The position numbers were made by a program, and so were the translations under genes. This document shows, piece after piece, positions 1 to 64,000 of a stretch of DNA of 64,000 nt (positions within the stretch are counted from its first letter, which is position 1; each line of letters starts with the position of its first letter). Source of the stretch: Motilibacter aurantiacus (GTDB lineage: Bacteria; Actinomycetota; Actinomycetes; Motilibacterales; Motilibacteraceae); NCBI RefSeq assembly GCF_011250645.1, contig NZ_JAANNO010000002.1, positions 155,081-219,080 of the forward strand. The letters run 5' to 3'. The notes under the pieces were generated by a model. That model did not search any database. It worked only from the letters and a program-made list of their open reading frames with translations, and was not told where the DNA came from.

Positions 1-124
1 CGTACAAGTTGACGGGCGGAGGGAAGTCCAGCCCCTTCCTTCATATCTCTGAGTGTGTTAGGGTAGGTAGTAACACGTGGACGCCGGAGCCGCTTATTTG
101 AGTTCCGCCCATGAGAGACATCTG

Positions 125-133
125 TGCTATACT
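125..133 (+). promoter_or_regulatory. extended -10 promoter of a short transcript
   Basis: TGCTATACT (TG at 125-126, -10 hexamer TATACT at 128-133) is a near-perfect extended -10 box. No good -35 is seen at 17 bp, which an extended -10 can tolerate. Transcription should begin near 140 and would meet the terminator at 195-245, giving an RNA of about 105 nt. Confidence 0.55.
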
Positions 134-139
134 AGTAGT

Positions 140-245
140 TAGTTCGGAAGTGAGGACCAGTCACCAAGGAGAACCCGAGACTTACAAGTTTGCGATCCCC
201 CGGAATTGGTTACTGGTCCTGACCTCTTCCCGGGGGATTTTTTTT
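140..245 (+). ncRNA. candidate small RNA or attenuated leader
   Basis: The span is bounded by the extended -10 box on the left and an intrinsic terminator on the right. A 12-nt element at 154-165 (GGACCAGTCACC) is complementary, with one mismatch, to 208-219 (GGTTACTGGTCC), which lies in the loop of the terminator hairpin. The two pairings interleave, so they form either a pseudoknot or mutually exclusive folds, the layout of a terminator/antiterminator switch. There is a purine-rich AAGGAG at 166-171 but no start codon at a normal distance, so no leader peptide is evident. It may be a stand-alone sRNA or the regulated leader of the structured region beyond 245. Exact ends are inferred. Confidence 0.45.
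195..245 (+). terminator. intrinsic terminator with T tract
   Basis: A 9-bp perfect stem, ATCCCCCGG (195-203) with CCGGGGGAT (230-238), is followed by eight consecutive T (238-245). This is a classical Rho-independent terminator on the plus strand and the only one in the window with a true U tract. Its 26-nt loop carries the complement of 154-165. Confidence 0.75.
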
Positions 246-503
246 GGGTGATTGAACGTGGTTGGCCGGGAGGCGTACCCACTATTAGACGCTAGTCCAT
301 AAGGGCAAGGACTGTAAGAAAGAGCACCTGGGTAGGCTTAACCCACGTACAACAGCCTCCACGTCAGCACTCGGCTATACCACTAGGGCCACTGTAGCGA
401 GAATATGGGAGTGACACCCGCTGACGTGTCGGAAAGAAGCGCATGTTACATACAACCTCTGTAACACGAAAGCCTAACAGCCTGGAAAGCGATCTACTGT
501 TGT

Positions 504-603
504 TCCCCCCGCCCTCTCGGAAGTAATGCCCCGAGGCTCACGCTATTGAGCAGGTCCCTCAGAACATAGCCCAGTCTGTTGACTGGTTCTGAGGGAGGGG
601 GGA
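504..603 (+). ncRNA. four-way junction RNA structure
   Basis: A closing stem TCCCCCC (504-510) with GGGGGGA (597-603) encloses three adjacent hairpins: 516-520/531-535, 536-540/547-551, and 555-564/587-596, the last extended by 571-576/581-586 with a TGTT tetraloop and a 6-nt bulge at 565-570. All stems are perfect Watson-Crick and together form a compact cloverleaf-like junction of about 100 nt. The left strand 504-516 can also pair with 591-603 with one mismatch, competing with the third hairpin. I see no tRNA or tmRNA consensus. Shown by the sequence: the complementarity. Inferred: that it is transcribed. Confidence 0.5.
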
Positions 604-991
604 TTGAGGTGTATCTCAAACTAGAGAAGAGAGGGCAAGTAGAGTAGGTTCGCTTCGCTCACAACGACTCCCTACGGTCGTCGTCTGGTGAGGATGTCGC
701 TGAGCAAAGGAAGAGCATACTCTTCATTGGAGAGTCTGTCGCGCCACCCACAGAAGTTAGGCTACTTCTCACCCCTTGCCCAGAGTAAAGGAAATCCCTC
801 GATGAGACTCTATGACCCCGCACGGGTTGGATTTCTATTCGATTAGGTGGCTGTCCCCTTTGGTTAGTTACTTTCCGCCGGCGAGAATGTTAAAGTTGGT
901 CGTGCATGCTTGATAGCTGCCTCATGCCTGCTCCGTCGGTAATTAGCGCGCCCATTTGAGGATCCTCCTTGGGCTACAGAACGTATCCATG

Positions 992-1082
992 CAACCAAGT
1001 GGGAGGTCTGTTGTCGGGACTCGACCTGATACGGAGTCGAACCCGACCAGACGTGCACACGGTCCGGCTCCTACCTTGGTTG
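992..1082 (+). ncRNA. long composite hairpin abutting the recombinase promoter
   Basis: CAACCAAG (992-999) pairs perfectly with CTTGGTTG (1075-1082). Nested inside are GTCTG (1006-1010) with CAGAC (1048-1052), GTCGGG (1013-1018) with CCCGAC (1042-1047), and ACTC (1019-1022) with GAGT (1034-1037). The right foot of the outer stem (1076-1081, TTGGTT) coincides with a possible -35 element of the recombinase gene. The structure may be the 3' domain of the structured RNA, an operator, or both. Confidence 0.4.
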
Positions 1083-1097
1083 TAGCAAACGGTCCTT

Positions 1098-1106
1098 TGC
1101 TATAAA
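1098..1106 (+). promoter_or_regulatory. -10 promoter of the recombinase gene; leaderless start
   Basis: TGCTATAAA, with the -10 hexamer TATAAA at 1101-1106 preceded by TG at 1098-1099, lies only 8 bp before the ATG at 1115. Transcription should therefore begin at or within a base or two of the start codon. No Shine-Dalgarno sequence is visible, so the mRNA is probably leaderless, a common arrangement in actinobacteria. Possible -35 elements are TTGGTT (1076-1081, 19-bp spacer) or TTGTAG (1080-1085, 15-bp spacer); neither spacing is ideal. Confidence 0.5.
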
Positions 1107-1114
1107 CTGAGAAC

Positions 1115-1831
1115 ATGCGTAAGCGGTCCGAGAGAGTCCTTGGTTACCTGCGAGTCTCCACTGAGGAACAGGCTGCTTCGGGCCTTGGTCTAGCTGACCA
1201 GCGCGCGGTCATCGAGACAGAGGCTCAGCGACGCGGTTGGCACGACCTTCATCTCCTCATGGACGACGGCTACAGCGCGAAGAACCTGCAACGTCCCGCC
1301 ATCGGAGAGGCACTGGCAGCCCTTGCCAGCGGTGACGCCGGAATCTTGGTGGTCAGCAAGCTGGACCGTCTCTCCCGCTCTCTCCTGGACTTCGCCACGC
1401 TGATGGACCGTGCTCGGCGTGAGGGTTGGCAACTCGTAGTCCTAGACCTGGCGCTAGACACCACGACACCCAGCGGGCAACTCATGGCCAACGTCATGGC
1501 CTGCTTTGCCCAGTACGAACGGCAGTTGATCGGGCATCGAACTAGCGCTGCCCTGCAGCAGAAGAAGGCCCAAGGGGCACGCCTGGGGCGCCCTAGGAGC
1601 CTCCCCGCTTCCGTCGTGAGAAGAATTGTGGAGGAGCGTGCCGGCGGGGCGACGCTTACCGCTATCGCCGCTGGTCTAGACGCAGACCATGTCCCCACAG
1701 CCCAGGGCGGCGTTCGCTGGTACCCGGCAACCGTAGCTGCCGTGCTGCGCTCGCACAGCCTCGACGTCTATACGGCAGCGGCAGCGCCGGTTGGGGATGG
1801 CCAGGTAGATCAGACAACGGCGAGGTTGTGA
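1115..1831 (+). CDS. small serine recombinase (resolvase/invertase family)
   Basis: A 238-aa site-specific recombinase. The N-terminal catalytic domain begins with YLRVST (residues 11-16; nucleophile Ser15), and DRLSR (84-88) supplies the paired active-site arginines of the family. A long helix follows from about 121 (QLMANVMACFAQYERQLI), then GRPRSLP and a C-terminal helix-turn-helix from about 165 to 213. Length and layout fit small resolvase/invertase enzymes rather than the large serine integrases (over 450 aa) that usually drive phage integration. It lies 1.3 kb from the junction in miaB, so it may catalyse integration or only serve as resolvase of a larger element. Expression looks leaderless. 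Its stop overlaps the next start (GTGA, 1828-1831), pointing to coupled translation. Family assignment is firm; role in integration is inferred. Confidence 0.9.
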   Translation: MRKRSERVLGYLRVSTEEQAASGLGLADQRAVIETEAQRRGWHDLHLLMDDGYSAKNLQRPAIGEALAALASGDAGILVVSKLDRLSRSLLDFATLMDRARREGWQLVVLDLALDTTTPSGQLMANVMACFAQYERQLIGHRTSAALQQKKAQGARLGRPRSLPASVVRRIVEERAGGATLTAIAAGLDADHVPTAQGGVRWYPATVAAVLRSHSLDVYTAAAAPVGDGQVDQTTARL

Positions 1832-3066
1832 GCTTGGTGGTGCCGCCGACGATGCAAGAGTGCCCTGTCAAGCACGCACACATGCGACTCTTGGATTGTC
1901 ATGTGCAATGGCACGCGCTCGAGAACGCGTACATGACGCCCGATGACTTTCGACTGCAGTTGAACAATCTCATACAGAATCTCCGAAACGTCAGTTGGCT
2001 CGTCCAAAAACAGAAAAGCAGCTTCCCGGACTTCGGCTGGTACAACGCCTGGGTTGAGGCTATTGCAGACGACGCACTCATGAGGTGGGTCAAGAAGTCG
2101 AGAAATCGGATCGTGAAAGAGGCAGACTTAGAACTGCTTAGCCAGGCTAAAGCGTCGCTGATCCTAGATTGGCTGAACGAGGTGGTCGTCACTCTCGACG
2201 TGCCTCCCCGGAGGACGACCCAGGAGATACTAGCGCTGCTGCGAACGCGTTGGAATGGGATGCCCGGCGTGCTGACCGTCGAACGCCAATGGATCGACAA
2301 GGCGTTGCCAGGCATAGAACTCTTGCGAGCTACTGCGCATGCGTATGGTCAGTGCGCTCACCTGCTGGCAGCAGCGCACGTGAATAGTGGCGCCACTTCA
2401 TGCAATGTGGCGGGTCGGACCCGTGAGTGCGTGACGGGGGGTGTACCTGACGGGGGATCGCCTGACTGCATGCTCAACGTCCCCGGGAGCCGGCGTCTAC
2501 ACGTCGCGCTGGCGACGGGAACAGAACTGGAAGAGTCGCACGTGCGAATAAGTGCTGAGTCGAAACCGACGGAAGATCCCTACGGAGCGCTAGACATTAG
2601 AGGCGACGCCATCAGAAGTCTTCCGGCGGTCTTCGAGTATGGCCAGAAGGTTCTCCGCAAGGACGGCTACCATCACACTTACGGCTGGATCTTCCGCGGG
2701 GACAGCGTCGTGTCGGTGGTTGCGCTAATGTTTGGGGACCAGAACGGCAAGTACCTCTCGTTTAGGGACCTTGCCGACGAGGTGAGGCTTCGAAGGGGCG
2801 ACAGTGTGCTGGTAGTTGGCGAGACGTGGATGGCTCTACTTGACAATGCGCACACTGCTGGAATCCCTGCGCGGGAGCGTCCAGACAGGATTGAGGCCTT
2901 GGGGGCCACTGCTGTCAGCAGAGACGGCCGGGTTCTCTCCTGGACTCAACCGTTTTTCCGGGACGAGTCGGGAGAGATTATCTTCGAAGACCACACTGTC
3001 AAAAGCGACAGTATGCAGACAAACAGCCTGATGCCAGTGATCCGTATGTGGGAGCAGGGCTTGTAA
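1828..3066 (+). CDS. uncharacterised element-borne protein coupled to the recombinase
   Basis: A 412-codon frame I do not recognise by name. The GTG at 1828 overlaps the recombinase stop; in-frame ATGs at 1852, 1882 and 1933 are alternative starts. The N-terminal part (about residues 36-130) is helical and rich in Trp and basic residues, with WYNAWVEA near residue 71 and WVKKSRNRIVKEADLE near 87; a ligand- or nucleic-acid-binding helical domain is possible but unproven. The middle (about 195-240) is Gly/Ser/Thr rich and looks like a linker. The C-terminal part (about 265-400) is mixed alpha/beta with HHTYGWIFRGD and GDSVLVVGETW. No signal peptide or membrane segment is seen. Codon use is less GC-biased than in the chromosomal genes. 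As the last gene before the attachment junction it may be a recombination accessory protein or cargo. Confidence 0.7.
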   Translation: MSLVVPPTMQECPVKHAHMRLLDCHVQWHALENAYMTPDDFRLQLNNLIQNLRNVSWLVQKQKSSFPDFGWYNAWVEAIADDALMRWVKKSRNRIVKEADLELLSQAKASLILDWLNEVVVTLDVPPRRTTQEILALLRTRWNGMPGVLTVERQWIDKALPGIELLRATAHAYGQCAHLLAAAHVNSGATSCNVAGRTRECVTGGVPDGGSPDCMLNVPGSRRLHVALATGTELEESHVRISAESKPTEDPYGALDIRGDAIRSLPAVFEYGQKVLRKDGYHHTYGWIFRGDSVVSVVALMFGDQNGKYLSFRDLADEVRLRRGDSVLVVGETWMALLDNAHTAGIPARERPDRIEALGATAVSRDGRVLSWTQPFFRDESGEIIFEDHTVKSDSMQTNSLMPVIRMWEQGL

Positions 3067-3072
3067 CTTCCT

Positions 3073-3096
3073 GTCACTGCCGCTACGCACAGTGAC
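3073..3096. repeat. inverted repeat after the last element gene
   Basis: GTCACTG (3073-3079) and CAGTGAC (3090-3096) are perfect 7-bp arms around a 10-nt loop, 7 bp after the upstream stop codon and about 45 bp before the element/miaB junction. It could be a weak terminator (no T tract) or a recombinase-binding arm of the attachment site. Confidence 0.4.
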
Positions 3097-3107
3097 TCGA
3101 CGCTTCG

Positions 3108-3206
3108 CTACCGGCCTCGTAGGATGAACCTCCACGCTAGATGGCGCTCGGAGTCGTGGACGTTCATCTGGCACCCGTAGGTGCGCACCTCGTACGTCCG
3201 GGCCAC
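3108..3206 (-). pseudogene. miaB: miaB 5' fragment, interrupted by the mobile element
   Basis: From a GTG at 3206 (GGGGGA five bases upstream) the minus strand encodes [20 protein letters not shown], the signature N-terminus of tRNA-2-methylthio-N6-dimethylallyladenosine synthase, a radical-SAM methylthiotransferase with two iron-sulfur clusters. The Cys in TYGCQMN is the first ligand of the N-terminal cluster. Homology ends after 21 codons (3144); 11 foreign codons follow before a stop at 3108. A full MiaB has roughly 450-500 residues, so this peptide cannot function. Its orientation and place next to the recA-recX strand match the usual actinobacterial neighbourhood. RimO (29671-31224) is a paralogue modifying ribosomal protein S12 and is not expected to replace it. 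Confidence 0.85.
3141..3150. mobile_element. right-hand junction of integrated element with miaB
   Basis: Read on the minus strand, MiaB sequence is intact through the codons for VHDSER (Arg codon 3146-3144) and then stops matching the family, where LAGLL-type sequence would be expected. Lower-GC DNA with the recombinase gene begins at that point. The crossover therefore lies at or just beside 3141-3150. The core dinucleotide and the duplicated target cannot be fixed without the left junction, which is outside the window. Confidence 0.7.
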
Positions 3207-3427
3207 GATCCCCCAGGGTACGGCGCGGCGCGGCTCCGGCCGGCCCCGTCGCCAGGTTGATCGTGGGCTCGTGGCCGGTCGCTGCGGCGAGCCGGTCACC
3301 ACGGGTGGGCACAGGCACGCCCCGCTGCGCAAGCGACACGCCGAGGGAAACCTCCAGTAATCCTCAAGAACATTGACCTCGGGCGACTTTCAGGCGTTGT
3401 GTCCCCTTCGTCCCGTCATAAGAACCA
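3207..3427. other. divergent intergenic region between miaB and M14 peptidase
   Basis: This is high-GC chromosomal DNA without a convincing gene. It must hold the original miaB promoter (leftward) and that of the M14 peptidase (rightward). TTGACC at 3373-3378 is a good -35 for the rightward gene, but the -10 at 17 bp is poor (near 3396-3401). I see no terminator or repeat. Confidence 0.4.
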
Positions 3428-5995
3428 ATGGAGGCTCTTGTGCGACGAAGGATCACCGTTCCCCTGACGCTCACGCTGGCCGCGGGCGTCCTCACCCCGG
3501 TCGGCGCGACCGCTGAGGAGCCCCTACCGACACCGGAGTCGGTCATCGGCTGGGCTCCCTGCGCCGACTACCGGATCACGACGTACGAGCGGACGATGGA
3601 GTACTTCCGCGCCCTCGACGCCGCGAGCGACCGCGTCCAGCTCGTCGACGTGGGGACCACCACCGAGGGCCGCCGTCAGCAGATGGCGATCATCTCCTCG
3701 GAGGAGAACCTCGCGAACATCGACGAGCACAAGGCGACCGCGGAGCGGCTCGCCCGGGCCGAGGACGTCGACGAGGCCGAGGCCAGGACGCTCTCCTCCG
3801 ACGGCAAGGCCGTCGCCTGGGTCGACTTCGGCATCCACACGACCGAGATCGCCCCGCACCAGCTGGCGCCGCGGTTCGCGTACAACCTGGCCAACTCCGA
3901 GGCTGCCGACGTCCGCCGCATCCGCGACAACGTGATCACGATCGTCGTGCCGAGCATCAACCCGGACGGCCAGACCTACCTCGCCGACTGGTACGCCGCG
4001 AACCGCGGCCGGGCGTGGGAGATGCGGCTGCCCGAGCTGTACCAGCACTACGCCGGGCACGACAACAACCGCGACTGGTACATGTTCAACCTGGACGAGA
4101 CGCGCAACATCGGCAACCAGCTCTTCAACGAGTGGTACCCGCAGGTCATGCACAACGCCCACCAGACGGCCCCGAACCCCGCGCGCATCTTCATCCCGCC
4201 GTTCGAGGACCCGGTCAACCCGAACATCGACCCGCGCGTGACGCGCGGCGTCAACCTCATCGGCAGCGCGATGTCGCGCCGGCTCGACGACGAGGGCAAG
4301 GCCGGCGCGGTGTCCAACGTGCAGTTCGACATGTGGTGGAACGGCGGGCTGCGCTCGACGCCGTACTACCACAACATGATCGGCATCCTCACCGAGACCG
4401 CGCACGCCAACCCGAACCCGGTGGTGAACAACCCGGCCAACTTCCCGGCGACGTTCGCCAACGGGGAGTCGACGCGGATCCCGTCGATCTTCTACCCGAG
4501 CCCCTACCTGGGCGGCGAGTGGCACCTGGCCGACAGCTGCGCGTACATCGAGTCCGCGACGCTCGGGATGCTCGACGTCGTGGGCGAGAAGCCCGACGAG
4601 TTCCTCTACAACATCTGGGCCATGGGGTCGAAGGCCATCGCCGACGGCTCCGACGAGCTCTACGTCATCCCGGCCGACCAGGCCGACACCGGCACCGCCG
4701 CCCGACTGGTGAACGTGCTGCGCCACGGCGGCATCGAGGTCGAGGCCGCCACCCGGGCCTTCACGCTGAACAACACGACCTATCCGCGGGGCAGCTGGAT
4801 CGTCCGCGGCGCGCAGGCCTTCCGCGCGCACCTGACCGACATGCTCAACCCCCAGGAGTACCCGCTGCGGCGGACCGGCCCGGGCGGGCCGATCGACGCG
4901 CCGTACGACATCACCGGCTACACGCTGTCGTTCCAGATGGGCGTCGACGTCGACAAGATCGAGGGCGACATCAGCGGCGTGCGGATCCGCACCGAGCCGG
5001 TCGACGTGGCCGTCCCGCCCCCGGGCACCGTCGACGCCAACCCGGGCTTCGCCTGGGCGCTCGACCCGCGCGACAACGCGACCTTCACGGTGGTCAACCG
5101 GATGCTCGAGGCCGGCGAGACCGTACGCCGCGTCCCGACGCCGATCTCCACCTCGCTCGGCAGCTGGCCGGCCGGGGCCTTCCTCGTCGAGGAGGACCGC
5201 GGCACCCGCGGCCGGCTGCGCGCGGCGGTGCGCGAGCTCGGCGTGACCACGGCGAACGTCGCCACGGACCCCGGTGGCACCACCGTCGTCGAGAAGCCGC
5301 GCGTCGGGCTGTACCACGCGTGGGGCGGCAACATGGACGAGGGCTGGACGCGCTACCTGCTCGAGGACTTCGAGCTGGACTACACCCGGCTGCACGACGC
5401 CGCCGTCCGCGCCGGCAACCTGCGGGCGAGCTACGACGTCATCGTGCTGCCGGACGCGACGCTGTCGAGCATGCAGAACGGCCTCGCCGCCAACGCGATG
5501 CCGGCGCAGTACACCGGCGGCATGACGGCGGCCGGCGTGCAGAACCTGCGCACCTTCGTCGAGCAGGGCGGGACGCTGCTGACGTTCGACACGGCCTCGC
5601 AGCTGCCGATCCGGGCCTTCGGGCTCCCGGTCACCGACGTGACGACCGGCGTGGACGACGAGGAGCTCAACATCCCCGGCTCCGTCCTCGGGATCGACGT
5701 CGACAACACGCACCCGGTCGCGTACGGGATGCCGGCCGACGCGTCGGCCTTCTACGACGCGAGCCACGCGTTCACCTCGACCGACCCCTCGGTCCGCACG
5801 GTCGCGACGTACGCCCCGGCCGACGAGCTGCTGAGGAGCGGCTTCGCCATCGGCGGCGAGCTCGTCGCGGGCAAGGCCGCGGTCGTCGAGGCCTCGCTCG
5901 GCGAGGGCCAGGTCGTGATGCTCGGCTTCCGCGCCCAGCACCGCGCCCAGGCCCACGGCACGTTCAAGCTCATCTTCAACTCGCTCTACCGCTGA
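3428..5995 (+). CDS. secreted M14-family zinc carboxypeptidase, large form
   Basis: An 855-aa exported metallopeptidase. A signal peptide occupies about residues 1-29 (basic MEALVRRR, hydrophobic TVPLTLTLAAGVL, cleavage near ATA-EEP). The M14 catalytic domain spans roughly 50-400: zinc ligands His137 and Glu140 in HTTE, a third ligand in MHNAHQ (242 or 245), substrate-binding INPDG (177-181) and NNRDW, and the general-base Glu323 in LTETAHA. The C-terminal half (about 600-855) resembles a class I glutamine-amidotransferase-like fold, with repeated DVIVLPDA and GGTLLTFD type strands, as in other large secreted actinobacterial M14 enzymes. A GTG at 3440 is an alternative start that keeps the signal peptide. 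It converges with a second M14 gene across a strong terminator. Substrate unknown; extracellular peptide scavenging is likely. Confidence 0.88.
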   Translation: MEALVRRRITVPLTLTLAAGVLTPVGATAEEPLPTPESVIGWAPCADYRITTYERTMEYFRALDAASDRVQLVDVGTTTEGRRQQMAIISSEENLANIDEHKATAERLARAEDVDEAEARTLSSDGKAVAWVDFGIHTTEIAPHQLAPRFAYNLANSEAADVRRIRDNVITIVVPSINPDGQTYLADWYAANRGRAWEMRLPELYQHYAGHDNNRDWYMFNLDETRNIGNQLFNEWYPQVMHNAHQTAPNPARIFIPPFEDPVNPNIDPRVTRGVNLIGSAMSRRLDDEGKAGAVSNVQFDMWWNGGLRSTPYYHNMIGILTETAHANPNPVVNNPANFPATFANGESTRIPSIFYPSPYLGGEWHLADSCAYIESATLGMLDVVGEKPDEFLYNIWAMGSKAIADGSDELYVIPADQADTGTAARLVNVLRHGGIEVEAATRAFTLNNTTYPRGSWIVRGAQAFRAHLTDMLNPQEYPLRRTGPGGPIDAPYDITGYTLSFQMGVDVDKIEGDISGVRIRTEPVDVAVPPPGTVDANPGFAWALDPRDNATFTVVNRMLEAGETVRRVPTPISTSLGSWPAGAFLVEEDRGTRGRLRAAVRELGVTTANVATDPGGTTVVEKPRVGLYHAWGGNMDEGWTRYLLEDFELDYTRLHDAAVRAGNLRASYDVIVLPDATLSSMQNGLAANAMPAQYTGGMTAAGVQNLRTFVEQGGTLLTFDTASQLPIRAFGLPVTDVTTGVDDEELNIPGSVLGIDVDNTHPVAYGMPADASAFYDASHAFTSTDPSVRTVATYAPADELLRSGFAIGGELVAGKAAVVEASLGEGQVVMLGFRAQHRAQAHGTFKLIFNSLYR

Positions 5996-6020
5996 GCGGG
6001 CTGGACCGGCAGTGACACGG

Positions 6021-6061
6021 CTCGGGGCCGGGAGCGCCACGGCGGCGCTCCCGGCCCCGAG
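6021..6061. terminator. bidirectional terminator between convergent M14 genes
   Basis: An 18-bp perfect stem, 6021-6038 with 6044-6061, and a 5-nt loop (ACGGC) sits between the stops at 5995 and 6081. There is no T tract, which is usual for actinobacterial terminators, and it should act on both strands. Confidence 0.75.
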
Positions 6062-6080
6062 GCCGGTCAGGGGTGGGACG

Positions 6081-7433
6081 TCAGGGCGTGGTGCAGGTGG
6101 TCGTCGCCGTGGCGTTGACCGGGGAGTACAGCGCCCGCGTGTCGAGCAGCAGCGGGATGACCGAGGCCGACTCCTGGGCCATCGAGACCCGGGCGCCGCC
6201 GTTCTCCAGCGGGGTCACGGCGACGCCGTGCCGCTCGAGCAGGCCGCCAACCTCGGCCAGCTGCGCGCCCGTCAGGGTGTACGCGCAGGGCGGGGTGAGC
6301 GCGATCTCGTTGGTCGCCGGCAGCTCGTTGTCCGCGCCCGCGAAGGCGAACGCGTCGATGTTGCTCGCCCAGCGCGTGGTGGCGCTGGCCCGCGACAGGT
6401 CCGTGGCCGCGGTGATGTCGCGGCGGGTGCGGTTCTTCGCCACCATGGCCAGCGTGCCGTCGATCGCCCGCGCCTGGGTCTCCACCCGCCGCTTGCGGTT
6501 CAGCGTCGGGTCGGCCTGCTCGGCCGCGTTCTGGTTGGCGGTGTAGGACTCGACGAGGATGCCCAGCGCGTGGTGCAGGCCAGTCGCGTTGCGCAGGATG
6601 CGCTCGTCACCGTCCCCGGCGCTCTGCGCGACCTGCTTGCCGTTCTTCACCGTGATGCCGTACTGGTTCGTGGTGAAGCCGCCGGCCTCGACGCTCGGCG
6701 CGACCCACTCGACGTTGAGCTCGTGGGCCAAGTCGTGCACGGCCTCGTGCACGTTGCGGTTGCGCGGCCACATGTACGTGATGTCGGTCCGCGGCGCGCT
6801 GGAGTACTCGTGGGTGTCGTGCACGAGGTCGGGCTTGCGCTCGCGGAACAGCTTCGCGATCGTCTGGGCCTCGAGGCTCTCGAGCTCGAGGTGGTCGCGG
6901 TTGATGTCGATCCCGTCGGAGTTGGCCCGGGTGTTGGCGGCCCGGCCGTCCGGGTTCACGGTCGGGACGAACAGCACGGTGACGTCCTGCAGCATCTTCA
7001 CGACCGCGGGGTCGTCGGCCAGCGCGAGGTCGCGCAGCTTGACCAGGCAGCCCTCACGGGCGGCGGGCTCGTTGCCGTGCTGCAGGCAGGTGAACAGGAC
7101 CGTGGCGTGGTCCTTCATGCTGCTGTTCTTGGGCGTGCCCTTGATCTCCACCAGCTGGATCGGCCGGCCCTGCTTGGTCGTGCCGACCTGGCTGATGCTC
7201 GTGCGCGGGCTCGCCGCGTCGAGCGCGGAGAGGAAGGACTGCTCCTCGGCAAGGCTCGTCCAGTTGGTGGCCCCGTTGGCCTCGAACGGGGTCGGGTACT
7301 GGGCGGCGAGGGACGGGACGCTGAAGCTGGGCGCCGGCGTGTCCGCACTGCGGACGCCGTAGGCGACGCCGGTGCTGACCGAGGCGGCCAGGGTGGTTGC
7401 GAGCGCGGAGACGGCTAGGGCACGAGGTCGCAC
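6081..7433 (-). CDS. secreted M14-family zinc carboxypeptidase, compact form
   Basis: A 450-aa exported metallopeptidase. I chose the GTG at 7433 because GGAGG lies four bases upstream and the protein then begins with a signal peptide (MRPRALAV followed by a hydrophobic run, cleavage near residue 26-30). The frame stays open upstream, but that extension is GC-driven. M14 features: HGNEP (His119, Glu122, zinc ligands), VNPDGR (159-164), INRD (177-180), HDTHEY (third zinc ligand, His205 or His208) and the catalytic Glu295 in ILVESYT. It lacks the long C-terminal domain of the neighbouring 855-aa enzyme. The two are only distantly alike, so the pair is not a recent duplication. Transcription diverges from the solute-binding protein gene at 7650. 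Confidence 0.88.
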   Translation of the reverse strand: MRPRALAVSALATTLAASVSTGVAYGVRSADTPAPSFSVPSLAAQYPTPFEANGATNWTSLAEEQSFLSALDAASPRTSISQVGTTKQGRPIQLVEIKGTPKNSSMKDHATVLFTCLQHGNEPAAREGCLVKLRDLALADDPAVVKMLQDVTVLFVPTVNPDGRAANTRANSDGIDINRDHLELESLEAQTIAKLFRERKPDLVHDTHEYSSAPRTDITYMWPRNRNVHEAVHDLAHELNVEWVAPSVEAGGFTTNQYGITVKNGKQVAQSAGDGDERILRNATGLHHALGILVESYTANQNAAEQADPTLNRKRRVETQARAIDGTLAMVAKNRTRRDITAATDLSRASATTRWASNIDAFAFAGADNELPATNEIALTPPCAYTLTGAQLAEVGGLLERHGVAVTPLENGGARVSMAQESASVIPLLLDTRALYSPVNATATTTCTTP

Positions 7434-7606
7434 GGTTCCTCCGGAACAGGTCTGTGGATGGACGGCACGGACGGTCGGCGGAGCGGAGCACGATGAGGCC
7501 CACACGGCGGCGCCGCTGCGCGGGGATCGGCAGCGGCGTCGAGGGGCCGCCTCCCCCTCCGGTCGGCCAGGACGGCCCGGAGCGAGAGGCTGGGGCGGAC
7601 GGTAGA

Positions 7607-7620
7607 CCGGATAAATCCGG
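7607..7620. promoter_or_regulatory. palindrome in the divergent promoter region
   Basis: CCGGAT (7607-7612) and ATCCGG (7615-7620) flank AA, a perfect palindrome that is AT-rich for this chromosome, 30 bp before the TAXI-type gene and 174 bp before the leftward M14 gene. It is a candidate operator or -10 region; the regulator is unknown, though the nearby response regulator (10159-10830) is an obvious candidate. Confidence 0.35.
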
Positions 7621-7649
7621 ACTCCCACGAATCTGAGGAAAGCCTGAGG

Positions 7650-8702
7650 GTGGAAGCTGAGAGGATCGGCCCCGTGCCAGAGCCGCCGCGTGCCGCGCCC
7701 GGGGCGCGCCGGCTGCTCCGTCGCACCCTGCGGGGCGTGCGCCTCCACCCCGGCCGCACCGCCTTCCTGCTGCTGCCGCTCGCCCTGCTCGCGCTCGCGG
7801 TCCGGCTGCTCGTCCCCCCCTCGTCCCCGGAGGCCGGCGGGGCGCTCGTCATCGCCACCGGGGGCGTCAAGGGCGTCTACTTCGAGTACGGCCGGGCCGT
7901 CGCCGCTCTCGCCGAGTCCGAGCTGGACGGGGTGTCCGCGCGCGTGGAGCCCACGACCGGCTCGGTCGAGAACATCCGCGGGCTGGTGGCCGGGCGGTTC
8001 ACCGTCGCGTTCAGCGCCTCGGACGTCGCGGCCGACGCCGTCCGCGGCCGCCCGCCCTTCACCGCGCCGCTGCCGCTGCAGGCGCTCGGCCGGATCTACG
8101 ACGACTACGTCCACCTCGTCGTGCCGGCGTCGTCGCCCGCGCAGTCGGTGCGCGACCTGGTGGGCCAGCGCGTCTCGCTCGGGTCGCCGGGCTCCGGGAC
8201 CGAGGTCATCGCCGACCGGGTGCTGGCCGCGGCGGGGCTCAGCCGGGACGACGTGCGCGAGCGCCACCTGAGCCTCAGCGACTCGGCGGACGCGCTGCGC
8301 GCCGGGAGGCTCGACGCCTTCTTCTGGTCCGGCGGCCTGCCCAGCGGCGGGGTGACCGAGCTGGCGGCCTCGCTGCCGATCCGGCTGCTCCCGCTCGGCG
8401 ACGCCGCCGAGCAGCTGCGCGAGCGCTACGGGGCGTCCTACCGCACCGCCCGCACCCCCGCTGCGACCTACCGCGGGGTCGAGCCGGTCGAGACCATCGC
8501 CATCGCGAACTACCTGCTGACCCGGCCCGACGCCCCTGCCGGGCTCGTCGAGGGGCTGACCCGGCTGCTGTTCGACCTGCGCGACGACCTCGCCCGCGAC
8601 GTCCCGCTCGCCGCGCGGCTCGACCGCGGCGCCGCGATCTTCACCGAGCCGGTCCCGCTGCACGCGGGGGCCGAGCGCTACTACCGGCGGGTCAAGGCCT
8701 GA
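7650..8702 (+). CDS. TAXI-family solute-binding protein
   Basis: A 350-aa periplasmic-binding-like protein of the TRAP-associated extracytoplasmic immunogenic (TAXI) type. One membrane anchor or signal segment lies at about 37-56 (AFLLLPLALLALAVRLLV). The binding domain follows, with ALVIATGGVKGVYFEYG (about 63-79) at the ligand pocket, SGTEVIADRVL, and DAFFWSGG near 222. GTG at 7650 and GTG at 7674 are both possible starts and neither has a strong ribosome-binding site. No TRAP membrane subunit is encoded nearby. The gene instead converges on a histidine kinase/response regulator pair with an 11-bp overlap of 3' ends, so a sensory role, presenting ligand to the kinase, is plausible. Family call is good; ligand unknown. 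Confidence 0.78.
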   Translation: MEAERIGPVPEPPRAAPGARRLLRRTLRGVRLHPGRTAFLLLPLALLALAVRLLVPPSSPEAGGALVIATGGVKGVYFEYGRAVAALAESELDGVSARVEPTTGSVENIRGLVAGRFTVAFSASDVAADAVRGRPPFTAPLPLQALGRIYDDYVHLVVPASSPAQSVRDLVGQRVSLGSPGSGTEVIADRVLAAAGLSRDDVRERHLSLSDSADALRAGRLDAFFWSGGLPSGGVTELAASLPIRLLPLGDAAEQLRERYGASYRTARTPAATYRGVEPVETIAIANYLLTRPDAPAGLVEGLTRLLFDLRDDLARDVPLAARLDRGAAIFTEPVPLHAGAERYYRRVKA

Positions 8703-10146
8703 CCGGCCCGGCTGGGGACCGAGCTGCGAGCACCCCGGCCGGTGCCGCGTCCACCGACCGGCGGTGGCCGGGCACGGCGGGCGCCGCCGGCGCGTCGACC
8801 GTCACGGCCAGCCCGCCCTCGGGCCGGTTCGCCACCGTGAGCCGCCCGCCGGACCGCTCGAGCAGGGCCCGCGCGATCGCGAGGCCGAGCCCGGAGCCCG
8901 GCACGTTCTGGTGGCCCGGGCTGCGCCAGAACCGGTCGGTCGCCCGCCCGACCTCGTCCGCCGCGAGCCCCGGGCCCTCGTCGAGGACGGCGACCCCGCA
9001 CCGGCCGCCCGCGCACTCCACCCGCAGCGTCACCGTCGCGCCCGCGGGGCTGAACTTCAGCGCGTTGTCGATGACGGCGTCGAGCGCACTGGCGAAGGCG
9101 GTCGGGTCGAGCACGGCGTACGCGTCGGCCTGCGTCCGCACGTCGATGCCCAGCTCGCGGGAGTCCGCGACGACCTGCCAGCAGTCGGCCCGGGCCGCGA
9201 CCAGCGGCGCGAGCGCGACCGGCTCGGGCGCCGCGACGGAGCGTTCGGCTCGGGCCAGCGCCAGCAGGTCGTCGAGCAGCACGGTGAGCCGGCGCCCCTC
9301 GTCGCGGGCCTGCTCGAGGTCCTCCTGGCACCCCTCGGGCAGTTCGAGGCCGAGCCCCTCGATCCGCAGCAGCAGGGCGCTCAGCGGGTTGCGCAGCTGG
9401 TGCGAGGCGTCCGCGACGAACGCCCGCTGCTGCTCGACGTACGCCTCGACGTGGTCGGCCATGTCGTTGAACGCCAGCGCGAGCCGGCGCAGCTCGGGCG
9501 GGCCGTCGTGCGCCGGCGTGCGCGCGTCGAGCCGGCCGTTCGCGATGGCGTGCGCCACCCCGTCGAGCTCGTCGACCGGCCGCAGCACCCAGCGGGCGGC
9601 CCCCAGCGCCAGCCCGACGGCGACGACGAGCGCCGCGATCGCCCCCGCGGCCAGCGCGGCCCACGAGCGCAGCACCGCGGCGTCGGCCCGGCCGGTCGGG
9701 GCCACGACGACGACTGCGCCCACCGTGTCGCCCGCGTCGATGACCGGGGAGGCCACCACGATCGGACGGTCGTCCCACGGCCAGCGGAAGCCGACCCCCG
9801 CCGACGTGCGTCCGGACAGCGCGGCGTCCAGCGCCGGCCGGGCCACCTCGGCGTCGAGCACCGTGCCGGGCGCGGAGCCGATCGCCACGCGCCCGGCCGG
9901 GTCGACGACGGCGATCGTCCCCGCGTACACCTGCTCGTAGCGCTGCAGGTCGGCCGCGAGCGCCCGGGCGTCGGCGGGCGTGCGAGCCTCCCGGGCCAGG
10001 CTGACCACGCGGGCCACGTCGTACGAGCGGTCGAGGAACACCGCCTGCAGCGCGTTGTGCGCGAGACTGCGACCGAGCGCCACGCAGGGCACGACGAGGG
10101 CGCCGGCCAGCAGAGCCAGCAGGACCGCCAGGAGCCGGGCGCGCAC
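8692..10146 (-). CDS. sensor histidine kinase
   Basis: A 484-aa membrane kinase. Transmembrane segment 1 is at about 3-25, an extracytoplasmic sensor loop covers 26-155, and segment 2 is at about 161-185. HAMP follows to about 235, then the dimerisation/phosphoacceptor domain with His249 in ASHQLRNPLSAL. The ATPase domain carries DNALKFSP (N box), DEGPGL (G1) and GSGLGLAIA (G2). The GTG at 10146 begins 12 bp after the stop of the response regulator gene, so the two form one operon with the regulator first. It probably phosphorylates Asp50 of that regulator. The 3' end overlaps the convergent TAXI-type gene by 11 bp. Confidence 0.92.
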   Translation of the reverse strand: MRARLLAVLLALLAGALVVPCVALGRSLAHNALQAVFLDRSYDVARVVSLAREARTPADARALAADLQRYEQVYAGTIAVVDPAGRVAIGSAPGTVLDAEVARPALDAALSGRTSAGVGFRWPWDDRPIVVASPVIDAGDTVGAVVVVAPTGRADAAVLRSWAALAAGAIAALVVAVGLALGAARWVLRPVDELDGVAHAIANGRLDARTPAHDGPPELRRLALAFNDMADHVEAYVEQQRAFVADASHQLRNPLSALLLRIEGLGLELPEGCQEDLEQARDEGRRLTVLLDDLLALARAERSVAAPEPVALAPLVAARADCWQVVADSRELGIDVRTQADAYAVLDPTAFASALDAVIDNALKFSPAGATVTLRVECAGGRCGVAVLDEGPGLAADEVGRATDRFWRSPGHQNVPGSGLGLAIARALLERSGGRLTVANRPEGGLAVTVDAPAAPAVPGHRRSVDAAPAGVLAARSPAGPVRP

Positions 10147-10158
10147 CGTGGAGCCGGG

Positions 10159-10830
10159 TCAGGCCAGCACGCGGTAGCCGACCCCGCGGACCGTGACGAT
10201 GGCCTCCGGGACGCCGAGCTTGGCCCGCAGCGAGGCCACGTGCACCTCCAGCGTCCGCTCGGTCCCCTTCCAGCTGGTGTTCCACACCGCGCCCATGAGC
10301 TGCTCGCGGCGCACGGCGATGCCGGGAGTGCGGGCCAGCACGGCCAGCACCTCGAACTCCTTGCGGGTGAGGAGCACGTCGCGCCCATCGACGCTGACCG
10401 TGCGCGCGTCGAAGTCGAGGACGATCCCGCCACCGAGGGTGACCGTCGCGGCGCGCGGCGTCGGGACGGCCGCGTGCTGCGCCCGCCGGGTGACCGCGTG
10501 GATGCGGGCGATCAGCTCGCGCAGGTCGTACGGCTTGGACAGGTAGTCGTCGGCGCCGATCGAGAGCCCCCGCAGCCGGTCGGCGACCTCGGACCGCGCG
10601 GTCACCATGATGATCGGCACGTCGCTGCGGTGGCGCAGCCGCTCCCCCACCACGAAGCCGTCGACGTCGGGCAGCCCGAGGTCGAGCAGCACGACGTCGG
10701 TGTCGGTGCCGGCGCCGAGCGCCTGCTCGCCGTTGCAGGCCCGCCGGACCTCGAACCCGTGCCGGGCGAGGACGCTGCACAGCGCTCCGGCGACACGGTC
10801 GTCGTCCTCCACCACCAGCACCCGCAACAC
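10159..10830 (-). CDS. OmpR-family response regulator
   Basis: A 223-aa DNA-binding regulator. The receiver domain (1-115) has the acidic pocket EDDD (8-11), phosphoacceptor Asp50 in LLDLGLPDVDG, the conserved Thr in MVTARSEV and Lys in SKPYDLRE. The winged-helix output domain (about 130-222) has LTRKEFEVLAVLA, the recognition helix around RTLEVHVASLRAKLG, and the terminal wing GVGYRVLA. GTG start at 10830. It is first in an operon with the kinase and divergent from gluA over an 89-bp gap. Likely targets are the TAXI-type gene or its own operon; none is demonstrated by the sequence. Confidence 0.93.
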   Translation of the reverse strand: MLRVLVVEDDDRVAGALCSVLARHGFEVRRACNGEQALGAGTDTDVVLLDLGLPDVDGFVVGERLRHRSDVPIIMVTARSEVADRLRGLSIGADDYLSKPYDLRELIARIHAVTRRAQHAAVPTPRAATVTLGGGIVLDFDARTVSVDGRDVLLTRKEFEVLAVLARTPGIAVRREQLMGAVWNTSWKGTERTLEVHVASLRAKLGVPEAIVTVRGVGYRVLA

Positions 10831-10919
10831 GCCACCTCAAGTTCGGCTCAAACAGGTGACAGGAGCGTATAGCCGGGCTTAGCGTCCGTCAGCATGCTGA
10901 GCGGACAAAGCAGCGTGCG

Positions 10920-11696
10920 ATGACGGCGCTCGAGAAGGAGCCCACCGTGGTGCCCGGCGCGCCGCCCCTCGTGACGCTTCGCGGGGTGCAGAAGCACTTC
11001 GGCGCGCTCCACGTCCTCAAGGACATCGAGCTGTCCGTGCAGCCCGGGGAGGTGGTCGTGGTCATCGGGCCGTCGGGCTCCGGCAAGTCGACCCTCTGCC
11101 GCACCATCAACCGGCTCGAGCCGATCGACGAGGGCACGATCGAGGTCGACGGGCGGCCGCTGCCGCAGGAGGGCAAGGAGCTCGCCCGGCTGCGCAGCGA
11201 CGTCGGCATGGTCTTCCAGTCGTTCAACCTCTTCCCGCACAAGACGGTCCTGCAGAACGTGACGCTCGGGCCGGTCAAGGTGCGGCGGCGCAAGCAGGAG
11301 GAGGCAGAGCGGCGGGGGCGGGAGCTGCTCAAGCGCGTCGGGGTGGCCGACCAGGCCGACAAGTACCCGACGCAGCTCTCGGGCGGCCAGCAACAGCGTG
11401 TGGCGATCGCACGGGCCCTGGCCATGGAGCCGAAGGTGATGCTCTTCGACGAGCCCACCTCGGCGCTGGACCCCGAGATGGTCAACGAGGTCCTGGACGT
11501 CATGACCAGCCTCGCCCGCGAGGGCATGACCATGATCGTGGTCACCCACGAGATGGGCTTCGCCCGCCGGGCGGCCAACCGGGTCGTCTTCATGGACGCC
11601 GGGCGCATCGTCGAGGAAGCGCCACCGGAAGAGTTCTTCACCTCCCCCCGGTCGGACCGGGCACGCGACTTCCTCTCGAAGATCCTCACTCACTGA
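10920..11696 (+). CDS. gluA: glutamate/polar amino acid ABC transporter, ATPase subunit
   Basis: A 258-aa ATP-binding subunit of a polar amino acid importer (GluA/GlnQ type). Walker [10 protein letters not shown] at 50-58, Q loop [13 protein letters not shown], signature LSGGQQQR, Walker [13 protein letters not shown], and H loop VVTHEMGFA are all present. The first 16 residues are extra relative to the family core and could be trimmed by using GTG codons further in. It heads a four-gene rightward operon with the binding protein and two permeases, the actinobacterial gluABCD order. It energises uptake at the inner face of the membrane. The specific substrate (glutamate or another polar amino acid) is inferred from family and gene order. 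Confidence 0.92.
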
Positions 11697-11745
11697 CCCT
11701 CGCCGGCGGGCCGTGCGCCCGCCTCGACGTAGGAGGCACCACACC

Positions 11746-12630
11746 ATGCGGATGCGCAGAATGGCCGTCCTGGCCATCGCGAGCGCGCTGGCCCTCTCGG
11801 CCTGCGGCAAGGACTCCGAGGAGGACGAGGGCGGCGCCGCGGCGCCGGCGCCCTCGGCCGCCACGGGCGTGACCCTCGAGGGCTCGCCGACGTTCGACAA
11901 GATGACCGCCGCCGGCAAGGTCGTCATCGGCGTCAAGGAGGACCAGCCGAACCTGGGCTTCAAGGACCCGACGACCGGCGAGTACTCCGGCTTCGACATC
12001 TCCGTCGCCAAGTACATCGCCTCCAAGCTCGGGTTCGGCGAGGACAAGATCGAGTTCACCGCTATCCCCTCGGCCAACCGCGAGACGGCGATCCAGGGCG
12101 GGCAGATCGACTACTACGTCGGCACCTACTCGATCACCGACAAGCGCAAGGAGCAGGTCTCCTTCGCCGGCCCGTACTTCATCGCCGGCCAGGACCTGCT
12201 CGTCCGCAAGGACGACACCTCGATCACCGGCCCGGACTCCCTCGACGGCAAGACCGTCTGCTCCGTCACCGGCTCCACCCCGCTGCAGCGGATCCGCGAG
12301 GAGTACGCGGGGGCCAAGACGATCGAGTTCCAGAAGTACTCCCAGTGCGTCGAGCAGATGCTCGCGGGCCAGGTCGACGCCATCACCACCGACGACGCCA
12401 TCCTGCTCGGCTACGCGGCCCAGCAGCCCGACGAGCTCAAGGTCGTCGGCGCGCCGTTCAGCGAGGAGAAGTACGGCGTCGGGCTCGCGAAGGACGACAA
12501 GGTCCTGCGCGACAAGATCAACGACATCCTCGAGGAGATGGAGACGTCCGGGGAGTGGCAGCGCGCCTACGACGCCACGCTCGGCCAGTCCGGCTCCACG
12601 GCGACGCCGCCGGCACTCGAGCGCTACTGA
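11746..12630 (+). CDS. gluB: glutamate-type ABC transporter substrate-binding lipoprotein
   Basis: A 294-aa solute-binding protein. The ATG at 11746 is preceded by AGGAGG (11731-11736), so it is preferred over the longer open frame from 11713. A lipoprotein signal (MRMRRMAVLAIASALALSAC) places the lipidated Cys at residue 20. The SBP family 3 fold follows, with KVVIGVKEDQPNLGFKDP, YSGFDISVAKYIA and YYVGTYSITDKRKEQVSFAGPY. It captures the amino acid outside the membrane and delivers it to GluC/GluD. A strong hairpin separates it from the permease genes, which would let the binding protein be made in excess. Confidence 0.93.
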   Translation: MRMRRMAVLAIASALALSACGKDSEEDEGGAAAPAPSAATGVTLEGSPTFDKMTAAGKVVIGVKEDQPNLGFKDPTTGEYSGFDISVAKYIASKLGFGEDKIEFTAIPSANRETAIQGGQIDYYVGTYSITDKRKEQVSFAGPYFIAGQDLLVRKDDTSITGPDSLDGKTVCSVTGSTPLQRIREEYAGAKTIEFQKYSQCVEQMLAGQVDAITTDDAILLGYAAQQPDELKVVGAPFSEEKYGVGLAKDDKVLRDKINDILEEMETSGEWQRAYDATLGQSGSTATPPALERY

Positions 12631-12656
12631 CCCCTCAGCAGCTGCGAGGCGTCCAC

Positions 12657-12692
12657 GGGCGGGCCCACCTCTTGACGGAGGTGGGCCCGCCC
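12657..12692 (+). terminator. partial terminator hairpin between gluB and gluC
   Basis: A 15-bp perfect stem, 12657-12671 with 12678-12692, and a 6-nt loop lie 27 bp after the gluB stop and 64 bp before gluC. With no T tract it probably acts as a partial terminator or 3'-end stabiliser that raises gluAB mRNA relative to gluCD. Confidence 0.65.
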
Positions 12693-12756
12693 TATGGCGC
12701 GAAGAACGCTTCTGTGTAGGCCATTTCGGCCATAGCTTCGCGAGAGGAGCCGCCCG

Positions 12757-13404
12757 GTGCTGGAGACCCTCACCGACAACTGGGACCTGTTCATCGAGGC
12801 GTTCCGCACCACGGTCGTGCTCCTGATCATCTCGGGAGCCATCGCGCTCGTGGCGGGCACGCTGCTGGGCGCCATGCGTGTGTCACCGGTCCCCGCGCTG
12901 CGCGCGGCCGGGACGGTGTACGTCACGCTGCTGCGCAACACCCCGCTGACGTTCGTGTTCTTCTTCGTCGCGTTCGGCTTCCCGCGGCTCGACATCCGGT
13001 TCAGCTACTTCGCCTTCGCGGTCATCGCGCTGTCGTCGTACACCTCGGCCTTCGTCTGCGAGGCGGTCCGCTCCGGCATCAACACCGTGCCGCTCGGGCA
13101 GGCCGAGGCGGCACGCGCCATCGGCATGACCTTCGGGCAGACGCTGCGCGAGGTCGTCCTGCCGCAGGCGCTGCGCAACGCAGTCCCGCCGCTGATGAGC
13201 GTGATCATCGCGCTGGCCAAGAACACGACGATCGCCTCCGGCTTCGGCGTCATGGAGGCGGGCGCCATCGGCGCCACTCTCAACGAGCGGGGCTATCCCG
13301 CCTTCGACGCGATGATCTGGGTGGCGGTCGGCTTCATCATCGTCGTGCTGCCGCTGTCGCTGACCCAACGCCGGCTCGAGCGGAAGGTGGTGCGGTCGCG
13401 ATGA
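12757..13404 (+). CDS. gluC: glutamate-type ABC transporter permease
   Basis: A 215-aa inner-membrane permease of the His/Glu/Gln type. About five membrane segments are visible, starting at TTVVLLIISGAIALVAGTLLG (about 24-44). The conserved cytoplasmic EAA-like loop that docks on the ATPase is GQAEAARAIGMTFGQTLREVVLPQALR. The GTG at 12757 follows GAGAGGAG. Its stop overlaps the gluD start (ATGA, 13401-13404), so the two permeases are translationally coupled, in line with a 1:1 heterodimer. Confidence 0.92.
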   Translation: MLETLTDNWDLFIEAFRTTVVLLIISGAIALVAGTLLGAMRVSPVPALRAAGTVYVTLLRNTPLTFVFFFVAFGFPRLDIRFSYFAFAVIALSSYTSAFVCEAVRSGINTVPLGQAEAARAIGMTFGQTLREVVLPQALRNAVPPLMSVIIALAKNTTIASGFGVMEAGAIGATLNERGYPAFDAMIWVAVGFIIVVLPLSLTQRRLERKVVRSR

Positions 13405-14267
13405 GCACCGTCCTGTACGACGCGGCCGGCCCGCGCGCCAAGTCGCGCTACCGGCTCTACGGGCTCCTGACCACGGTCCTCGTGGCGGCGGCCCTGGCCT
13501 ACGTGGTCTGGAAGCTGCAGCAGACCGGGCAGTTCTCCGGCCGCAAGTGGTCGATCTTCCAGTACGAGCAGGTCCAGCGGACGCTGCTCAGCGGGCTCGG
13601 CAACACGCTCAAGGCCGCGGCGACCGGCGCCGTCCTCGCCCTCGCCTTCGGCATCGTGTTCGCCTTCGCCCGGCTCTCGGACCGGGCGTGGGTCCGGGTG
13701 CCGGCCGGGCTCGTCGTCGAGCTCTTCCGGGCGCTGCCGGTCGTCGTCATGATCTTCCTGATCTACTACGGCACCCTCGCCAACGCCGGGTCGGCCTCGA
13801 CGTTCTGGTCCGTGGTCGCAGCGCTGACTGTCTACAACGGCTCGGTCCTGGCCGAGGTCTTCCGCGCCGGGCTGGAGGCCGTGCCGCGCGGGCAGTCCGA
13901 GGCGGCGTACGCGATCGGCCTGCGCAAATCCCAGGTGCTGCGCATGATCCTGCTGCCGCAGGCGGTCCGGGCGATGCTGCCGGCGATCATCAGCCAGGTC
14001 GTCGTCCTGCTCAAGGACACCGCGCTCGGCTTCCTCATCACCTACCGCGAGCTGCTCACCGAGGCGCGCCAGCTGGCCAGCGCGCAGCGCTTCGAGTTCC
14101 CGACCATCCCGGTCGCGCTCGTCGTCGGGGCCGTGTACATCGCGATCTGCCTGGCGCTGTCGCTGTTCGCGACGTGGCTGGAGCGGCGCAACCGCGAGCG
14201 CGGGCGGCGCCGGACGGCGGGCAAGGCGGTGCAGATGGGTGCCGGCGAGCCCGACGCGGGGGCCTGA
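13401..14267 (+). CDS. gluD: glutamate-type ABC transporter permease
   Basis: A 288-aa partner permease. Membrane segments include LLTTVLVAAALAYVVWKL (about 23-40) and LVVELFRALPVVVMIFLIYYG (about 104-124). The docking loop is GQSEAAYAIGLRKSQVLRMILLPQAVR. The C-terminus is basic and cytoplasmic. The ATG overlaps the gluC stop by four bases. It is the last gene of the operon; the convergent terminator at 14288-14332 ends the transcript. Confidence 0.92.
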   Translation: MSTVLYDAAGPRAKSRYRLYGLLTTVLVAAALAYVVWKLQQTGQFSGRKWSIFQYEQVQRTLLSGLGNTLKAAATGAVLALAFGIVFAFARLSDRAWVRVPAGLVVELFRALPVVVMIFLIYYGTLANAGSASTFWSVVAALTVYNGSVLAEVFRAGLEAVPRGQSEAAYAIGLRKSQVLRMILLPQAVRAMLPAIISQVVVLLKDTALGFLITYRELLTEARQLASAQRFEFPTIPVALVVGAVYIAICLALSLFATWLERRNRERGRRRTAGKAVQMGAGEPDAGA

Positions 14268-14287
14268 CCCCGCTCCTGGACCGACCC

Positions 14288-14332
14288 GAGGCCCTTCCGC
14301 CGCCGACCTACCGGTCGGGGCGGGAGGGCCTC
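14288..14332. terminator. bidirectional terminator gluD/rny
   Basis: GAGGCCCT (14288-14295) pairs with AGGGCCTC (14325-14332), and CGACC/GGTCG pairs inside. It lies between the convergent stops of gluD (14267) and rny (14340). Confidence 0.65.
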
Positions 14333-14339
14333 GTCGCTG

Positions 14340-15920
14340 TCAGCGGGCGACCTCGGTGGCGCGGCTCTCGCGCACGACGACGACCCGGATCTGGCCGGGG
14401 TAGGTCAGCTCGTCCTCGATCTGCTTGGCGATCTCGCGGGCCAGGACCTGGGCCTGGATGTCGTCGATCCGGTCCGGCAGCACCATGACGCGCAGCTCGC
14501 GGCCGGCCTGCATGGCATAGACCTTCTCCACGCCGTCGCGGCCGGCGGCGATCTCCTCCAGCCGCTCCATGCGCTTGACGTAGGCGTCGAGCGGCTCGCG
14601 CCGGGCGCCGGGGCGGCCGCCGCTGACGGCGTCCGCCGCCTGGACGAGGACGGCCTCCACCGTGCGCGGCTCGACCTCGTTGTGGTGCGCCTCGATCGCG
14701 TGCACGACGTCGGGCTCCTCGCCGTACTTGCGGGCGAGGTCGGCGCCGACGAGGGCATGACTGCCGAGGCTCTCGTGCGTGAGGGCCTTGCCGATGTCGT
14801 GCAGAAAAGCGCAGCGGCGCAGCAGGCCCGGGTCCAGGCCCAGCTCGGCGGCCATCAGCCCGGCCAGGTGAGCGCTCTCCACGAGGTGCTTGAGGACGTT
14901 CTGGCCGTAGGACGTGCGGTAGTGCAGCCGGCCGAGGATCGTGACGAGCTCGGGGTGCAGGTCGTGCACGCCGACCGAGACGACGGCGTCCTCGGCCGCC
15001 CGCAGGCAGCGTGCGTCGACGTCGCGCTGCGCCCGCTCCACGGACTCCTCGATGCGGTGGGGCTGGATGCGGCCGTCGAGCACCAGCGCCTCGAGCGCGG
15101 TCCGGGCCACCTCCCGGCGTACCGGGTCGAAGCTCGACAGCAGCACGGCCTCGGGGGTGTCGTCGACGATGAGGTTGACGCCGGTCGCCGCCTCGAAGGC
15201 GCGGATGTTGCGCCCCTCGCGGCCGATGATCCGGCCCTTCATGTCGTCGCTGGGCAGGTGGAGGACGGTGACCACGGCCTCCGTGGTCTGCTCCGTGGCG
15301 ACCCGCTGGATGGCCGAGGTGATGACCTCGCGGGCGCGCGCGTCGCCCTCCTCCTGCGCCACCCGTTCGATCTCGCGCACCCGGATGACGGCGTCGCGCT
15401 TGGCCCGCTGCTCGGCGCCGGCCACGATCTGGGCGCGGGCCTGCTCCGCGGTCAGCCCCGCCGCCCGCTCGAGGATGCGCTGGCGCTCCTCGGCGACGTC
15501 GCGCAGCGCCTCCTCGCGGGCCGCCAGCTCGCTCTCCAGGGCGCGCAGCGCCCGCTCACGGGCCTCGGCCGACTCCAGCGCCCGTTCCAGCCGTTCCTCG
15601 CGCTCGTGCAGCCGCGCGGAGCGGCGCTCGAGGTCGTCGCGCTGGCGGCGCAGGTCCTCGCGGGCCGCCTTCGCGTGCTCCTCGGTCGCCTGCCGGTCAC
15701 GCGCCGCGGCGGCGGCCGTCGACTCGGCGAGGGCGAGCTTGGCCGCGACGTCGGCCTCGGCGCGGGCGCGTACCTGCGCCGCCTCGGCCTGCGCCTCGGC
15801 CAGCAGGTGCGCGGCGCTCCGGTCGGACGCGCGCCCGCGCAGCACGAGCATCCCGAGGGTCACCAGCGCGGCGAGGGTGAGCACTGCGTAGACACCGAGC
15901 GCGACGTCGCTGTCCACCAC
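14340..15920 (-). CDS. rny: ribonuclease Y
   Basis: Membrane-anchored endoribonuclease that starts mRNA decay. With the GTG at 15920 (GGGGGA five bases upstream; GTG at 15917 is equivalent, and the frame opens at 15956 with TTG) the protein has 526 aa. It has a single N-terminal membrane helix (VYAVLTLAALVTLGMLVL, about 10-28), a long Ala/Glu/Arg coiled coil to about 200, a KH domain with GRIIGREGRNIR near 229-240, and an HD phosphohydrolase domain with the metal-binding HDIGK near 374-378. RNase J is also present (37210-38895), so this organism carries both Firmicutes-style mRNA-decay nucleases. Between rny and recX the miaB gene is often found; here miaB lies farther left and is broken. Confidence 0.93.
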   Translation of the reverse strand: MVDSDVALGVYAVLTLAALVTLGMLVLRGRASDRSAAHLLAEAQAEAAQVRARAEADVAAKLALAESTAAAAARDRQATEEHAKAAREDLRRQRDDLERRSARLHEREERLERALESAEARERALRALESELAAREEALRDVAEERQRILERAAGLTAEQARAQIVAGAEQRAKRDAVIRVREIERVAQEEGDARAREVITSAIQRVATEQTTEAVVTVLHLPSDDMKGRIIGREGRNIRAFEAATGVNLIVDDTPEAVLLSSFDPVRREVARTALEALVLDGRIQPHRIEESVERAQRDVDARCLRAAEDAVVSVGVHDLHPELVTILGRLHYRTSYGQNVLKHLVESAHLAGLMAAELGLDPGLLRRCAFLHDIGKALTHESLGSHALVGADLARKYGEEPDVVHAIEAHHNEVEPRTVEAVLVQAADAVSGGRPGARREPLDAYVKRMERLEEIAAGRDGVEKVYAMQAGRELRVMVLPDRIDDIQAQVLAREIAKQIEDELTYPGQIRVVVVRESRATEVAR

Positions 15921-16071
15921 AGCCGTCCCCCGTCCCTGTGCGGCCCCGGCGGCCAACGTGAGGGACCACGGTACGCCGGGTCACGGAAAGGTTGCGGTAG
16001 GACGTACCGCTCTGCGTGGTCACGTCCTCCACGGGGCGTGCCGGCCCCGGCAGCGACTCCCGCCCGCCGGG

Positions 16072-16682
16072 TCAGTCCTCCGCCTCGGGTCCGTCCGTCC
16101 TCATGCCCTCTCCGTCGACGAGGTCCGCGCCCTCCGCGGCGAGGCCCTCACGGGCGAGCCGCAGGGCGAGGCCCGGCGGGTGCCCCTTGCGGGCGAGCAT
16201 CCCCACGACCCGGCGGAGGCGTACGTCGGGGTCGAGGCCGCGGGTGCCGGCGAGCTTGCGCGCGACCAGCCGGCGGACCGCGTCGTCGGCGGCCTCGGGG
16301 TCGAGCTCGTCGAACGCGGCCGTCACGGCCTCGTCCGCCACCCCGCGCGTGCGCAGCTCCTCGGCCAGCGCCCGGCGGCCGAGCCCGCGCCCGGCCGAGC
16401 GGCTCGTCACCCAGGCCCGGGCGAAGGCGGCGTCGTCGATGTAGCCGAGCTCGGTGAACCGGTCGAGCACCTCCCGGCCGGCGGCCTCCGGGACGTCACG
16501 CCTGGCCAGCGCCGCCTCGAGCTGCGCCCGCGTACGGGGCGCCGCCGCGAGCTGGTCGAGGACGACCTTGCGGGCGACGGAGACCGGGTCCGCCTCCGGC
16601 CCATCGACGGCCGGGGAGTCGGGGGCCGGCTCCTGCTGGTGCCGGCCCGCCCCCCGTCGGCGGTGCGTCGCGCGCGCCCCAG

Positions 16683-16686
<4 letters not shown>
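16072..16686 (-). CDS. recX: recombination regulator RecX (abnormal start)
   Basis: The RecX fold, three-helix repeats controlling RecA filaments, is clear from about 16590 leftward: [39 protein letters not shown] and [18 protein letters not shown]. The frame is open up to 16857, but between a TTG at 16857 (deep in recA) and the RecX homology it has no ATG, GTG or TTG. The only start-like codon in a sensible place is CTG at 16686-16684, which overlaps the recA stop as CTGA and has GAGG about eight bases upstream. I set that as the start (204 aa). Initiation at CTG, a sequencing error or overlap with recA are all possible. Translation coupled to recA is expected for this pair. Confidence 0.82.
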
Positions 16687-17738
<1,052 letters not shown>

Positions 17739-17945
17739 GGGGGTCCTCCCGGGTCGAGCCATCGTCTTAGCCACGTCTCCAGACGCTAGGGCCGACCACC
17801 GACAACGCAGGCTGGGCGAGTGCGAGCTGTGGACAGACCGCGCCCCGGCGCCCCCTGTGGACGGCCGGCTGGGGTGCCGGCTCCCGTGCAGCGGGCGGCC
17901 GGCGGAGCCGCGCCCGAGCGGGAGCCCGAGCGCATCCAGTGAACC

Positions 17946-17959
17946 CGAACACGTGTTCG
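17946..17959. promoter_or_regulatory. LexA (SOS) box upstream of recA
   Basis: CGAACACGTGTTCG is a perfect 14-bp palindrome matching the Gram-positive/actinobacterial SOS consensus CGAAC-N4-GTTCG. It lies about 207 bp before the recA start, in the only long gap on that side, so recA is very probably LexA-controlled. The 3' end of the LysR gene (17998) is 39 bp away. Confidence 0.85.
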
Positions 17960-17997
17960 ATCGCCAGGCAGACACGCCGCCCGGCCGCGACGGCTCC

Positions 17998-18900
17998 TCA
18001 CCCGTCGCCGAGCGCCTGCGCGCCGGCCGCCGCGACGCGCTCGAAGGCGCCGACCATCGGCCGTGACTCCCCCTCCCGGTGCACGAGCGCGACCTCGCTG
18101 GAGACCCGGGACTCCGGCAGGGCCAGGCAGCGGACCTCCGGGCCGGCGATGGTGCGCACGCAGTCGGGGGCGATCGTGACCCCGAGCCCGGCGCCGACGA
18201 GCCGCAGGATGGTCAGCCAGTGCGTCGCCTCGTGGGCGGCGACCGGACGGAAGCCGTGCTCCTCGCAGATGCTCATCGGCTTCTCGTAGGCCCGCGCCCC
18301 GGCGCTGCGCGGCGGGAGGACGAAGGCGTCGTCGCGCAGCGCGCTGACCGAGGCGGACGGGGCGGCGGCCGCGGGATGCCCCGCGCCGACCACGGCGACG
18401 AAGGGCTCCCGGTGCAGGGGTGCCGCCACCAGGCCCGGGACGGGCTCGACGTCACGGACGACGCCGACGTCGACGGTGCCGTCGAGCAGCCCCTCCACCA
18501 CCCGTGACGTGAAGGACTCGTGCAGTCGCAGCTGGACGCCCGGACTGGCCTCGAGGCTGCGGCGCAGGACGTCCGGCAGCAGCGTCATCATGACGGACCC
18601 GACGTAGCCCACGTTCAGCACGCCGGTCTCGCCGCGCCCGATGCTGCGAGCCTCGTGCACGTCGCGCTCGACGTTGCGCAGCGTCCGGCGGGCGCGGTCG
18701 AGGAACGCCTCGCCGGCGGGCGTGAGGCGTACCGACCGCGAGCTGCGGGCCAGCAGCGCGCACCCCACGATCTCCTCGAGCCGACGGACGGCCTGCGACA
18801 GCGGCGGCTGGGCCATGTGCAGCCGTCGTGCCGCCCGGCCGAAGTGCAGCTCCTCCGCCACGGCGACGAAGTAGCGCAGGTGGCGAAGCTCGATGTCCAT
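17998..18900 (-). CDS. LysR-family transcriptional regulator
   Basis: A 300-aa regulator. The N-terminal winged HTH (1-60) reads [36 protein letters not shown]-type sequence, followed by the linker helix and a periplasmic-binding-like effector domain (about 90-295). It is divergent from the GNAT gene, and the 70-bp shared region carries the palindrome 18909-18924, the usual arrangement for a LysR protein controlling its neighbour and itself. The effector is unknown. Confidence 0.92.
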
Positions 18901-18908
18901 ATGCGCAG

Positions 18909-18924
18909 CGTCTCACTCGAGACG
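18909..18924. promoter_or_regulatory. palindromic operator candidate, LysR/GNAT
   Basis: CGTCTC (18909-18914) and GAGACG (18919-18924) flank ACTC, a perfect inverted repeat beginning 8 bp upstream of the LysR start. Short palindromes in such divergent gaps are typical LysR binding sites. Confidence 0.4.
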
Positions 18925-18970
18925 AACAAGATCCTGGACGTCCCGCAGCTGCGCCGGATGTCATGGAGGC

Positions 18971-19501
18971 ATGGAGATCTCGACCCGCCCCCTGCAGACC
19001 GAGGCGGACGCCGCGGCCTTCCGCTCCCTGAACGAGGAGTGGATCAGCCGGTACTTCACGATCGAGCCCGAGGACCGGCGCCAGCTCGACGACCCCTTCG
19101 GCGTCATCGTGGAGCCCGGGGGCGAGGTGCTCGTGGCCGAGCTGGACGGTGAGGTCGTGGGCTGTGTCGCGCTGCGGCCCGCCGGCGACGGGGTCTACGA
19201 GCTGTCGAAGATGGCGGTCGCGCCCGCGCGGCGTGGCCGGGGCATCGGCCGGCACGTCATCGCAGCGGCCGTGGAGCGCGCCCGCGCGCTCGGGGCGACG
19301 TCGCTGTTCCTCGGCAGCTCCACCAAGCTCGCGCCGGCGGTGCACCTGTACGAGTCGTTCGGCTTCGTCCACGTTCCGGCGCAGACACTGCACATGCCGT
19401 ACGCCCGGGCGGACGTGTTCATGCGGCTGGAGCTGGAGCCTCCGGCCGGCGGCGCGCCCGCGAGCCCGTCCACACCGTCCGCACCGGACGTCACGCGCTG
19501 A
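18971..19501 (+). CDS. GNAT-family N-acetyltransferase
   Basis: A 176-aa acetyltransferase starting at ATG 18971 (MEISTRPLQTEADAAAF). GGAGG ends one base before the start, an unusually tight spacing, but upstream codons are not GNAT-like. Motif A, binding the acetyl-CoA pyrophosphate, is ARRGRGIGRHVIAAAVERA. VYELSKMAVAP precedes it, and LGSSTKLAPAVHLYESFGF is the motif B region. The C-terminal 20 residues are Pro/Ala rich. Divergent from the LysR gene, which probably regulates it. Substrate not predictable. Confidence 0.87.
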   Translation: MEISTRPLQTEADAAAFRSLNEEWISRYFTIEPEDRRQLDDPFGVIVEPGGEVLVAELDGEVVGCVALRPAGDGVYELSKMAVAPARRGRGIGRHVIAAAVERARALGATSLFLGSSTKLAPAVHLYESFGFVHVPAQTLHMPYARADVFMRLELEPPAGGAPASPSTPSAPDVTR

Positions 19502-19519
19502 CCCGCCGGGGCAGCGAGG

Positions 19520-19714
19520 TCAGCGCAGGCGCGGCGGAAGCCGCATCTCGGTGTGCACGACGCGCCACACGTCCTTGGCGTCCTCGCCCTGCTCGAGCGC
19601 CTCGTCGACGGTCCGCTGCCCGAGCCCGGCGAAGACGTGGTCGCGCGCCAGCCAGCCGGCCTGGGCCGCGCCGAAGGCCTCGACCATCCGCTCCCGGAAC
19701 TCCGTCATCCGCAC
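19520..19714 (-). CDS. DUF3046 small protein
   Basis: A 64-aa protein with the DUF3046 pattern: MTEFRERMVEAFG at the start, WLARDHVFAGLGQRTVDEAL in the middle, and DVWRVVHTEMRLPPRLR at the end. The family is actinobacterial, short, of unknown function and commonly encoded near recA, as here. The GTG at 19714 or the ATG at 19708 are possible starts. No membrane segment. Confidence 0.85.
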   Translation of the reverse strand: MRMTEFRERMVEAFGAAQAGWLARDHVFAGLGQRTVDEALEQGEDAKDVWRVVHTEMRLPPRLR

Positions 19715-19821
19715 CCGTCCAGCATGCCTGCCCCCGGCAAACAGGCACGGGCGCTACGCCCAGAGCGAGCCGGCACCCCGGTCGAGGGGCCGTTGTCGGT
19801 GGTGCGGGGCATGCTGGCCGG

Positions 19822-24483
<4,662 letters not shown>

Positions 24484-24493
24484 GGAGGACGTC

Positions 24494-25345
24494 GTGCCCG
24501 AGGGGGACACCGTCTGGCTCGCGGGCAAGCGCCTGCACGAGGCGCTCGCCGGCCGAGTGCTGACCCGGAGTGACTTCCGGGTGCCGCAGCTCGCCACCGC
24601 CGACCTGTCCGGCCGCACCGTGACCGAGGTCGTCTCTCGCGGCAAGCACCTGCTGACCCGGCTCGACGACGGGCAGGCGCTGCACACCCACTTCCGCATG
24701 GACGGCACCTGGCACCTCTACCGGCCGGGCGAGCGCTGGCGCGGCGGCCCCGCCTGGCAGGCCCGCGTCATCCTCGAGAACGCCGAGTGGCAGGCGGTCG
24801 GCTACCGCATGCCCGTGGTCGAGCTGCTGGCGCCCGGCGGCGAGCCGGACGCGGTCGGGCACCTCGGCCCGGACCTGCTCGGGCGCGACTGGGACGCCGA
24901 GGAGGCGCTGCGCCGGCTGCGGGCCGAGCCGCGCCGCGAGATCGGGCAGGCCCTGCTCGACCAACGCAACCTCGCCGGCATCGGCAACCTCTACAAGGCC
25001 GAGTCGCTCTTCCTGCACGGCACGTCCCCGTGGGCCGCCGTCGAGGACGTCCGCGACCTGCCGGCGCTGGTCGAGCGCGCCCGGGCCCTGCTCGAGCGCA
25101 ACAAGGGCCACCCCGAGCAGTCCACGACCGGTGAGGTGCGGCGCGGGCGCCAGCACTGGGTCTTCGAGCGGGCGGGGCAGCCCTGCCGGCGCTGCGGCGC
25201 CCAGGTGCTCCTCGCCGAGCAGGGCGACGCGCCGTACGCCCGGCTGACCTACTGGTGCCCCCGGTGCCAGCCCGGGCCCGCACCGACGCCGATGCGCCGG
25301 TCCGACGTGGCCCGCCCCAGCGGGCGGACCCGCTACCGGCCCTGA
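24494..25345 (+). CDS. nei: Fpg/Nei-family DNA glycosylase
   Basis: A 283-aa base-excision repair glycosylase/AP lyase. The start MPEGDTVW supplies catalytic Pro2 and Glu3; PEGDT is characteristic of Nei (endonuclease VIII) rather than Fpg. HTHFRMDGTWHLYRPG contributes to the catalytic domain, the H2TH region is around DQRNLAGIGNLYKAESLF, and the C-terminal zinc finger is CRRCGAQVLL to WCPRCQ. GTG start. It is expected to remove oxidised pyrimidines. It follows lhr by 10 bp and probably shares its transcript. Confidence 0.93.
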   Translation: MPEGDTVWLAGKRLHEALAGRVLTRSDFRVPQLATADLSGRTVTEVVSRGKHLLTRLDDGQALHTHFRMDGTWHLYRPGERWRGGPAWQARVILENAEWQAVGYRMPVVELLAPGGEPDAVGHLGPDLLGRDWDAEEALRRLRAEPRREIGQALLDQRNLAGIGNLYKAESLFLHGTSPWAAVEDVRDLPALVERARALLERNKGHPEQSTTGEVRRGRQHWVFERAGQPCRRCGAQVLLAEQGDAPYARLTYWCPRCQPGPAPTPMRRSDVARPSGRTRYRP

Positions 25346-25586
25346 CCCGGTGCCCGGTCCCGCCCGGTCACCTCGGAGCGGAGGCCGAGGGCCGGGCCCC
25401 TGCGGCGGCCGGCCGCCGGCCCCGGGCGAGGACCTGCGCTGGAACGCGCGGACCGCGTGGCAGAGTTGTCGGCTCGTGTCGACCCTTCGCATTCCCCCGC
25501 CCCGACCGGCCACGACCGCCGGCGGCCCGGGTACCGGCGCACGCCGGCCCGCGGCCGGACGCCGCGACCGGACGGAGAGCTGAGAC
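25346..25586. other. intergenic region before the beta-helix gene
   Basis: A very GC-rich gap of 241 bp. I see no gene, clear terminator or convincing promoter in it, although the downstream gene is on the same strand and may need its own promoter. Confidence 0.3.
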
Positions 25587-27107
25587 GTGGCTGCCCCCGG
25601 ATTCCTCGACCGGCGCACGGCGATCGCGGCCGCGGCGGGCGCAGCCGTGGCCGCCGTCGTCCTCGTCCTCGCGCTCCTGCTCTGGCCGGGCTCGGACTCC
25701 GACGACGCCGCCCCCGCCTCCCCGGCCAGCCCGAGCCCGGCCGCGACGGAGCAGCTGCCGCCCCCCGCCGAGCCGTCGGAGGAGCCGACCGAGCTGCCGA
25801 GCGGGGAGCCGGCGCCCGAGCCGACGGGATCGGCGCCGGCGGCCGGCGGAGGGACGTACGAGCTGCGCGCCGACGGCAGCGACCTCGACGGGGCGACGGT
25901 CGCCGGGCCGCTGACCGTCACCGTGCTCGACGAGGACGTGGAGAGCGTGACCTGGACGATGGACGGGACGTACCTCGAGAAGGACACCAGTGCGCCGTAC
26001 GAGCTGACGGTGGACCCCGACCCGGGCGAGCACGAGCTGCGGGCGCGGGTCGAGGCGGGCGGCAACCGGTCCCGACGGGAGGTGTCGTTCACGGTGTCGG
26101 CCGACGGGTCGACCGGAGCGGCGCCGGGGGCCAGCGCCGGCAGCGCGCCGGCAGCCGCGCCCAGCGCGGCGGCCGGCGTCCCCCCGGCCCCCAAGGCCAG
26201 GCGGGTGGTCCAGGTGTCGACCGCGGACGAGCTGCGCGACGCGCTGTCCTCCGCCCGCCCCGGCGACCGCATCGAGCTGGCCGACGGCACGTACGTCGGG
26301 GACCCGCAGTTCGAGGCGCCCGCGGACGGCACGGCGTCGGCGCCGATCACGCTGCACGGGTCGCGTGCCGCCGTGCTCACGACCGGCTCGACCGACAACG
26401 GCGGGTACGGCCTGCACGTGACCGGCAGCTACTGGCGGCTGGACGGCTTCACGGTCCGCACCGCCAAGAAGGGCATCGTGCTCGACGGCTCGGTCGGGTC
26501 GGTCCTCGTCGGCCTCGACGTCGGCCGGATCGGGCAGGAGGCCGTGCATTTCCGCTCGGGCTCCTCGCGCGGCGTCATCGCCAACAGCGACGTGCACGAC
26601 ACCGGCCTGAAGTCCCCGCAGTTCGGCGAGGGCGTCTACGTCGGCTCGGCGACCTCGAACTGGGGCGAGTACGGCTCGGACGGCGGCCCCGACCGCTCGG
26701 ACAGTGTGCTCATCCAGGGCAACCGCATCTGGAACACCGCCGCCGAGGGCATCGACATCAAGGAGGGCACCCGCAACGGCCGGATCGTCGGCAACCGCTT
26801 CGAGCGGGCGGGGACGAGCGGGGAGAACTCCGCCGACTCCTGGGTCGACGTCAAGGGCAGCGGCTGGCTCGTCGAGGGCAACACCGGCACCGGCACCCTG
26901 CTGGACGCCTTCCAGACCCACGTCATCAACGGGGCGCCCGGCTCCGGGGAGGACAACACCTTCCGCGCCAACAAGGTGCTCGGCGGGGTGAAGGGCTACG
27001 TGGTGGCCGTGTCGCCCGAGCCGGACGCCCACGGGAACGTGGTGACGTGCGACAACGTCGCCGGCCCCGGCGGCAGGGGCGTCAGCAACATCGACTGCTC
27101 CGGCTGA
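25587..27107 (+). CDS. membrane-anchored right-handed beta-helix protein
   Basis: A 506-aa exported protein. The N-terminus has one membrane segment (about 11-33) and then a Pro/Ser/Glu linker to about 90. An Ig-like domain follows (about 91-172, with GPLTVTVLDEDVESVTWTMDG) and then a second Ala/Pro linker. From about 208 to the end is a parallel beta-helix: VVQVSTADELRDALSSARPGD opens the family, and repeats such as GLHVTGSYWRLDGFTVR, GVIANSDVHDTG, VLIQGNRIWNTAAEGIDIKEGTRNG and GRIVGNRFERAG follow. The fold is shared by polysaccharide lyases and glycan-binding proteins. Without a recognisable catalytic set I cannot tell which. GTG start. Confidence 0.8.
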   Translation: MAAPGFLDRRTAIAAAAGAAVAAVVLVLALLLWPGSDSDDAAPASPASPSPAATEQLPPPAEPSEEPTELPSGEPAPEPTGSAPAAGGGTYELRADGSDLDGATVAGPLTVTVLDEDVESVTWTMDGTYLEKDTSAPYELTVDPDPGEHELRARVEAGGNRSRREVSFTVSADGSTGAAPGASAGSAPAAAPSAAAGVPPAPKARRVVQVSTADELRDALSSARPGDRIELADGTYVGDPQFEAPADGTASAPITLHGSRAAVLTTGSTDNGGYGLHVTGSYWRLDGFTVRTAKKGIVLDGSVGSVLVGLDVGRIGQEAVHFRSGSSRGVIANSDVHDTGLKSPQFGEGVYVGSATSNWGEYGSDGGPDRSDSVLIQGNRIWNTAAEGIDIKEGTRNGRIVGNRFERAGTSGENSADSWVDVKGSGWLVEGNTGTGTLLDAFQTHVINGAPGSGEDNTFRANKVLGGVKGYVVAVSPEPDAHGNVVTCDNVAGPGGRGVSNIDCSG

Positions 27108-27131
27108 CCGTCACCCGGCCCCAGAACGCGA

Positions 27132-27168
27132 CGTGGCCGTGCCCCGGGCTTCCCGGGGCACGGCCACG
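27132..27168 (+). terminator. terminator after the beta-helix gene / clgR
   Basis: A 17-bp perfect stem, 27132-27148 with 27152-27168, with a minimal 3-nt loop lies between the convergent stops at 27107 and 27241. It should act in both directions. Confidence 0.75.
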
Positions 27169-27240
27169 ACTGGGCTCACCGGCTCGTCGGAGGCTGCTCG
27201 ATCGCCGCTCGGCCGCACAGGGCCGGCTGGGCGGCCACGG

Positions 27241-27621
27241 TCAGGCCGCGACCTCCACGGCCACTCGGCCGTCGACGGCACCGGCCCGGCCGGCCGGCGG
27301 CTGGCCCGGGGGGATGACGGTGGACAGCGAGCTGCGCTCGGGCAGGGCCGTCTCGCGCAGGGCGGCGTCGCGCACGGCAGCCTCGGCCTCGGCGAGGATG
27401 AGGCCGTCGCTCACTTCACGCAGGACCTCCGACATGGGGACGTCCAACGCGGCGCAGATCGACGCCAGCAGCTCGGACGAGGCCTCCTTCTGCCCACGCT
27501 CCACCTCGGACAGGTAGCCGAGGGAGACGCGAGCTGCGGCGGAGACCTCACGCAGGGTGCGGCCCTGGTCCTGGCGCCGCGTCCGCAGCACGTCCCCGAG
27601 CAGGCGACGGAGAATAATCAT
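27241..27621 (-). CDS. clgR: ClgR-type transcriptional activator of proteolysis genes
   Basis: A 126-aa XRE-family regulator. The ATG at 27621 ([17 protein letters not shown]) has GGGAGAG upstream and matches the family start. The HTH spans about 10-65: [29 protein letters not shown]. In actinobacteria ClgR activates clp protease and other stress genes and is itself destroyed by ClpP. The C-terminus here is VAVEVAA, a hydrophobic tail ending in two alanines of the type recognised by ClpP systems, so conditional degradation is likely. It sits downstream of cinA in the usual actinobacterial order. Confidence 0.92.
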
Positions 27622-27679
27622 CGCGGGGCTCTCCCTCCTGGGACGGTGATTACCCACCGTACCCGTACCGTTCCCTCTC

Positions 27680-27690
27680 CGCAGCCAGCG
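27680..27690. promoter_or_regulatory. possible ClgR self-operator
   Basis: CGC-N5-GCG at 27680-27690 followed by AAC resembles the actinobacterial ClgR motif, but the spacer deviates from the consensus at two places. It lies 59 bp upstream of the clgR start, consistent with autoregulation. Weak evidence. Confidence 0.3.
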
Positions 27691-27784
27691 AACGCCCCGA
27701 AGAGGCCGCGCGTTGTCCCGAAGTCCGACGCGAGACCCGCAACGGCGTTCCGGATGTCCCCGCGTGTGTGGTGCAACGCTGTAA

Positions 27785-29008
27785 TCAACCTAGTCGTTCC
27801 CGCAGCGACGCCAAGGCCGCAGCGACCGCAGACGCCCGGACACCCTCACGCTCTGCGCGAAATCGAAGCGACTGCGCGCCCCGGGCGCCCGGCCCGACGA
27901 CCCCCACGTGGACCTCGCCGGCCGGCTTGCCCTCGGAAGGTCCCGGGCCGGCGACGCCCGTGGTCGAGACTCCCCAATCCGCGCCCAGCAATGCACGGAC
28001 GCCCTCGGCCATGGCGAGCGCCACATCCGGGTCCACAGCGGTGCGCTCGGCCAGCAGCCCCGCGCCGACCCCGAGGACGTCGGCCTTGACCGGCGTGGCG
28101 TACGCGACCACCCCGCCACGCAGGACCGCCGACGAGCCCGGCACCGAGGTCAGCGCCCCTGTCACGAGCCCCCCGGTCAGGGACTCGGCCACCGCCACGG
28201 TCTCGCCCCGGGCCGTCAGCCGGCGCACCACCCCGACTGCGAGCGGGACGTCGTCCACGATCGGGGAGAGCGTCGCAAGGGCCGATCGGGCGGACGCCAG
28301 GACCGGGGCGAGCACCTCCTCGGCCGCCGCGGGGGACGCGGCGGCGGCCGTCAGCCGGACCTCGACCTCGGCCCGGCTGGCGAGGTACGCCACCCGCACC
28401 CCCGCGGGCAGGGCCGCCTCGAGGCGGGCCAGTGCCGTCCCGACCGCCGACTCCGCGACCCGCGGCACGTGCAGCGTGCGGGTCACCAGCCCGGCCGCGC
28501 CCGCCAGCCCGGGAAGGACCGACTGCTCGGCGATCGCGCGCACCTCCGCCGGCACCCCCGGCAGCAGGACGACCTGCGCCCCGCCGACCCGCCCGCGCAG
28601 CCCGGCAGCGGCGCCGGCCGGGTTGGGGAGCACCTGCGCGCCCTCCACGACGTCGGCCATCCGCAGCGACCCGACCGGGGGCTCGGTCCCCCGGTCGGCG
28701 TAGCGGCGGCGCAGCGCCTCCTCCAGCGCGGGGTCGCGCACCACCCGGGAGCCGGTGAGCACGGCCAGCGCGTCCCGGGTGAGGTCGTCGCTCGTGGCCC
28801 CGAGGCCGCCCGTCACGACGACGAGGTCGGCCCGGGCCGCGGCGGCTCCGATCGCGTCGACGATCGCGGTGACCTCGTCGGGGACCGCCGTGCTGCGCAG
28901 GACCGGGACGCCGTGCTCGGCGAGCCGGGCGCCCAGCCACGCGGCGTTGGCGTCGGGCACACGCCCGGACAGCAGCTCGTCGCCCACGCAGACGACCTCG
29001 GCCCGCAC
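27785..29008 (-). CDS. cinA: CinA-like protein with nicotinamide-nucleotide amidase domain
   Basis: A 407-aa protein. I use the GTG at 29008 ([17 protein letters not shown]), just after the pgsA stop; the longer open frame is a shadow over pgsA. The N-terminal MoaB/MogA-like COG1058 domain (1-170) includes [18 protein letters not shown]. The C-terminal CinA domain (about 250-405) carries [19 protein letters not shown] and [17 protein letters not shown], with the Ser/Thr/Lys residues of NMN deamidase. It probably salvages NMN to NaMN and hydrolyses ADP-ribose. Its start is 5 bp after the pgsA stop, so the genes are co-transcribed. Confidence 0.92.
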
Positions 29009-29013
29009 GGCGC

Positions 29014-29661
29014 TCAGCGACCCGACGGGCGGCGCGAGCGGGCGTCCCGCCGGAGGCGCACGGCCCGGGCGACGTAGTCGACGCCCGTCACGAGGGTCAC
29101 CACGACGGCGGCGCCGAGGACGGCGGCCGCCACCCACGCCCAGGGCCCCGGGTGCGGCAGCAGGTAGAGCCCGATGCCCACGCCCTGCAGGACGGTCTTG
29201 AGCTTGCCGCCGCGGCTGGCGGGGATCACGCCATGCCGGATGACCCAGAGCCGCAGCAGTGTGACCCCGACCTCGCGGACGAGGATGACGACGGTCACCC
29301 ACCACCACAGCTCGCCGAGCAGCGACAGCCCGACGAGCGCGGCCCCGATCAGGGCCTTGTCGGCGATCGGGTCGACCAGCTTGCCGAAGTCGGTGACGAT
29401 GCCGTAGCGCCGGGCGATGTCGCCGTCGACGTAGTCGGTGATGGAGGCGACCGCGAACACCACGCAGGCCGCCACCCGCGAGGCGGTGTCGTCGCCGCCG
29501 GCGCGCAGCAGCAGCCAGGCGAAAACGGGCACGAGCAACAGCCGCAGGACGGTCAGCGCATTCGGGACGTTCCACGCCCCGGGCGCCTCGCCGGGCCCGG
29601 GCGCGCCGCCGGCGCCCGCGCCGGCGGCGAGCGGGCGGCGCAGCGGCTCGGTCCCCGACAT
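29014..29661 (-). CDS. pgsA: CDP-diacylglycerol-glycerol-3-phosphate 3-phosphatidyltransferase
   Basis: A 215-aa integral membrane enzyme making phosphatidylglycerol phosphate. The CDP-alcohol phosphotransferase motif is complete: DGDIARRYGIVTDFGKLVDPIADK holds the spaced Asp residues (DG-x2-AR-x8-G-x3-D-x3-D). About five membrane helices, the first at LTVLRLLLVPVFAWLLL. The first 30 residues are a Gly/Pro/Ala extension, so the start at 29661 is probable but not certain. Between rimO and cinA, in the conserved actinobacterial cluster. Confidence 0.93.
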   Translation of the reverse strand: MSGTEPLRRPLAAGAGAGGAPGPGEAPGAWNVPNALTVLRLLLVPVFAWLLLRAGGDDTASRVAACVVFAVASITDYVDGDIARRYGIVTDFGKLVDPIADKALIGAALVGLSLLGELWWWVTVVILVREVGVTLLRLWVIRHGVIPASRGGKLKTVLQGVGIGLYLLPHPGPWAWVAAAVLGAAVVVTLVTGVDYVARAVRLRRDARSRRPSGR

Positions 29662-29670
29662 CGGTCGGGG

Positions 29671-31224
29671 TCAGGCCGGCCGGGCGGCGGTGTCGAGGGA
29701 GCCGGCGGCAGCGAGCGCGGGCTGCAGCGGCTCGGCGACCAGGTCGGCCCCCGCGGCGGAGACGACGCGGGCGGGGACCAGCGACCCGACCGGCGCGTCA
29801 CCGGCCAGCACGGTCACACCGTCCACGTCGGGGGCCTGGTGCTCGGCCGGGCCCTCCGGCCCGTCGTCCCCGCGGCGCTCGACGAGCACCTCCACCCGCT
29901 CCCCCACCCGGTCCTCGGCGCGCTGCGCGACGAGCTCCTCCACGAGCGTGGAGAACCGCTCGAGCCGGTCCGCGACCTCGCCCTCGGGGAGCTTGCCGTC
30001 GAGGGTCGCGGCCTCGGTGCCCTCCTCGTCGCTGTAGCCGAACACGCCCATCGCGTCGAGCCGGGCCTCGACCAGGAAGCGCTCGAGCTCGGCCAGGTCG
30101 GCGTCGGTCTCGCCGGGGAAGCCGACGATGAAGCTGGACCGGGCGCCGGCCAGCGGGGCGCGCTCGCGGATCGACGCGAGCAGCTCGAGGAACCGGTCGG
30201 CGTCGCCGAAGCGGCGCATGCGGCGCAGCAGCGGGCCGGACGCGTGCTGGAAGGACAGGTCGAAGTAGGCCGCGACCTTGTCCGTGCCCGCGATCACGTC
30301 GAGCAGGCCGGGGCGCACCTCGGCCGGCTGCAGGTAGCTGACGCGGACCCGCGAGACGCCGTCGACCGCCGCCAGCTGCGGCAGGAGCTTCTCCAGCGCG
30401 GTCAGGTCACCGAGGTCCTTGCCGTAGGAGGAGGAGTTCTCGCTGACCAGCACGAGCTCGCGGACGCCCTGCTCGGCGAGCCAGCGGGCCTCGGCCAGCA
30501 CCTCGTCCGGGCGGCGCGAGACGTACGCCCCGCGGAAGGCCGGGATCGCGCAGAAGGCGCACCGCCGGTCGCAGCCGGACGCGAGCTTCAGCGGGGCGAC
30601 CGGGCCGGAGCCCAGCCGGCGGCGCAGCACACGCGGGCCGGACGCGGGGGCCAGGCCCACCGGCAGGTCCTCACCGACCGGGGTGGGCGTGACGACCGTG
30701 GTGCCCGCGCCGTGCCCGGGGACGGCGACCGAGCGGGCTGCGGCCCCGCGCTCGACCGGCGAGATCGGCAGCAGCGCGCGACGGTCCCGCGGGGTGTGGG
30801 CGACGTGCTTGTCACCCGCGAGGATCGAGCGCAGCCGGGTCGAGACGTCCGCGTAGTCGTCGAAGCCCAGCACGGCGTCGGCCTCCGGCAGCGCCGTCGC
30901 GAGCTGGTCGCCGTAGCGCTCGGCCATGCAGCCCACGGCCACGACGGCCTGCGTGCGCGCGGAGCCCTTGAGGTCGGCGGCCTCCAGCAGCGCGTCGACC
31001 GAGTCCTTCTTTGCGGCCTCGACGAAGCCGCACGTGTTGACGACGGCGACGTCGGCCTCGGCCGCGTCCTCGACCAGCAGCCAGCCGTCGGCGGCGAGCC
31101 GGCCCGCCAGCTCCTCGGAGTCGACCTCGTTGCGGGCGCAGCCGAGGGTCACGAGGGCGACCGAGCGTGGAGCGGCAGCCGCGGCCGGGGCGGCGGCCCC
31201 CGGCGCGTCAGGGAAGGAACTCAC
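29671..31224 (-). CDS. rimO: ribosomal protein S12 methylthiotransferase RimO
   Basis: A 517-aa radical-SAM methylthiotransferase that modifies the conserved Asp of ribosomal protein S12. The N-terminal UPF0004 domain has cluster ligands Cys29, Cys65 and Cys99 ([27 protein letters not shown]). The radical-SAM motif [13 protein letters not shown] has Cys218, Cys222 and Cys225. A C-terminal TRAM domain lies around 440-500. [11 protein letters not shown] distinguishes it from MiaB ([11 protein letters not shown]), whose remnant is at 3144-3206. GTG start at 31224. An insertion of about 40 residues before the SAM motif is Pro/Val rich. Confidence 0.94.
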
Positions 31225-31304
31225 CGTCCCAGCCTAGGTGCTCCCGCCCGCGCCCGGCCGCCCGCGTGGGGCCGGTCACTCCGCGGGCGGGCCCACCGGC
31301 ACGG

Positions 31305-32087
31305 TCACGGGTCCTCGGGGGTGAACTGCGCGCGCGCGATCTCGCCGCGCGCCCCCGGCGCGCCGATCTGCTTGCCGTTGACCGTGAGCGACACGGCCCC
31401 GGCGTCGCCGACGAGCAGGCTCACGACCTCGGCGTCGGTGAACTGGCGCGACTCGCCCTTGGCGACGATGCCCTCGAAGAGCCGCTTGCCGTCCTCGCCG
31501 GTCGCCCGCAGCCAGCACTGCCCTGCGGTCGCGGCCACGACGACGCGTACGCCCGCGTCCGGGTTGGCGGCGACGACCGGCGGCTTGCGGGTGGGCGTGG
31601 CGGCCGGCGCCGCACCGCTCGGGGTGGGCGTGGCCCCAGGGGTCGGGGCGCCGGTCACGCCGGCGGGGGCGGCGTTGCCTGCGGGGGCCGTCCCCGTCCC
31701 GCCGTCGCTCGGGCGCAGCAGGGAGAACCCGGCGTAGCCGACGACGACGACGAGCGACGCGACGAGCACGTTGGACCAGTTGACCGCGTGGCGGCGACGG
31801 CCGACGGCGGCGTCGAGGTCGACCACCTCGCTCGGCGGCCGCGGGGCCGACTCCGCGCTGGCGATCTCGTCGTCGTACTGCCGGACGACGGCCTCGGCGT
31901 CGGCCCCCACGGTGCGCGCGATGGTCCGCAGGTGCCCGCGGGCGTAGAAGTCGCCGCCGCAGTGGCTGAAGTCGTCGTGCTCGATGGCCGCCACGACCGT
32001 GCGGCGGATGCGTGTGCGCTCGGCCACCTGCTCGAGGCTGAGCCCGGCAGCCTGGCGGGCGGAGGCGAGCGTCTCGCCGATCGTCAC
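31305..32087 (-). CDS. RodZ-like helix-turn-helix membrane protein
   Basis: A 260-aa protein. The N-terminal HTH_25 domain (1-75) has MTIGETLASARQAAGLSLEQ and FYARGHLRTIARTVG. One membrane helix is at about 105-124 (NVLVASLVVVVGYAGFSLL), followed by a Pro/Thr/Gly linker and an extracytoplasmic DUF4115 beta domain (about 180-260) with GQCWLRATGEDGKRLFEGI. This is the domain order of RodZ, which links the MreB cytoskeleton to the wall machinery; the actinobacterial homologue between rimO and ftsK is usually annotated this way. GTG start at 32087. Function inferred from architecture. Confidence 0.85.
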   Translation of the reverse strand: MTIGETLASARQAAGLSLEQVAERTRIRRTVVAAIEHDDFSHCGGDFYARGHLRTIARTVGADAEAVVRQYDDEIASAESAPRPPSEVVDLDAAVGRRRHAVNWSNVLVASLVVVVGYAGFSLLRPSDGGTGTAPAGNAAPAGVTGAPTPGATPTPSGAAPAATPTRKPPVVAANPDAGVRVVVAATAGQCWLRATGEDGKRLFEGIVAKGESRQFTDAEVVSLLVGDAGAVSLTVNGKQIGAPGARGEIARAQFTPEDP

Positions 32088-32226
32088 GGCGTGTCCTCCG
32101 TCGTCTCGAGGTGCGGCGTTCCGGACGTGCTGGCAGTGCGGTCGACGGGACCGGCGTAGGCAGGGCCGAGTCTACGGCCCTGCCCGACAACGGGGGATAC
32201 GCCCGGGTGCGGCCGGAGGTTCCCGA

Positions 32227-34875
32227 CTACTCCCCGCGCAGGGTGAACATGACGCCGTCGAGCTCGTCCGGCTTGACGAGCACGTCGCGAGCCTTGCTTC
32301 CCTCGCTGGGCCCGACGATGCCTCGGCTCTCCATGAGGTCCATCAGGCGCCCGGCCTTGGCGAAGCCCACGCGCAGCTTGCGCTGCAGCATCGACGTCGA
32401 GCCGAACTGCGTCGTGACGACGAGCTCCACCGCCTGGCACAGCAGGTCCAGGTCGTCGCCGATGTCCTCGTCGATCTCCTTCTTGGCCGCGACGGCGGTC
32501 ACGTCCTCGCGGTACGTCGGCTGCAGCTGGGTCTTGCAGTGCTCGACCACCGCCTCGACCTCTGCCTCGGTGACCCAGGCTCCTTGGATGCGCATGGGCT
32601 TGCTCGCGCCCATCGGCAGGAAGAGGCCGTCGCCCTGGCCGACGAGCTTCTCCGCGCCCGGCTGGTCCAGGATGACCCGGCTGTCGGCGAGGCTCGAGGT
32701 CGCGAACGCGAGCCGGCTCGGCACGTTCGCCTTGATGAGGCCGGTGACGACGTCGACGGACGGGCGCTGGGTCGCGAGGACGAGGTGGATGCCGGCCGCG
32801 CGGGCCAGCTGCGTGATACGGACGATCGAGTCCTCGACGTCGCGGGGGGCGACCATCATGAGGTCGGCGAGCTCGTCGACGATCACGAGCAGGTAGGGGT
32901 ACGGGCGCAGCACCCGCTCGCTGCCCTCGGGCGGCCGCACGGTCCCCTCGCGGACGGCCCTGTTGAAGTCGTCGACGTGGCGGAAGCCGAACGCGGCCAG
33001 GTCGTCGTAGCGCATGTCCATCTCGCGCACGACCCACTGCAGCGCCTCGGCGGCCTTCTTGGGGTTCGTGATGATCGGGGTGACGAGGTGCGGGATGCCC
33101 TCGTACGCCGTCAGCTCCACCCGCTTGGGGTCGACGAGCACCATGCGGACCTCGTCCGGCGTGGACCGGAGCAGGATCGAGGTGATCATCGAGTTGACAA
33201 AGCTCGACTTGCCCGAGCCCGTGGCGCCCGCGACGAGCAGGTGGGGCATCTTGGCCAGGTTCGCGACGACGAAGCCGCCCTCGACGTCCTTGCCCAGGCC
33301 GACCACCATGGGGTGCGGCGTGCCCGTGGCCGCCCGCGACCGGATCACGTCGCCGAGCGCGACGATCTCCTTGTCGGTGTTCGGGATCTCGATGCCGATG
33401 GCCGACTTGCCGGGGATCGGCGAGAGGATCCGCACGTCGGCGCTGGCGACGGCGTACGCGATGTTCTTGGACAGGGCGGTGACCCGCTCGACCTTGACGC
33501 CCTGGCCGAGCTCGACCTCGTAGCGCGTGACGGTCGGGCCGCGGGTGTAGCCGGTGACGGCGGCGTCGATGTCGAACTGCTCGAGCACTCCGGTCAGCGA
33601 GTCGACGACGGCGTCGCTGGCCGGGGTGCGGGCCTTGTGGACCGAGCCGGCGCGCAGCATCGTCGGCGCCGGCAGCTCGTAGGTGACGTCGCCGGAGAGC
33701 AGCAACTGCTCCACACGCGGCGGCATGTCGCCGCCGGTCAGCTGCTCGAGGACGGCGGTGGCCGGCTCGGCCGCCTCGGCGGGCGTCGGCCGCGGGAAGA
33801 CGTCGGTGGCGTCGGGGTCGACGGCCGGCACGTCCTCGCCGGCCGCGGGGACCCGCCTGCGGCCCTTGCCTGCGGCGGCCCGGCCGGGTGCCAGGCCCAT
33901 CGCCTGCTCGGCGTCGAAGACCTCCTGGCCGGTGGGATCGTCCGGCGCCGCCACGGGGGCCACCGCTACCTCGCCGACCCGACGGCGCCGGCGACCCGCC
34001 GGCAGCGCCCCCTCACGGCCGGAGGCGTCGTCGAAGGCGTCCTCGGGGGCGGCGTCGGGCGTGACGACCGGGGTGTCGTACGCCGGGTCGCCCGCGCGGG
34101 GCTCGCGGCCGCGCCGGCGGCGACGGTCGGGCGGCCCGGCCTCCCGGCGCAGGGCCGTGTCGCGCAGCCCGCGCAGCCGCTCGGGCACCGCGTTGACCGG
34201 GGTGGCCGTCACGACCAGCAGGCCGAAGCCGACGAGGAGCAGCAGCAGCGGCACGGCCACCCAGGCGCTGGCGGCATCGACCAGCGGGCTGGAGGCCAGC
34301 CAGCCGCCGTAGCCGCCGGCGTCACGGATCGCCTCCACCCCGTCCGGGGGCTGCGGGGTGCCGCGGGCGATGTGCAGCAGGCCGAGCGAGCCCGCGGAGA
34401 GGGCTGCCCAGCCGACGGCCGCGCGGCCGAGCACGATCTCGCGGTCGGGGTGGCGCAGCAACCGGTACGCCAGCAGGAGCAGCAGCGGCGGCACCAGCAC
34501 GTCCGCGCGGCCGACCGCCCCCGCGACCAGCCACGTCGCGGCCTCGCCGAGCGCGCCGTCGACCCGGAACCACGCGGCGGCGAGAGTCACGATCGCGAGC
34601 CCGACCACGGCCAGGCCGACGCCGTCGCGCCGGTGGGCCGGGTCCAGGTCGCGCGCGCTGCGCCCGAAGGCGCGCACCGAGCCGCCGACGACGTGCGCGA
34701 CGCCCAGCCAGAGCCCGCGCAGCGCGATGCCGAGCGCCCGGACGAGCCGGACGCCCATCCCGGGCTGGGGGCGCGCCGGTGCGGCCGCCCGGGACCGGGC
34801 CTGCCCGCCGCCGCGCCCGCCCGCCGGCGCCCCGCTGGAGCGCGGACGGGTGCCCCCCGTCGTCCGTGTCGCCAT
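32227..34875 (-). CDS. ftsK: DNA translocase FtsK
   Basis: An 882-aa septal DNA pump. The ATG at 34875 (MATRTTGGTRP) is preferred to a TTG nine codons upstream; no strong ribosome-binding site is seen for either. Four N-terminal membrane helices lie at about 70-200, then a charged linker. The RecA-like motor has Walker A GATGSGKSSF and Walker B YLLVIVDELADLMM. The C-terminal gamma winged helix (about 810-870, SMLQRKLRVGFAKAGRLMDLM) reads chromosome-polarity sequences. It pumps chromosome dimers through the septum and activates XerCD. Confidence 0.96.
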   Translation of the reverse strand: MATRTTGGTRPRSSGAPAGGRGGGQARSRAAAPARPQPGMGVRLVRALGIALRGLWLGVAHVVGGSVRAFGRSARDLDPAHRRDGVGLAVVGLAIVTLAAAWFRVDGALGEAATWLVAGAVGRADVLVPPLLLLLAYRLLRHPDREIVLGRAAVGWAALSAGSLGLLHIARGTPQPPDGVEAIRDAGGYGGWLASSPLVDAASAWVAVPLLLLLVGFGLLVVTATPVNAVPERLRGLRDTALRREAGPPDRRRRRGREPRAGDPAYDTPVVTPDAAPEDAFDDASGREGALPAGRRRRRVGEVAVAPVAAPDDPTGQEVFDAEQAMGLAPGRAAAGKGRRRVPAAGEDVPAVDPDATDVFPRPTPAEAAEPATAVLEQLTGGDMPPRVEQLLLSGDVTYELPAPTMLRAGSVHKARTPASDAVVDSLTGVLEQFDIDAAVTGYTRGPTVTRYEVELGQGVKVERVTALSKNIAYAVASADVRILSPIPGKSAIGIEIPNTDKEIVALGDVIRSRAATGTPHPMVVGLGKDVEGGFVVANLAKMPHLLVAGATGSGKSSFVNSMITSILLRSTPDEVRMVLVDPKRVELTAYEGIPHLVTPIITNPKKAAEALQWVVREMDMRYDDLAAFGFRHVDDFNRAVREGTVRPPEGSERVLRPYPYLLVIVDELADLMMVAPRDVEDSIVRITQLARAAGIHLVLATQRPSVDVVTGLIKANVPSRLAFATSSLADSRVILDQPGAEKLVGQGDGLFLPMGASKPMRIQGAWVTEAEVEAVVEHCKTQLQPTYREDVTAVAAKKEIDEDIGDDLDLLCQAVELVVTTQFGSTSMLQRKLRVGFAKAGRLMDLMESRGIVGPSEGSKARDVLVKPDELDGVMFTLRGE

Positions 34876-35090
34876 GGGCGGAGAGTACCGCTCCCGTCCC
34901 AACAGCCACAGCCGTCACACGAGTTAGGCGCGTCCGGATCTTGTGCCGCACCCCGCCGTGATAACGGTGAGCGCTCCGGCCGCGGCCGGCGGCCGGCCCG
35001 TATCTGGCTCGCTCACCCGCGCTCTGCCTTCCGGTGCCCGACGGACGGGGCGCCCGCGCCGACAGGGCCGCAACGCCGAAGGAGACCTCC

Positions 35091-35231
35091 GTGAGCACCA
35101 CCGCCCGCCCCTCCCCCACCCCCGCCGACCAGCGCGCCCTGCTCGCGCGGCTCGAGGGGCCGACCGCCCACCGCGCCCACCCGCCGGCGCCCTGCGCGGC
35201 GCTGTGCACGCCCTGGTGCCACGGGGGCTGA
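35091..35231 (+). CDS. 46-residue Cys-containing small peptide
   Basis: A short gene with an excellent ribosome-binding site (AAGGAG at 35079-35084, six bases before GTG 35091). The product begins MSTTARPSPTPADQRALLARLEGP and ends with a compact Cys-rich tail, CAALCTPWCHGG, holding three Cys and one His in ten residues. It has no signal peptide. Its stop is followed after one base by the GTG of the next gene, so translation is coupled. It could be a metal-binding or redox small protein, a cysteine-responsive leader peptide, or a modified-peptide precursor. No modifying enzyme is encoded beside it. I do not recognise a family. Confidence 0.6.
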   Translation: MSTTARPSPTPADQRALLARLEGPTAHRAHPPAPCAALCTPWCHGG

Positions 35232-35232
35232 G

Positions 35233-35973
35233 GTGCGGGCCAGGACTCCCGTCGCCGCCGCGCTCGGTGCCGCCGTCGCCCTCGTCACGCTCGTCGCCGC
35301 CGCCCCGGGCAGCCTGGGCGGCGCCGTCGCCCGCGCGGCCGTCGAGCCGCCCGTCGCCATCGCGCTCGACGTCAGCCGCCCGGTGCACGTCTTCACCCGG
35401 GCCACGCCGGTCACCGAGACGCTCGTGCTCCGCTTCAGCACCCCGGTCGACGGCTCGGTGACCGGGACGCTGCGGCCGCCGCGCGGCCGGGGGGCGCCCG
35501 TGAAGTTCGCCCTCGCCGACGAGTACGGCCTGGCCTGGCGGGCGTCGCTCGTGCTGCAGCCGGCGGGGCCGCTCGGCACCTGGGAGCTCGCCGACGTCCG
35601 CTACACCTACACCGACGACCGGGGCGTGCCCACCACCGACGTCGTGCCCGACACGTCGGCCTTCTCGCTGCGCCAGGCCTCGACCGTGACCGCGCGCGTC
35701 GACCGGCCACGGGTCAGCTCGGGCCGGTCGGTCACCGTGCACGCCCGGGCCGCGGGGCTCGACGGGCGCCCGCTGGCCGGTGCGCCGCTCGTGCTCGAGG
35801 GCCGGACGGGGAGCGGGCCGTGGAAGCGGCTCGGGGCGTACCGGGCGGCGGCGGACGGGCGCGTGACGGCGCAGCAGCGGGCCACCGGCCCGCTCCGGCT
35901 GCGCTGGCGGATGCCGGGGACGGAGACGGCCGCCGCGTCCGTATCCGCGGCCGTGCTCGTCACCGTCACCTGA
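35233..35973 (+). CDS. secreted Ig-like/beta-sandwich protein of unknown function
   Basis: A 246-aa exported protein. The signal peptide covers about 1-36 (MRARTPVAAALGAAVALVTLVAAAPG, cleavage near ARA-AVE). Two beta-rich domains follow: about 37-150 with PVTETLVLRFSTPVDGSVTGTL, and about 155-246 with STVTARVDRPRVSSGRSVTVHARAAGLDGRPLAGAPLVLEG, the pattern of bacterial Ig-like repeats that modify wall or adhesion proteins. No catalytic motif and no sorting signal. It is coupled to the 46-residue peptide gene and ends at a strong convergent terminator. Confidence 0.75.
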   Translation: MRARTPVAAALGAAVALVTLVAAAPGSLGGAVARAAVEPPVAIALDVSRPVHVFTRATPVTETLVLRFSTPVDGSVTGTLRPPRGRGAPVKFALADEYGLAWRASLVLQPAGPLGTWELADVRYTYTDDRGVPTTDVVPDTSAFSLRQASTVTARVDRPRVSSGRSVTVHARAAGLDGRPLAGAPLVLEGRTGSGPWKRLGAYRAAADGRVTAQQRATGPLRLRWRMPGTETAAASVSAAVLVTVT

Positions 35974-35988
35974 CGCGCGCCGGGCACG

Positions 35989-36030
35989 CGCGACGGCGGC
36001 GGCCCCCGTCGGGGAGCCGCCGCCGTCGCG
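35989..36030. terminator. bidirectional terminator, secreted protein / alcohol dehydrogenase
   Basis: A 15-bp perfect stem, 35989-36003 with 36016-36030, whose 12-nt loop can form a further CCCC/GGGG stem. It lies between the convergent stops at 35973 and 36046. Confidence 0.75.
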
Positions 36031-36045
36031 TGTGCCGGAGGCCGG

Positions 36046-37092
36046 TCAGCCGGCGATGGTCGACGCGTCGATCACGAACCGGTAGCGCACTTCGCTCGCC
36101 ACCACCCGGTCGTAGGCCTCGTCGATGCGGTCGGCCGCGATGACCTCGACCTCGGCACCGATGCCGCGCTCGGCGCAGAAGTCGAGCATCTCCTGGGTCT
36201 CCCGGATCCCACCGATCATGGAGCCGGCGAGGCTGCGCCGGCCGCCGATGAGCGCGAAGGCCGGGACCGACAGCGGGTGCTCGGGCGCGCCGACGTTCAC
36301 CAGGGCGCCGTCCAGGGTGAGCAGCCCGAGGTAGGCGCCCATGTCCACCGTCGCGGAGACCGTCGAGACGATGAGGTCGAAGGAGCCGGCGAGCGTCTCG
36401 AAGGTGCCCTCGTCGCCGGTGGCGTAGTAGTGGTCCGCCCCGAGCCGGAGGCCGTCCTCCTGCTTCTTGAGCGACTGCGACAGCACGGTCACCTCGGCGC
36501 CCATGGCCTTCGCGAGCTTGACGCCCATGTGGCCCAGCCCGCCGAGCCCGACGATCGCGACCTTCTTGCCGGGGCCGGCGCCCCAGCGGCGCAGCGGGGA
36601 GTAGAGCGTGATGCCCGCGCAGAGCAGCGGCGCCGCGACGTCGAGCGAGATGCCCTCGGGGATGCGCAGCGCGAAGTCCTCGTCGACGACGATCTTCTCG
36701 CTGTAGCCGCCCTCGGTGGGGCGCCCGTCCTTGCCGATCGCGTTGTAGGTGCCGATGTTGCCCTTGACGCAGTACTGCTCCTCGCCTGCGCGGCAGGGCC
36801 CGCACTCGCGGCAGGAGTCCACCATGCAGCCGATCCCGGCGCGGTCGCCGACGGCGAGCTTGGTGACCTCGGAGCCGACCGCGGAGACGACGCCGGCGAT
36901 CTCGTGGCCGGGCGTCAGCGGGAAGAGCGTCTCGCCCCACTCACCCCGGGCGGTGTGGATGTCCGAGTGGCAGATGCCGGCGTACGCGACGTCGATCAGC
37001 ACGTCCCTCGGGCCGAGGTCGCGGCGCTCGATGGTCCTCTTCTCGAAGGGGGCGCCGGGGCCGGAGGTGGATCGGGCGTGGACGGGGATCAC
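36046..37092 (-). CDS. zinc-dependent NAD(P) alcohol dehydrogenase
   Basis: A 348-aa medium-chain dehydrogenase of the cinnamyl-alcohol-dehydrogenase/YahK type. Catalytic zinc ligands are Cys41 in GICHSDIH and His63-Glu64 in PGHEIAGVV. The structural zinc site is [15 protein letters not shown] (four Cys). The Rossmann motif [17 protein letters not shown] binds the nucleotide; the residues after beta-2 ([10 protein letters not shown]) resemble NADPH-preferring members. It reduces aldehydes in the cytoplasm. Stand-alone gene. Confidence 0.9.
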
Positions 37093-37209
37093 AGGCAGGT
37101 CGTTCCTCGTGCTCGGGGGTGCGGCGCGCGGGTCACGGCCACGAGCAGAGGGAACGGTGGACGGGCGCCGGTCCTTCCGTGACGCCCGTCACCGCGTACC
37201 GGCCCGGGG

Positions 37210-38895
37210 TCAGACCTCGACGACCACCGGCACGATCATCGGCCGGCGGCGCAGCGACTCGCTGACCCATTTGCCGACGACCCGCCGGACGAACTGCTGC
37301 AGCTGGTACGTGTCGTTGACACCGTCCTGGGCGGCCTTGGCCAGCGCGTCCTCGATGCGCGGGCGGACCTGGTCGAAGACGGCCTCGTCCTCGACGACGC
37401 CGCGCGCCGAGATCTGCGGGCCGGCCACGATCTTGCCGCTCGAGGAGTCGACGGCCACGAAGACCGAGATGAAGCCCTCGTCGCGCAGGATCCGCCGGTC
37501 CTTCAGCGACGCCTCCGTCACGTCGCCCACGGTGGAGCCGTCGACGTAGACGTTGTGGCACGGGACGGCGCCGGTGACGCGCGCGACGCCCTCGACCAGG
37601 TCGACGACGACGCCGTCCTCGGCGAGCACGATGCGGTCGCGCGGCACCCCGGTGGCGACCGCGAGGTCGCCGTTTGCCCGCAGGTGGCGCCACTCGCCGT
37701 GCACCGGCATGACGTTGCGCGGCTGGACGATGTTGTAGACGTAGAGCAGCTCGCCGGCGGCCGCGTGCCCGGAGGTGTGCACCAGCGCGTTGCCCTTGTG
37801 CACGACGTTCGCGCCCCAGCGCGAGAGCCCGTTGATGACGCGGTAGACGGCGTTCTCGTTGCCGGGGATCAGGGAGGACGCGAGCAGGACGGTGTCGCCC
37901 TCGCTGATGCGGATCCAGTGGTCCCGGTTGGCGATGCGCGAGAGCGCCGACATCGGCTCGCCCTGCGAGCCCGTGCAGATGAGGACGACCTGCTCGTCGG
38001 GCATGTCCTCGAGCTGGCGGGAGTCCACGACCAGCCCGTCGGGCACGTTGAGGTAGCCGAGCTCGCGGGCCACCCCCATGTTGCGCACCATCGAACGGCC
38101 GACGAAGGCGACCTTGCGCTTGTGCTTCGCCGCCGCGTCCAGCACCTGCTGCACGCGGTGCACGTGGGATGCGAAGCAGGCGACGACGATTCGCCGCTTG
38201 GCGTTCGCGAACACGCGGTCCACCACGGGCGCGATGTCACGCTCCGGCGTCACGAAGCCGGGAACCTCGGCGTTGGTCGAGTCCGAGAGGATGAGGTCGA
38301 CCCCCTCCTCGCCGAGCCGGGCCAGCGCCCGCAGGTCGGTGACCCGGCCGTCGAGCGGCAGCGGGTCGATCTTGAAGTCGCCGGTGTGGATGACCAGCCC
38401 CGCGGGGGTGCGGATGGCGACCGCCAGCGCGTCCGGGATCGAGTGGTTGACCGCGACGAACTCGCAGTCGAACGGGCCGATCCGCTCGCGCTGCCCCTCG
38501 CGCACCGTGAGGGAGTACGGGGTGATCCGGTGCTCGCGCAGCTTCGCCTCGACGAGGGCGAGCGTGAGCCGCGAGCCGATCAGCGGGATGTCCGGCTTCT
38601 CGCGCAGGAGGTACGGCACGGCCCCGATGTGGTCCTCGTGGCCGTGGGTGAGCACGATCCCGTCGACCTTGTCGAGCCGGTCCCGGATGAAGTCGAAGTC
38701 CGGAAGGATCAGGTCGACGCCGGGCTGGGCGTCCTCGGGGAAGAGGACGCCGCAGTCGACGACGAGCAGCCGGCCGTCGTACTCGTAGACCGACATGTTG
38801 CGGCCGATCTCGCCGAGGCCGCCGAGCGCGACGATGCGCAGCCCTCCGGTCGGGAGCGCGGGCGGCGGGCCGAGCTCGGGGTGCGGGTGGCTCAT
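37210..38895 (-). CDS. rnj: ribonuclease J
   Basis: A 561-aa metallo-beta-lactamase-fold nuclease with endo- and 5'-3' exonuclease activity. The zinc motif HGHEDH is at 84-89 (HxHxDH). Beta-CASP features include DSTNAEVPGF, VACFASHVHRVQQVLDAA, CTGSQGEPMSAL and HTSGHAAAGEL. The C-terminal domain (about 460-561) is complete. The ATG at 38895 overlaps the dapA stop (ATGA, 38895-38892), the conserved actinobacterial dapA-rnj pair. It cooperates with RNase Y and PNPase encoded elsewhere in the window. Confidence 0.95.
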   Translation of the reverse strand: MSHPHPELGPPPALPTGGLRIVALGGLGEIGRNMSVYEYDGRLLVVDCGVLFPEDAQPGVDLILPDFDFIRDRLDKVDGIVLTHGHEDHIGAVPYLLREKPDIPLIGSRLTLALVEAKLREHRITPYSLTVREGQRERIGPFDCEFVAVNHSIPDALAVAIRTPAGLVIHTGDFKIDPLPLDGRVTDLRALARLGEEGVDLILSDSTNAEVPGFVTPERDIAPVVDRVFANAKRRIVVACFASHVHRVQQVLDAAAKHKRKVAFVGRSMVRNMGVARELGYLNVPDGLVVDSRQLEDMPDEQVVLICTGSQGEPMSALSRIANRDHWIRISEGDTVLLASSLIPGNENAVYRVINGLSRWGANVVHKGNALVHTSGHAAAGELLYVYNIVQPRNVMPVHGEWRHLRANGDLAVATGVPRDRIVLAEDGVVVDLVEGVARVTGAVPCHNVYVDGSTVGDVTEASLKDRRILRDEGFISVFVAVDSSSGKIVAGPQISARGVVEDEAVFDQVRPRIEDALAKAAQDGVNDTYQLQQFVRRVVGKWVSESLRRRPMIVPVVVEV

Positions 38896-39797
38896 GCGGC
38901 GACCTCGACGCGGGCCGCGGCGAGGTCCTTGCGGAGCTGGCGCATCTCATCCTCCGTGGCGTCGGGCAGCGGCGGGCGTACCGGCCCGGCCGGCAGGCCC
39001 AGCAGGGTCAGCGCCGCCTTGGCCAGGATCACGCCCTGGGTGCGGAACATGCCGGTGAACACCGGCAGCAGCTGCCGGTGCAGCGCGAGCGCGCGGGCGG
39101 GGTCGCCGGCGGCGTACGCGTCGATCATCTCGCGGGTCTCCCGGGCGACGACGTGGGTGACCACGCCGACCACGCCCACCGCCCCGACCGAGAGCAGCGG
39201 CAGCGTGAGCGCGTCGCTGCCGGAGTAGTAGGCCAGCGACGTGCGGGCGAGCACCTCGCTCGTGGCCGCCAGGTCGTCCTTGGCGTCCTTGACCGCCGCG
39301 ATGCGCGGGTGCTCGGCCAGCCGCAGCAGGGTGTCGGTCGCGATGGCCTGGCCGGTGCGCACCGGGATGTCGTACAGCATCACCGGCAGCCCGGTCGCGT
39401 CGGCGACCGTCCCGAAGTGCGCGAGCAGCCCGGACTGCGGCGGGCGGCTGTAGTACGGCGTCACCACGAGCAGGCCGTGCGCGCCGGCCTTCTCGGCCTC
39501 GCGGGCCAGCTCGCAGCTGTGCGCGGTGTTGCTGGTGCCCACCCCGGCGACCACCGTCGCGCGGTCGCCCACGGCCTCGACGACCGCCCGGACGAGGGCC
39601 TCCTTCTCCGCGTCGCTCGTCGTGGCCGACTCCCCCGTGGTCCCGTTGACGACCAGGCCGTCGTTCCCGGCGTCCACCAGAGCCGTCGCCAGGCGCTGCG
39701 CCCCGGGCAGGTCGAGCGCGCCGTCGGCGGTGAAGGGGGTGACCATCGCGGTCAGGACCGTGCCGAAGGGCCGGCCGGGCGATGTCGACGAGGGCAT
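38892..39797 (-). CDS. dapA: 4-hydroxy-tetrahydrodipicolinate synthase
   Basis: A 301-aa TIM-barrel aldolase condensing pyruvate with aspartate semialdehyde, the first committed step to diaminopimelate and lysine. NGTTGESATT (51-60) binds substrate, Tyr142 is in LYDIPVRTG, and the Schiff-base Lys170 is in IAAVKDAKDD. ATG at 39797. The next step, DapB, is encoded at 45901-46647. Upstream of rnj with a four-base overlap. Confidence 0.95.
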   Translation of the reverse strand: MPSSTSPGRPFGTVLTAMVTPFTADGALDLPGAQRLATALVDAGNDGLVVNGTTGESATTSDAEKEALVRAVVEAVGDRATVVAGVGTSNTAHSCELAREAEKAGAHGLLVVTPYYSRPPQSGLLAHFGTVADATGLPVMLYDIPVRTGQAIATDTLLRLAEHPRIAAVKDAKDDLAATSEVLARTSLAYYSGSDALTLPLLSVGAVGVVGVVTHVVARETREMIDAYAAGDPARALALHRQLLPVFTGMFRTQGVILAKAALTLLGLPAGPVRPPLPDATEDEMRQLRKDLAAARVEVAA

Positions 39798-40001
39798 GCC
39801 GCAACGGTACCGGGCAGCGGCCGGCGGCCCGTGTGACGGCCGGTCACCAGGTGCCCGGGCCGGCCCCCGGGAGGCCTGCCGACGGCCTCACGGCTGGAGG
39901 ATGTCGGCTCATCTGCGGTGTGATGTGATTGCGGACGGTGACTCACGGTCAAGCATCCGGCCGATTTTCACAGGGTTCCCTGCACGCGAGACAGGAGAGG
40001 C

Positions 40002-40343
40002 GTGGACCTCAGCACCTGGAAATCGGAGCGCGACGGCAAGCGGGCGATCGTCCACGTGACGGGCGAGATCGACCTCGAGACCGGTCCCCGGCTGCGTGAG
40101 TTCCTGACCTCAGAGCTCAACCAGCTGTCGGCCCCGTCGGGCGAGCTGGTGCTCGACCTCACCGCCGTGACGTTCTGCGACTCCAGCGGGCTGCAGGCGC
40201 TCATCGCCACCCTGCGCCGCGCCCGGCTGCTCGGCGTCCGCCTGGTGCTGCGCGTCATCCCCGACAGCCGCTTCGCCCGCTTCCTCGCGCTCGCCGGGGT
40301 CAGCGAGCTGTTCGAGCTCGAGGACGGCACGGCGCAGGCCTGA
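40002..40343 (+). CDS. STAS-domain anti-sigma factor antagonist
   Basis: A 113-aa single STAS domain (RsbV/SpoIIAA type). The phosphorylatable Ser lies in FCDSSGLQALI, after the family strand LVLDLTAV. The GTG at 40002 follows AGGAGAGG. Unphosphorylated antagonists bind an anti-sigma kinase and release a sigma factor; no kinase or sigma gene is adjacent, so the partner is encoded elsewhere. Divergent from dapA. Confidence 0.9.
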   Translation: MDLSTWKSERDGKRAIVHVTGEIDLETGPRLREFLTSELNQLSAPSGELVLDLTAVTFCDSSGLQALIATLRRARLLGVRLVLRVIPDSRFARFLALAGVSELFELEDGTAQA

Positions 40344-40365
40344 CGGCCGCGGGGACGGCCGGCGG

Positions 40366-40746
40366 TCAGCCGACCCGCGTCAGCAGGCAGAACTCGTTGC
40401 CCTCCGGGTCGCGCCAGACCTGCCAGGGGCTGACATCGCCCCGCTCGTGGAGCGGCCCGGCGGGCCGGGCGCCCAGCATCGCGGCCCTGCGGCCGGCGGC
40501 CTCCACGTCGGGCACGGTGATGTCGAGGTGGAGACGGTTCTTGACCTGCTTGCGCTCGGGCACGCGCTGGAACGACAGGGCCATCCCACCGCCCGGCAGG
40601 GGCTCGAGGTCCACCCAGTGCTCGTCGCTCTGCGTCACCTGCAGCCCGAGCAGCCCGCCCCAGAAGCGGCTGACCACGGCCAGGTCGCTGCAGTCGACGA
40701 TCAGGTTGCTCACGACCCCGTCGACGAGGGCCGGGGCCGCGCTCAC
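40366..40746 (-). CDS. VOC/glyoxalase-family protein
   Basis: A 126-aa vicinal-oxygen-chelate protein. I use the GTG at 40746, which overlaps the stop of the upstream small gene (GTGA). Paired beta-alpha-beta-beta-beta modules: VVSNLIVDCSDLAVVSRFWGGLLG, NRLHLDITVPDVEAAGRRA and VWRDPEGNEFCLL. Short actinobacterial members of this kind are often bleomycin-resistance-like or of unknown substrate. Probably a dimeric cytoplasmic protein. Confidence 0.85.
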   Translation of the reverse strand: MSAAPALVDGVVSNLIVDCSDLAVVSRFWGGLLGLQVTQSDEHWVDLEPLPGGGMALSFQRVPERKQVKNRLHLDITVPDVEAAGRRAAMLGARPAGPLHERGDVSPWQVWRDPEGNEFCLLTRVG

Positions 40747-40940
40747 GCCCGCGCCCCGGCCGCCGCGCGCCAGCACATGACGTCCCCGCCCGACGGGCCG
40801 GCAGCTGCGCGGGGCCGCCGGCCGCGGCCCGCCCGGCGACTGGACCGCGGGGGCGCCGCCGCCCGGTCGCGGCGCTGCTCCTGCGCCGCGTTGCGCAGCC
40901 CCATGAGGTAGGCCTGTGCGACCACGTAGGTGGGATCCAT
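40743..40940 (-). CDS. 65-residue hypothetical protein coupled to the VOC gene
   Basis: The ATG at 40940 has a strong GAGGAGG just upstream. The product starts MDPTYVVAQAYLMGLRNAAQEQRRDRAAA and becomes Arg/Pro/Gly rich. Its stop overlaps the VOC start (GTGA, 40746-40743). The N-terminal half resembles a short amphipathic helix. It may be a real small protein or a leader that couples translation of the VOC gene. Confidence 0.5.
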   Translation of the reverse strand: MDPTYVVAQAYLMGLRNAAQEQRRDRAAAPPRSSRRAGRGRRPRAAAGPSGGDVMCWRAAAGARA

Positions 40941-41042
40941 CGCTCCTCCTCGTCGGTGAGTGGCCCGTCGAGCATGTCACTGGTGTAGACGTTATGCCGG
41001 TTACACATTGGGCGCAACCACCGAAACAGTTACGCTGGTGTC

Positions 41043-41639
41043 ATGAGCGACCACGGGCCCGCGGCAGGCGATGTCGTCCCGGAGCACGCCTCGCTCGTCC
41101 GCGCCTTCGCCAACACGCTCGACGTCGACGAGGGCACCGATGAGCTGGCCGACGTCGCGCGCCTGCGGGCGTGGCTCGTGTCGGCACGCCTGCTGGCACC
41201 GGACGCGGCGGCGGACGAGGCCGACCTCGCGCTCGCCCGGGACGTGCGCAGCGGGCTGCGCGCCGCCCTCGTCGGCCACGGCGAGGCCGCGCACGGGCCG
41301 GTCGACCCCGCGGACGCCGCACGCGCCGTCGCGCGGCTCGACGGCCTCGCCGCCCGACTACCGCTGCACGTCGCCTTCACGACGGGCTCGCCCCGGCTCG
41401 TGGCGGGCGGGGACGGCGTGCGCGCAGCGCTCGCACAGGTGCTCGTCGCGGCCGCGCGCAGCGGCGCGGACGGCTCGTGGCAGCGGCTGAAGATCTGCCC
41501 GGACGACAGCTGCTCATGGGCGTTCTACGACGAGTCGCGCAACCGCTCACGCGCCTGGTGCGGGACCGGCTGCGCGAACAAGAACAAGGTGCGGGCCTAC
41601 CGCTCCCGCCGGCGGGCGGCCGACGCGGCGGCGCGATGA
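41043..41639 (+). CDS. CGNR zinc-finger / ABATE-domain regulator
   Basis: A 198-aa protein. The N-terminal ABATE-like (stress-induced) domain (about 18-140) holds FANTLDVDEGTDELADVARLRAWL. The C-terminal CGNR zinc finger is RLKICPDDSCSWAFYDESRNRSRAWCGTGCANKNKVRAYR-like, with four Cys ligands (split here as CPDDSC and CGTGC). The family is thought to bind DNA. It overlaps azlC by four bases (ATGA), so it probably regulates, and is co-made with, the amino acid exporter. Confidence 0.87.
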   Translation: MSDHGPAAGDVVPEHASLVRAFANTLDVDEGTDELADVARLRAWLVSARLLAPDAAADEADLALARDVRSGLRAALVGHGEAAHGPVDPADAARAVARLDGLAARLPLHVAFTTGSPRLVAGGDGVRAALAQVLVAAARSGADGSWQRLKICPDDSCSWAFYDESRNRSRAWCGTGCANKNKVRAYRSRRRAADAAAR

Positions 41640-42325
41640 CGCTTCCTCCTGAGCGCCGCCGGGCCGTGCTGCGCACCTCGCTGGGCGTCGGCGTGGCCAC
41701 CGGCGCGTACGGGGTGTCGTTCGGCGCCCTCGCCACCGCGAGCGGGCTCGACGTGCTGCAGGCGTGCGCCCTGTCCCTGCTCGCCTTCAGCGGCGCCTCC
41801 CAGTTCGCCTTCGTCGGGGTCGTGGCCGGCGGCGGCGCGCTGCTGTCGGGGACGGCGACCTCGGTCCTGCTCGGCGCCCGCAACGGGTTCTACGGGCTGC
41901 GCATCGCCGAGATCCTGCGCGTGCGCGGCGTGCGCCGGCTGGCAGCGGCACAGCTGACGATCGACGAGTCCACCGCAGTGGCGGTCGCGCAGCCCGAAGA
42001 GCCCGCCGCCCGGCTCGGCTTCTGGTCCACCGGGCTCGCGATCTACGTGCTGTGGAACCTCGCCACCCTCGTCGGCGCGATCGGCGGCACGGCCATGGGC
42101 GACCCGGCGGAGTGGGGCCTCGACGCCGCCGCGCCGGCCGCGTTCCTCGCCCTCGTCGCGCCGCGGCTGCAGGGGCGGCGCACCGTCCTCGTCGCGGTGG
42201 TCGCCGCCCTGCTGGCGCTCGCCCTCGTGCCCGTCTCCCCTGCCGGGGTCCCGGTCATGGCCGGCGCGCTGCTGGCCGTCACCGGCGCCGTCCTCGTGCG
42301 CGCGTCCGCGCAGGTGCCCCGGTGA
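41636..42325 (+). CDS. azlC: AzlC-family branched-chain amino acid exporter, large subunit
   Basis: A 229-aa membrane protein. The ATG at 41636 overlaps the regulator stop; the longer open frame is a shadow. Family pattern: GVSFGALATASGLDVLQACALSLLAFSGASQFAFVG and LLGARNGFYGLRI, with about six membrane helices. It works with AzlD in export of branched-chain amino acids or analogues. The stop overlaps the azlD GTG. Confidence 0.9.
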   Translation: MTLPPERRRAVLRTSLGVGVATGAYGVSFGALATASGLDVLQACALSLLAFSGASQFAFVGVVAGGGALLSGTATSVLLGARNGFYGLRIAEILRVRGVRRLAAAQLTIDESTAVAVAQPEEPAARLGFWSTGLAIYVLWNLATLVGAIGGTAMGDPAEWGLDAAAPAAFLALVAPRLQGRRTVLVAVVAALLALALVPVSPAGVPVMAGALLAVTGAVLVRASAQVPR

Positions 42326-42627
42326 CCGTGTGGGCCGGCATCCTGCTCACCAGCGCCGGGGTCTACCTGCTCAAGCTCGCCGGCCTGCTGGTCCCGCCCA
42401 GGGCGCTCGAGCCGCCCCGCGTCCGCCTCGCGGCCACGCTGCTGCCGGTCGCCCTGCTCTCGGCGCTCGTCGCGGTGCAGACGCTGTCCACCGGGCGCGA
42501 GCTGGCCGTGGACGCCCGGCTGGCCGGCGTCGCGGCGGGCGGCGTCGCGCTGCTGCTGCGCGCGCCCTTCCTCGTGGTCGTCGCGGTCGCCGCGGGGACG
42601 GCCGCGCTGCTGCGCGCCGTCACCTGA
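42322..42627 (+). CDS. azlD: AzlD-family exporter, small subunit
   Basis: A 101-aa membrane protein with four hydrophobic segments (for example GILLTSAGVYLLKLAGLLV and LAATLLPVALLSALVAV). GTG at 42322 overlapping the azlC stop (GTGA). It is the usual small partner of AzlC. Operon: CGNR regulator-azlC-azlD. Confidence 0.9.
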   Translation: MTVWAGILLTSAGVYLLKLAGLLVPPRALEPPRVRLAATLLPVALLSALVAVQTLSTGRELAVDARLAGVAAGGVALLLRAPFLVVVAVAAGTAALLRAVT

Positions 42628-42724
42628 CCCGGCCACCGGCCGAAGTCGACATAACGGAAGTCATCCGCGCGCGCGGCGGGCCGCCCCTAGCGTGGACGGC
42701 CAGCCCGGCAGGAGGAGACGCGCG

Positions 42725-45364
42725 ATGGCGGCCGACGACGACGCGACGGCGCACGGCCCGGCGACGGGTGCGGGCTCTGCCCCGGAGGCGCTGCGCCGCG
42801 TCGCGCGTGCCGAGCCGGGCCGGGTCGCGGTCTGCGTGACGGGGAGCGACGGGCCCGAGCTGACGACGTACGCCGAGCTCGACCGCGCCGTCGACCGGCT
42901 CGCGCAGGCGCTGGCCGCCGAGCTCGGGCCGCCGGTGCACGGGGCGCACCGCGTCGCCGTGCGGCTGCACGGCCCGCTCGAGGTCGTCGTCGCGACCCTC
43001 GCCCTGGAGCGGGCCGCCCTCGCGGTCGTGCCCGTCGACCCGAGCGCGCCGATCGAGCGCGTCGAGGCGATCCTCGCCGACGTCGAGGCGGCCCTGCTGC
43101 TCAGCGACGTCCCGGGGGACGCCGACGAGGTGGGCCGGCGGGTCGAGCACCCCCTCGGGCTGGGCGTCGAGCCGGTGGCCGGGTTGCCGGCGGCCCAGCC
43201 CTCCCCCGACGCGCTGGCGGCGGTGATGTTCACCTCCGGCTCGACCGGCACCCCGAAGGGGATCGTCGTCCCGCACGCCCAGCGTCAGGCCTTCGCCCGC
43301 TGGGTCGACCGCTTCTGGGCGCTGCCGGACGGCGCCCGGGTCGGCACGCTCTCGGTCGGCACCGTGGGGTTCTACGAGGCGCTCGTGCGCGGCACCGTGA
43401 TGTGCGGCGGCACCCTGCACGCCTATCCGGTACGCCGCCTCGGCCTCGGCGCGCTGGCCCCCTGGCTGCTGGAGCACCGCATCCAAGCCCTGCCGCTCGT
43501 GCCGACCCTGCTGCGCGCGCTCGTGCCGGCGCTCCCGCCCGGCCTGCGGTTCCCCGACCTCACCACCGTCGTGCTGGGCGCCGAGGCCCCCACCTGGGAG
43601 GACGTCCGGCTGCTGCGCACCGTCCTGCCGCCCGGCGCCACGGTCTACAACCTCTACGGCACCACCGAGACCGGGTCGGTCGCCGGCCTCGCGCTGCCGG
43701 GCGACGCCCCGCTCGGCGAGGGCCGGCTGCCCGCGGGCCGGGCCATCGACGGCTGCCGCATCGAGATCACCGGCGAGGACGGCACCGTGCTGCCCGCGGG
43801 GGTGCGCGGCGAGGTCACGGTGGTGACGGCGTACGGCGGCACCGGATACTGGAACCGGCCCGAGCAGACCCGGGCGGTGTGGCGGGCACGCCCGGACGGC
43901 ACGGTCGGCTGCCGGACCGGTGACGCGGGCACGCTCGGCGCCGACGGCGTGCTGCAGTGCCACGGCCGCATGGACCACGTCGTCAAGATCGCCGGCAACC
44001 GGGTCGAGCTCGGCGAGGTCGAGTCCGCCCTGCAGGCGGCCGACGGCGTCGCCGGAGCCGCCGCGGTGGGCCGGCCCGATGCGGAGGGCGACGTCCGGCT
44101 GCACGCCTTCGTCACCGCCGCCGCGGACGCCGTCCTGCACCCGGCCGCGCTGCGCGGACGGCTGGCCCGCCGGCTGCCCGGCTACATGCTCCCGGACTCG
44201 ATCACCATCCTGGACGAGCTGCCCGGGCTGCCCGGGGGCAAGGTCGACCGCAGCGCGCTGCCCGAGCCGGCTCTCCGGCGCGAGCGACCGGCCGCCGCGG
44301 CCTCCTCGCAGCTGGAGGCCGCGCTCGTCGCGGTCTGGCAGGAGGTGCTCGGCCGCGAGGTCGGGGCGGACGACGACTTCTTCGACCTCGGCGGCGACTC
44401 GCTGCGCGCCGCCCGGGCCTTCGCGCTCATGAAGGCGCGGCTCGGCTACGACCGGCCGATCTCGCTGCTGCTGGACGCCCCGACGGTCGCGCTGCTCGCC
44501 GCCGCGCTGGAGGCGGGCGTCGACGGCTGGGAGCCGCTGGTCCCGGTGCGGGTGGCCGGCGAGAAGCCGCCGGTCTTCCTCGTCCACGGCGGCGGGGGCA
44601 ACGTGCTCTTCGCCCGCCGGCTGGCCCAGGGGCTGCCCGACGGCCACCCGGTCTACGCCTTCCAGGCGCCGACCCTCTCCGGCCGGGCCTCCGAGGAGCG
44701 CACGCTGGAGGAGCTGGCCGCGCGGTACGTCGCCGAGGCCCGGCGCTGTGCCCCGGACGGGCCGTACCTGCTGTTCGGCTACTCCCTCGGCGGCGTCATC
44801 GCCTTCGAGATGGCGCTGCAGCTGCAGGCAGCGGGCGCGCAGGTGGGCCTGCTCGCGATGGGCGACAGCGACCTGCCGGCCGTCGCGCCGGCCCCGTCGA
44901 TCCCGCTGGCCCGGCGCGCCGCCGACCGGCTCGGCGAGCTGCGCGGCCTCCCCCCGCAGCAGGCCCTGCGCCGCGCGGCCCGGCTGCCCGGCAACCAGGC
45001 CCGCAACCTCCCCGCTGCGCTACGCCTGCGCGGCCTGCGCCGCCAGTGGCGCGAGCAGCTCGCACAGGTGGCGCCGGGCGCGCCGGTCGACGTCGAGTTC
45101 CGGGTCGCGTGGAGCCTGCAGGAGAGCGGGAGGCTGCTGGCGGCGTACGCGCCGGCCCGGGCTTTCGACGGCTCGGTGGTCATGGTGAGCGCCAGCGAGT
45201 CCCGGCGCGACCATGCCGGTGAGTGGGCGCCGTACGTCACCGGGAAGGTGCACGTCGAGCAGGTGGACGGCCGGCACGAGAGCCTGCTGCAGGGCGAGCG
45301 GATCGACGCGGTCGCCGCGGCGCTCGCGGCAGCCCTCGGCCGGGTGGGGGCCCTGCGCAGCTGA
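42725..45364 (+). CDS. stand-alone A-T-TE non-ribosomal peptide synthetase-like enzyme
   Basis: An 879-aa single-module enzyme. The ATG at 42725 follows GGAGGAG. The adenylation domain (about 20-500) has FTSGSTGTPKG (A3), NLYGTTETG (A5), GCRTGDAG (A7), KIAGNRVELGEVE (A8) and GKVDRSALPEP (A10, catalytic Lys). The carrier domain has the phosphopantetheine Ser near 558 in DLGGDSLRAA. The thioesterase (about 600-879) has GYSLGG near 686 and a C-terminal His in VDGRHESLLQ. It has no condensation domain. At the position of the Asp that normally holds the amino-acid amino group (the FDxS core) this enzyme reads VGTVGFYEA without an Asp, so the substrate is probably not an alpha-amino acid. No MbtH, phosphopantetheinyl transferase or tailoring gene is adjacent. 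Confidence 0.88.
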   Translation: MAADDDATAHGPATGAGSAPEALRRVARAEPGRVAVCVTGSDGPELTTYAELDRAVDRLAQALAAELGPPVHGAHRVAVRLHGPLEVVVATLALERAALAVVPVDPSAPIERVEAILADVEAALLLSDVPGDADEVGRRVEHPLGLGVEPVAGLPAAQPSPDALAAVMFTSGSTGTPKGIVVPHAQRQAFARWVDRFWALPDGARVGTLSVGTVGFYEALVRGTVMCGGTLHAYPVRRLGLGALAPWLLEHRIQALPLVPTLLRALVPALPPGLRFPDLTTVVLGAEAPTWEDVRLLRTVLPPGATVYNLYGTTETGSVAGLALPGDAPLGEGRLPAGRAIDGCRIEITGEDGTVLPAGVRGEVTVVTAYGGTGYWNRPEQTRAVWRARPDGTVGCRTGDAGTLGADGVLQCHGRMDHVVKIAGNRVELGEVESALQAADGVAGAAAVGRPDAEGDVRLHAFVTAAADAVLHPAALRGRLARRLPGYMLPDSITILDELPGLPGGKVDRSALPEPALRRERPAAAASSQLEAALVAVWQEVLGREVGADDDFFDLGGDSLRAARAFALMKARLGYDRPISLLLDAPTVALLAAALEAGVDGWEPLVPVRVAGEKPPVFLVHGGGGNVLFARRLAQGLPDGHPVYAFQAPTLSGRASEERTLEELAARYVAEARRCAPDGPYLLFGYSLGGVIAFEMALQLQAAGAQVGLLAMGDSDLPAVAPAPSIPLARRAADRLGELRGLPPQQALRRAARLPGNQARNLPAALRLRGLRRQWREQLAQVAPGAPVDVEFRVAWSLQESGRLLAAYAPARAFDGSVVMVSASESRRDHAGEWAPYVTGKVHVEQVDGRHESLLQGERIDAVAAALAAALGRVGALRS

Positions 45365-45415
45365 GCAGCCTGCCGGCGCGGATGACCGGGCCTCGGCGGC
45401 GGCGCCGTCGTCGCA

Positions 45416-45444
45416 GCCGGCAGGACGCCGGCGCAGCTGCCGGC
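45416..45444. terminator. hairpin between convergent genes
   Basis: GCCGGCAG (45416-45423) pairs with CTGCCGGC (45437-45444) around a 13-nt loop, between the stops at 45364 and 45455. Confidence 0.5.
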
Positions 45445-45454
45445 ACCGGCGCGC

Positions 45455-46747
<1,293 letters not shown>

Positions 46748-46780
46748 GGGAGCAGCGGCGGTGCCGCAGGGCGGCGGAAG

Positions 46781-48133
46781 CTAAGCGACGGCGGAGAACT
46801 CGCGCCCCGCGTCGAACGGGCCGACGACGGCGAGCGTCGGCGTCACCGTCAGCAGGTCCTGCGCCACGGCCTGCACGTCGTCGAGCGTCACGGCCGAGAT
46901 CTGGGCCAGGACCGCGTCGATCCCGGCCAGCTCGCCGTAGACCAGCTCGGCCTTGCCCAGCCGGCTCATCCGGGCGCCGGTGTCCTCCAGCCCGAGGACG
47001 AGGCCGCCGCGCAGCTGGCCCTGGCCACGGACGAGCTCGTCGCGGGTGATCCCGCTCGCGGCGACCAGCTCGAGCTGCTCGCGGCAGACGGCCAGCACGT
47101 CGTCGACCTTCTTGGGCAGGCAGCCGGCGTAGATGCCGAAGACTCCCGCGTCGGCGTACTGGGCGTTGTAGCTGTAGACCGAGTACGCCATGCCGCGCTT
47201 CTCGCGCACCTCCTGGAAGAGGCGCGAGCTCATCCCGCCGCCGAGCGCGGCGTTCAGCACGCCGAGGGCGAAGCGGCGCTCGTCCGTGCGCGAGACGCCG
47301 GGCACGCCGAGCACGAGGTTCGCCTGCTCCGTGCGGCGCTCCTCGACCCGCGTGCCGCCGAGGCCGCGCGGGGCCTTCGTGGCGCCCAGGCGCGGCGGGG
47401 CCGGCACGTCGTCGCCGCCGAGCGCCCCCGCCTTGTCGAAGGCGGAGCGGACCAGGCGGACGACCTTGGCGTGGTCGACGTTGCCCGCCACCGTGACGAC
47501 CATGGCCGAGGGCTTGTAGCGCCGCTTGTAGTAGCCGTGGATCGCCGAGCGCGACAGCGCCGACACCGAGTCGACCGTGCCGGTGACCGGGCGCCCGAGC
47601 GGCGCATCGCCGAAGATCGCCTCGCTGAAGAGCTCGTGCACCGCGTCGGTCGGGTCGTCGTCGTGCATCGCGATCTCTTCGAGGATCACGCCTCGCTCCT
47701 GCTCCACGTCCGCCGTGCTGACGGTCGAGGAGGTGACGAGGTCGCACACCACGTCGACCGCCAGCGGCAGGTCCTCGTCGAGGACCCGCGCGTAGTAGCA
47801 GGTGTATTCCTTCGTGGTGAAGGCGTTCATCTCGCCGCCGACCGCGTCGATCGTCGAGGAGATGTCCAGCGCGGTGCGCCGCTTCGTGCCCTTGAAGAGC
47901 AGGTGCTCGAGGTAGTGCGAGGCGCCGGCCAGGGACGGCGCCTCGTCGCGCGAGCCGACGCCGATCCAGATGCCGACGGTCGCGGAGCGCACCCCCGGCA
48001 GGGCCTCGGTCACGACGCGCAGACCGCCGGGGAGGACGGTGCGGCGGACAGTGCCGCCGCTCCCGTCCTCCCCGGTCAGCGTGCGCGTGGTGCCCGGGCG
48101 CTGCGGTCGCAGAGCGTTCGTCCGGGCAGCCAC
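46781..48133 (-). CDS. M16-family zinc peptidase
   Basis: A 450-aa pitrilysin-type metallopeptidase (PepR/YmxG/MppB-like). The inverted zinc motif HYLEH is at 73-77, and the downstream Glu ligand lies in the ILEEIAMHDDDPTDAVHE region. The C-terminal half carries the RGQGQLRGGLVLGLED element of the second M16 domain. GTG at 48133, two bases after the pnp stop, so it is the third gene of the rpsO-pnp-M16 transcript. Family members degrade peptides in the cytoplasm or at the membrane; no signal peptide here. Confidence 0.9.
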   Translation of the reverse strand: MAARTNALRPQRPGTTRTLTGEDGSGGTVRRTVLPGGLRVVTEALPGVRSATVGIWIGVGSRDEAPSLAGASHYLEHLLFKGTKRRTALDISSTIDAVGGEMNAFTTKEYTCYYARVLDEDLPLAVDVVCDLVTSSTVSTADVEQERGVILEEIAMHDDDPTDAVHELFSEAIFGDAPLGRPVTGTVDSVSALSRSAIHGYYKRRYKPSAMVVTVAGNVDHAKVVRLVRSAFDKAGALGGDDVPAPPRLGATKAPRGLGGTRVEERRTEQANLVLGVPGVSRTDERRFALGVLNAALGGGMSSRLFQEVREKRGMAYSVYSYNAQYADAGVFGIYAGCLPKKVDDVLAVCREQLELVAASGITRDELVRGQGQLRGGLVLGLEDTGARMSRLGKAELVYGELAGIDAVLAQISAVTLDDVQAVAQDLLTVTPTLAVVGPFDAGREFSAVA

Positions 48134-48135
48134 TC

Positions 48136-50400
48136 TCAGGCCTTGGAGTCGGCCGCGGCCTCGTCGGCCGTGCCCTCCGCGGAAGCGCCCTCAGCGGCGC
48201 CCTCGGCCTCGTCGACGACCGGCACGAGCGAGAGCTTGCCGCGCGGGTCGATCTCGGCGATCTCGACCTGGACCTTCTGGCCGACCTTGACGACGTCCTC
48301 GACGTTGTCGACCCGCTTGCCGCCGGCCAGCTTGCGCAGCTGGGAGACGTGCAGCAGGCCGTCGCGGCCGGGGACGAGCGACACGAAGGCGCCGAACGTC
48401 GTGGTCTTGACGACGGTGCCGAGGTAGCGCTCGCCGATCTCGGGCATCGTCGGGTTGGCGATGCCGTTGATCGTCTGGCGCGCGGCCTCGGCGGACGGGC
48501 CGTCGACGGCGCCGATGTAGATCGTGCCGTCGTCCTCGATCGTGATCTCGGCGCCGGTCTCGTCCTGGATCTGGTTGATCATCTTGCCCTTCGGGCCGAT
48601 GACCTCGCCGATCTTGTCCACCGGGATCTTGACGGTGATGATGCGCGGCGCGAACGGCGACATCTCGTCCGGGACGTCGATGGCCTCGTTCATCACGTCG
48701 AGGATGTGCAGCCGGGCCTCGCGGGCCTGGGTCAGCGCACCCGCGAGCACCGACGCGGGGATGCCGTCGAGCTTGGTGTCCAGCTGGATCGCCGTCACGA
48801 ACTCCTTGGTGCCGGCCACCTTGAAGTCCATGTCGCCGAACGCGTCCTCGGCGCCGAGGATGTCGGTGAGCGCGGCGTACTCGGTCTTGCCGTCGACCTC
48901 GTCCGAGACCAGGCCCATCGCGATGCCCGCGACCGGCGCCTTGAGCGGCACACCGGCGTTGAGCAGCGACATCGTCGAGGCGCAGACCGAGCCCATCGAC
49001 GTCGAGCCGTTGGAGCCGAGCGCCTCGGACACCTGGCGGATCGCGTAGGGGAACTCCTCGCGCGTCGGCAGCACCGGCACGAGCGCCCGCTCGGCGAGCG
49101 CGCCGTGGCCGATCTCGCGGCGCTTGGGCGAGCCCACGCGCCCCGTCTCACCCGTGCTGTACGGCGGGAAGTTGTAGTTGTGCATGTAGCGCTTGCGCGT
49201 CTCGGGCGAGAGCGTGTCCAGCTGCTGCTCCATGCGGAGCATGTTCAGCGTCGTGACCCCCAGGATCTGGGTCTCGCCGCGCTCGAAGAGCGCCGAGCCG
49301 TGCACGCGCGGGAGGACCTCGACCTCGGCCGAGAGCTGCCGGATGTCGGCGAGCCCACGGCCGTCGATGCGGACCTTGTCGCGCAGGATGCGCTGGCGGA
49401 CGAGCTTCTTGGTCAGCGACCGGTAGGCCCCGGACAGCTCCTTCTCGCGGCCCGCGAACTGCTCGCCGAGGCGCTCGCTGACGAGCCCCTTGACCCGGTC
49501 GAGCTCGGCCTCGCGCTCCTGCTTGCCGGCGATCGTCAGCGCGGCGGAGAGCTCCTCGGTCACCGCGCCCTCGACGGCCTCGAAGGCGTCGGGCTGGTAG
49601 TCCGGGTAGAGCGGGAACTCGCGCGTCTCCTTGGCGGCCTTGGCGGCGACCTCGGACTGCGCCTCGCACAGCGTGCGGATGAAGGGCTTGGCGGCCTCGA
49701 GGCCCTCGGCGACGATCTCCTCGGTGGGAGCGCCCTGGCCCTCCTCCTTGACCAGGCGCCAGGCCTGGTCGGTGGCCTCGGCCTCGACCATCATGATCGC
49801 GACATCTGCCGAGGCACCGTCACCGACGACGCGGCCGGCGACGACCATGTCGAACACGGCGCCGGCGAGCTGCTCGTGCGTCGGGAACGCGACCCACTGG
49901 CCCTCGATGAGGGCAACGCGGGTGGCGCCGATCGGGCCGCTGAAGGGCAGGCCGGCCAGCTGGGTCGACAGCGACGCGGCGTTGATCGCCACGACGTCGT
50001 AGAGGTCGTTCGGGTTGAGCGCCATGACCGTGACGACGACCTGGATCTCGTTGCGCAGGCCCTTGACGAAGGACGGGCGCAGCGGCCGGTCGATGAGGCG
50101 GCAGGTGAGGATCGCGTCCTCGCTGGGGCGGCCCTCCCGGCGGAAGAACGAGCCGGGGATGCGGCCCGCGGCGTACATCCGCTCCTCGACGTCGACGGTG
50201 AGCGGGAAGAAGTCGAACTGCTCCTTCGGGCTCTTGGACGCGGTCGTCGCCGAGAGCAGCATCGTCTCTTCGTCGAGGTACGCCACGGCGGAGCCGGCGG
50301 CCTGGCGGGCGAGGCGCCCGGTCTCGAACCGGACGGTGCGCTTGCCGAAGCGGCCGTTGTCGATGACGGCGGTGGCCGTCGTGATGTCGGAACCCTCCAC
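48136..50400 (-). CDS. pnp: polynucleotide phosphorylase
   Basis: A 754-aa 3'-5' phosphorolytic exoribonuclease, also able to make guanosine pentaphosphate in some actinobacteria. The GTG at 50400 has AGGAGGA upstream. Two RNase PH domains (about 5-225 and 325-560; [38 protein letters not shown]), an alpha-helical linker, a KH domain ([15 protein letters not shown]), an S1 domain ([26 protein letters not shown]) and an acidic Ala/Glu tail. Follows rpsO as usual. Confidence 0.96.
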
Positions 50401-50628
50401 GGGTCCTCCTGTTCGTGTGGGGAGCAGGAGGCACGGAAGGTGTCGGGGGCCGGTCTTCGAGAGAAGCGCCCGGAGCTGCTCTGCCGCTCCGGAGGCCACT
50501 ACCGAGGACCGACGTCGACGTCCTCGTCGTGCGTCCCGCCCACGGGCTGGGCGTTGGGGGTGCGCTCGCGGGGTCGGCCCCGCGAAGCAGCGAGGGGAGC
50601 GACCGGATGGCCACTCCCCTCGGGGCCG
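50401..50628 (-). promoter_or_regulatory. rpsO-pnp spacer with stacked hairpins
   Basis: This 228-bp gap holds several hairpins: AGGGGAG/CTCCCCT (50593-50599/50614-50620) just after the rpsO stop, CGCGGGG/CCCCGCG (50567-50573/50578-50584), and GAGGAC/GTCCTC around 50503-50524. In other bacteria this spacer holds a terminator and an RNase III site through which PNPase limits its own synthesis. A similar role is inferred, not shown. Confidence 0.45.
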
Positions 50629-50898
50629 CTATCGGCGCAGGCCGAGCCGCTCGATGAGCGAGCGGTAGCGGTTGATGTCCTTCTTCGCCAGGTACTGCAG
50701 CAGGCGGCGGCGACGGCCGACCAGGAGCAGCAGGCCACGGCGGCTGTGGTGGTCGTGCTTGTGGGTCTTGAGGTGCTCCGTGAGGTCACGGATGCGCTGG
50801 CTGAGCAGCGCCACCTGGGCCTCCGGCGAGCCGGTGTCGCCCGGCGTCAGGGAGTACTCGTCGAGGATCTTCTTCTTCGTCGCTGCGTCGAGGGACAC
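50629..50898 (-). CDS. rpsO: 30S ribosomal protein S15
   Basis: An 89-aa primary 16S rRNA-binding protein. The GTG at 50898 has GGAAGGAG upstream, so the longer open frame is rejected. Sequence is canonical: [65 protein letters not shown] and the C-terminal LIERLGLRR. Upstream of pnp. Confidence 0.97.
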
Positions 50899-50997
50899 AG
50901 GGCTCCTTCCGGGGGTTCGCTGCGCGGTGCCCCGGGCTGATCCTTCGGGGCGCTCTCGAGTCCGCGGCCGGTTCACACGGCAACTTCGAGGCTACCA

Positions 50998-51025
50998 GCC
51001 GGTGACCGTGCGTCCCGCCACCGGC
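50998..51025. terminator. hairpin after ribF
   Basis: GCCGGTG (50998-51004) pairs with CACCGGC (51019-51025), 4 bp past the ribF stop in the leftward direction. It may partly terminate the ribF message ahead of rpsO. Confidence 0.45.
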
Positions 51026-51028
51026 CGC

Positions 51029-51982
51029 TCAGCGCAGCAGCTCGCGCACCCGGTCGACGTCGAGCGCCATCTGCGCGACCAGCTCCTCGACTCCGGCGAA
51101 CTTCTCGGTGTCGCGGACCCGGCCCACGAAGTCGACGGCCACGTGCTCGCCGTACAGGTCGAGGTCGGTCCGGTCCAGGACGTACGCCTCCACCCGGCGC
51201 TTCTCGCCGCCGAACGTGGGGTTGGTGCCGATGGAGATCGCGGCGGGCAGCCGGGTCTCGCCCTCGGCGGAGAGGTTGTGCGGGAGCCCGCGGACCAGCC
51301 AGCCGGCGTAGACGCCGTCGGCCGGCACCACGGTGCGCGCCGGCACGTCGAGGTTGGCCGTCGGGTAGCCGAGCTCGCGGCCCCGCTTGTCCCCGTGGAC
51401 GACGACGCCCTCCACCCGGTGCGGCCGGTCGAGCGCGCGCGCCGCCGCCTCCACCTCGCCGAGCGCGACCCGGTCGCGGACGAAGGTGGAGGACCAGCGG
51501 TGGCCCGCCTCCTCCACCAGGCCGACCGGGCAGACGGTGAACCCGGACCTCGCGCCCAGGGTCGACAGCAGCGCGGCGTCGCCCGCGGCCTTGTGCCCGA
51601 ACCGGAAGTCCGCCCCCACCACGACCTCCGCGGCGTGCAGCGCGTCGACCAGCACGCGCCCGACGAACTGCTCCGGGGACCAGGAGGCCAGCTCGGCGTC
51701 GAAGGGCAGGACGCACACCGCGTCCACGCCGAGGTCGCCGAGCAGGGCGGCCCGGTGCGCGACGGTCGTCAGCTGCTTGGGCGCGATCTGCGGGCGCAGC
51801 ACGTCCAGCGGGTGCGGGTCGAAGGTCACCACGACCGCCGGGATGTGCGCCGAACGGCTGCGGGCGACCGCCCGGCCGACCACGGCGCGGTGGCCGCGGT
51901 GCACGCCGTCGAAGACACCGATGGAGACGACCGAAGGGCCCCAGTCGGAGGGGATCGCTCCGAGCCCATGCCAGACCTGCAC
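51029..51982 (-). CDS. ribF: bifunctional riboflavin kinase / FAD synthetase
   Basis: A 317-aa enzyme converting riboflavin to FMN and FAD. The N-terminal nucleotidyltransferase domain has VSIGVFDGVHRGHRAVV (20-36) and DFRFGHKAAGD. The C-terminal flavokinase domain has RGRELGYPTANLDV, ADGVYAGWL and ISIGTNPTFGG. It is 45 bp downstream of truB on the same strand, the standard truB-ribF-rpsO order. Confidence 0.95.
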   Translation of the reverse strand: MQVWHGLGAIPSDWGPSVVSIGVFDGVHRGHRAVVGRAVARSRSAHIPAVVVTFDPHPLDVLRPQIAPKQLTTVAHRAALLGDLGVDAVCVLPFDAELASWSPEQFVGRVLVDALHAAEVVVGADFRFGHKAAGDAALLSTLGARSGFTVCPVGLVEEAGHRWSSTFVRDRVALGEVEAAARALDRPHRVEGVVVHGDKRGRELGYPTANLDVPARTVVPADGVYAGWLVRGLPHNLSAEGETRLPAAISIGTNPTFGGEKRRVEAYVLDRTDLDLYGEHVAVDFVGRVRDTEKFAGVEELVAQMALDVDRVRELLR

Positions 51983-52027
51983 GCGGTGCAGCCTGCCAGA
52001 CGCCCCGCGCGCGCCCGGCGGGCCGGG

Positions 52028-52921
52028 TCAGGCGGCCGCGAACACCGCGAGCGGCCTGGCGCGCCCGCCGCGCTCCTCGACCAGGGCCAGGAAGGCGCCG
52101 TCCGGGCCGAAGACCGCCACCGGCCCCGCCGTGCCCTCGGCCGGGAGCAGCGCGCCGTGGGCGAGCCGGGCCGCGTCCTCCGCGCCGACCTCACGGCGGG
52201 GGAAGGCACGCCCCGCGGCGGCGGCCATCGGCAGGACGTCCACCTGCTCCTCGAGCTTCTCGAGGGTGCGGGCGTCCTCAAGCGTCCACGGGCCGACGCG
52301 GGTGCGCCGCAGCATCGTCAGGTGGCCGCCCACCCCGAGCGCGCGTCCGAGGTCGCGGGCCAGGGCGCGGACGTACGTGCCGCTGGTGCACGCGACCTCG
52401 ACGTCGAGGTCGAGCAGCGCCCCGTCGTCCGAGCGCCGGGACTCCCCCACGACGAACGCGGACACGGTGACGGGCCGCGCGGCGAGCTGGACCTCCTCGC
52501 CCGCCCGGGCCAGCGCGTACGCCCGCTTGCCGTTGACCTTGATCGCGCTGACCGAGCTGGGGACCTGCTCGATGTCACCGGTGAGCGCCGCGACGGCCTC
52601 AAGGAGCGTCTCGGCCGGCACGTCCCCGGCCGGGGCGCCGCCGGCCGGCTCGCCCTCCGCGTCGTCGGTGGTGGTCGCCTGCCCCAGCCGGACCGTCGCC
52701 GAGTACGCCTTGTCGGCCCCCGCGAGGTGGCCGAGCAGGCGCGTGGCCCGCCCCACGCCCAGCACGAGCACGCCCGTGGCCATCGGGTCCAGCGTGCCGG
52801 CGTGCCCGACGCGGCGGGTCCCGGCGAGCCGGCGCATGCGGCCCACGACGTCGTGCGACGTCCAGCCGCCGGGCTTGTCGACGACGACGATGCCCTCGGG
52901 CGCGGTCTCGGTCACGGGCAC
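52028..52921 (-). CDS. truB: tRNA pseudouridine-55 synthase
   Basis: A 297-aa synthase for pseudouridine 55 in the tRNA T loop. Family motifs: VVVDKPGGWTSHDVV (12-26), RRVGHAGTLDPMATGVLVLGVG with the catalytic Asp, KAYSATVRLG, and CTSGTYVRALARDLG. A C-terminal PUA-like extension is present. GTG start. The usual neighbour rbfA is displaced by an NADH dehydrogenase gene and nrnA. Confidence 0.95.
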   Translation of the reverse strand: MPVTETAPEGIVVVDKPGGWTSHDVVGRMRRLAGTRRVGHAGTLDPMATGVLVLGVGRATRLLGHLAGADKAYSATVRLGQATTTDDAEGEPAGGAPAGDVPAETLLEAVAALTGDIEQVPSSVSAIKVNGKRAYALARAGEEVQLAARPVTVSAFVVGESRRSDDGALLDLDVEVACTSGTYVRALARDLGRALGVGGHLTMLRRTRVGPWTLEDARTLEKLEEQVDVLPMAAAAGRAFPRREVGAEDAARLAHGALLPAEGTAGPVAVFGPDGAFLALVEERGGRARPLAVFAAA

Positions 52922-52967
52922 ATTGTCGCCTGCACGTGACCGAGTCCTGGTGCGGGCCGCGTCGAGG

Positions 52968-54263
52968 TCAGGGCGAGTCGACCTTGCCCCCGCGCGAGGC
53001 GCGGACGAGGATCCCGCCGCCGCCGCTGCCGAGGCCGAAGTTGTAGACCCAGTCGGTCAGCGTCTTGAGCCGGTTGCGGAAGCCGACCAGGTAGACGATG
53101 TGCACGCCGGCCCAGAGCGCCCAGGCCGGGAAGCCCTTCGCCTTGATCCGCTTGCCGCTGCTGCCGGGCAACGGCAGCTCCGCGACGGCGTCGCCCTTGG
53201 CGATGACGGCCAGGATCCCCTTGTCGAAGTACTCGAACGGCGCAGGCTGCTGGCCGGCGACGAGCTTGGCGATCTGCTTGCCGGTGTGCTTGCCCTGCTG
53301 GATGGCGTTGGGCGCCACCAGCGGGAACGGGCGGGCGCCCTCGGGCCGCTTCGGGGAGGCGATGTCGCCGATGGCGAAGACGTTGTCCCGGCCCGGCACC
53401 CGCAGGTCCGGCTCGACGACGATCGAGCCGCCGCGCCCGAGCTCGAGGCCGAGCTTGCGGCCCAGCGGGCTGGCCTGCACGCCCGCGCCCCACACGACGG
53501 TGCGCGTCTCGATGCGCTGGCCGTCGCTGAGCTCGACGCCCTTCTCGTCCGCCGACTTCACCGAGGTGTTGAGCAGGATCTCGACGCCGCGTTTGCGCAG
53601 GTCCTTGAGCGTCTGCTCACCGGACTGCTCGCTGAACGTGTTGAGCAGCCGGGGCATCATCTCGACCAGGACCACCCGCAGGTCCACCTCGCCGCCGATG
53701 TGGTGGCAGCTCATCTCGGCGAGCGAGCCGGCCGTCTCCACGCCGGTGGGGCCGCCGCCGACCACGACCACCGTCTCGTGCGAGCGGTCCGAGCTCCGGT
53801 CCCGCGCCGCCTGCTCGATCTCCTCGAGCAGGTGCAGCCGGAGGCGTACGGCGTCGCTCATCGTGTAGAGCGGGTACGCGTGCTCGTCCATTCCGGGGAT
53901 GCCGAAGAAATTGGTCGTCGCGCCCGCGGCGAGCACCAGGTAGTCGTAGGGGACGGTCGTCCCGTCCGTGAGCTCGACCGTCTGCGTGTCCCACTCGACG
54001 CCGGAGACCTCTCCGACCCGCACCTTGACGTTCTTCTGCCGACGGAAGATCGTCCGGATCGTGGAGCCGACCTGCTCCGGCGGCAGGTAGGAGGTCGCCA
54101 CCTGATAGAGCAGCGGCTGGAAGGTGTGGAAGTTGTTCCGGTCGATGATCGTGATGTCGACCGGGGCGCCGCGCAGCTCGTGGACCGCGTTGAGCCCGGC
54201 GAACCCGGCTCCGATGACCACGACGTGGGGCCGCCCGGAGGCGTGGGGGAAGGCAGAGGTCAC
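52968..54263 (-). CDS. ndh: type II NADH dehydrogenase
   Basis: A 431-aa non-proton-pumping NADH:quinone oxidoreductase. FAD-binding HVVVIGAGFAGLNAVHEL near 14-31, NAD-binding VVVVGGGPTGVETAGSLAEM near 166-185, and FAIGDIAS near 300. The C-terminal part has amphipathic membrane-binding segments (AWALWAGVHIVYLVGF). It feeds electrons from NADH to menaquinone at the inner membrane face. Its place between truB and nrnA is not part of the conserved translation cluster. Confidence 0.93.
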   Translation of the reverse strand: MTSAFPHASGRPHVVVIGAGFAGLNAVHELRGAPVDITIIDRNNFHTFQPLLYQVATSYLPPEQVGSTIRTIFRRQKNVKVRVGEVSGVEWDTQTVELTDGTTVPYDYLVLAAGATTNFFGIPGMDEHAYPLYTMSDAVRLRLHLLEEIEQAARDRSSDRSHETVVVVGGGPTGVETAGSLAEMSCHHIGGEVDLRVVLVEMMPRLLNTFSEQSGEQTLKDLRKRGVEILLNTSVKSADEKGVELSDGQRIETRTVVWGAGVQASPLGRKLGLELGRGGSIVVEPDLRVPGRDNVFAIGDIASPKRPEGARPFPLVAPNAIQQGKHTGKQIAKLVAGQQPAPFEYFDKGILAVIAKGDAVAELPLPGSSGKRIKAKGFPAWALWAGVHIVYLVGFRNRLKTLTDWVYNFGLGSGGGGILVRASRGGKVDSP

Positions 54264-54500
54264 CTTGGATCGACTCCCCGGTTGCTCGGTGCTTGTAACT
54301 CCCGGCCGACGATTCGGCCACGCCAGGCTGCACTACCGCTGGTGCGACGGCGTCACCGGCGCCCGCGTCGCCTCCGCTGGCACGGCACCGCCGCGGCCTG
54401 CGCGCGGCAGGCGCCTCGGGCTCGGCGGCCGTGGGCGAGCCGGCCGTCCGGCCGACGGAAGGGGGGCGGGCCCCGGCCGGCACCTGGGAGACTCGCCCGC

Positions 54501-54662
54501 ATGGCGTGGCTCTTCCTGGCCCTGACGGTGCTCTGGCTGGCGGCGACGGTAGTGCTCGTACGCCGGCTCGAGCTGTCGCCGGGGGCGCAGGCCGGCGCGA
54601 TCGCCGCGGCGGGCGTGGGCTGCCTGGGCGGGCTGATCCTGGTGGTCGACAGCCTGGCCTGA
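54501..54662 (+). CDS. 53-residue two-helix membrane protein
   Basis: A short rightward gene between leftward ndh and nrnA. The ATG at 54501 has GGGAG about ten bases upstream. The product is almost entirely two hydrophobic helices (MAWLFLALTVLWLAATVVLV and GAIAAAGVGCLGGLILVVDS) joined by the charged turn RRLELSPGAQ. It may be a small membrane regulator of a neighbouring membrane enzyme such as ndh; this is only a suggestion. Confidence 0.55.
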   Translation: MAWLFLALTVLWLAATVVLVRRLELSPGAQAGAIAAAGVGCLGGLILVVDSLA

Positions 54663-54768
54663 GGGCCGGGTCAGCGGCCGGAGGCCGCGCGCAGCCGGCC
54701 CCGGTGGAGGACGTGCTGGTGCAGGGAGCCCGGGTGCAGGACGACGAGTGACGGCAGCCGCCCGGCCG

Positions 54769-55830
54769 TCAGAGCGCGGCCTCCAGAGCCTCGCGGACCC
54801 GCCCGAGCACATCGTCCGCGCTCCCGTGGGCGGTGAGCCCCGCTGCGGCCCGGTGACCGCCGCCGCCCAGCGACACCGCAGCGCGGGACACGTCGACCCG
54901 GCCCTTGGAGCGCAGCGAGACGCGCCAGGTGCCGGGGTCGTCCTCGTAGAGCACGCAGGCCACGTCGGCCTCCTCGGCCCGCCGCACGGTGTCGAGGACC
55001 GGCGTCACGTCGTCGACCGCGAGGCCGGCGTCCCGCCGGGCCTGCCCGGGGACGACCGCGGTCACGAGGCCGGCCCCGGCGAGCGCGTGCCCGTCGAGCA
55101 CGACCCGTTCCAGTGCCGCCCCGAGCACGGGCAGGAAGGATGCCGGCACGTCGTCGACCAGCGACCGGACGAGCGCCGAGTGGTCGAACCCGACGTCGAG
55201 CAGCCGTGCGGCGAAGCGCAGGGTGTCCGGCCGGGTGTTGGAGAACCGGAAGGACCCGGTGTCGGTGACGAGGCCGGCGTAGAGGCAGGCCGCGATGGCC
55301 GGCGTCAGCTCGACGCCGAGCGCGTCGATCAGCCCCGCCGCCAGCACGGTCGTCGCGGCCGCGGCGGGGTCGACGAGCCGGACCGCGGCGAACGGCTCGT
55401 GGCTGCTGTGGTGGTCGAAGGCCACCGCCACCTGCGAGCTGTCCAGGACCGGCGCGAGGACACCCAGCCGGTCGGCCCGGGCGCAGTCGAACGCGACCGT
55501 CACCGCGCCGCTGGCGGCGAGCCGCGACGGGGGCACGAGGAAGCCGTCCTCCGGCCCGGCGCCGGGCAGCGCGCGCAGCGCACGCGGCACCTCGAACGGG
55601 TCGTCCCCCCAGGACACCTGGCAGGGGCGGCCCAGCTCGCGCAGCGCGTGGGCGACGGCCAGCGCCGAGCCGAGCGCGTCCGCGTCCGGGCTGACGTGCG
55701 CCAGGAGCACGACCGGGCCGGCCTCCCGCAGGAGGCCGGCCACCGTGCCGAGCACGTCGGCAGGCGTGCCGGGCGCCGCGGCCGCGCCGTTCCCGTCCGG
55801 CGGCGAGGCCCCTGGGCCGGGGGACGTCAA
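54769..55830 (-). CDS. nrnA: bifunctional oligoribonuclease / PAP phosphatase
   Basis: A 353-aa DHH-DHHA1 phosphoesterase. HVSPDADALGSALAVAHAL (DxD) and VAFDHHSSHEPF (DHH) are metal-binding motifs, and the C-terminal DHHA1 domain ends with SLGGGGHRAAAG. It degrades very short RNAs and dephosphorylates pAp. Start is TTG at 55830, with GGAG eight bases upstream, 5 bp after the rbfA stop. Co-transcribed with rbfA. Confidence 0.92.
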   Translation of the reverse strand: MTSPGPGASPPDGNGAAAAPGTPADVLGTVAGLLREAGPVVLLAHVSPDADALGSALAVAHALRELGRPCQVSWGDDPFEVPRALRALPGAGPEDGFLVPPSRLAASGAVTVAFDCARADRLGVLAPVLDSSQVAVAFDHHSSHEPFAAVRLVDPAAAATTVLAAGLIDALGVELTPAIAACLYAGLVTDTGSFRFSNTRPDTLRFAARLLDVGFDHSALVRSLVDDVPASFLPVLGAALERVVLDGHALAGAGLVTAVVPGQARRDAGLAVDDVTPVLDTVRRAEEADVACVLYEDDPGTWRVSLRSKGRVDVSRAAVSLGGGGHRAAAGLTAHGSADDVLGRVREALEAAL

Positions 55831-55835
55831 GGCCG

Positions 55836-56270
55836 CTACTCCGCGTCCTCGTCGTCCTTGGTCCGGTACGCGTCCGGCCCCGCGGCGTAGGTCGCCCCGG
55901 CGGCGACCCGGGACACCTCGGCGTCCGCCGCGGCGGCGCGGGCCAGCAGGTCCTCGATGTGCTTGGCGTTCTCCGGGATGGCGTCCGCGGTGAAGGTGAG
56001 GGTCGGGGTGTGCCGGACGCCGGTCTGCCGGCCGACCTCGCTGCGCAGCACGCCCTTGGCGCTCTCCAGCGCCGCCGCCGTCGCCGCCCGCTCCTCGTCC
56101 GACCCGTAGACCGTGTAGAAGATCTCCGCCTGCTGGAGGTCGCCGGTCATCCGGACGTCGGTCACGGTCACGAACCCGAGGCGCGGGTCCTTGACCCGGG
56201 TCTCGAGCATCTCCGCGACGATCACTCGGATGCGGTCACCAAGCTTGCGCGCACGTGCCGCGTCAACCAT
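55836..56270 (-). CDS. rbfA: ribosome-binding factor A
   Basis: A 144-aa 30S maturation factor. The KH-like fold shows [50 protein letters not shown]-type sequence at 4-53 and the conserved PTLTFTADA near 112. ATG at 56270. Between ylxP and nrnA, in the actinobacterial infB-ylxP-rbfA-nrnA order. Confidence 0.96.
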
Positions 56271-56327
56271 GGCCGGGCTCCTTCCTGAAGGCTCTTCCGT
56301 GGGTCGAAGAGAACCGGTCTGACAGGG

Positions 56328-56660
56328 TCAGCCGCCGTCGGGGTACGCGTCCTCGACGGCGGCCAGGTCGTCCTCGGGGCGCAGGACGCGGTGCTGGGCG
56401 GAGAGCAGGTCGACCTCGGGCCGGCCGGCCACGAGCCGCTCGCAGGACTCGAGCACCTCGCGGCAGTGGCGCGCGTCCGCCGCCACCACGGCGACGCCGA
56501 CGACCGCCCGCCGGTGCAGGTCCAGCGCACCGGCCTCGGCCACCGAGACCCCGAACTTGCGGGCCAGCTCGGCGACGATGGGCCGCACGACCGAGCGCTT
56601 GGCCTTGAGCGAGTGGACGTCACCGAGCAGCAGGTCCAGGCGGAGCGTTCCGACGAACAC
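56328..56660 (-). CDS. ylxP: DUF503 (YlxP-like) protein
   Basis: A 110-aa protein with the DUF503 pattern: MFVGTLRLDLLLGDVHSLKAKRSVVRPIVAELARKFGVSVAE and AVVGVAVVAADARHCREVLESCERLV. The GTG at 56660 follows a GGAGG-rich leader. The family is a ferredoxin-like fold linked genetically to infB and rbfA and probably acts in ribosome assembly; biochemical role not established to my knowledge. Confidence 0.92.
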   Translation of the reverse strand: MFVGTLRLDLLLGDVHSLKAKRSVVRPIVAELARKFGVSVAEAGALDLHRRAVVGVAVVAADARHCREVLESCERLVAGRPEVDLLSAQHRVLRPEDDLAAVEDAYPDGG

Positions 56661-56690
56661 GGCCTCCCCCTCCCCTCCCGTGAAAGACGA

Positions 56691-56732
56691 CAGTCCACCA
56701 GTGGGCCGGGTTCTCCGCCTGCTGGTGGACTG
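56691..56732. terminator. hairpin between infB and ylxP
   Basis: CAGTCCACCAG (56691-56701) pairs perfectly with CTGGTGGACTG (56722-56732) around a 20-nt loop, just upstream of the ylxP ribosome-binding site. It follows the infB terminator and may be an attenuator or processing site. Confidence 0.45.
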
Positions 56733-56759
56733 ACGATCATGCCCTCTGACGCGCCGGGT

Positions 56760-56797
56760 GATGCGGAGGCCGCCCGCTGGCGGGCGGCCTCCGCATC
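56760..56797 (-). terminator. terminator after infB
   Basis: An 18-bp perfect stem, 56760-56777 with 56780-56797, and a minimal loop lie 13 bp after the infB stop (56810) in the leftward direction. Confidence 0.75.
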
Positions 56798-56809
56798 CTG
56801 GCCGGAGCC

Positions 56810-59800
56810 TCAGACGCGCGGCTTCTCGCGCATCTCGAAGGTCTCGATGACGTCATCGACCTTGATGTCGTTGAACGACCCGAGGCCGATACCGCACTCG
56901 AAGCCCTCGCGGACCTCCGTCGCGTCGTCCTTGAAACGGCGCAGCGACTGGATCTGCAGGTTGTCCGCCACCACGACGCCGTCCCGGATGAGGCGGGCCT
57001 TGGAGTTGCGGCGGATCTCCCCGGAGCGGACCAGGCAGCCGGCGATGTTGCCGAACTTGCTCGAGCGGTAGACCTCGCGGATCTCCGCCGTGCCGAGCTG
57101 GGCCTCCTCGTACTCCGGCTTCAGCAGGCCCTTGAGCGCTGCCTCGACCTCCTCGATCGCCTGGTAGATGACCGAGTAGTAGCGGACGTCCACGCCCTCG
57201 CGCTCGGACAGCTCGCGCGCCTTGCCCTCGGGCCGGACGTTGAAGCCGATGATGACCGCGTCCGACGCCACGGCGAGCATGACGTTGTTCTCGGTGATCG
57301 CGCCCACGCCGCGGTCGATGATCCGCAGGTCGACCTCGTCGCCGACGTCGAGCTGCAGGAGGGCGTCCTCCAGGGCCTCGACCGAGCCGGAGACGTCGCC
57401 CTTGAGGATCAGGTTGAGCGTCTCGACCTTGCTGCGCTCGAGGAAGTCCTCGAGGCTGACGCGCTTGCGGGAGCGGGCCAGCAGAGCATTGCGCTCGGCC
57501 GCCGCACGACGCTCGGCGATCTGCCGGGCGATCCGGTCCTCCGGCGCCACCAGGAAGGTGTCACCGGCGCCGGGCACGGACGTGAGGCCGAGGACCTGCG
57601 CCGGACGGGACGGGCCCGCCTCGTCGATCGGGTCGCCGTTCTCGTCGAGCAGGGCCCGGACGCGGCCGTAGGCGTCGCCGCAGACGATCGCGTCGCCGAC
57701 CCGGAGCGTGCCGCGCTGCACGAGCACGGTCGCCACGGGGCCACGGCCACGGTCGAGGCGCGCCTCGATCGCGGTGCCGCGGGCGTCGGCCGTCGGGTTG
57801 GCGACCAGCTCGAGGGCGGCGTCCGCGGTGAGCAGGACCGCCTCGAGCAGGTCGTCGATGCCGATGCCGGACAGCGCCGAGACGTCGACGAACATCGTCT
57901 CGCCGCCGTACTCCTCGGCGACCAGGCCGTACTCGGTGAGCTGGCCACGAGCCTTCGCCGGGTCCGCGCCCTCCTTGTCGATCTTGTTGACCGCGACCAC
58001 GATCGGGACGTCCGCCGCCTGGGCGTGGTTGAGCGCCTCGATCGTCTGGGGCATCACGCCGTCGTCCGCCGCCACCACGAGGATGACGATGTCCGTCGTC
58101 TTGGCACCGCGGGCACGCATGGCCGTGAAGGTCTCGTGGCCCGGGGTGTCGATGAACGTGATGGCCCGCTCGACGCCCTCGTGCTCGTGGACGACCTGGT
58201 AGGCACCGACGTGCTGGGTGATGCCACCGGCCTCACGGGCCTGCACGTTGGTCTTGCGGATCGCGTCCAGCAGGCGGGTCTTGCCGTGGTCGACGTGGCC
58301 CATGACCGTGACGACCGGCGGCCGCGGGGCGAGGTCCTCCTCGTCGTCGTCGAACTCGCCGCCGATGTCGAAGGACTCGAGCAGCTCGCGGTCCTCGTCC
58401 TCGGGGCTGACGATCTGCACGTCGAAGCCGAGCTCGGAGCCGAGCAGGCGGAACGTGTCCTCGTCGAGCGACTGGGTCGCCGTCGCCATCTCGCCGAGGC
58501 GGAACAGCACGGTGACCAGCGAGGCCGGGTTGGCGTTGATCTTCTCCGCGAAGTCCGTCAACGAGGCGCCCCGGCGCAGGCGGACGGGCGTCGAGCCGTC
58601 GCCACGGGGGACCTGCACGCCGCCGATGCTCGGCGCCTGCATGTTGTCGAACTCTTGACGGCGCTGCTTCTTCGACTTGCGCCCACGGGCCGGGCGCCCG
58701 CCCGGACGGCCGAACGCACCGGCCGTGCCGCCACGGCCACGGGGGCCGCCGCCGCCACCACCGGGACGACCGGCGAAGCCGCCGCCGCCACCGGCACCGG
58801 GGCCACCGCCGCCGGGACGGCCGGCGTAGCCGCCGCCGCCGCCACCGGGACGCCCTGCGCCGCCCGGAGCACCGGGACGGCCGGGAGCGCCGCCGCGGCC
58901 GGGGGCACCGGGGCGGCCGGCGCCACCGGGGCCGGCCGGGCGCTGCGGTCGGGGCGGCATCATGCCGGGGTTGGGACGGGGGCCACCGGGGCCGGCGGTG
59001 CCACCCGGGCGCGGGCCCGGGGTCGGGCGCGGGCCGGCCGTGCCACCCGGGCGCGGCATGCCGGGAGCGCCGGCGCCACCCGGGCGCGGCATGCCGGTGC
59101 TGCCGCCGGTGGAGTACGGGTTGTTGCCCGGGCGCGGGGCGCCGGGGCGCTGCATCCCGGTGCTACCACCCGAGCTGAAGGGGTTGTTGCCCGGACGCGG
59201 GCCGCCCGGGCGTGGGCCGGGAGCAGCCGGACGTGCGCCGGGGGCACCCGGGCGCGGTGCGGCGCCGCCCGGGCCGGGACGACCGGCCGAGCCGGGAGCG
59301 GCCGGACGGGAGCCGGGAGCGCTCGGTGCACCGGGTGCGCTCGGTGCACCAGGTGCGCTCGGTGCACCAGGGGCACCAGGGGCACCAGGGCGCGGGCCGG
59401 AGCCAGGAGCCGCCGGAGCACCAGGGGCGGCAGGCGCACCCGGGCGCGGGGCGCCGGGGCGCGGGCCGGTGGGGGCGGTCGGGGCGGCCGAGGCCGCCGG
59501 GGCGAACGCGGGGGTCGTCGGCGCCGCGGGCGTCGACGGCGCGGCGGGTGCCGCGGGGGCGGCCGGGGACGCCGGCTGCGGGCGCGGCCCGGGGGCGGGC
59601 GCAGCCGAGCCGGGGGCCGGGCTGGGGGCGGGCGCGGCCGGGCGCGGGGCGCCGGCGGCGGGCGCGCTGGGCGCCGCGGGTGAGGCGGGCGCGCTCGGTG
59701 CGGCGGGTGCGGCCGGGGCGGGGCGCGGTCCCGGACGGGGACCGCCCAGGTTGCCCGGGGTCGGACGCGGGCCGGGGCCCGGCGTCGGGGTGGGACGGCT

Positions 59801-59989
59801 CGCGGACGCGCCGTCGGTGCTCCCGGAGCCACCGCCGGGGAACGCGTCCTTGAGCTTGCGAACGACGGGTGCCTCGATGGTCGAGGACGCGGAGCGGACG
59901 AACTCGCCCATCTCCTGGAGCTTGGACAGGACGACCTTGCTCTCTACGCCGAACTCCTTGGCGAGTTCGTAGACCCGGACCTTTGCCAC
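56810..59989 (-). CDS. infB: translation initiation factor IF-2
   Basis: A 1059-aa GTPase that places initiator tRNA on the 30S subunit. The N-terminal IF2_N motif is [21 protein letters not shown]. Residues about 55-430 are low complexity, Pro/Ala/Gly/Arg, with repeats such as [11 protein letters not shown] and [22 protein letters not shown] second IF2_N-like region ([23 protein letters not shown]) precedes the G domain: [15 protein letters not shown] near 560, DTPGHETF and NKIDKEGAD. Domains II to IV are complete to [12 protein letters not shown] start. Upstream neighbours are ylxR and nusA. Confidence 0.96.
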
Positions 59990-60063
59990 TGCTCTCCTCT
60001 TTCGGCCCGGGCCCCTTCGCAGGGGTGGGCCGCTAGTCCACGTACATGGTCATCGCTGGGTGC

Positions 60064-60420
60064 TCATCGAGCGCTCATCGCTTCTCGACCTGCTTCCTGA
60101 CGGGGCTCTTCCTGCGTTGCACTGCGCACGGCCGTCGCCGGCTCGGCCCGTTGGGACCGGGCGAGGGCGCCGACCGCTGCCCGTAGCTCCGAGCAGTCGA
60201 GCGGCCCCTGGGCCCGCAGGGCCCGGGAAAACGCCCGTCGACGCTCGGCGACATCGAGGCACTCCTGGTCGGGGTGCACGTACGCACCCCGTCCGGGTAG
60301 CCGCCCGCGGACGTCGGGGACGCAAGCGCCCTCGGCCTCCACGACGCGGATCAGCTCCGACTTGGGCGCACGCCTGCGGCACCCGACACAGGTGCGTTGG
60401 GGGATCGTGCGACCAGCCAC
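60064..60420 (-). CDS. ylxR: YlxR-family (DUF448) RNA-binding protein
   Basis: A 118-aa small nucleoid/RNA-binding protein between nusA and infB. GTG at 60420 ([27 protein letters not shown]); the long frame through it is a shadow. Signature features: [35 protein letters not shown], and a C-terminal Ala/Arg/Glu extension. YlxR homologues affect transcription or RNase P activity in other bacteria. Confidence 0.88.
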
Positions 60421-60482
60421 AGGCCAGTCTACTCCTCGTCGCGGCGCGACGGGCGCCGGCTGTGGGCCGGCGCCCCGGACGG

Positions 60483-61514
60483 TCAGGAGCCGGCCGGCGC
60501 AGCGCCGGGGCGCGGGCGCAGCTGGTCGGCGGGCTGGTCGGGGGCCGCGTCGCTGCGGATGTCGATGCGCCACCCGGTGAGCCGCGCGGCGAGCCGGGCG
60601 TTCTGCCCTTCCTTGCCGATCGCCAGCGAGAGCTGGTAGTCGGGCACCACGACGCGGGCCGACCGCGCCTCCGGGTCCACGACCTTGACCGACGTCACCC
60701 GGGCCGGGGACAGGGCGCTGGCGACGAATCGTGCCGGGTCCTCGACCCAGTCGACGATGTCGATCTTCTCGCCGTGCAGCTCGGACATCACGGCACGGAC
60801 CCGGGACCCCATCGGGCCGATGCAGGCGCCCTTCGCGTTGAGCCCCGGCCGGGTGGCACGGACGGCGATCTTGGTCCGGTGCCCGGCCTCGCGCGCGACC
60901 GCGACGATCTCGACGCTGCCGTCGGCGACCTCGGGGGCCTCGAGGGCGAAGAGCTTCTTGACCAGGCCCGGATGGGTGCGGCTGAGCGCGATCTGCGGCC
61001 CCTTCGGGCCCTTGCGCACGGCGACCACGTAGCAGCGGATCCGCGAGCCGTGCTCGTAGCGCTCCCCGGGGACCTGCTCGTGCGGGGGCAGCAGCGCCTC
61101 GACCTTGCCGAGGTCGACGTAGACGTCGGCGGGGTTGCGCCCCTGCTGGATGACCCCGGAGACGATGTCGCCCTCCTTGCCGGAGAACTCCCCCAGCGTC
61201 TGCTCGTCCTCGGCCTCGCGCAGCCGCTGCAGGATGACCTGCTTGGCGGTGGTCGCGGCGATCCGGCCGAAGCCGGTGGGGGTGTCGTCGTACTCGCGCG
61301 CCTGCGCGGGGTCGGCTCCCTCGGGAGCCTCCTCGCGCGCCCAGACCGTGACGTGGCCGGTGGTGCGGTCGAGCTCGACGCGGGCGCGGGGTGCGTGCCC
61401 CTCCGTGCGCTGGTACGCGACGAGCAGGGCCTGCTCGATGGCGTGCACCAGCAGGTCGAACGACACCTCCTTCTCGCGCACGAGCCCGCGCAGGGCTGCC
61501 ATGTCGATGTCCAC
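60483..61514 (-). CDS. nusA: transcription termination/antitermination factor NusA
   Basis: A 343-aa factor acting on RNA polymerase. The N-terminal domain (1-125; [36 protein letters not shown]) is followed by S1 ([22 protein letters not shown]) and two KH domains ([43 protein letters not shown]). It lacks the acidic repeats of the E. coli protein, as usual for this phylum. The GTG at 61514 shares one base with the rimP stop (TAGTG), giving tight coupling. Confidence 0.96.
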
Positions 61515-62098
61515 TACGCCTCCTCGTCGGTGTCGTCGGTGTCGTCGGTGTCGTCGGTGTCGTCGCTGCCGCTGTCGTCGCTGTCGCCGTCGCTGTCGTC
61601 GCTGCCGCCGTCGAGCGCCTCGAGCTCGTCGTCACCCTTGCGGGAGAACTCGACCTGCACCCGGCCGGGGCCGAGCTCGGCGTACGCCAGCTCGCGCTCG
61701 CTGCCGCCGACGTCGAGGACGACGCCCTCCTCGCTCGCGGACACGACGCGCCCGACCAGGGGCGCGCCGCCTGCGGCGAGCGGCACCTCGACCAGGCGGC
61801 CGGCGGCACGCCGCCAGTGGCGCGGCTCGGTGAGCGGGCGGGAGACCCCGGGGCTGGTGACCTCGAGGACGTACGGCGCGTCGCCCAGCGCGTCCGCCTC
61901 GTCCAGCGCGGCGGAGACGGCCGTGGACACGTCGGCCACGACGTCCAGCGGAAGCCCCTCGTCCCGGTCGACGACGACACGGACGAGGCGGCGGCGGCCG
62001 GCGGGGGTCACGACGACGTCCTCGAGGTCGCACCCGGCGCCGGCGACGACCGGGGTGAGCAGCTCGAGGAGGCTGTCTCGGGAGGCGGCTCTCGCCAT
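61514..62098 (-). CDS. rimP: ribosome maturation factor RimP with acidic repeat tail
   Basis: A 194-aa 30S maturation factor. ATG at 62098 ([30 protein letters not shown]). Core motifs: [29 protein letters not shown] and [28 protein letters not shown]. The last 35 residues are an unusual acidic tail of DDSD/DDTD repeats encoded by a tandem repeat (about 61519-61612). First gene of the rimP-nusA-ylxR-infB operon. Confidence 0.94.
61519..61612. repeat. tandem repeat encoding the RimP acidic tail
   Basis: A 9-bp unit GTCGTCGGT is repeated four times near 61528-61563 and then degenerates into GTCGTCGCT, GCCGCT and GTCGCC variants to about 61612. Read on the minus strand it encodes DDT/DDS-type units. 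Such repeats can change copy number by slippage without breaking the frame. Confidence 0.7.
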
Positions 62099-62270
62099 CG
62101 GCTGCGGTCCTCCCTCTTCTCTTGTCCACCGCTCTCGCGGCGGTGCGCGTGAAGCGCGCGGTGTGCGGATGGGGCAGTGCGTGCGGGCTCCGGCCGGACG
62201 GCACGCCGAGCGCCGGGCGCCGTTGCCCCACCTGCACAGCGTAATGGGCCGCGATGGCAGGCTGAGCCCG

Positions 62271-62813
62271 GTGACCCCCGCATCGCCCGGCCGCCGCGCG
62301 CTGCTCGTCCGCGCGGGTGGCCTCGCCGTGGCGGTCACGGGGGCCGGCCTGCTCACCGGCTGCACCGGGGACGAGGACGCCCCCTCCCCCGCGCCCGGCC
62401 CGGGCCCGGACGCGGAGCCGCTGCGGCGCGCACGGGCCGACGAGGAGCGGCTGATCGCGCTGTACGCCGGCGCCGCCCAGCGCCTGCCCGCCCTCGCCGC
62501 CCGGCTGACGGCACTGCGCGACGACCACGTGGCGCACCTCGCCGCCCTCGACGAGCTGGCCGCGCCGAGCCCCGGCGCCACCCCGGGCCCGGACACCGGC
62601 GCAGGCACCAGCCCAGTCCCAGGGGCCACGCCGGCGCCGGGCGCGCCCGGCCGGTCCGCCACCCTGCGGCTGCTGGCGCGCGCGGAGGACACGGCGGCCG
62701 ACACCCGGCTCGCCGACCTGCCCGCGGCCTCGCCGGCCGTGCGCCGGCTGCTGGCCGGCATCGGGGCGGCGGAGGCGGCCCACTCCGCACTGCTGCGGGC
62801 GGAGGAGCCGTGA
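62271..62813 (+). CDS. DUF4439-like lipoprotein
   Basis: A 180-aa exported lipoprotein. The GTG at 62271 gives [31 protein letters not shown]; the Arg pair and hydrophobic run end in the lipobox LTGC. The mature part is helical ([44 protein letters not shown] and [17 protein letters not shown]) with a Pro/Gly linker between, a ferritin-like four-helix pattern. Its stop overlaps the next start (GTGA). Role unknown. Confidence 0.75.
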
Positions 62814-63229
62814 CCGAGGTCGAGGCGCTGCAGGCCGCGCTCGCGGGCGAGCACGCGGCCGTCTGGGCGTACGGCGTGGTCGGGGCCCGGCTGCCGGCCG
62901 GGCGGGCGCCCCAGGCCCTTGCCGCGCTGGCCGCCCACCGGGCGCGCCGCGACGCGCTCGAGCGGACCCTGGAACGGGCCTCCGCCTCGCCGGTGGCGGC
63001 CGCGCCGGCGTACGACCTGCCCGGGCCGGTCACCACGCCGGCGCAGGCCGTCGCGCTCGGCGAGCTCGTGGAGGAGCGGCTGGCCGCCGCGTACGCCGAC
63101 CTGGTCGCGGCGGCCGAGGCGGAGCAGCTGCGTGCCACCGCGGCACGCGGCGTGCGGGAGGCCGCGGTGCGGGCCGCGCTGTGGCGCGGGTCGAGCGTGC
63201 CGTTCCCGGGGCTGCCCGAGCGGGGCTAG
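62810..63229 (+). CDS. DUF4439 ferritin-like protein
   Basis: A 139-aa helical protein. The GTG at 62810 overlaps the lipoprotein stop. [28 protein letters not shown] and [14 protein letters not shown] form the first helix pair, and [43 protein letters not shown] the second. Glu and His at metal-like positions ([10 protein letters not shown]) suggest a ferritin-like carboxylate site. No signal peptide, so it is the cytoplasmic counterpart of the coupled lipoprotein. Its TAG stop shares CTAG with the convergent exporter gene. Confidence 0.82.
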
Positions 63230-63996
63230 CCCGCGACGATGTCGTAGCTCAGCCGGGCCAGCAGCGCGCCCACGACGGTCAGGAAGACGACCCGGACGAA
63301 GCCGCTCCCCCGGCGCAGCGCGGTCTTCGCGCCGAGCCGGCCGCCGATGATGTTGCAGGCGGCCATGGCGAGGCCGAGGCGGTACATCGGCGCGCCCTGC
63401 GGGATGAACACGGCCAGCGCCCCGGCGTTGGTGGCGAGGTTGACGATGCGGGCCTTCGCCGACGCCTGCAGGAACGAGTAGCCGAGCAGCGCGACGAGCG
63501 CGAAGACCAGGAAGCTGCCGGTCCCCGGCCCGAAGATGCCGTCGTAGAACCCGATGCCGAGCGCCGCCCCGGCGGCCGCCGCGTAGTGCGCGCGGCCGGA
63601 CCAGCGCAGCGCCTGTGCCTCCCCGAGCGTCGGCCGGCGCAGGGTGTAGGCCCCCACCAGCACCAGCAGTACCAGGACGAGCGGGCGGAAGGCCGACTGC
63701 GGGATCAGCGAGGCGCAGGCCGCCCCGCCCGCCGACCCGGCGACCGCCGCGGCGGCCATCGGCAGGGCGGTCCGCAGGTCGGGGCGGACGCGCTTGTAGT
63801 ACGTCCAGGCCGCGACGGCGGTGCCGAACATGCTCGAGAGCTTGTTGGTCGCGAGCACCTGCGCCGGCGCCGCGCCCGGCATCAGCACGAGCAGGGCGGG
63901 CAGCTGGATCAGCCCGCCCCCGCCGGTGACTGCGTCGACCCAGCCGGCGAGCAGCGCCGCGGTGCAGAGCGCGAGGACGATGTGGAGCTCGGGCAT
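63226..63996 (-). CDS. TauE/SafE-family membrane transporter
   Basis: A 256-aa membrane protein with about eight hydrophobic segments. Family signatures at each half: [21 protein letters not shown] near 19-39 and [22 protein letters not shown] near 146-167. TauE/SafE proteins export sulfite or other sulfonate-derived anions. The last codons overlap the convergent DUF4439 gene at CTAG (63226-63229). The ATG at 63996 is four bases from the window end, so regulatory sequence is not visible. Confidence 0.9.
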
Positions 63997-64000
63997 GCGC

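Follow-up and report, generated by a model that had tools for sequence, protein, structure and literature searches.

A freestanding A-T-TE synthetase of Motilibacter aurantiacus without the amino-group-binding Asp, and its clade within the Actinomycetes

Described systems and domain layout

The fungal non-reducing NRPS-like enzymes AcyN, TdiA, and MicA have the domain order adenylation–carrier–thioesterase (A-T-TE), lack a condensation (C) domain, and use non-amino substrates; in the accessible part of the source, the thioesterase (TE) of such enzymes condenses two aromatic alpha-keto acids (PMC9047271). The alpha-keto-acid adenylation (A) domain of the depsipeptide synthetase StsA has Ile in place of the amino-group-binding Asp (Asp235 of PheA) and Met in place of the A5 proline that is conserved in alpha-amino-acid domains; the exchange M415P abolishes its activity. 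The same source, as far as accessible, lists Ala (engineered TycA) and Gly (EnSynA1) at position 235 of alpha-hydroxy-acid domains and gives QQVxFMAEGL as the A5 motif of aryl-acid domains (PMC11253843). StsA works alongside a ketoreductase (KR) domain, and a C domain follows downstream (accessible part of PMC11355689); one keto-acid domain, HcaB, has been proposed to keep the Asp (excerpt of PMC10949194).

A protein of 879 amino acids with the same A-T-TE order is encoded at positions 42725–45364 (plus strand) of a 64,000-nt stretch of the genome of Motilibacter aurantiacus (the window). Its gene was delimited by the open frame (ATG at 42725, stop codon at 45362–45364), a Pfam scan, and a strong ribosome-binding site ahead of the ATG (AGGAGG, 42710–42715). 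We propose, with a probability of about 0.6, that it is a freestanding synthetase whose substrate would be a carboxylic acid lacking an alpha-amino group. An alpha-keto or alpha-hydroxy acid bearing a hydrophobic side chain is the most likely candidate. The enzyme would adenylate the acid and load it onto its own carrier domain; its own TE would then release the acid as a simple product or join it to a second unit. The sequences themselves show the domain order, the intact catalytic residues, the absence of the Asp throughout the clade, the missing A5 proline, the placement in the clade, and purifying selection; the substrate class is our inference, based on the chemistry of the residues and on an FMN-dependent alpha-hydroxyacid dehydrogenase beside some clade members.

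Pfam models matched at residues 24–376 (AMP-binding), 431–500 (AMP-binding_C), 533–595 (PP-binding), and 616–868 (Thioesterase), and the scan found no Condensation domain in the 879-aa protein, in agreement with the first-pass annotation, which had described complete A, carrier, and TE motifs without a C domain. The A domain (residues about 24–515; 42794–44269), outlined by the two AMP-binding models, an AlphaFold model, and a fold search, contains the A3 motif FTSGSTGTPKG in its translation (residues 169–179; 43229–43261), the A5 motif NLYGTTE (residues 309–315; 43649–43669), and Lys506 (44240–44242), which the family alignment identifies as the counterpart of PheA Lys517. Pfam and the family alignment also define the carrier domain (44321–44509), with the phosphopantetheine-binding Ser559 (44399–44401) in the motif GGDS559L, and the TE domain (44570–45328), with Ser687 in GYS687LGG, Asp714, and His851. 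All these motifs are intact, and K178, K506, S559, S687, D714, and H851 are invariant in the 33 rows of the family alignment. Two phosphopantetheinyl transferase (PPTase) family matches are present in the host genome.

A PDB search with the predicted model clearly recovered the A-domain fold, with tied matches that did not discriminate the substrate; StsA was absent among the matches listed, which carries no weight as evidence. Unlike StsA, the window protein has no KR domain in the Pfam scan, and its TE directly follows the carrier. Its C-terminal thioesterase and the absence of a reductase domain from the Pfam matches distinguish it from carboxylate reductases (A-T-R). The terminal C-A-T-TE module of EntF resembles it in the A-T-TE part and in the type of TE but additionally carries a C domain, has a pocket of the canonical amino-acid kind, and falls outside its clade. 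The host genome also encodes a C-A-T-TE protein of 1392 amino acids (L040; G000:C4:66507-70397), whose A domain belongs to the large clade of EntF and whose pocket we take to read like a serine code.

Binding pocket and A5 motif

The first-pass annotation had claimed that the amino-group-binding Asp was lost and that VGTVGFYEA had replaced the FDxS core, and the alignment of the 33 family members bears this out: the core reads TVGFYEA in the window protein, and Gly215 (43367–43369) is the counterpart of PheA Asp235. The assignment agrees with an equal spacing on both flanks relative to the relatives and with the AlphaFold model (mean pLDDT 79, pTM 0.54), in which Gly215 is the first residue of a predicted helix (215–226); from PheA, a helix is expected to begin at the counterpart of residue 235. 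Pairwise BLAST against canonical NRPSs was unstable at this position, with register shifts of often up to 5 residues, and was dropped in favor of the family alignment. An alternative register places Ser at the Asp235 position; neither register restores an Asp, the outcome that the annotation had named as contrary to its claim. Because the translation contains no Asp between residues 203 and 250, no register can do so, which makes the claim independent of register.

The loss extends to the whole family, which has Ala (20), Ile (11), or Gly (2) at position 235 but Asp in none of the 33 members. The A5 proline is likewise missing from all 33, replaced by Thr313 in the window protein and by Ala (18), Ser (13), or Thr (2) across the family. 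Among 247 other A domains from the loci studied, 208 have the proline, 26 have another residue, and 13 have an unrecognised motif; most of the exceptions without proline read GITE and keep the Asp. The ten-letter pocket code of the window protein is GFAPVGLSVK (GFAPVGMTVK in its ortholog), as opposed to the VAEFSGG-type code of fungal A-T-TE enzymes, a set compared here by description only. With a non-acidic residue at position 235 (Gly215 in the window protein; Ala, Ile, or Gly in 33/33) and a non-proline residue in A5 (Thr313; Ala, Ser, or Thr in 33/33), the family resembles StsA as described in the accessible part of PMC11253843.

Loss of the Asp by itself is no proof of a non-amino substrate, because McyG activates Phe with Val at position 235 (PMC11253843, in the part accessible). 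The window protein might similarly activate a hydrophobic alpha-amino acid and act in trans with another NRPS of the host, whose genome has C domains in three places away from the synthetase; the best phmmer matches of the window protein are ordinary NRPS A domains. This reading is quite improbable, however, since two hallmarks of amino-acid domains have been lost together in 33/33 members and the window protein has a TE of its own and no C domain. Moreover, its best NCBIfam model, TIGR01733 (amino-acid adenylation), scores 249.1 bits, which is below the cut-off of 317.4.

The clade and its partner genes

When 296 genomes of the class were searched with a profile (A2) built from the window protein and five relatives, which score high by construction, 33 places reached a score of at least 936 bits, spread over 23 genomes, and the next place scored 632; because three candidates per genome were scored, the counts per genome are lower bounds. 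Three of the 23 genomes belong to the family of the window's organism (f1) and 20 to a second family (f18), which we take to be probably Frankiaceae. Among 396 genomes drawn from the phylum, a match at E 1e-220 was present only in the window's own genome. For a maximum-likelihood tree, 78 A domains were used, among them 21 of the family's 33 rows and randomly drawn other A domains, with no characterised keto-acid A-T-TE enzyme in the set. A branch supported at 100/99 sets these 21 rows apart; the canonical NRPS A domains sampled, EntF, EntE (on a long branch), and acyl-CoA synthetases are placed outside. The window protein groups apart from these sampled canonical domains; clustering with alpha-amino-acid A domains is what the first-pass annotation would have taken as contrary evidence. 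The clade has no sharp boundary: two further loci (L153 and L157; 632 and 553 bits) also fall inside.

Within the clade, the window protein and its ortholog form a deep sister group to all remaining members, on a long branch (1.27). The members from f18 share the domain order and the lack of both the Asp and the A5 proline with the window protein (31–36% identity) but have different pocket codes (AAT..WSLK-like and IS..), and six of them have an FMN dehydrogenase partner. The deep, long-branched position of the window protein and its own pocket code suggest that its substrate may differ from that of the remaining clade. A literature search, which left most subscription journals outside its coverage, found no paper whose title describes this clade and no report on the products of its enzymes. 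Of the plasmid matches to the window protein, the eight examined were ordinary multi-module NRPSs where annotated (two were unannotated), and this line was dropped. An A-T-TE-like gene that is an orphan among housekeeping genes occurs in two genomes of another family (f33; L210 and L211 in G272 and G081), next to genes resembling those of PRPP synthetase and a DinG-type helicase, which were named by eye.

The gene of an FMN-dependent alpha-hydroxyacid dehydrogenase is the next gene downstream, on the same strand and at a distance of 67–173 bp, in 6 of the 33 loci. These are exactly the loci with the code ISNVxVST[AT]K (6/6; two genera of f18). In each of four genomes checked, the adjacent enzyme is the best PF01070 match among two to three full-length matches, and the three of the six that were scanned all score below the NCBI cut-offs for MftD and LldD. 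The dehydrogenase was not seen in the 27 loci outside the ISN group, within surrounding stretches that were in some cases short and had genes called by open frames and codon bias. Its presence beside clade members points to alpha-keto or alpha-hydroxy acids as substrates. The genome of the window's organism contains no strong homolog (best PF01070 match 48.4 bits), so that such a partner seems to be unavailable to the window protein.

The interpretation in the first-pass annotation is supported in part; that two acids are joined, or that the single gene forms an entire pathway, is conjecture. Its idea of a non-amino substrate gains plausibility from the separation from canonical NRPS A domains, the low TIGR01733 score, the clade-wide loss of both the Asp and the A5 proline, and the sub-clade with the dehydrogenase. 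The label of an orphan holds for the window locus, where, as that annotation had stated, no biosynthetic tailoring gene was seen between about 36 and 52 kb of the window, but not for the clade as a whole. Other genes occur near individual family members: a luciferase-like monooxygenase gene near four members of the Ile235 type (L183, L184, L185, and L186; PF00296 in the one scanned), and genes of a methyltransferase, an SDR, an acyl-CoA synthetase, and AzlC at two loci of a single genus (L175 and L176), the largest candidate pathway encountered in the clade.

The synthetase might instead activate another non-amino acid, such as a short or branched fatty acid or an aryl acid, which the TE would hydrolyse or pass on to an alcohol, an amine, or a protein in a modification or detoxification step. 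Gly, Ala, or Ile at position 235 and the altered A5 motif would suit any acid without an alpha-amino group, the window protein has weak matches to NCBIfam models of acyl-CoA ligases, and its locus is devoid of tailoring genes. Loss of the A5 proline is also found among acyl-CoA ligases, where YGTTE-like motifs are common. We nevertheless regard this alternative as rather unlikely, because the tree separates the clade from EntE and from the acyl-CoA synthetases included, a hydroxyacid dehydrogenase adjoins some clade members, and keto acids are the substrates of the A-T-TE precedents from fungi (PMC9047271, accessible part). Aryl acids in particular appear to be disfavoured, since NLYGTTE in the window protein differs from the motif QQVxFMAEGL reported for aryl-acid domains (DhbE and EntE; accessible part of PMC11253843). 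Among the hydroxy, keto, aryl, and fatty acids considered earlier, alpha-keto and alpha-hydroxy acids fit best with the loss of the Asp and the A5 proline and with the dehydrogenase.

Locus history and proposed function

The synthetase gene is preceded on the plus strand by the genes of an AzlC-type transporter (in the 3' part of the open frame 41171–42325) and its AzlD-type partner (42310–42627, start not fixed). The intergenic leader (42628–42724, plus strand), which includes a possible –10 element (TAGCGT, 42688–42693) and the ribosome-binding site, shares conserved blocks with the sister species, e.g., CCGCCCCTAGCGTGGAC. This conservation suggests a promoter dedicated to the synthetase rather than mere read-through from AzlCD; a generic promoter scan found none.

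The second genome of the genus (G001) is collinear with the window throughout the stretch, and its synthetase is 75% identical. Between the two orthologs, dN/dS is 0.374 over 875 codons, and the gene is kept under purifying selection in the genus. The value exceeds those of the nine neighbours computed (0.07–0.30), as might be expected of an NRPS remnant that is decaying or no longer productive, but it is well under 1, and the complete frame, the retained catalytic residues, and the synteny shared by the two genomes of the genus make such decay very improbable.

The comparison of neighbours in relatives, proposed in the first-pass annotation, places the synthetase at this site in G001, whereas three further genomes from the family lack it there. 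One of them (G002) has AzlC, AzlD, a TPR gene, and dapB at the matching site, with no synthetase between AzlD and the TPR gene, and carries another clade member elsewhere in its genome (L041); in the other two (G003 and G004), both the synthetase and AzlCD are missing from the site. The sites without the synthetase suggest that the window's genus probably acquired it at this position; repeats at the locus are only weak and give no indication of a mobile element. The presence of AzlCD without the synthetase in G002 weakens the case for AzlCD as a pathway partner, and AzlC probably lies outside the pathway; the AzlC gene close to the synthetase at L175 and L176, two loci of one genus, is at most a hint. 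Elsewhere in the window, an Actino-pnp RNA (RF01688; 50449–50513, minus strand) lies upstream of pnp and overlaps the 5' end of its longest frame, so that the true start of pnp is probably located further downstream.

By analogy with the fungal A-T-TE enzymes, whose TEs join two alpha-keto acids, dimerisation by the TE of the window protein is possible, although this is a guess that we consider less likely than not. More speculatively still, the family may represent an undescribed actinobacterial A-T-TE clade whose small symmetric products would derive from alpha-hydroxy or alpha-keto acids, some members having an FMN-dependent alpha-hydroxyacid oxidase as their sole partner. The window's genus might then have gained a stand-alone member for a hydrophobic keto acid of primary metabolism, with one gene yielding one signal- or pigment-like product.

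Predictors of specificity that rely on the amino-acid code would probably fail to place these A domains. If the proposed function is correct, the A-T-TE synthetase and the FMN dehydrogenase would offer a two-gene system for testing the substrate class and the reaction of the TE, and a kind of enzyme that is best described in fungi would gain a bacterial clade whose pocket codes include several new ones.
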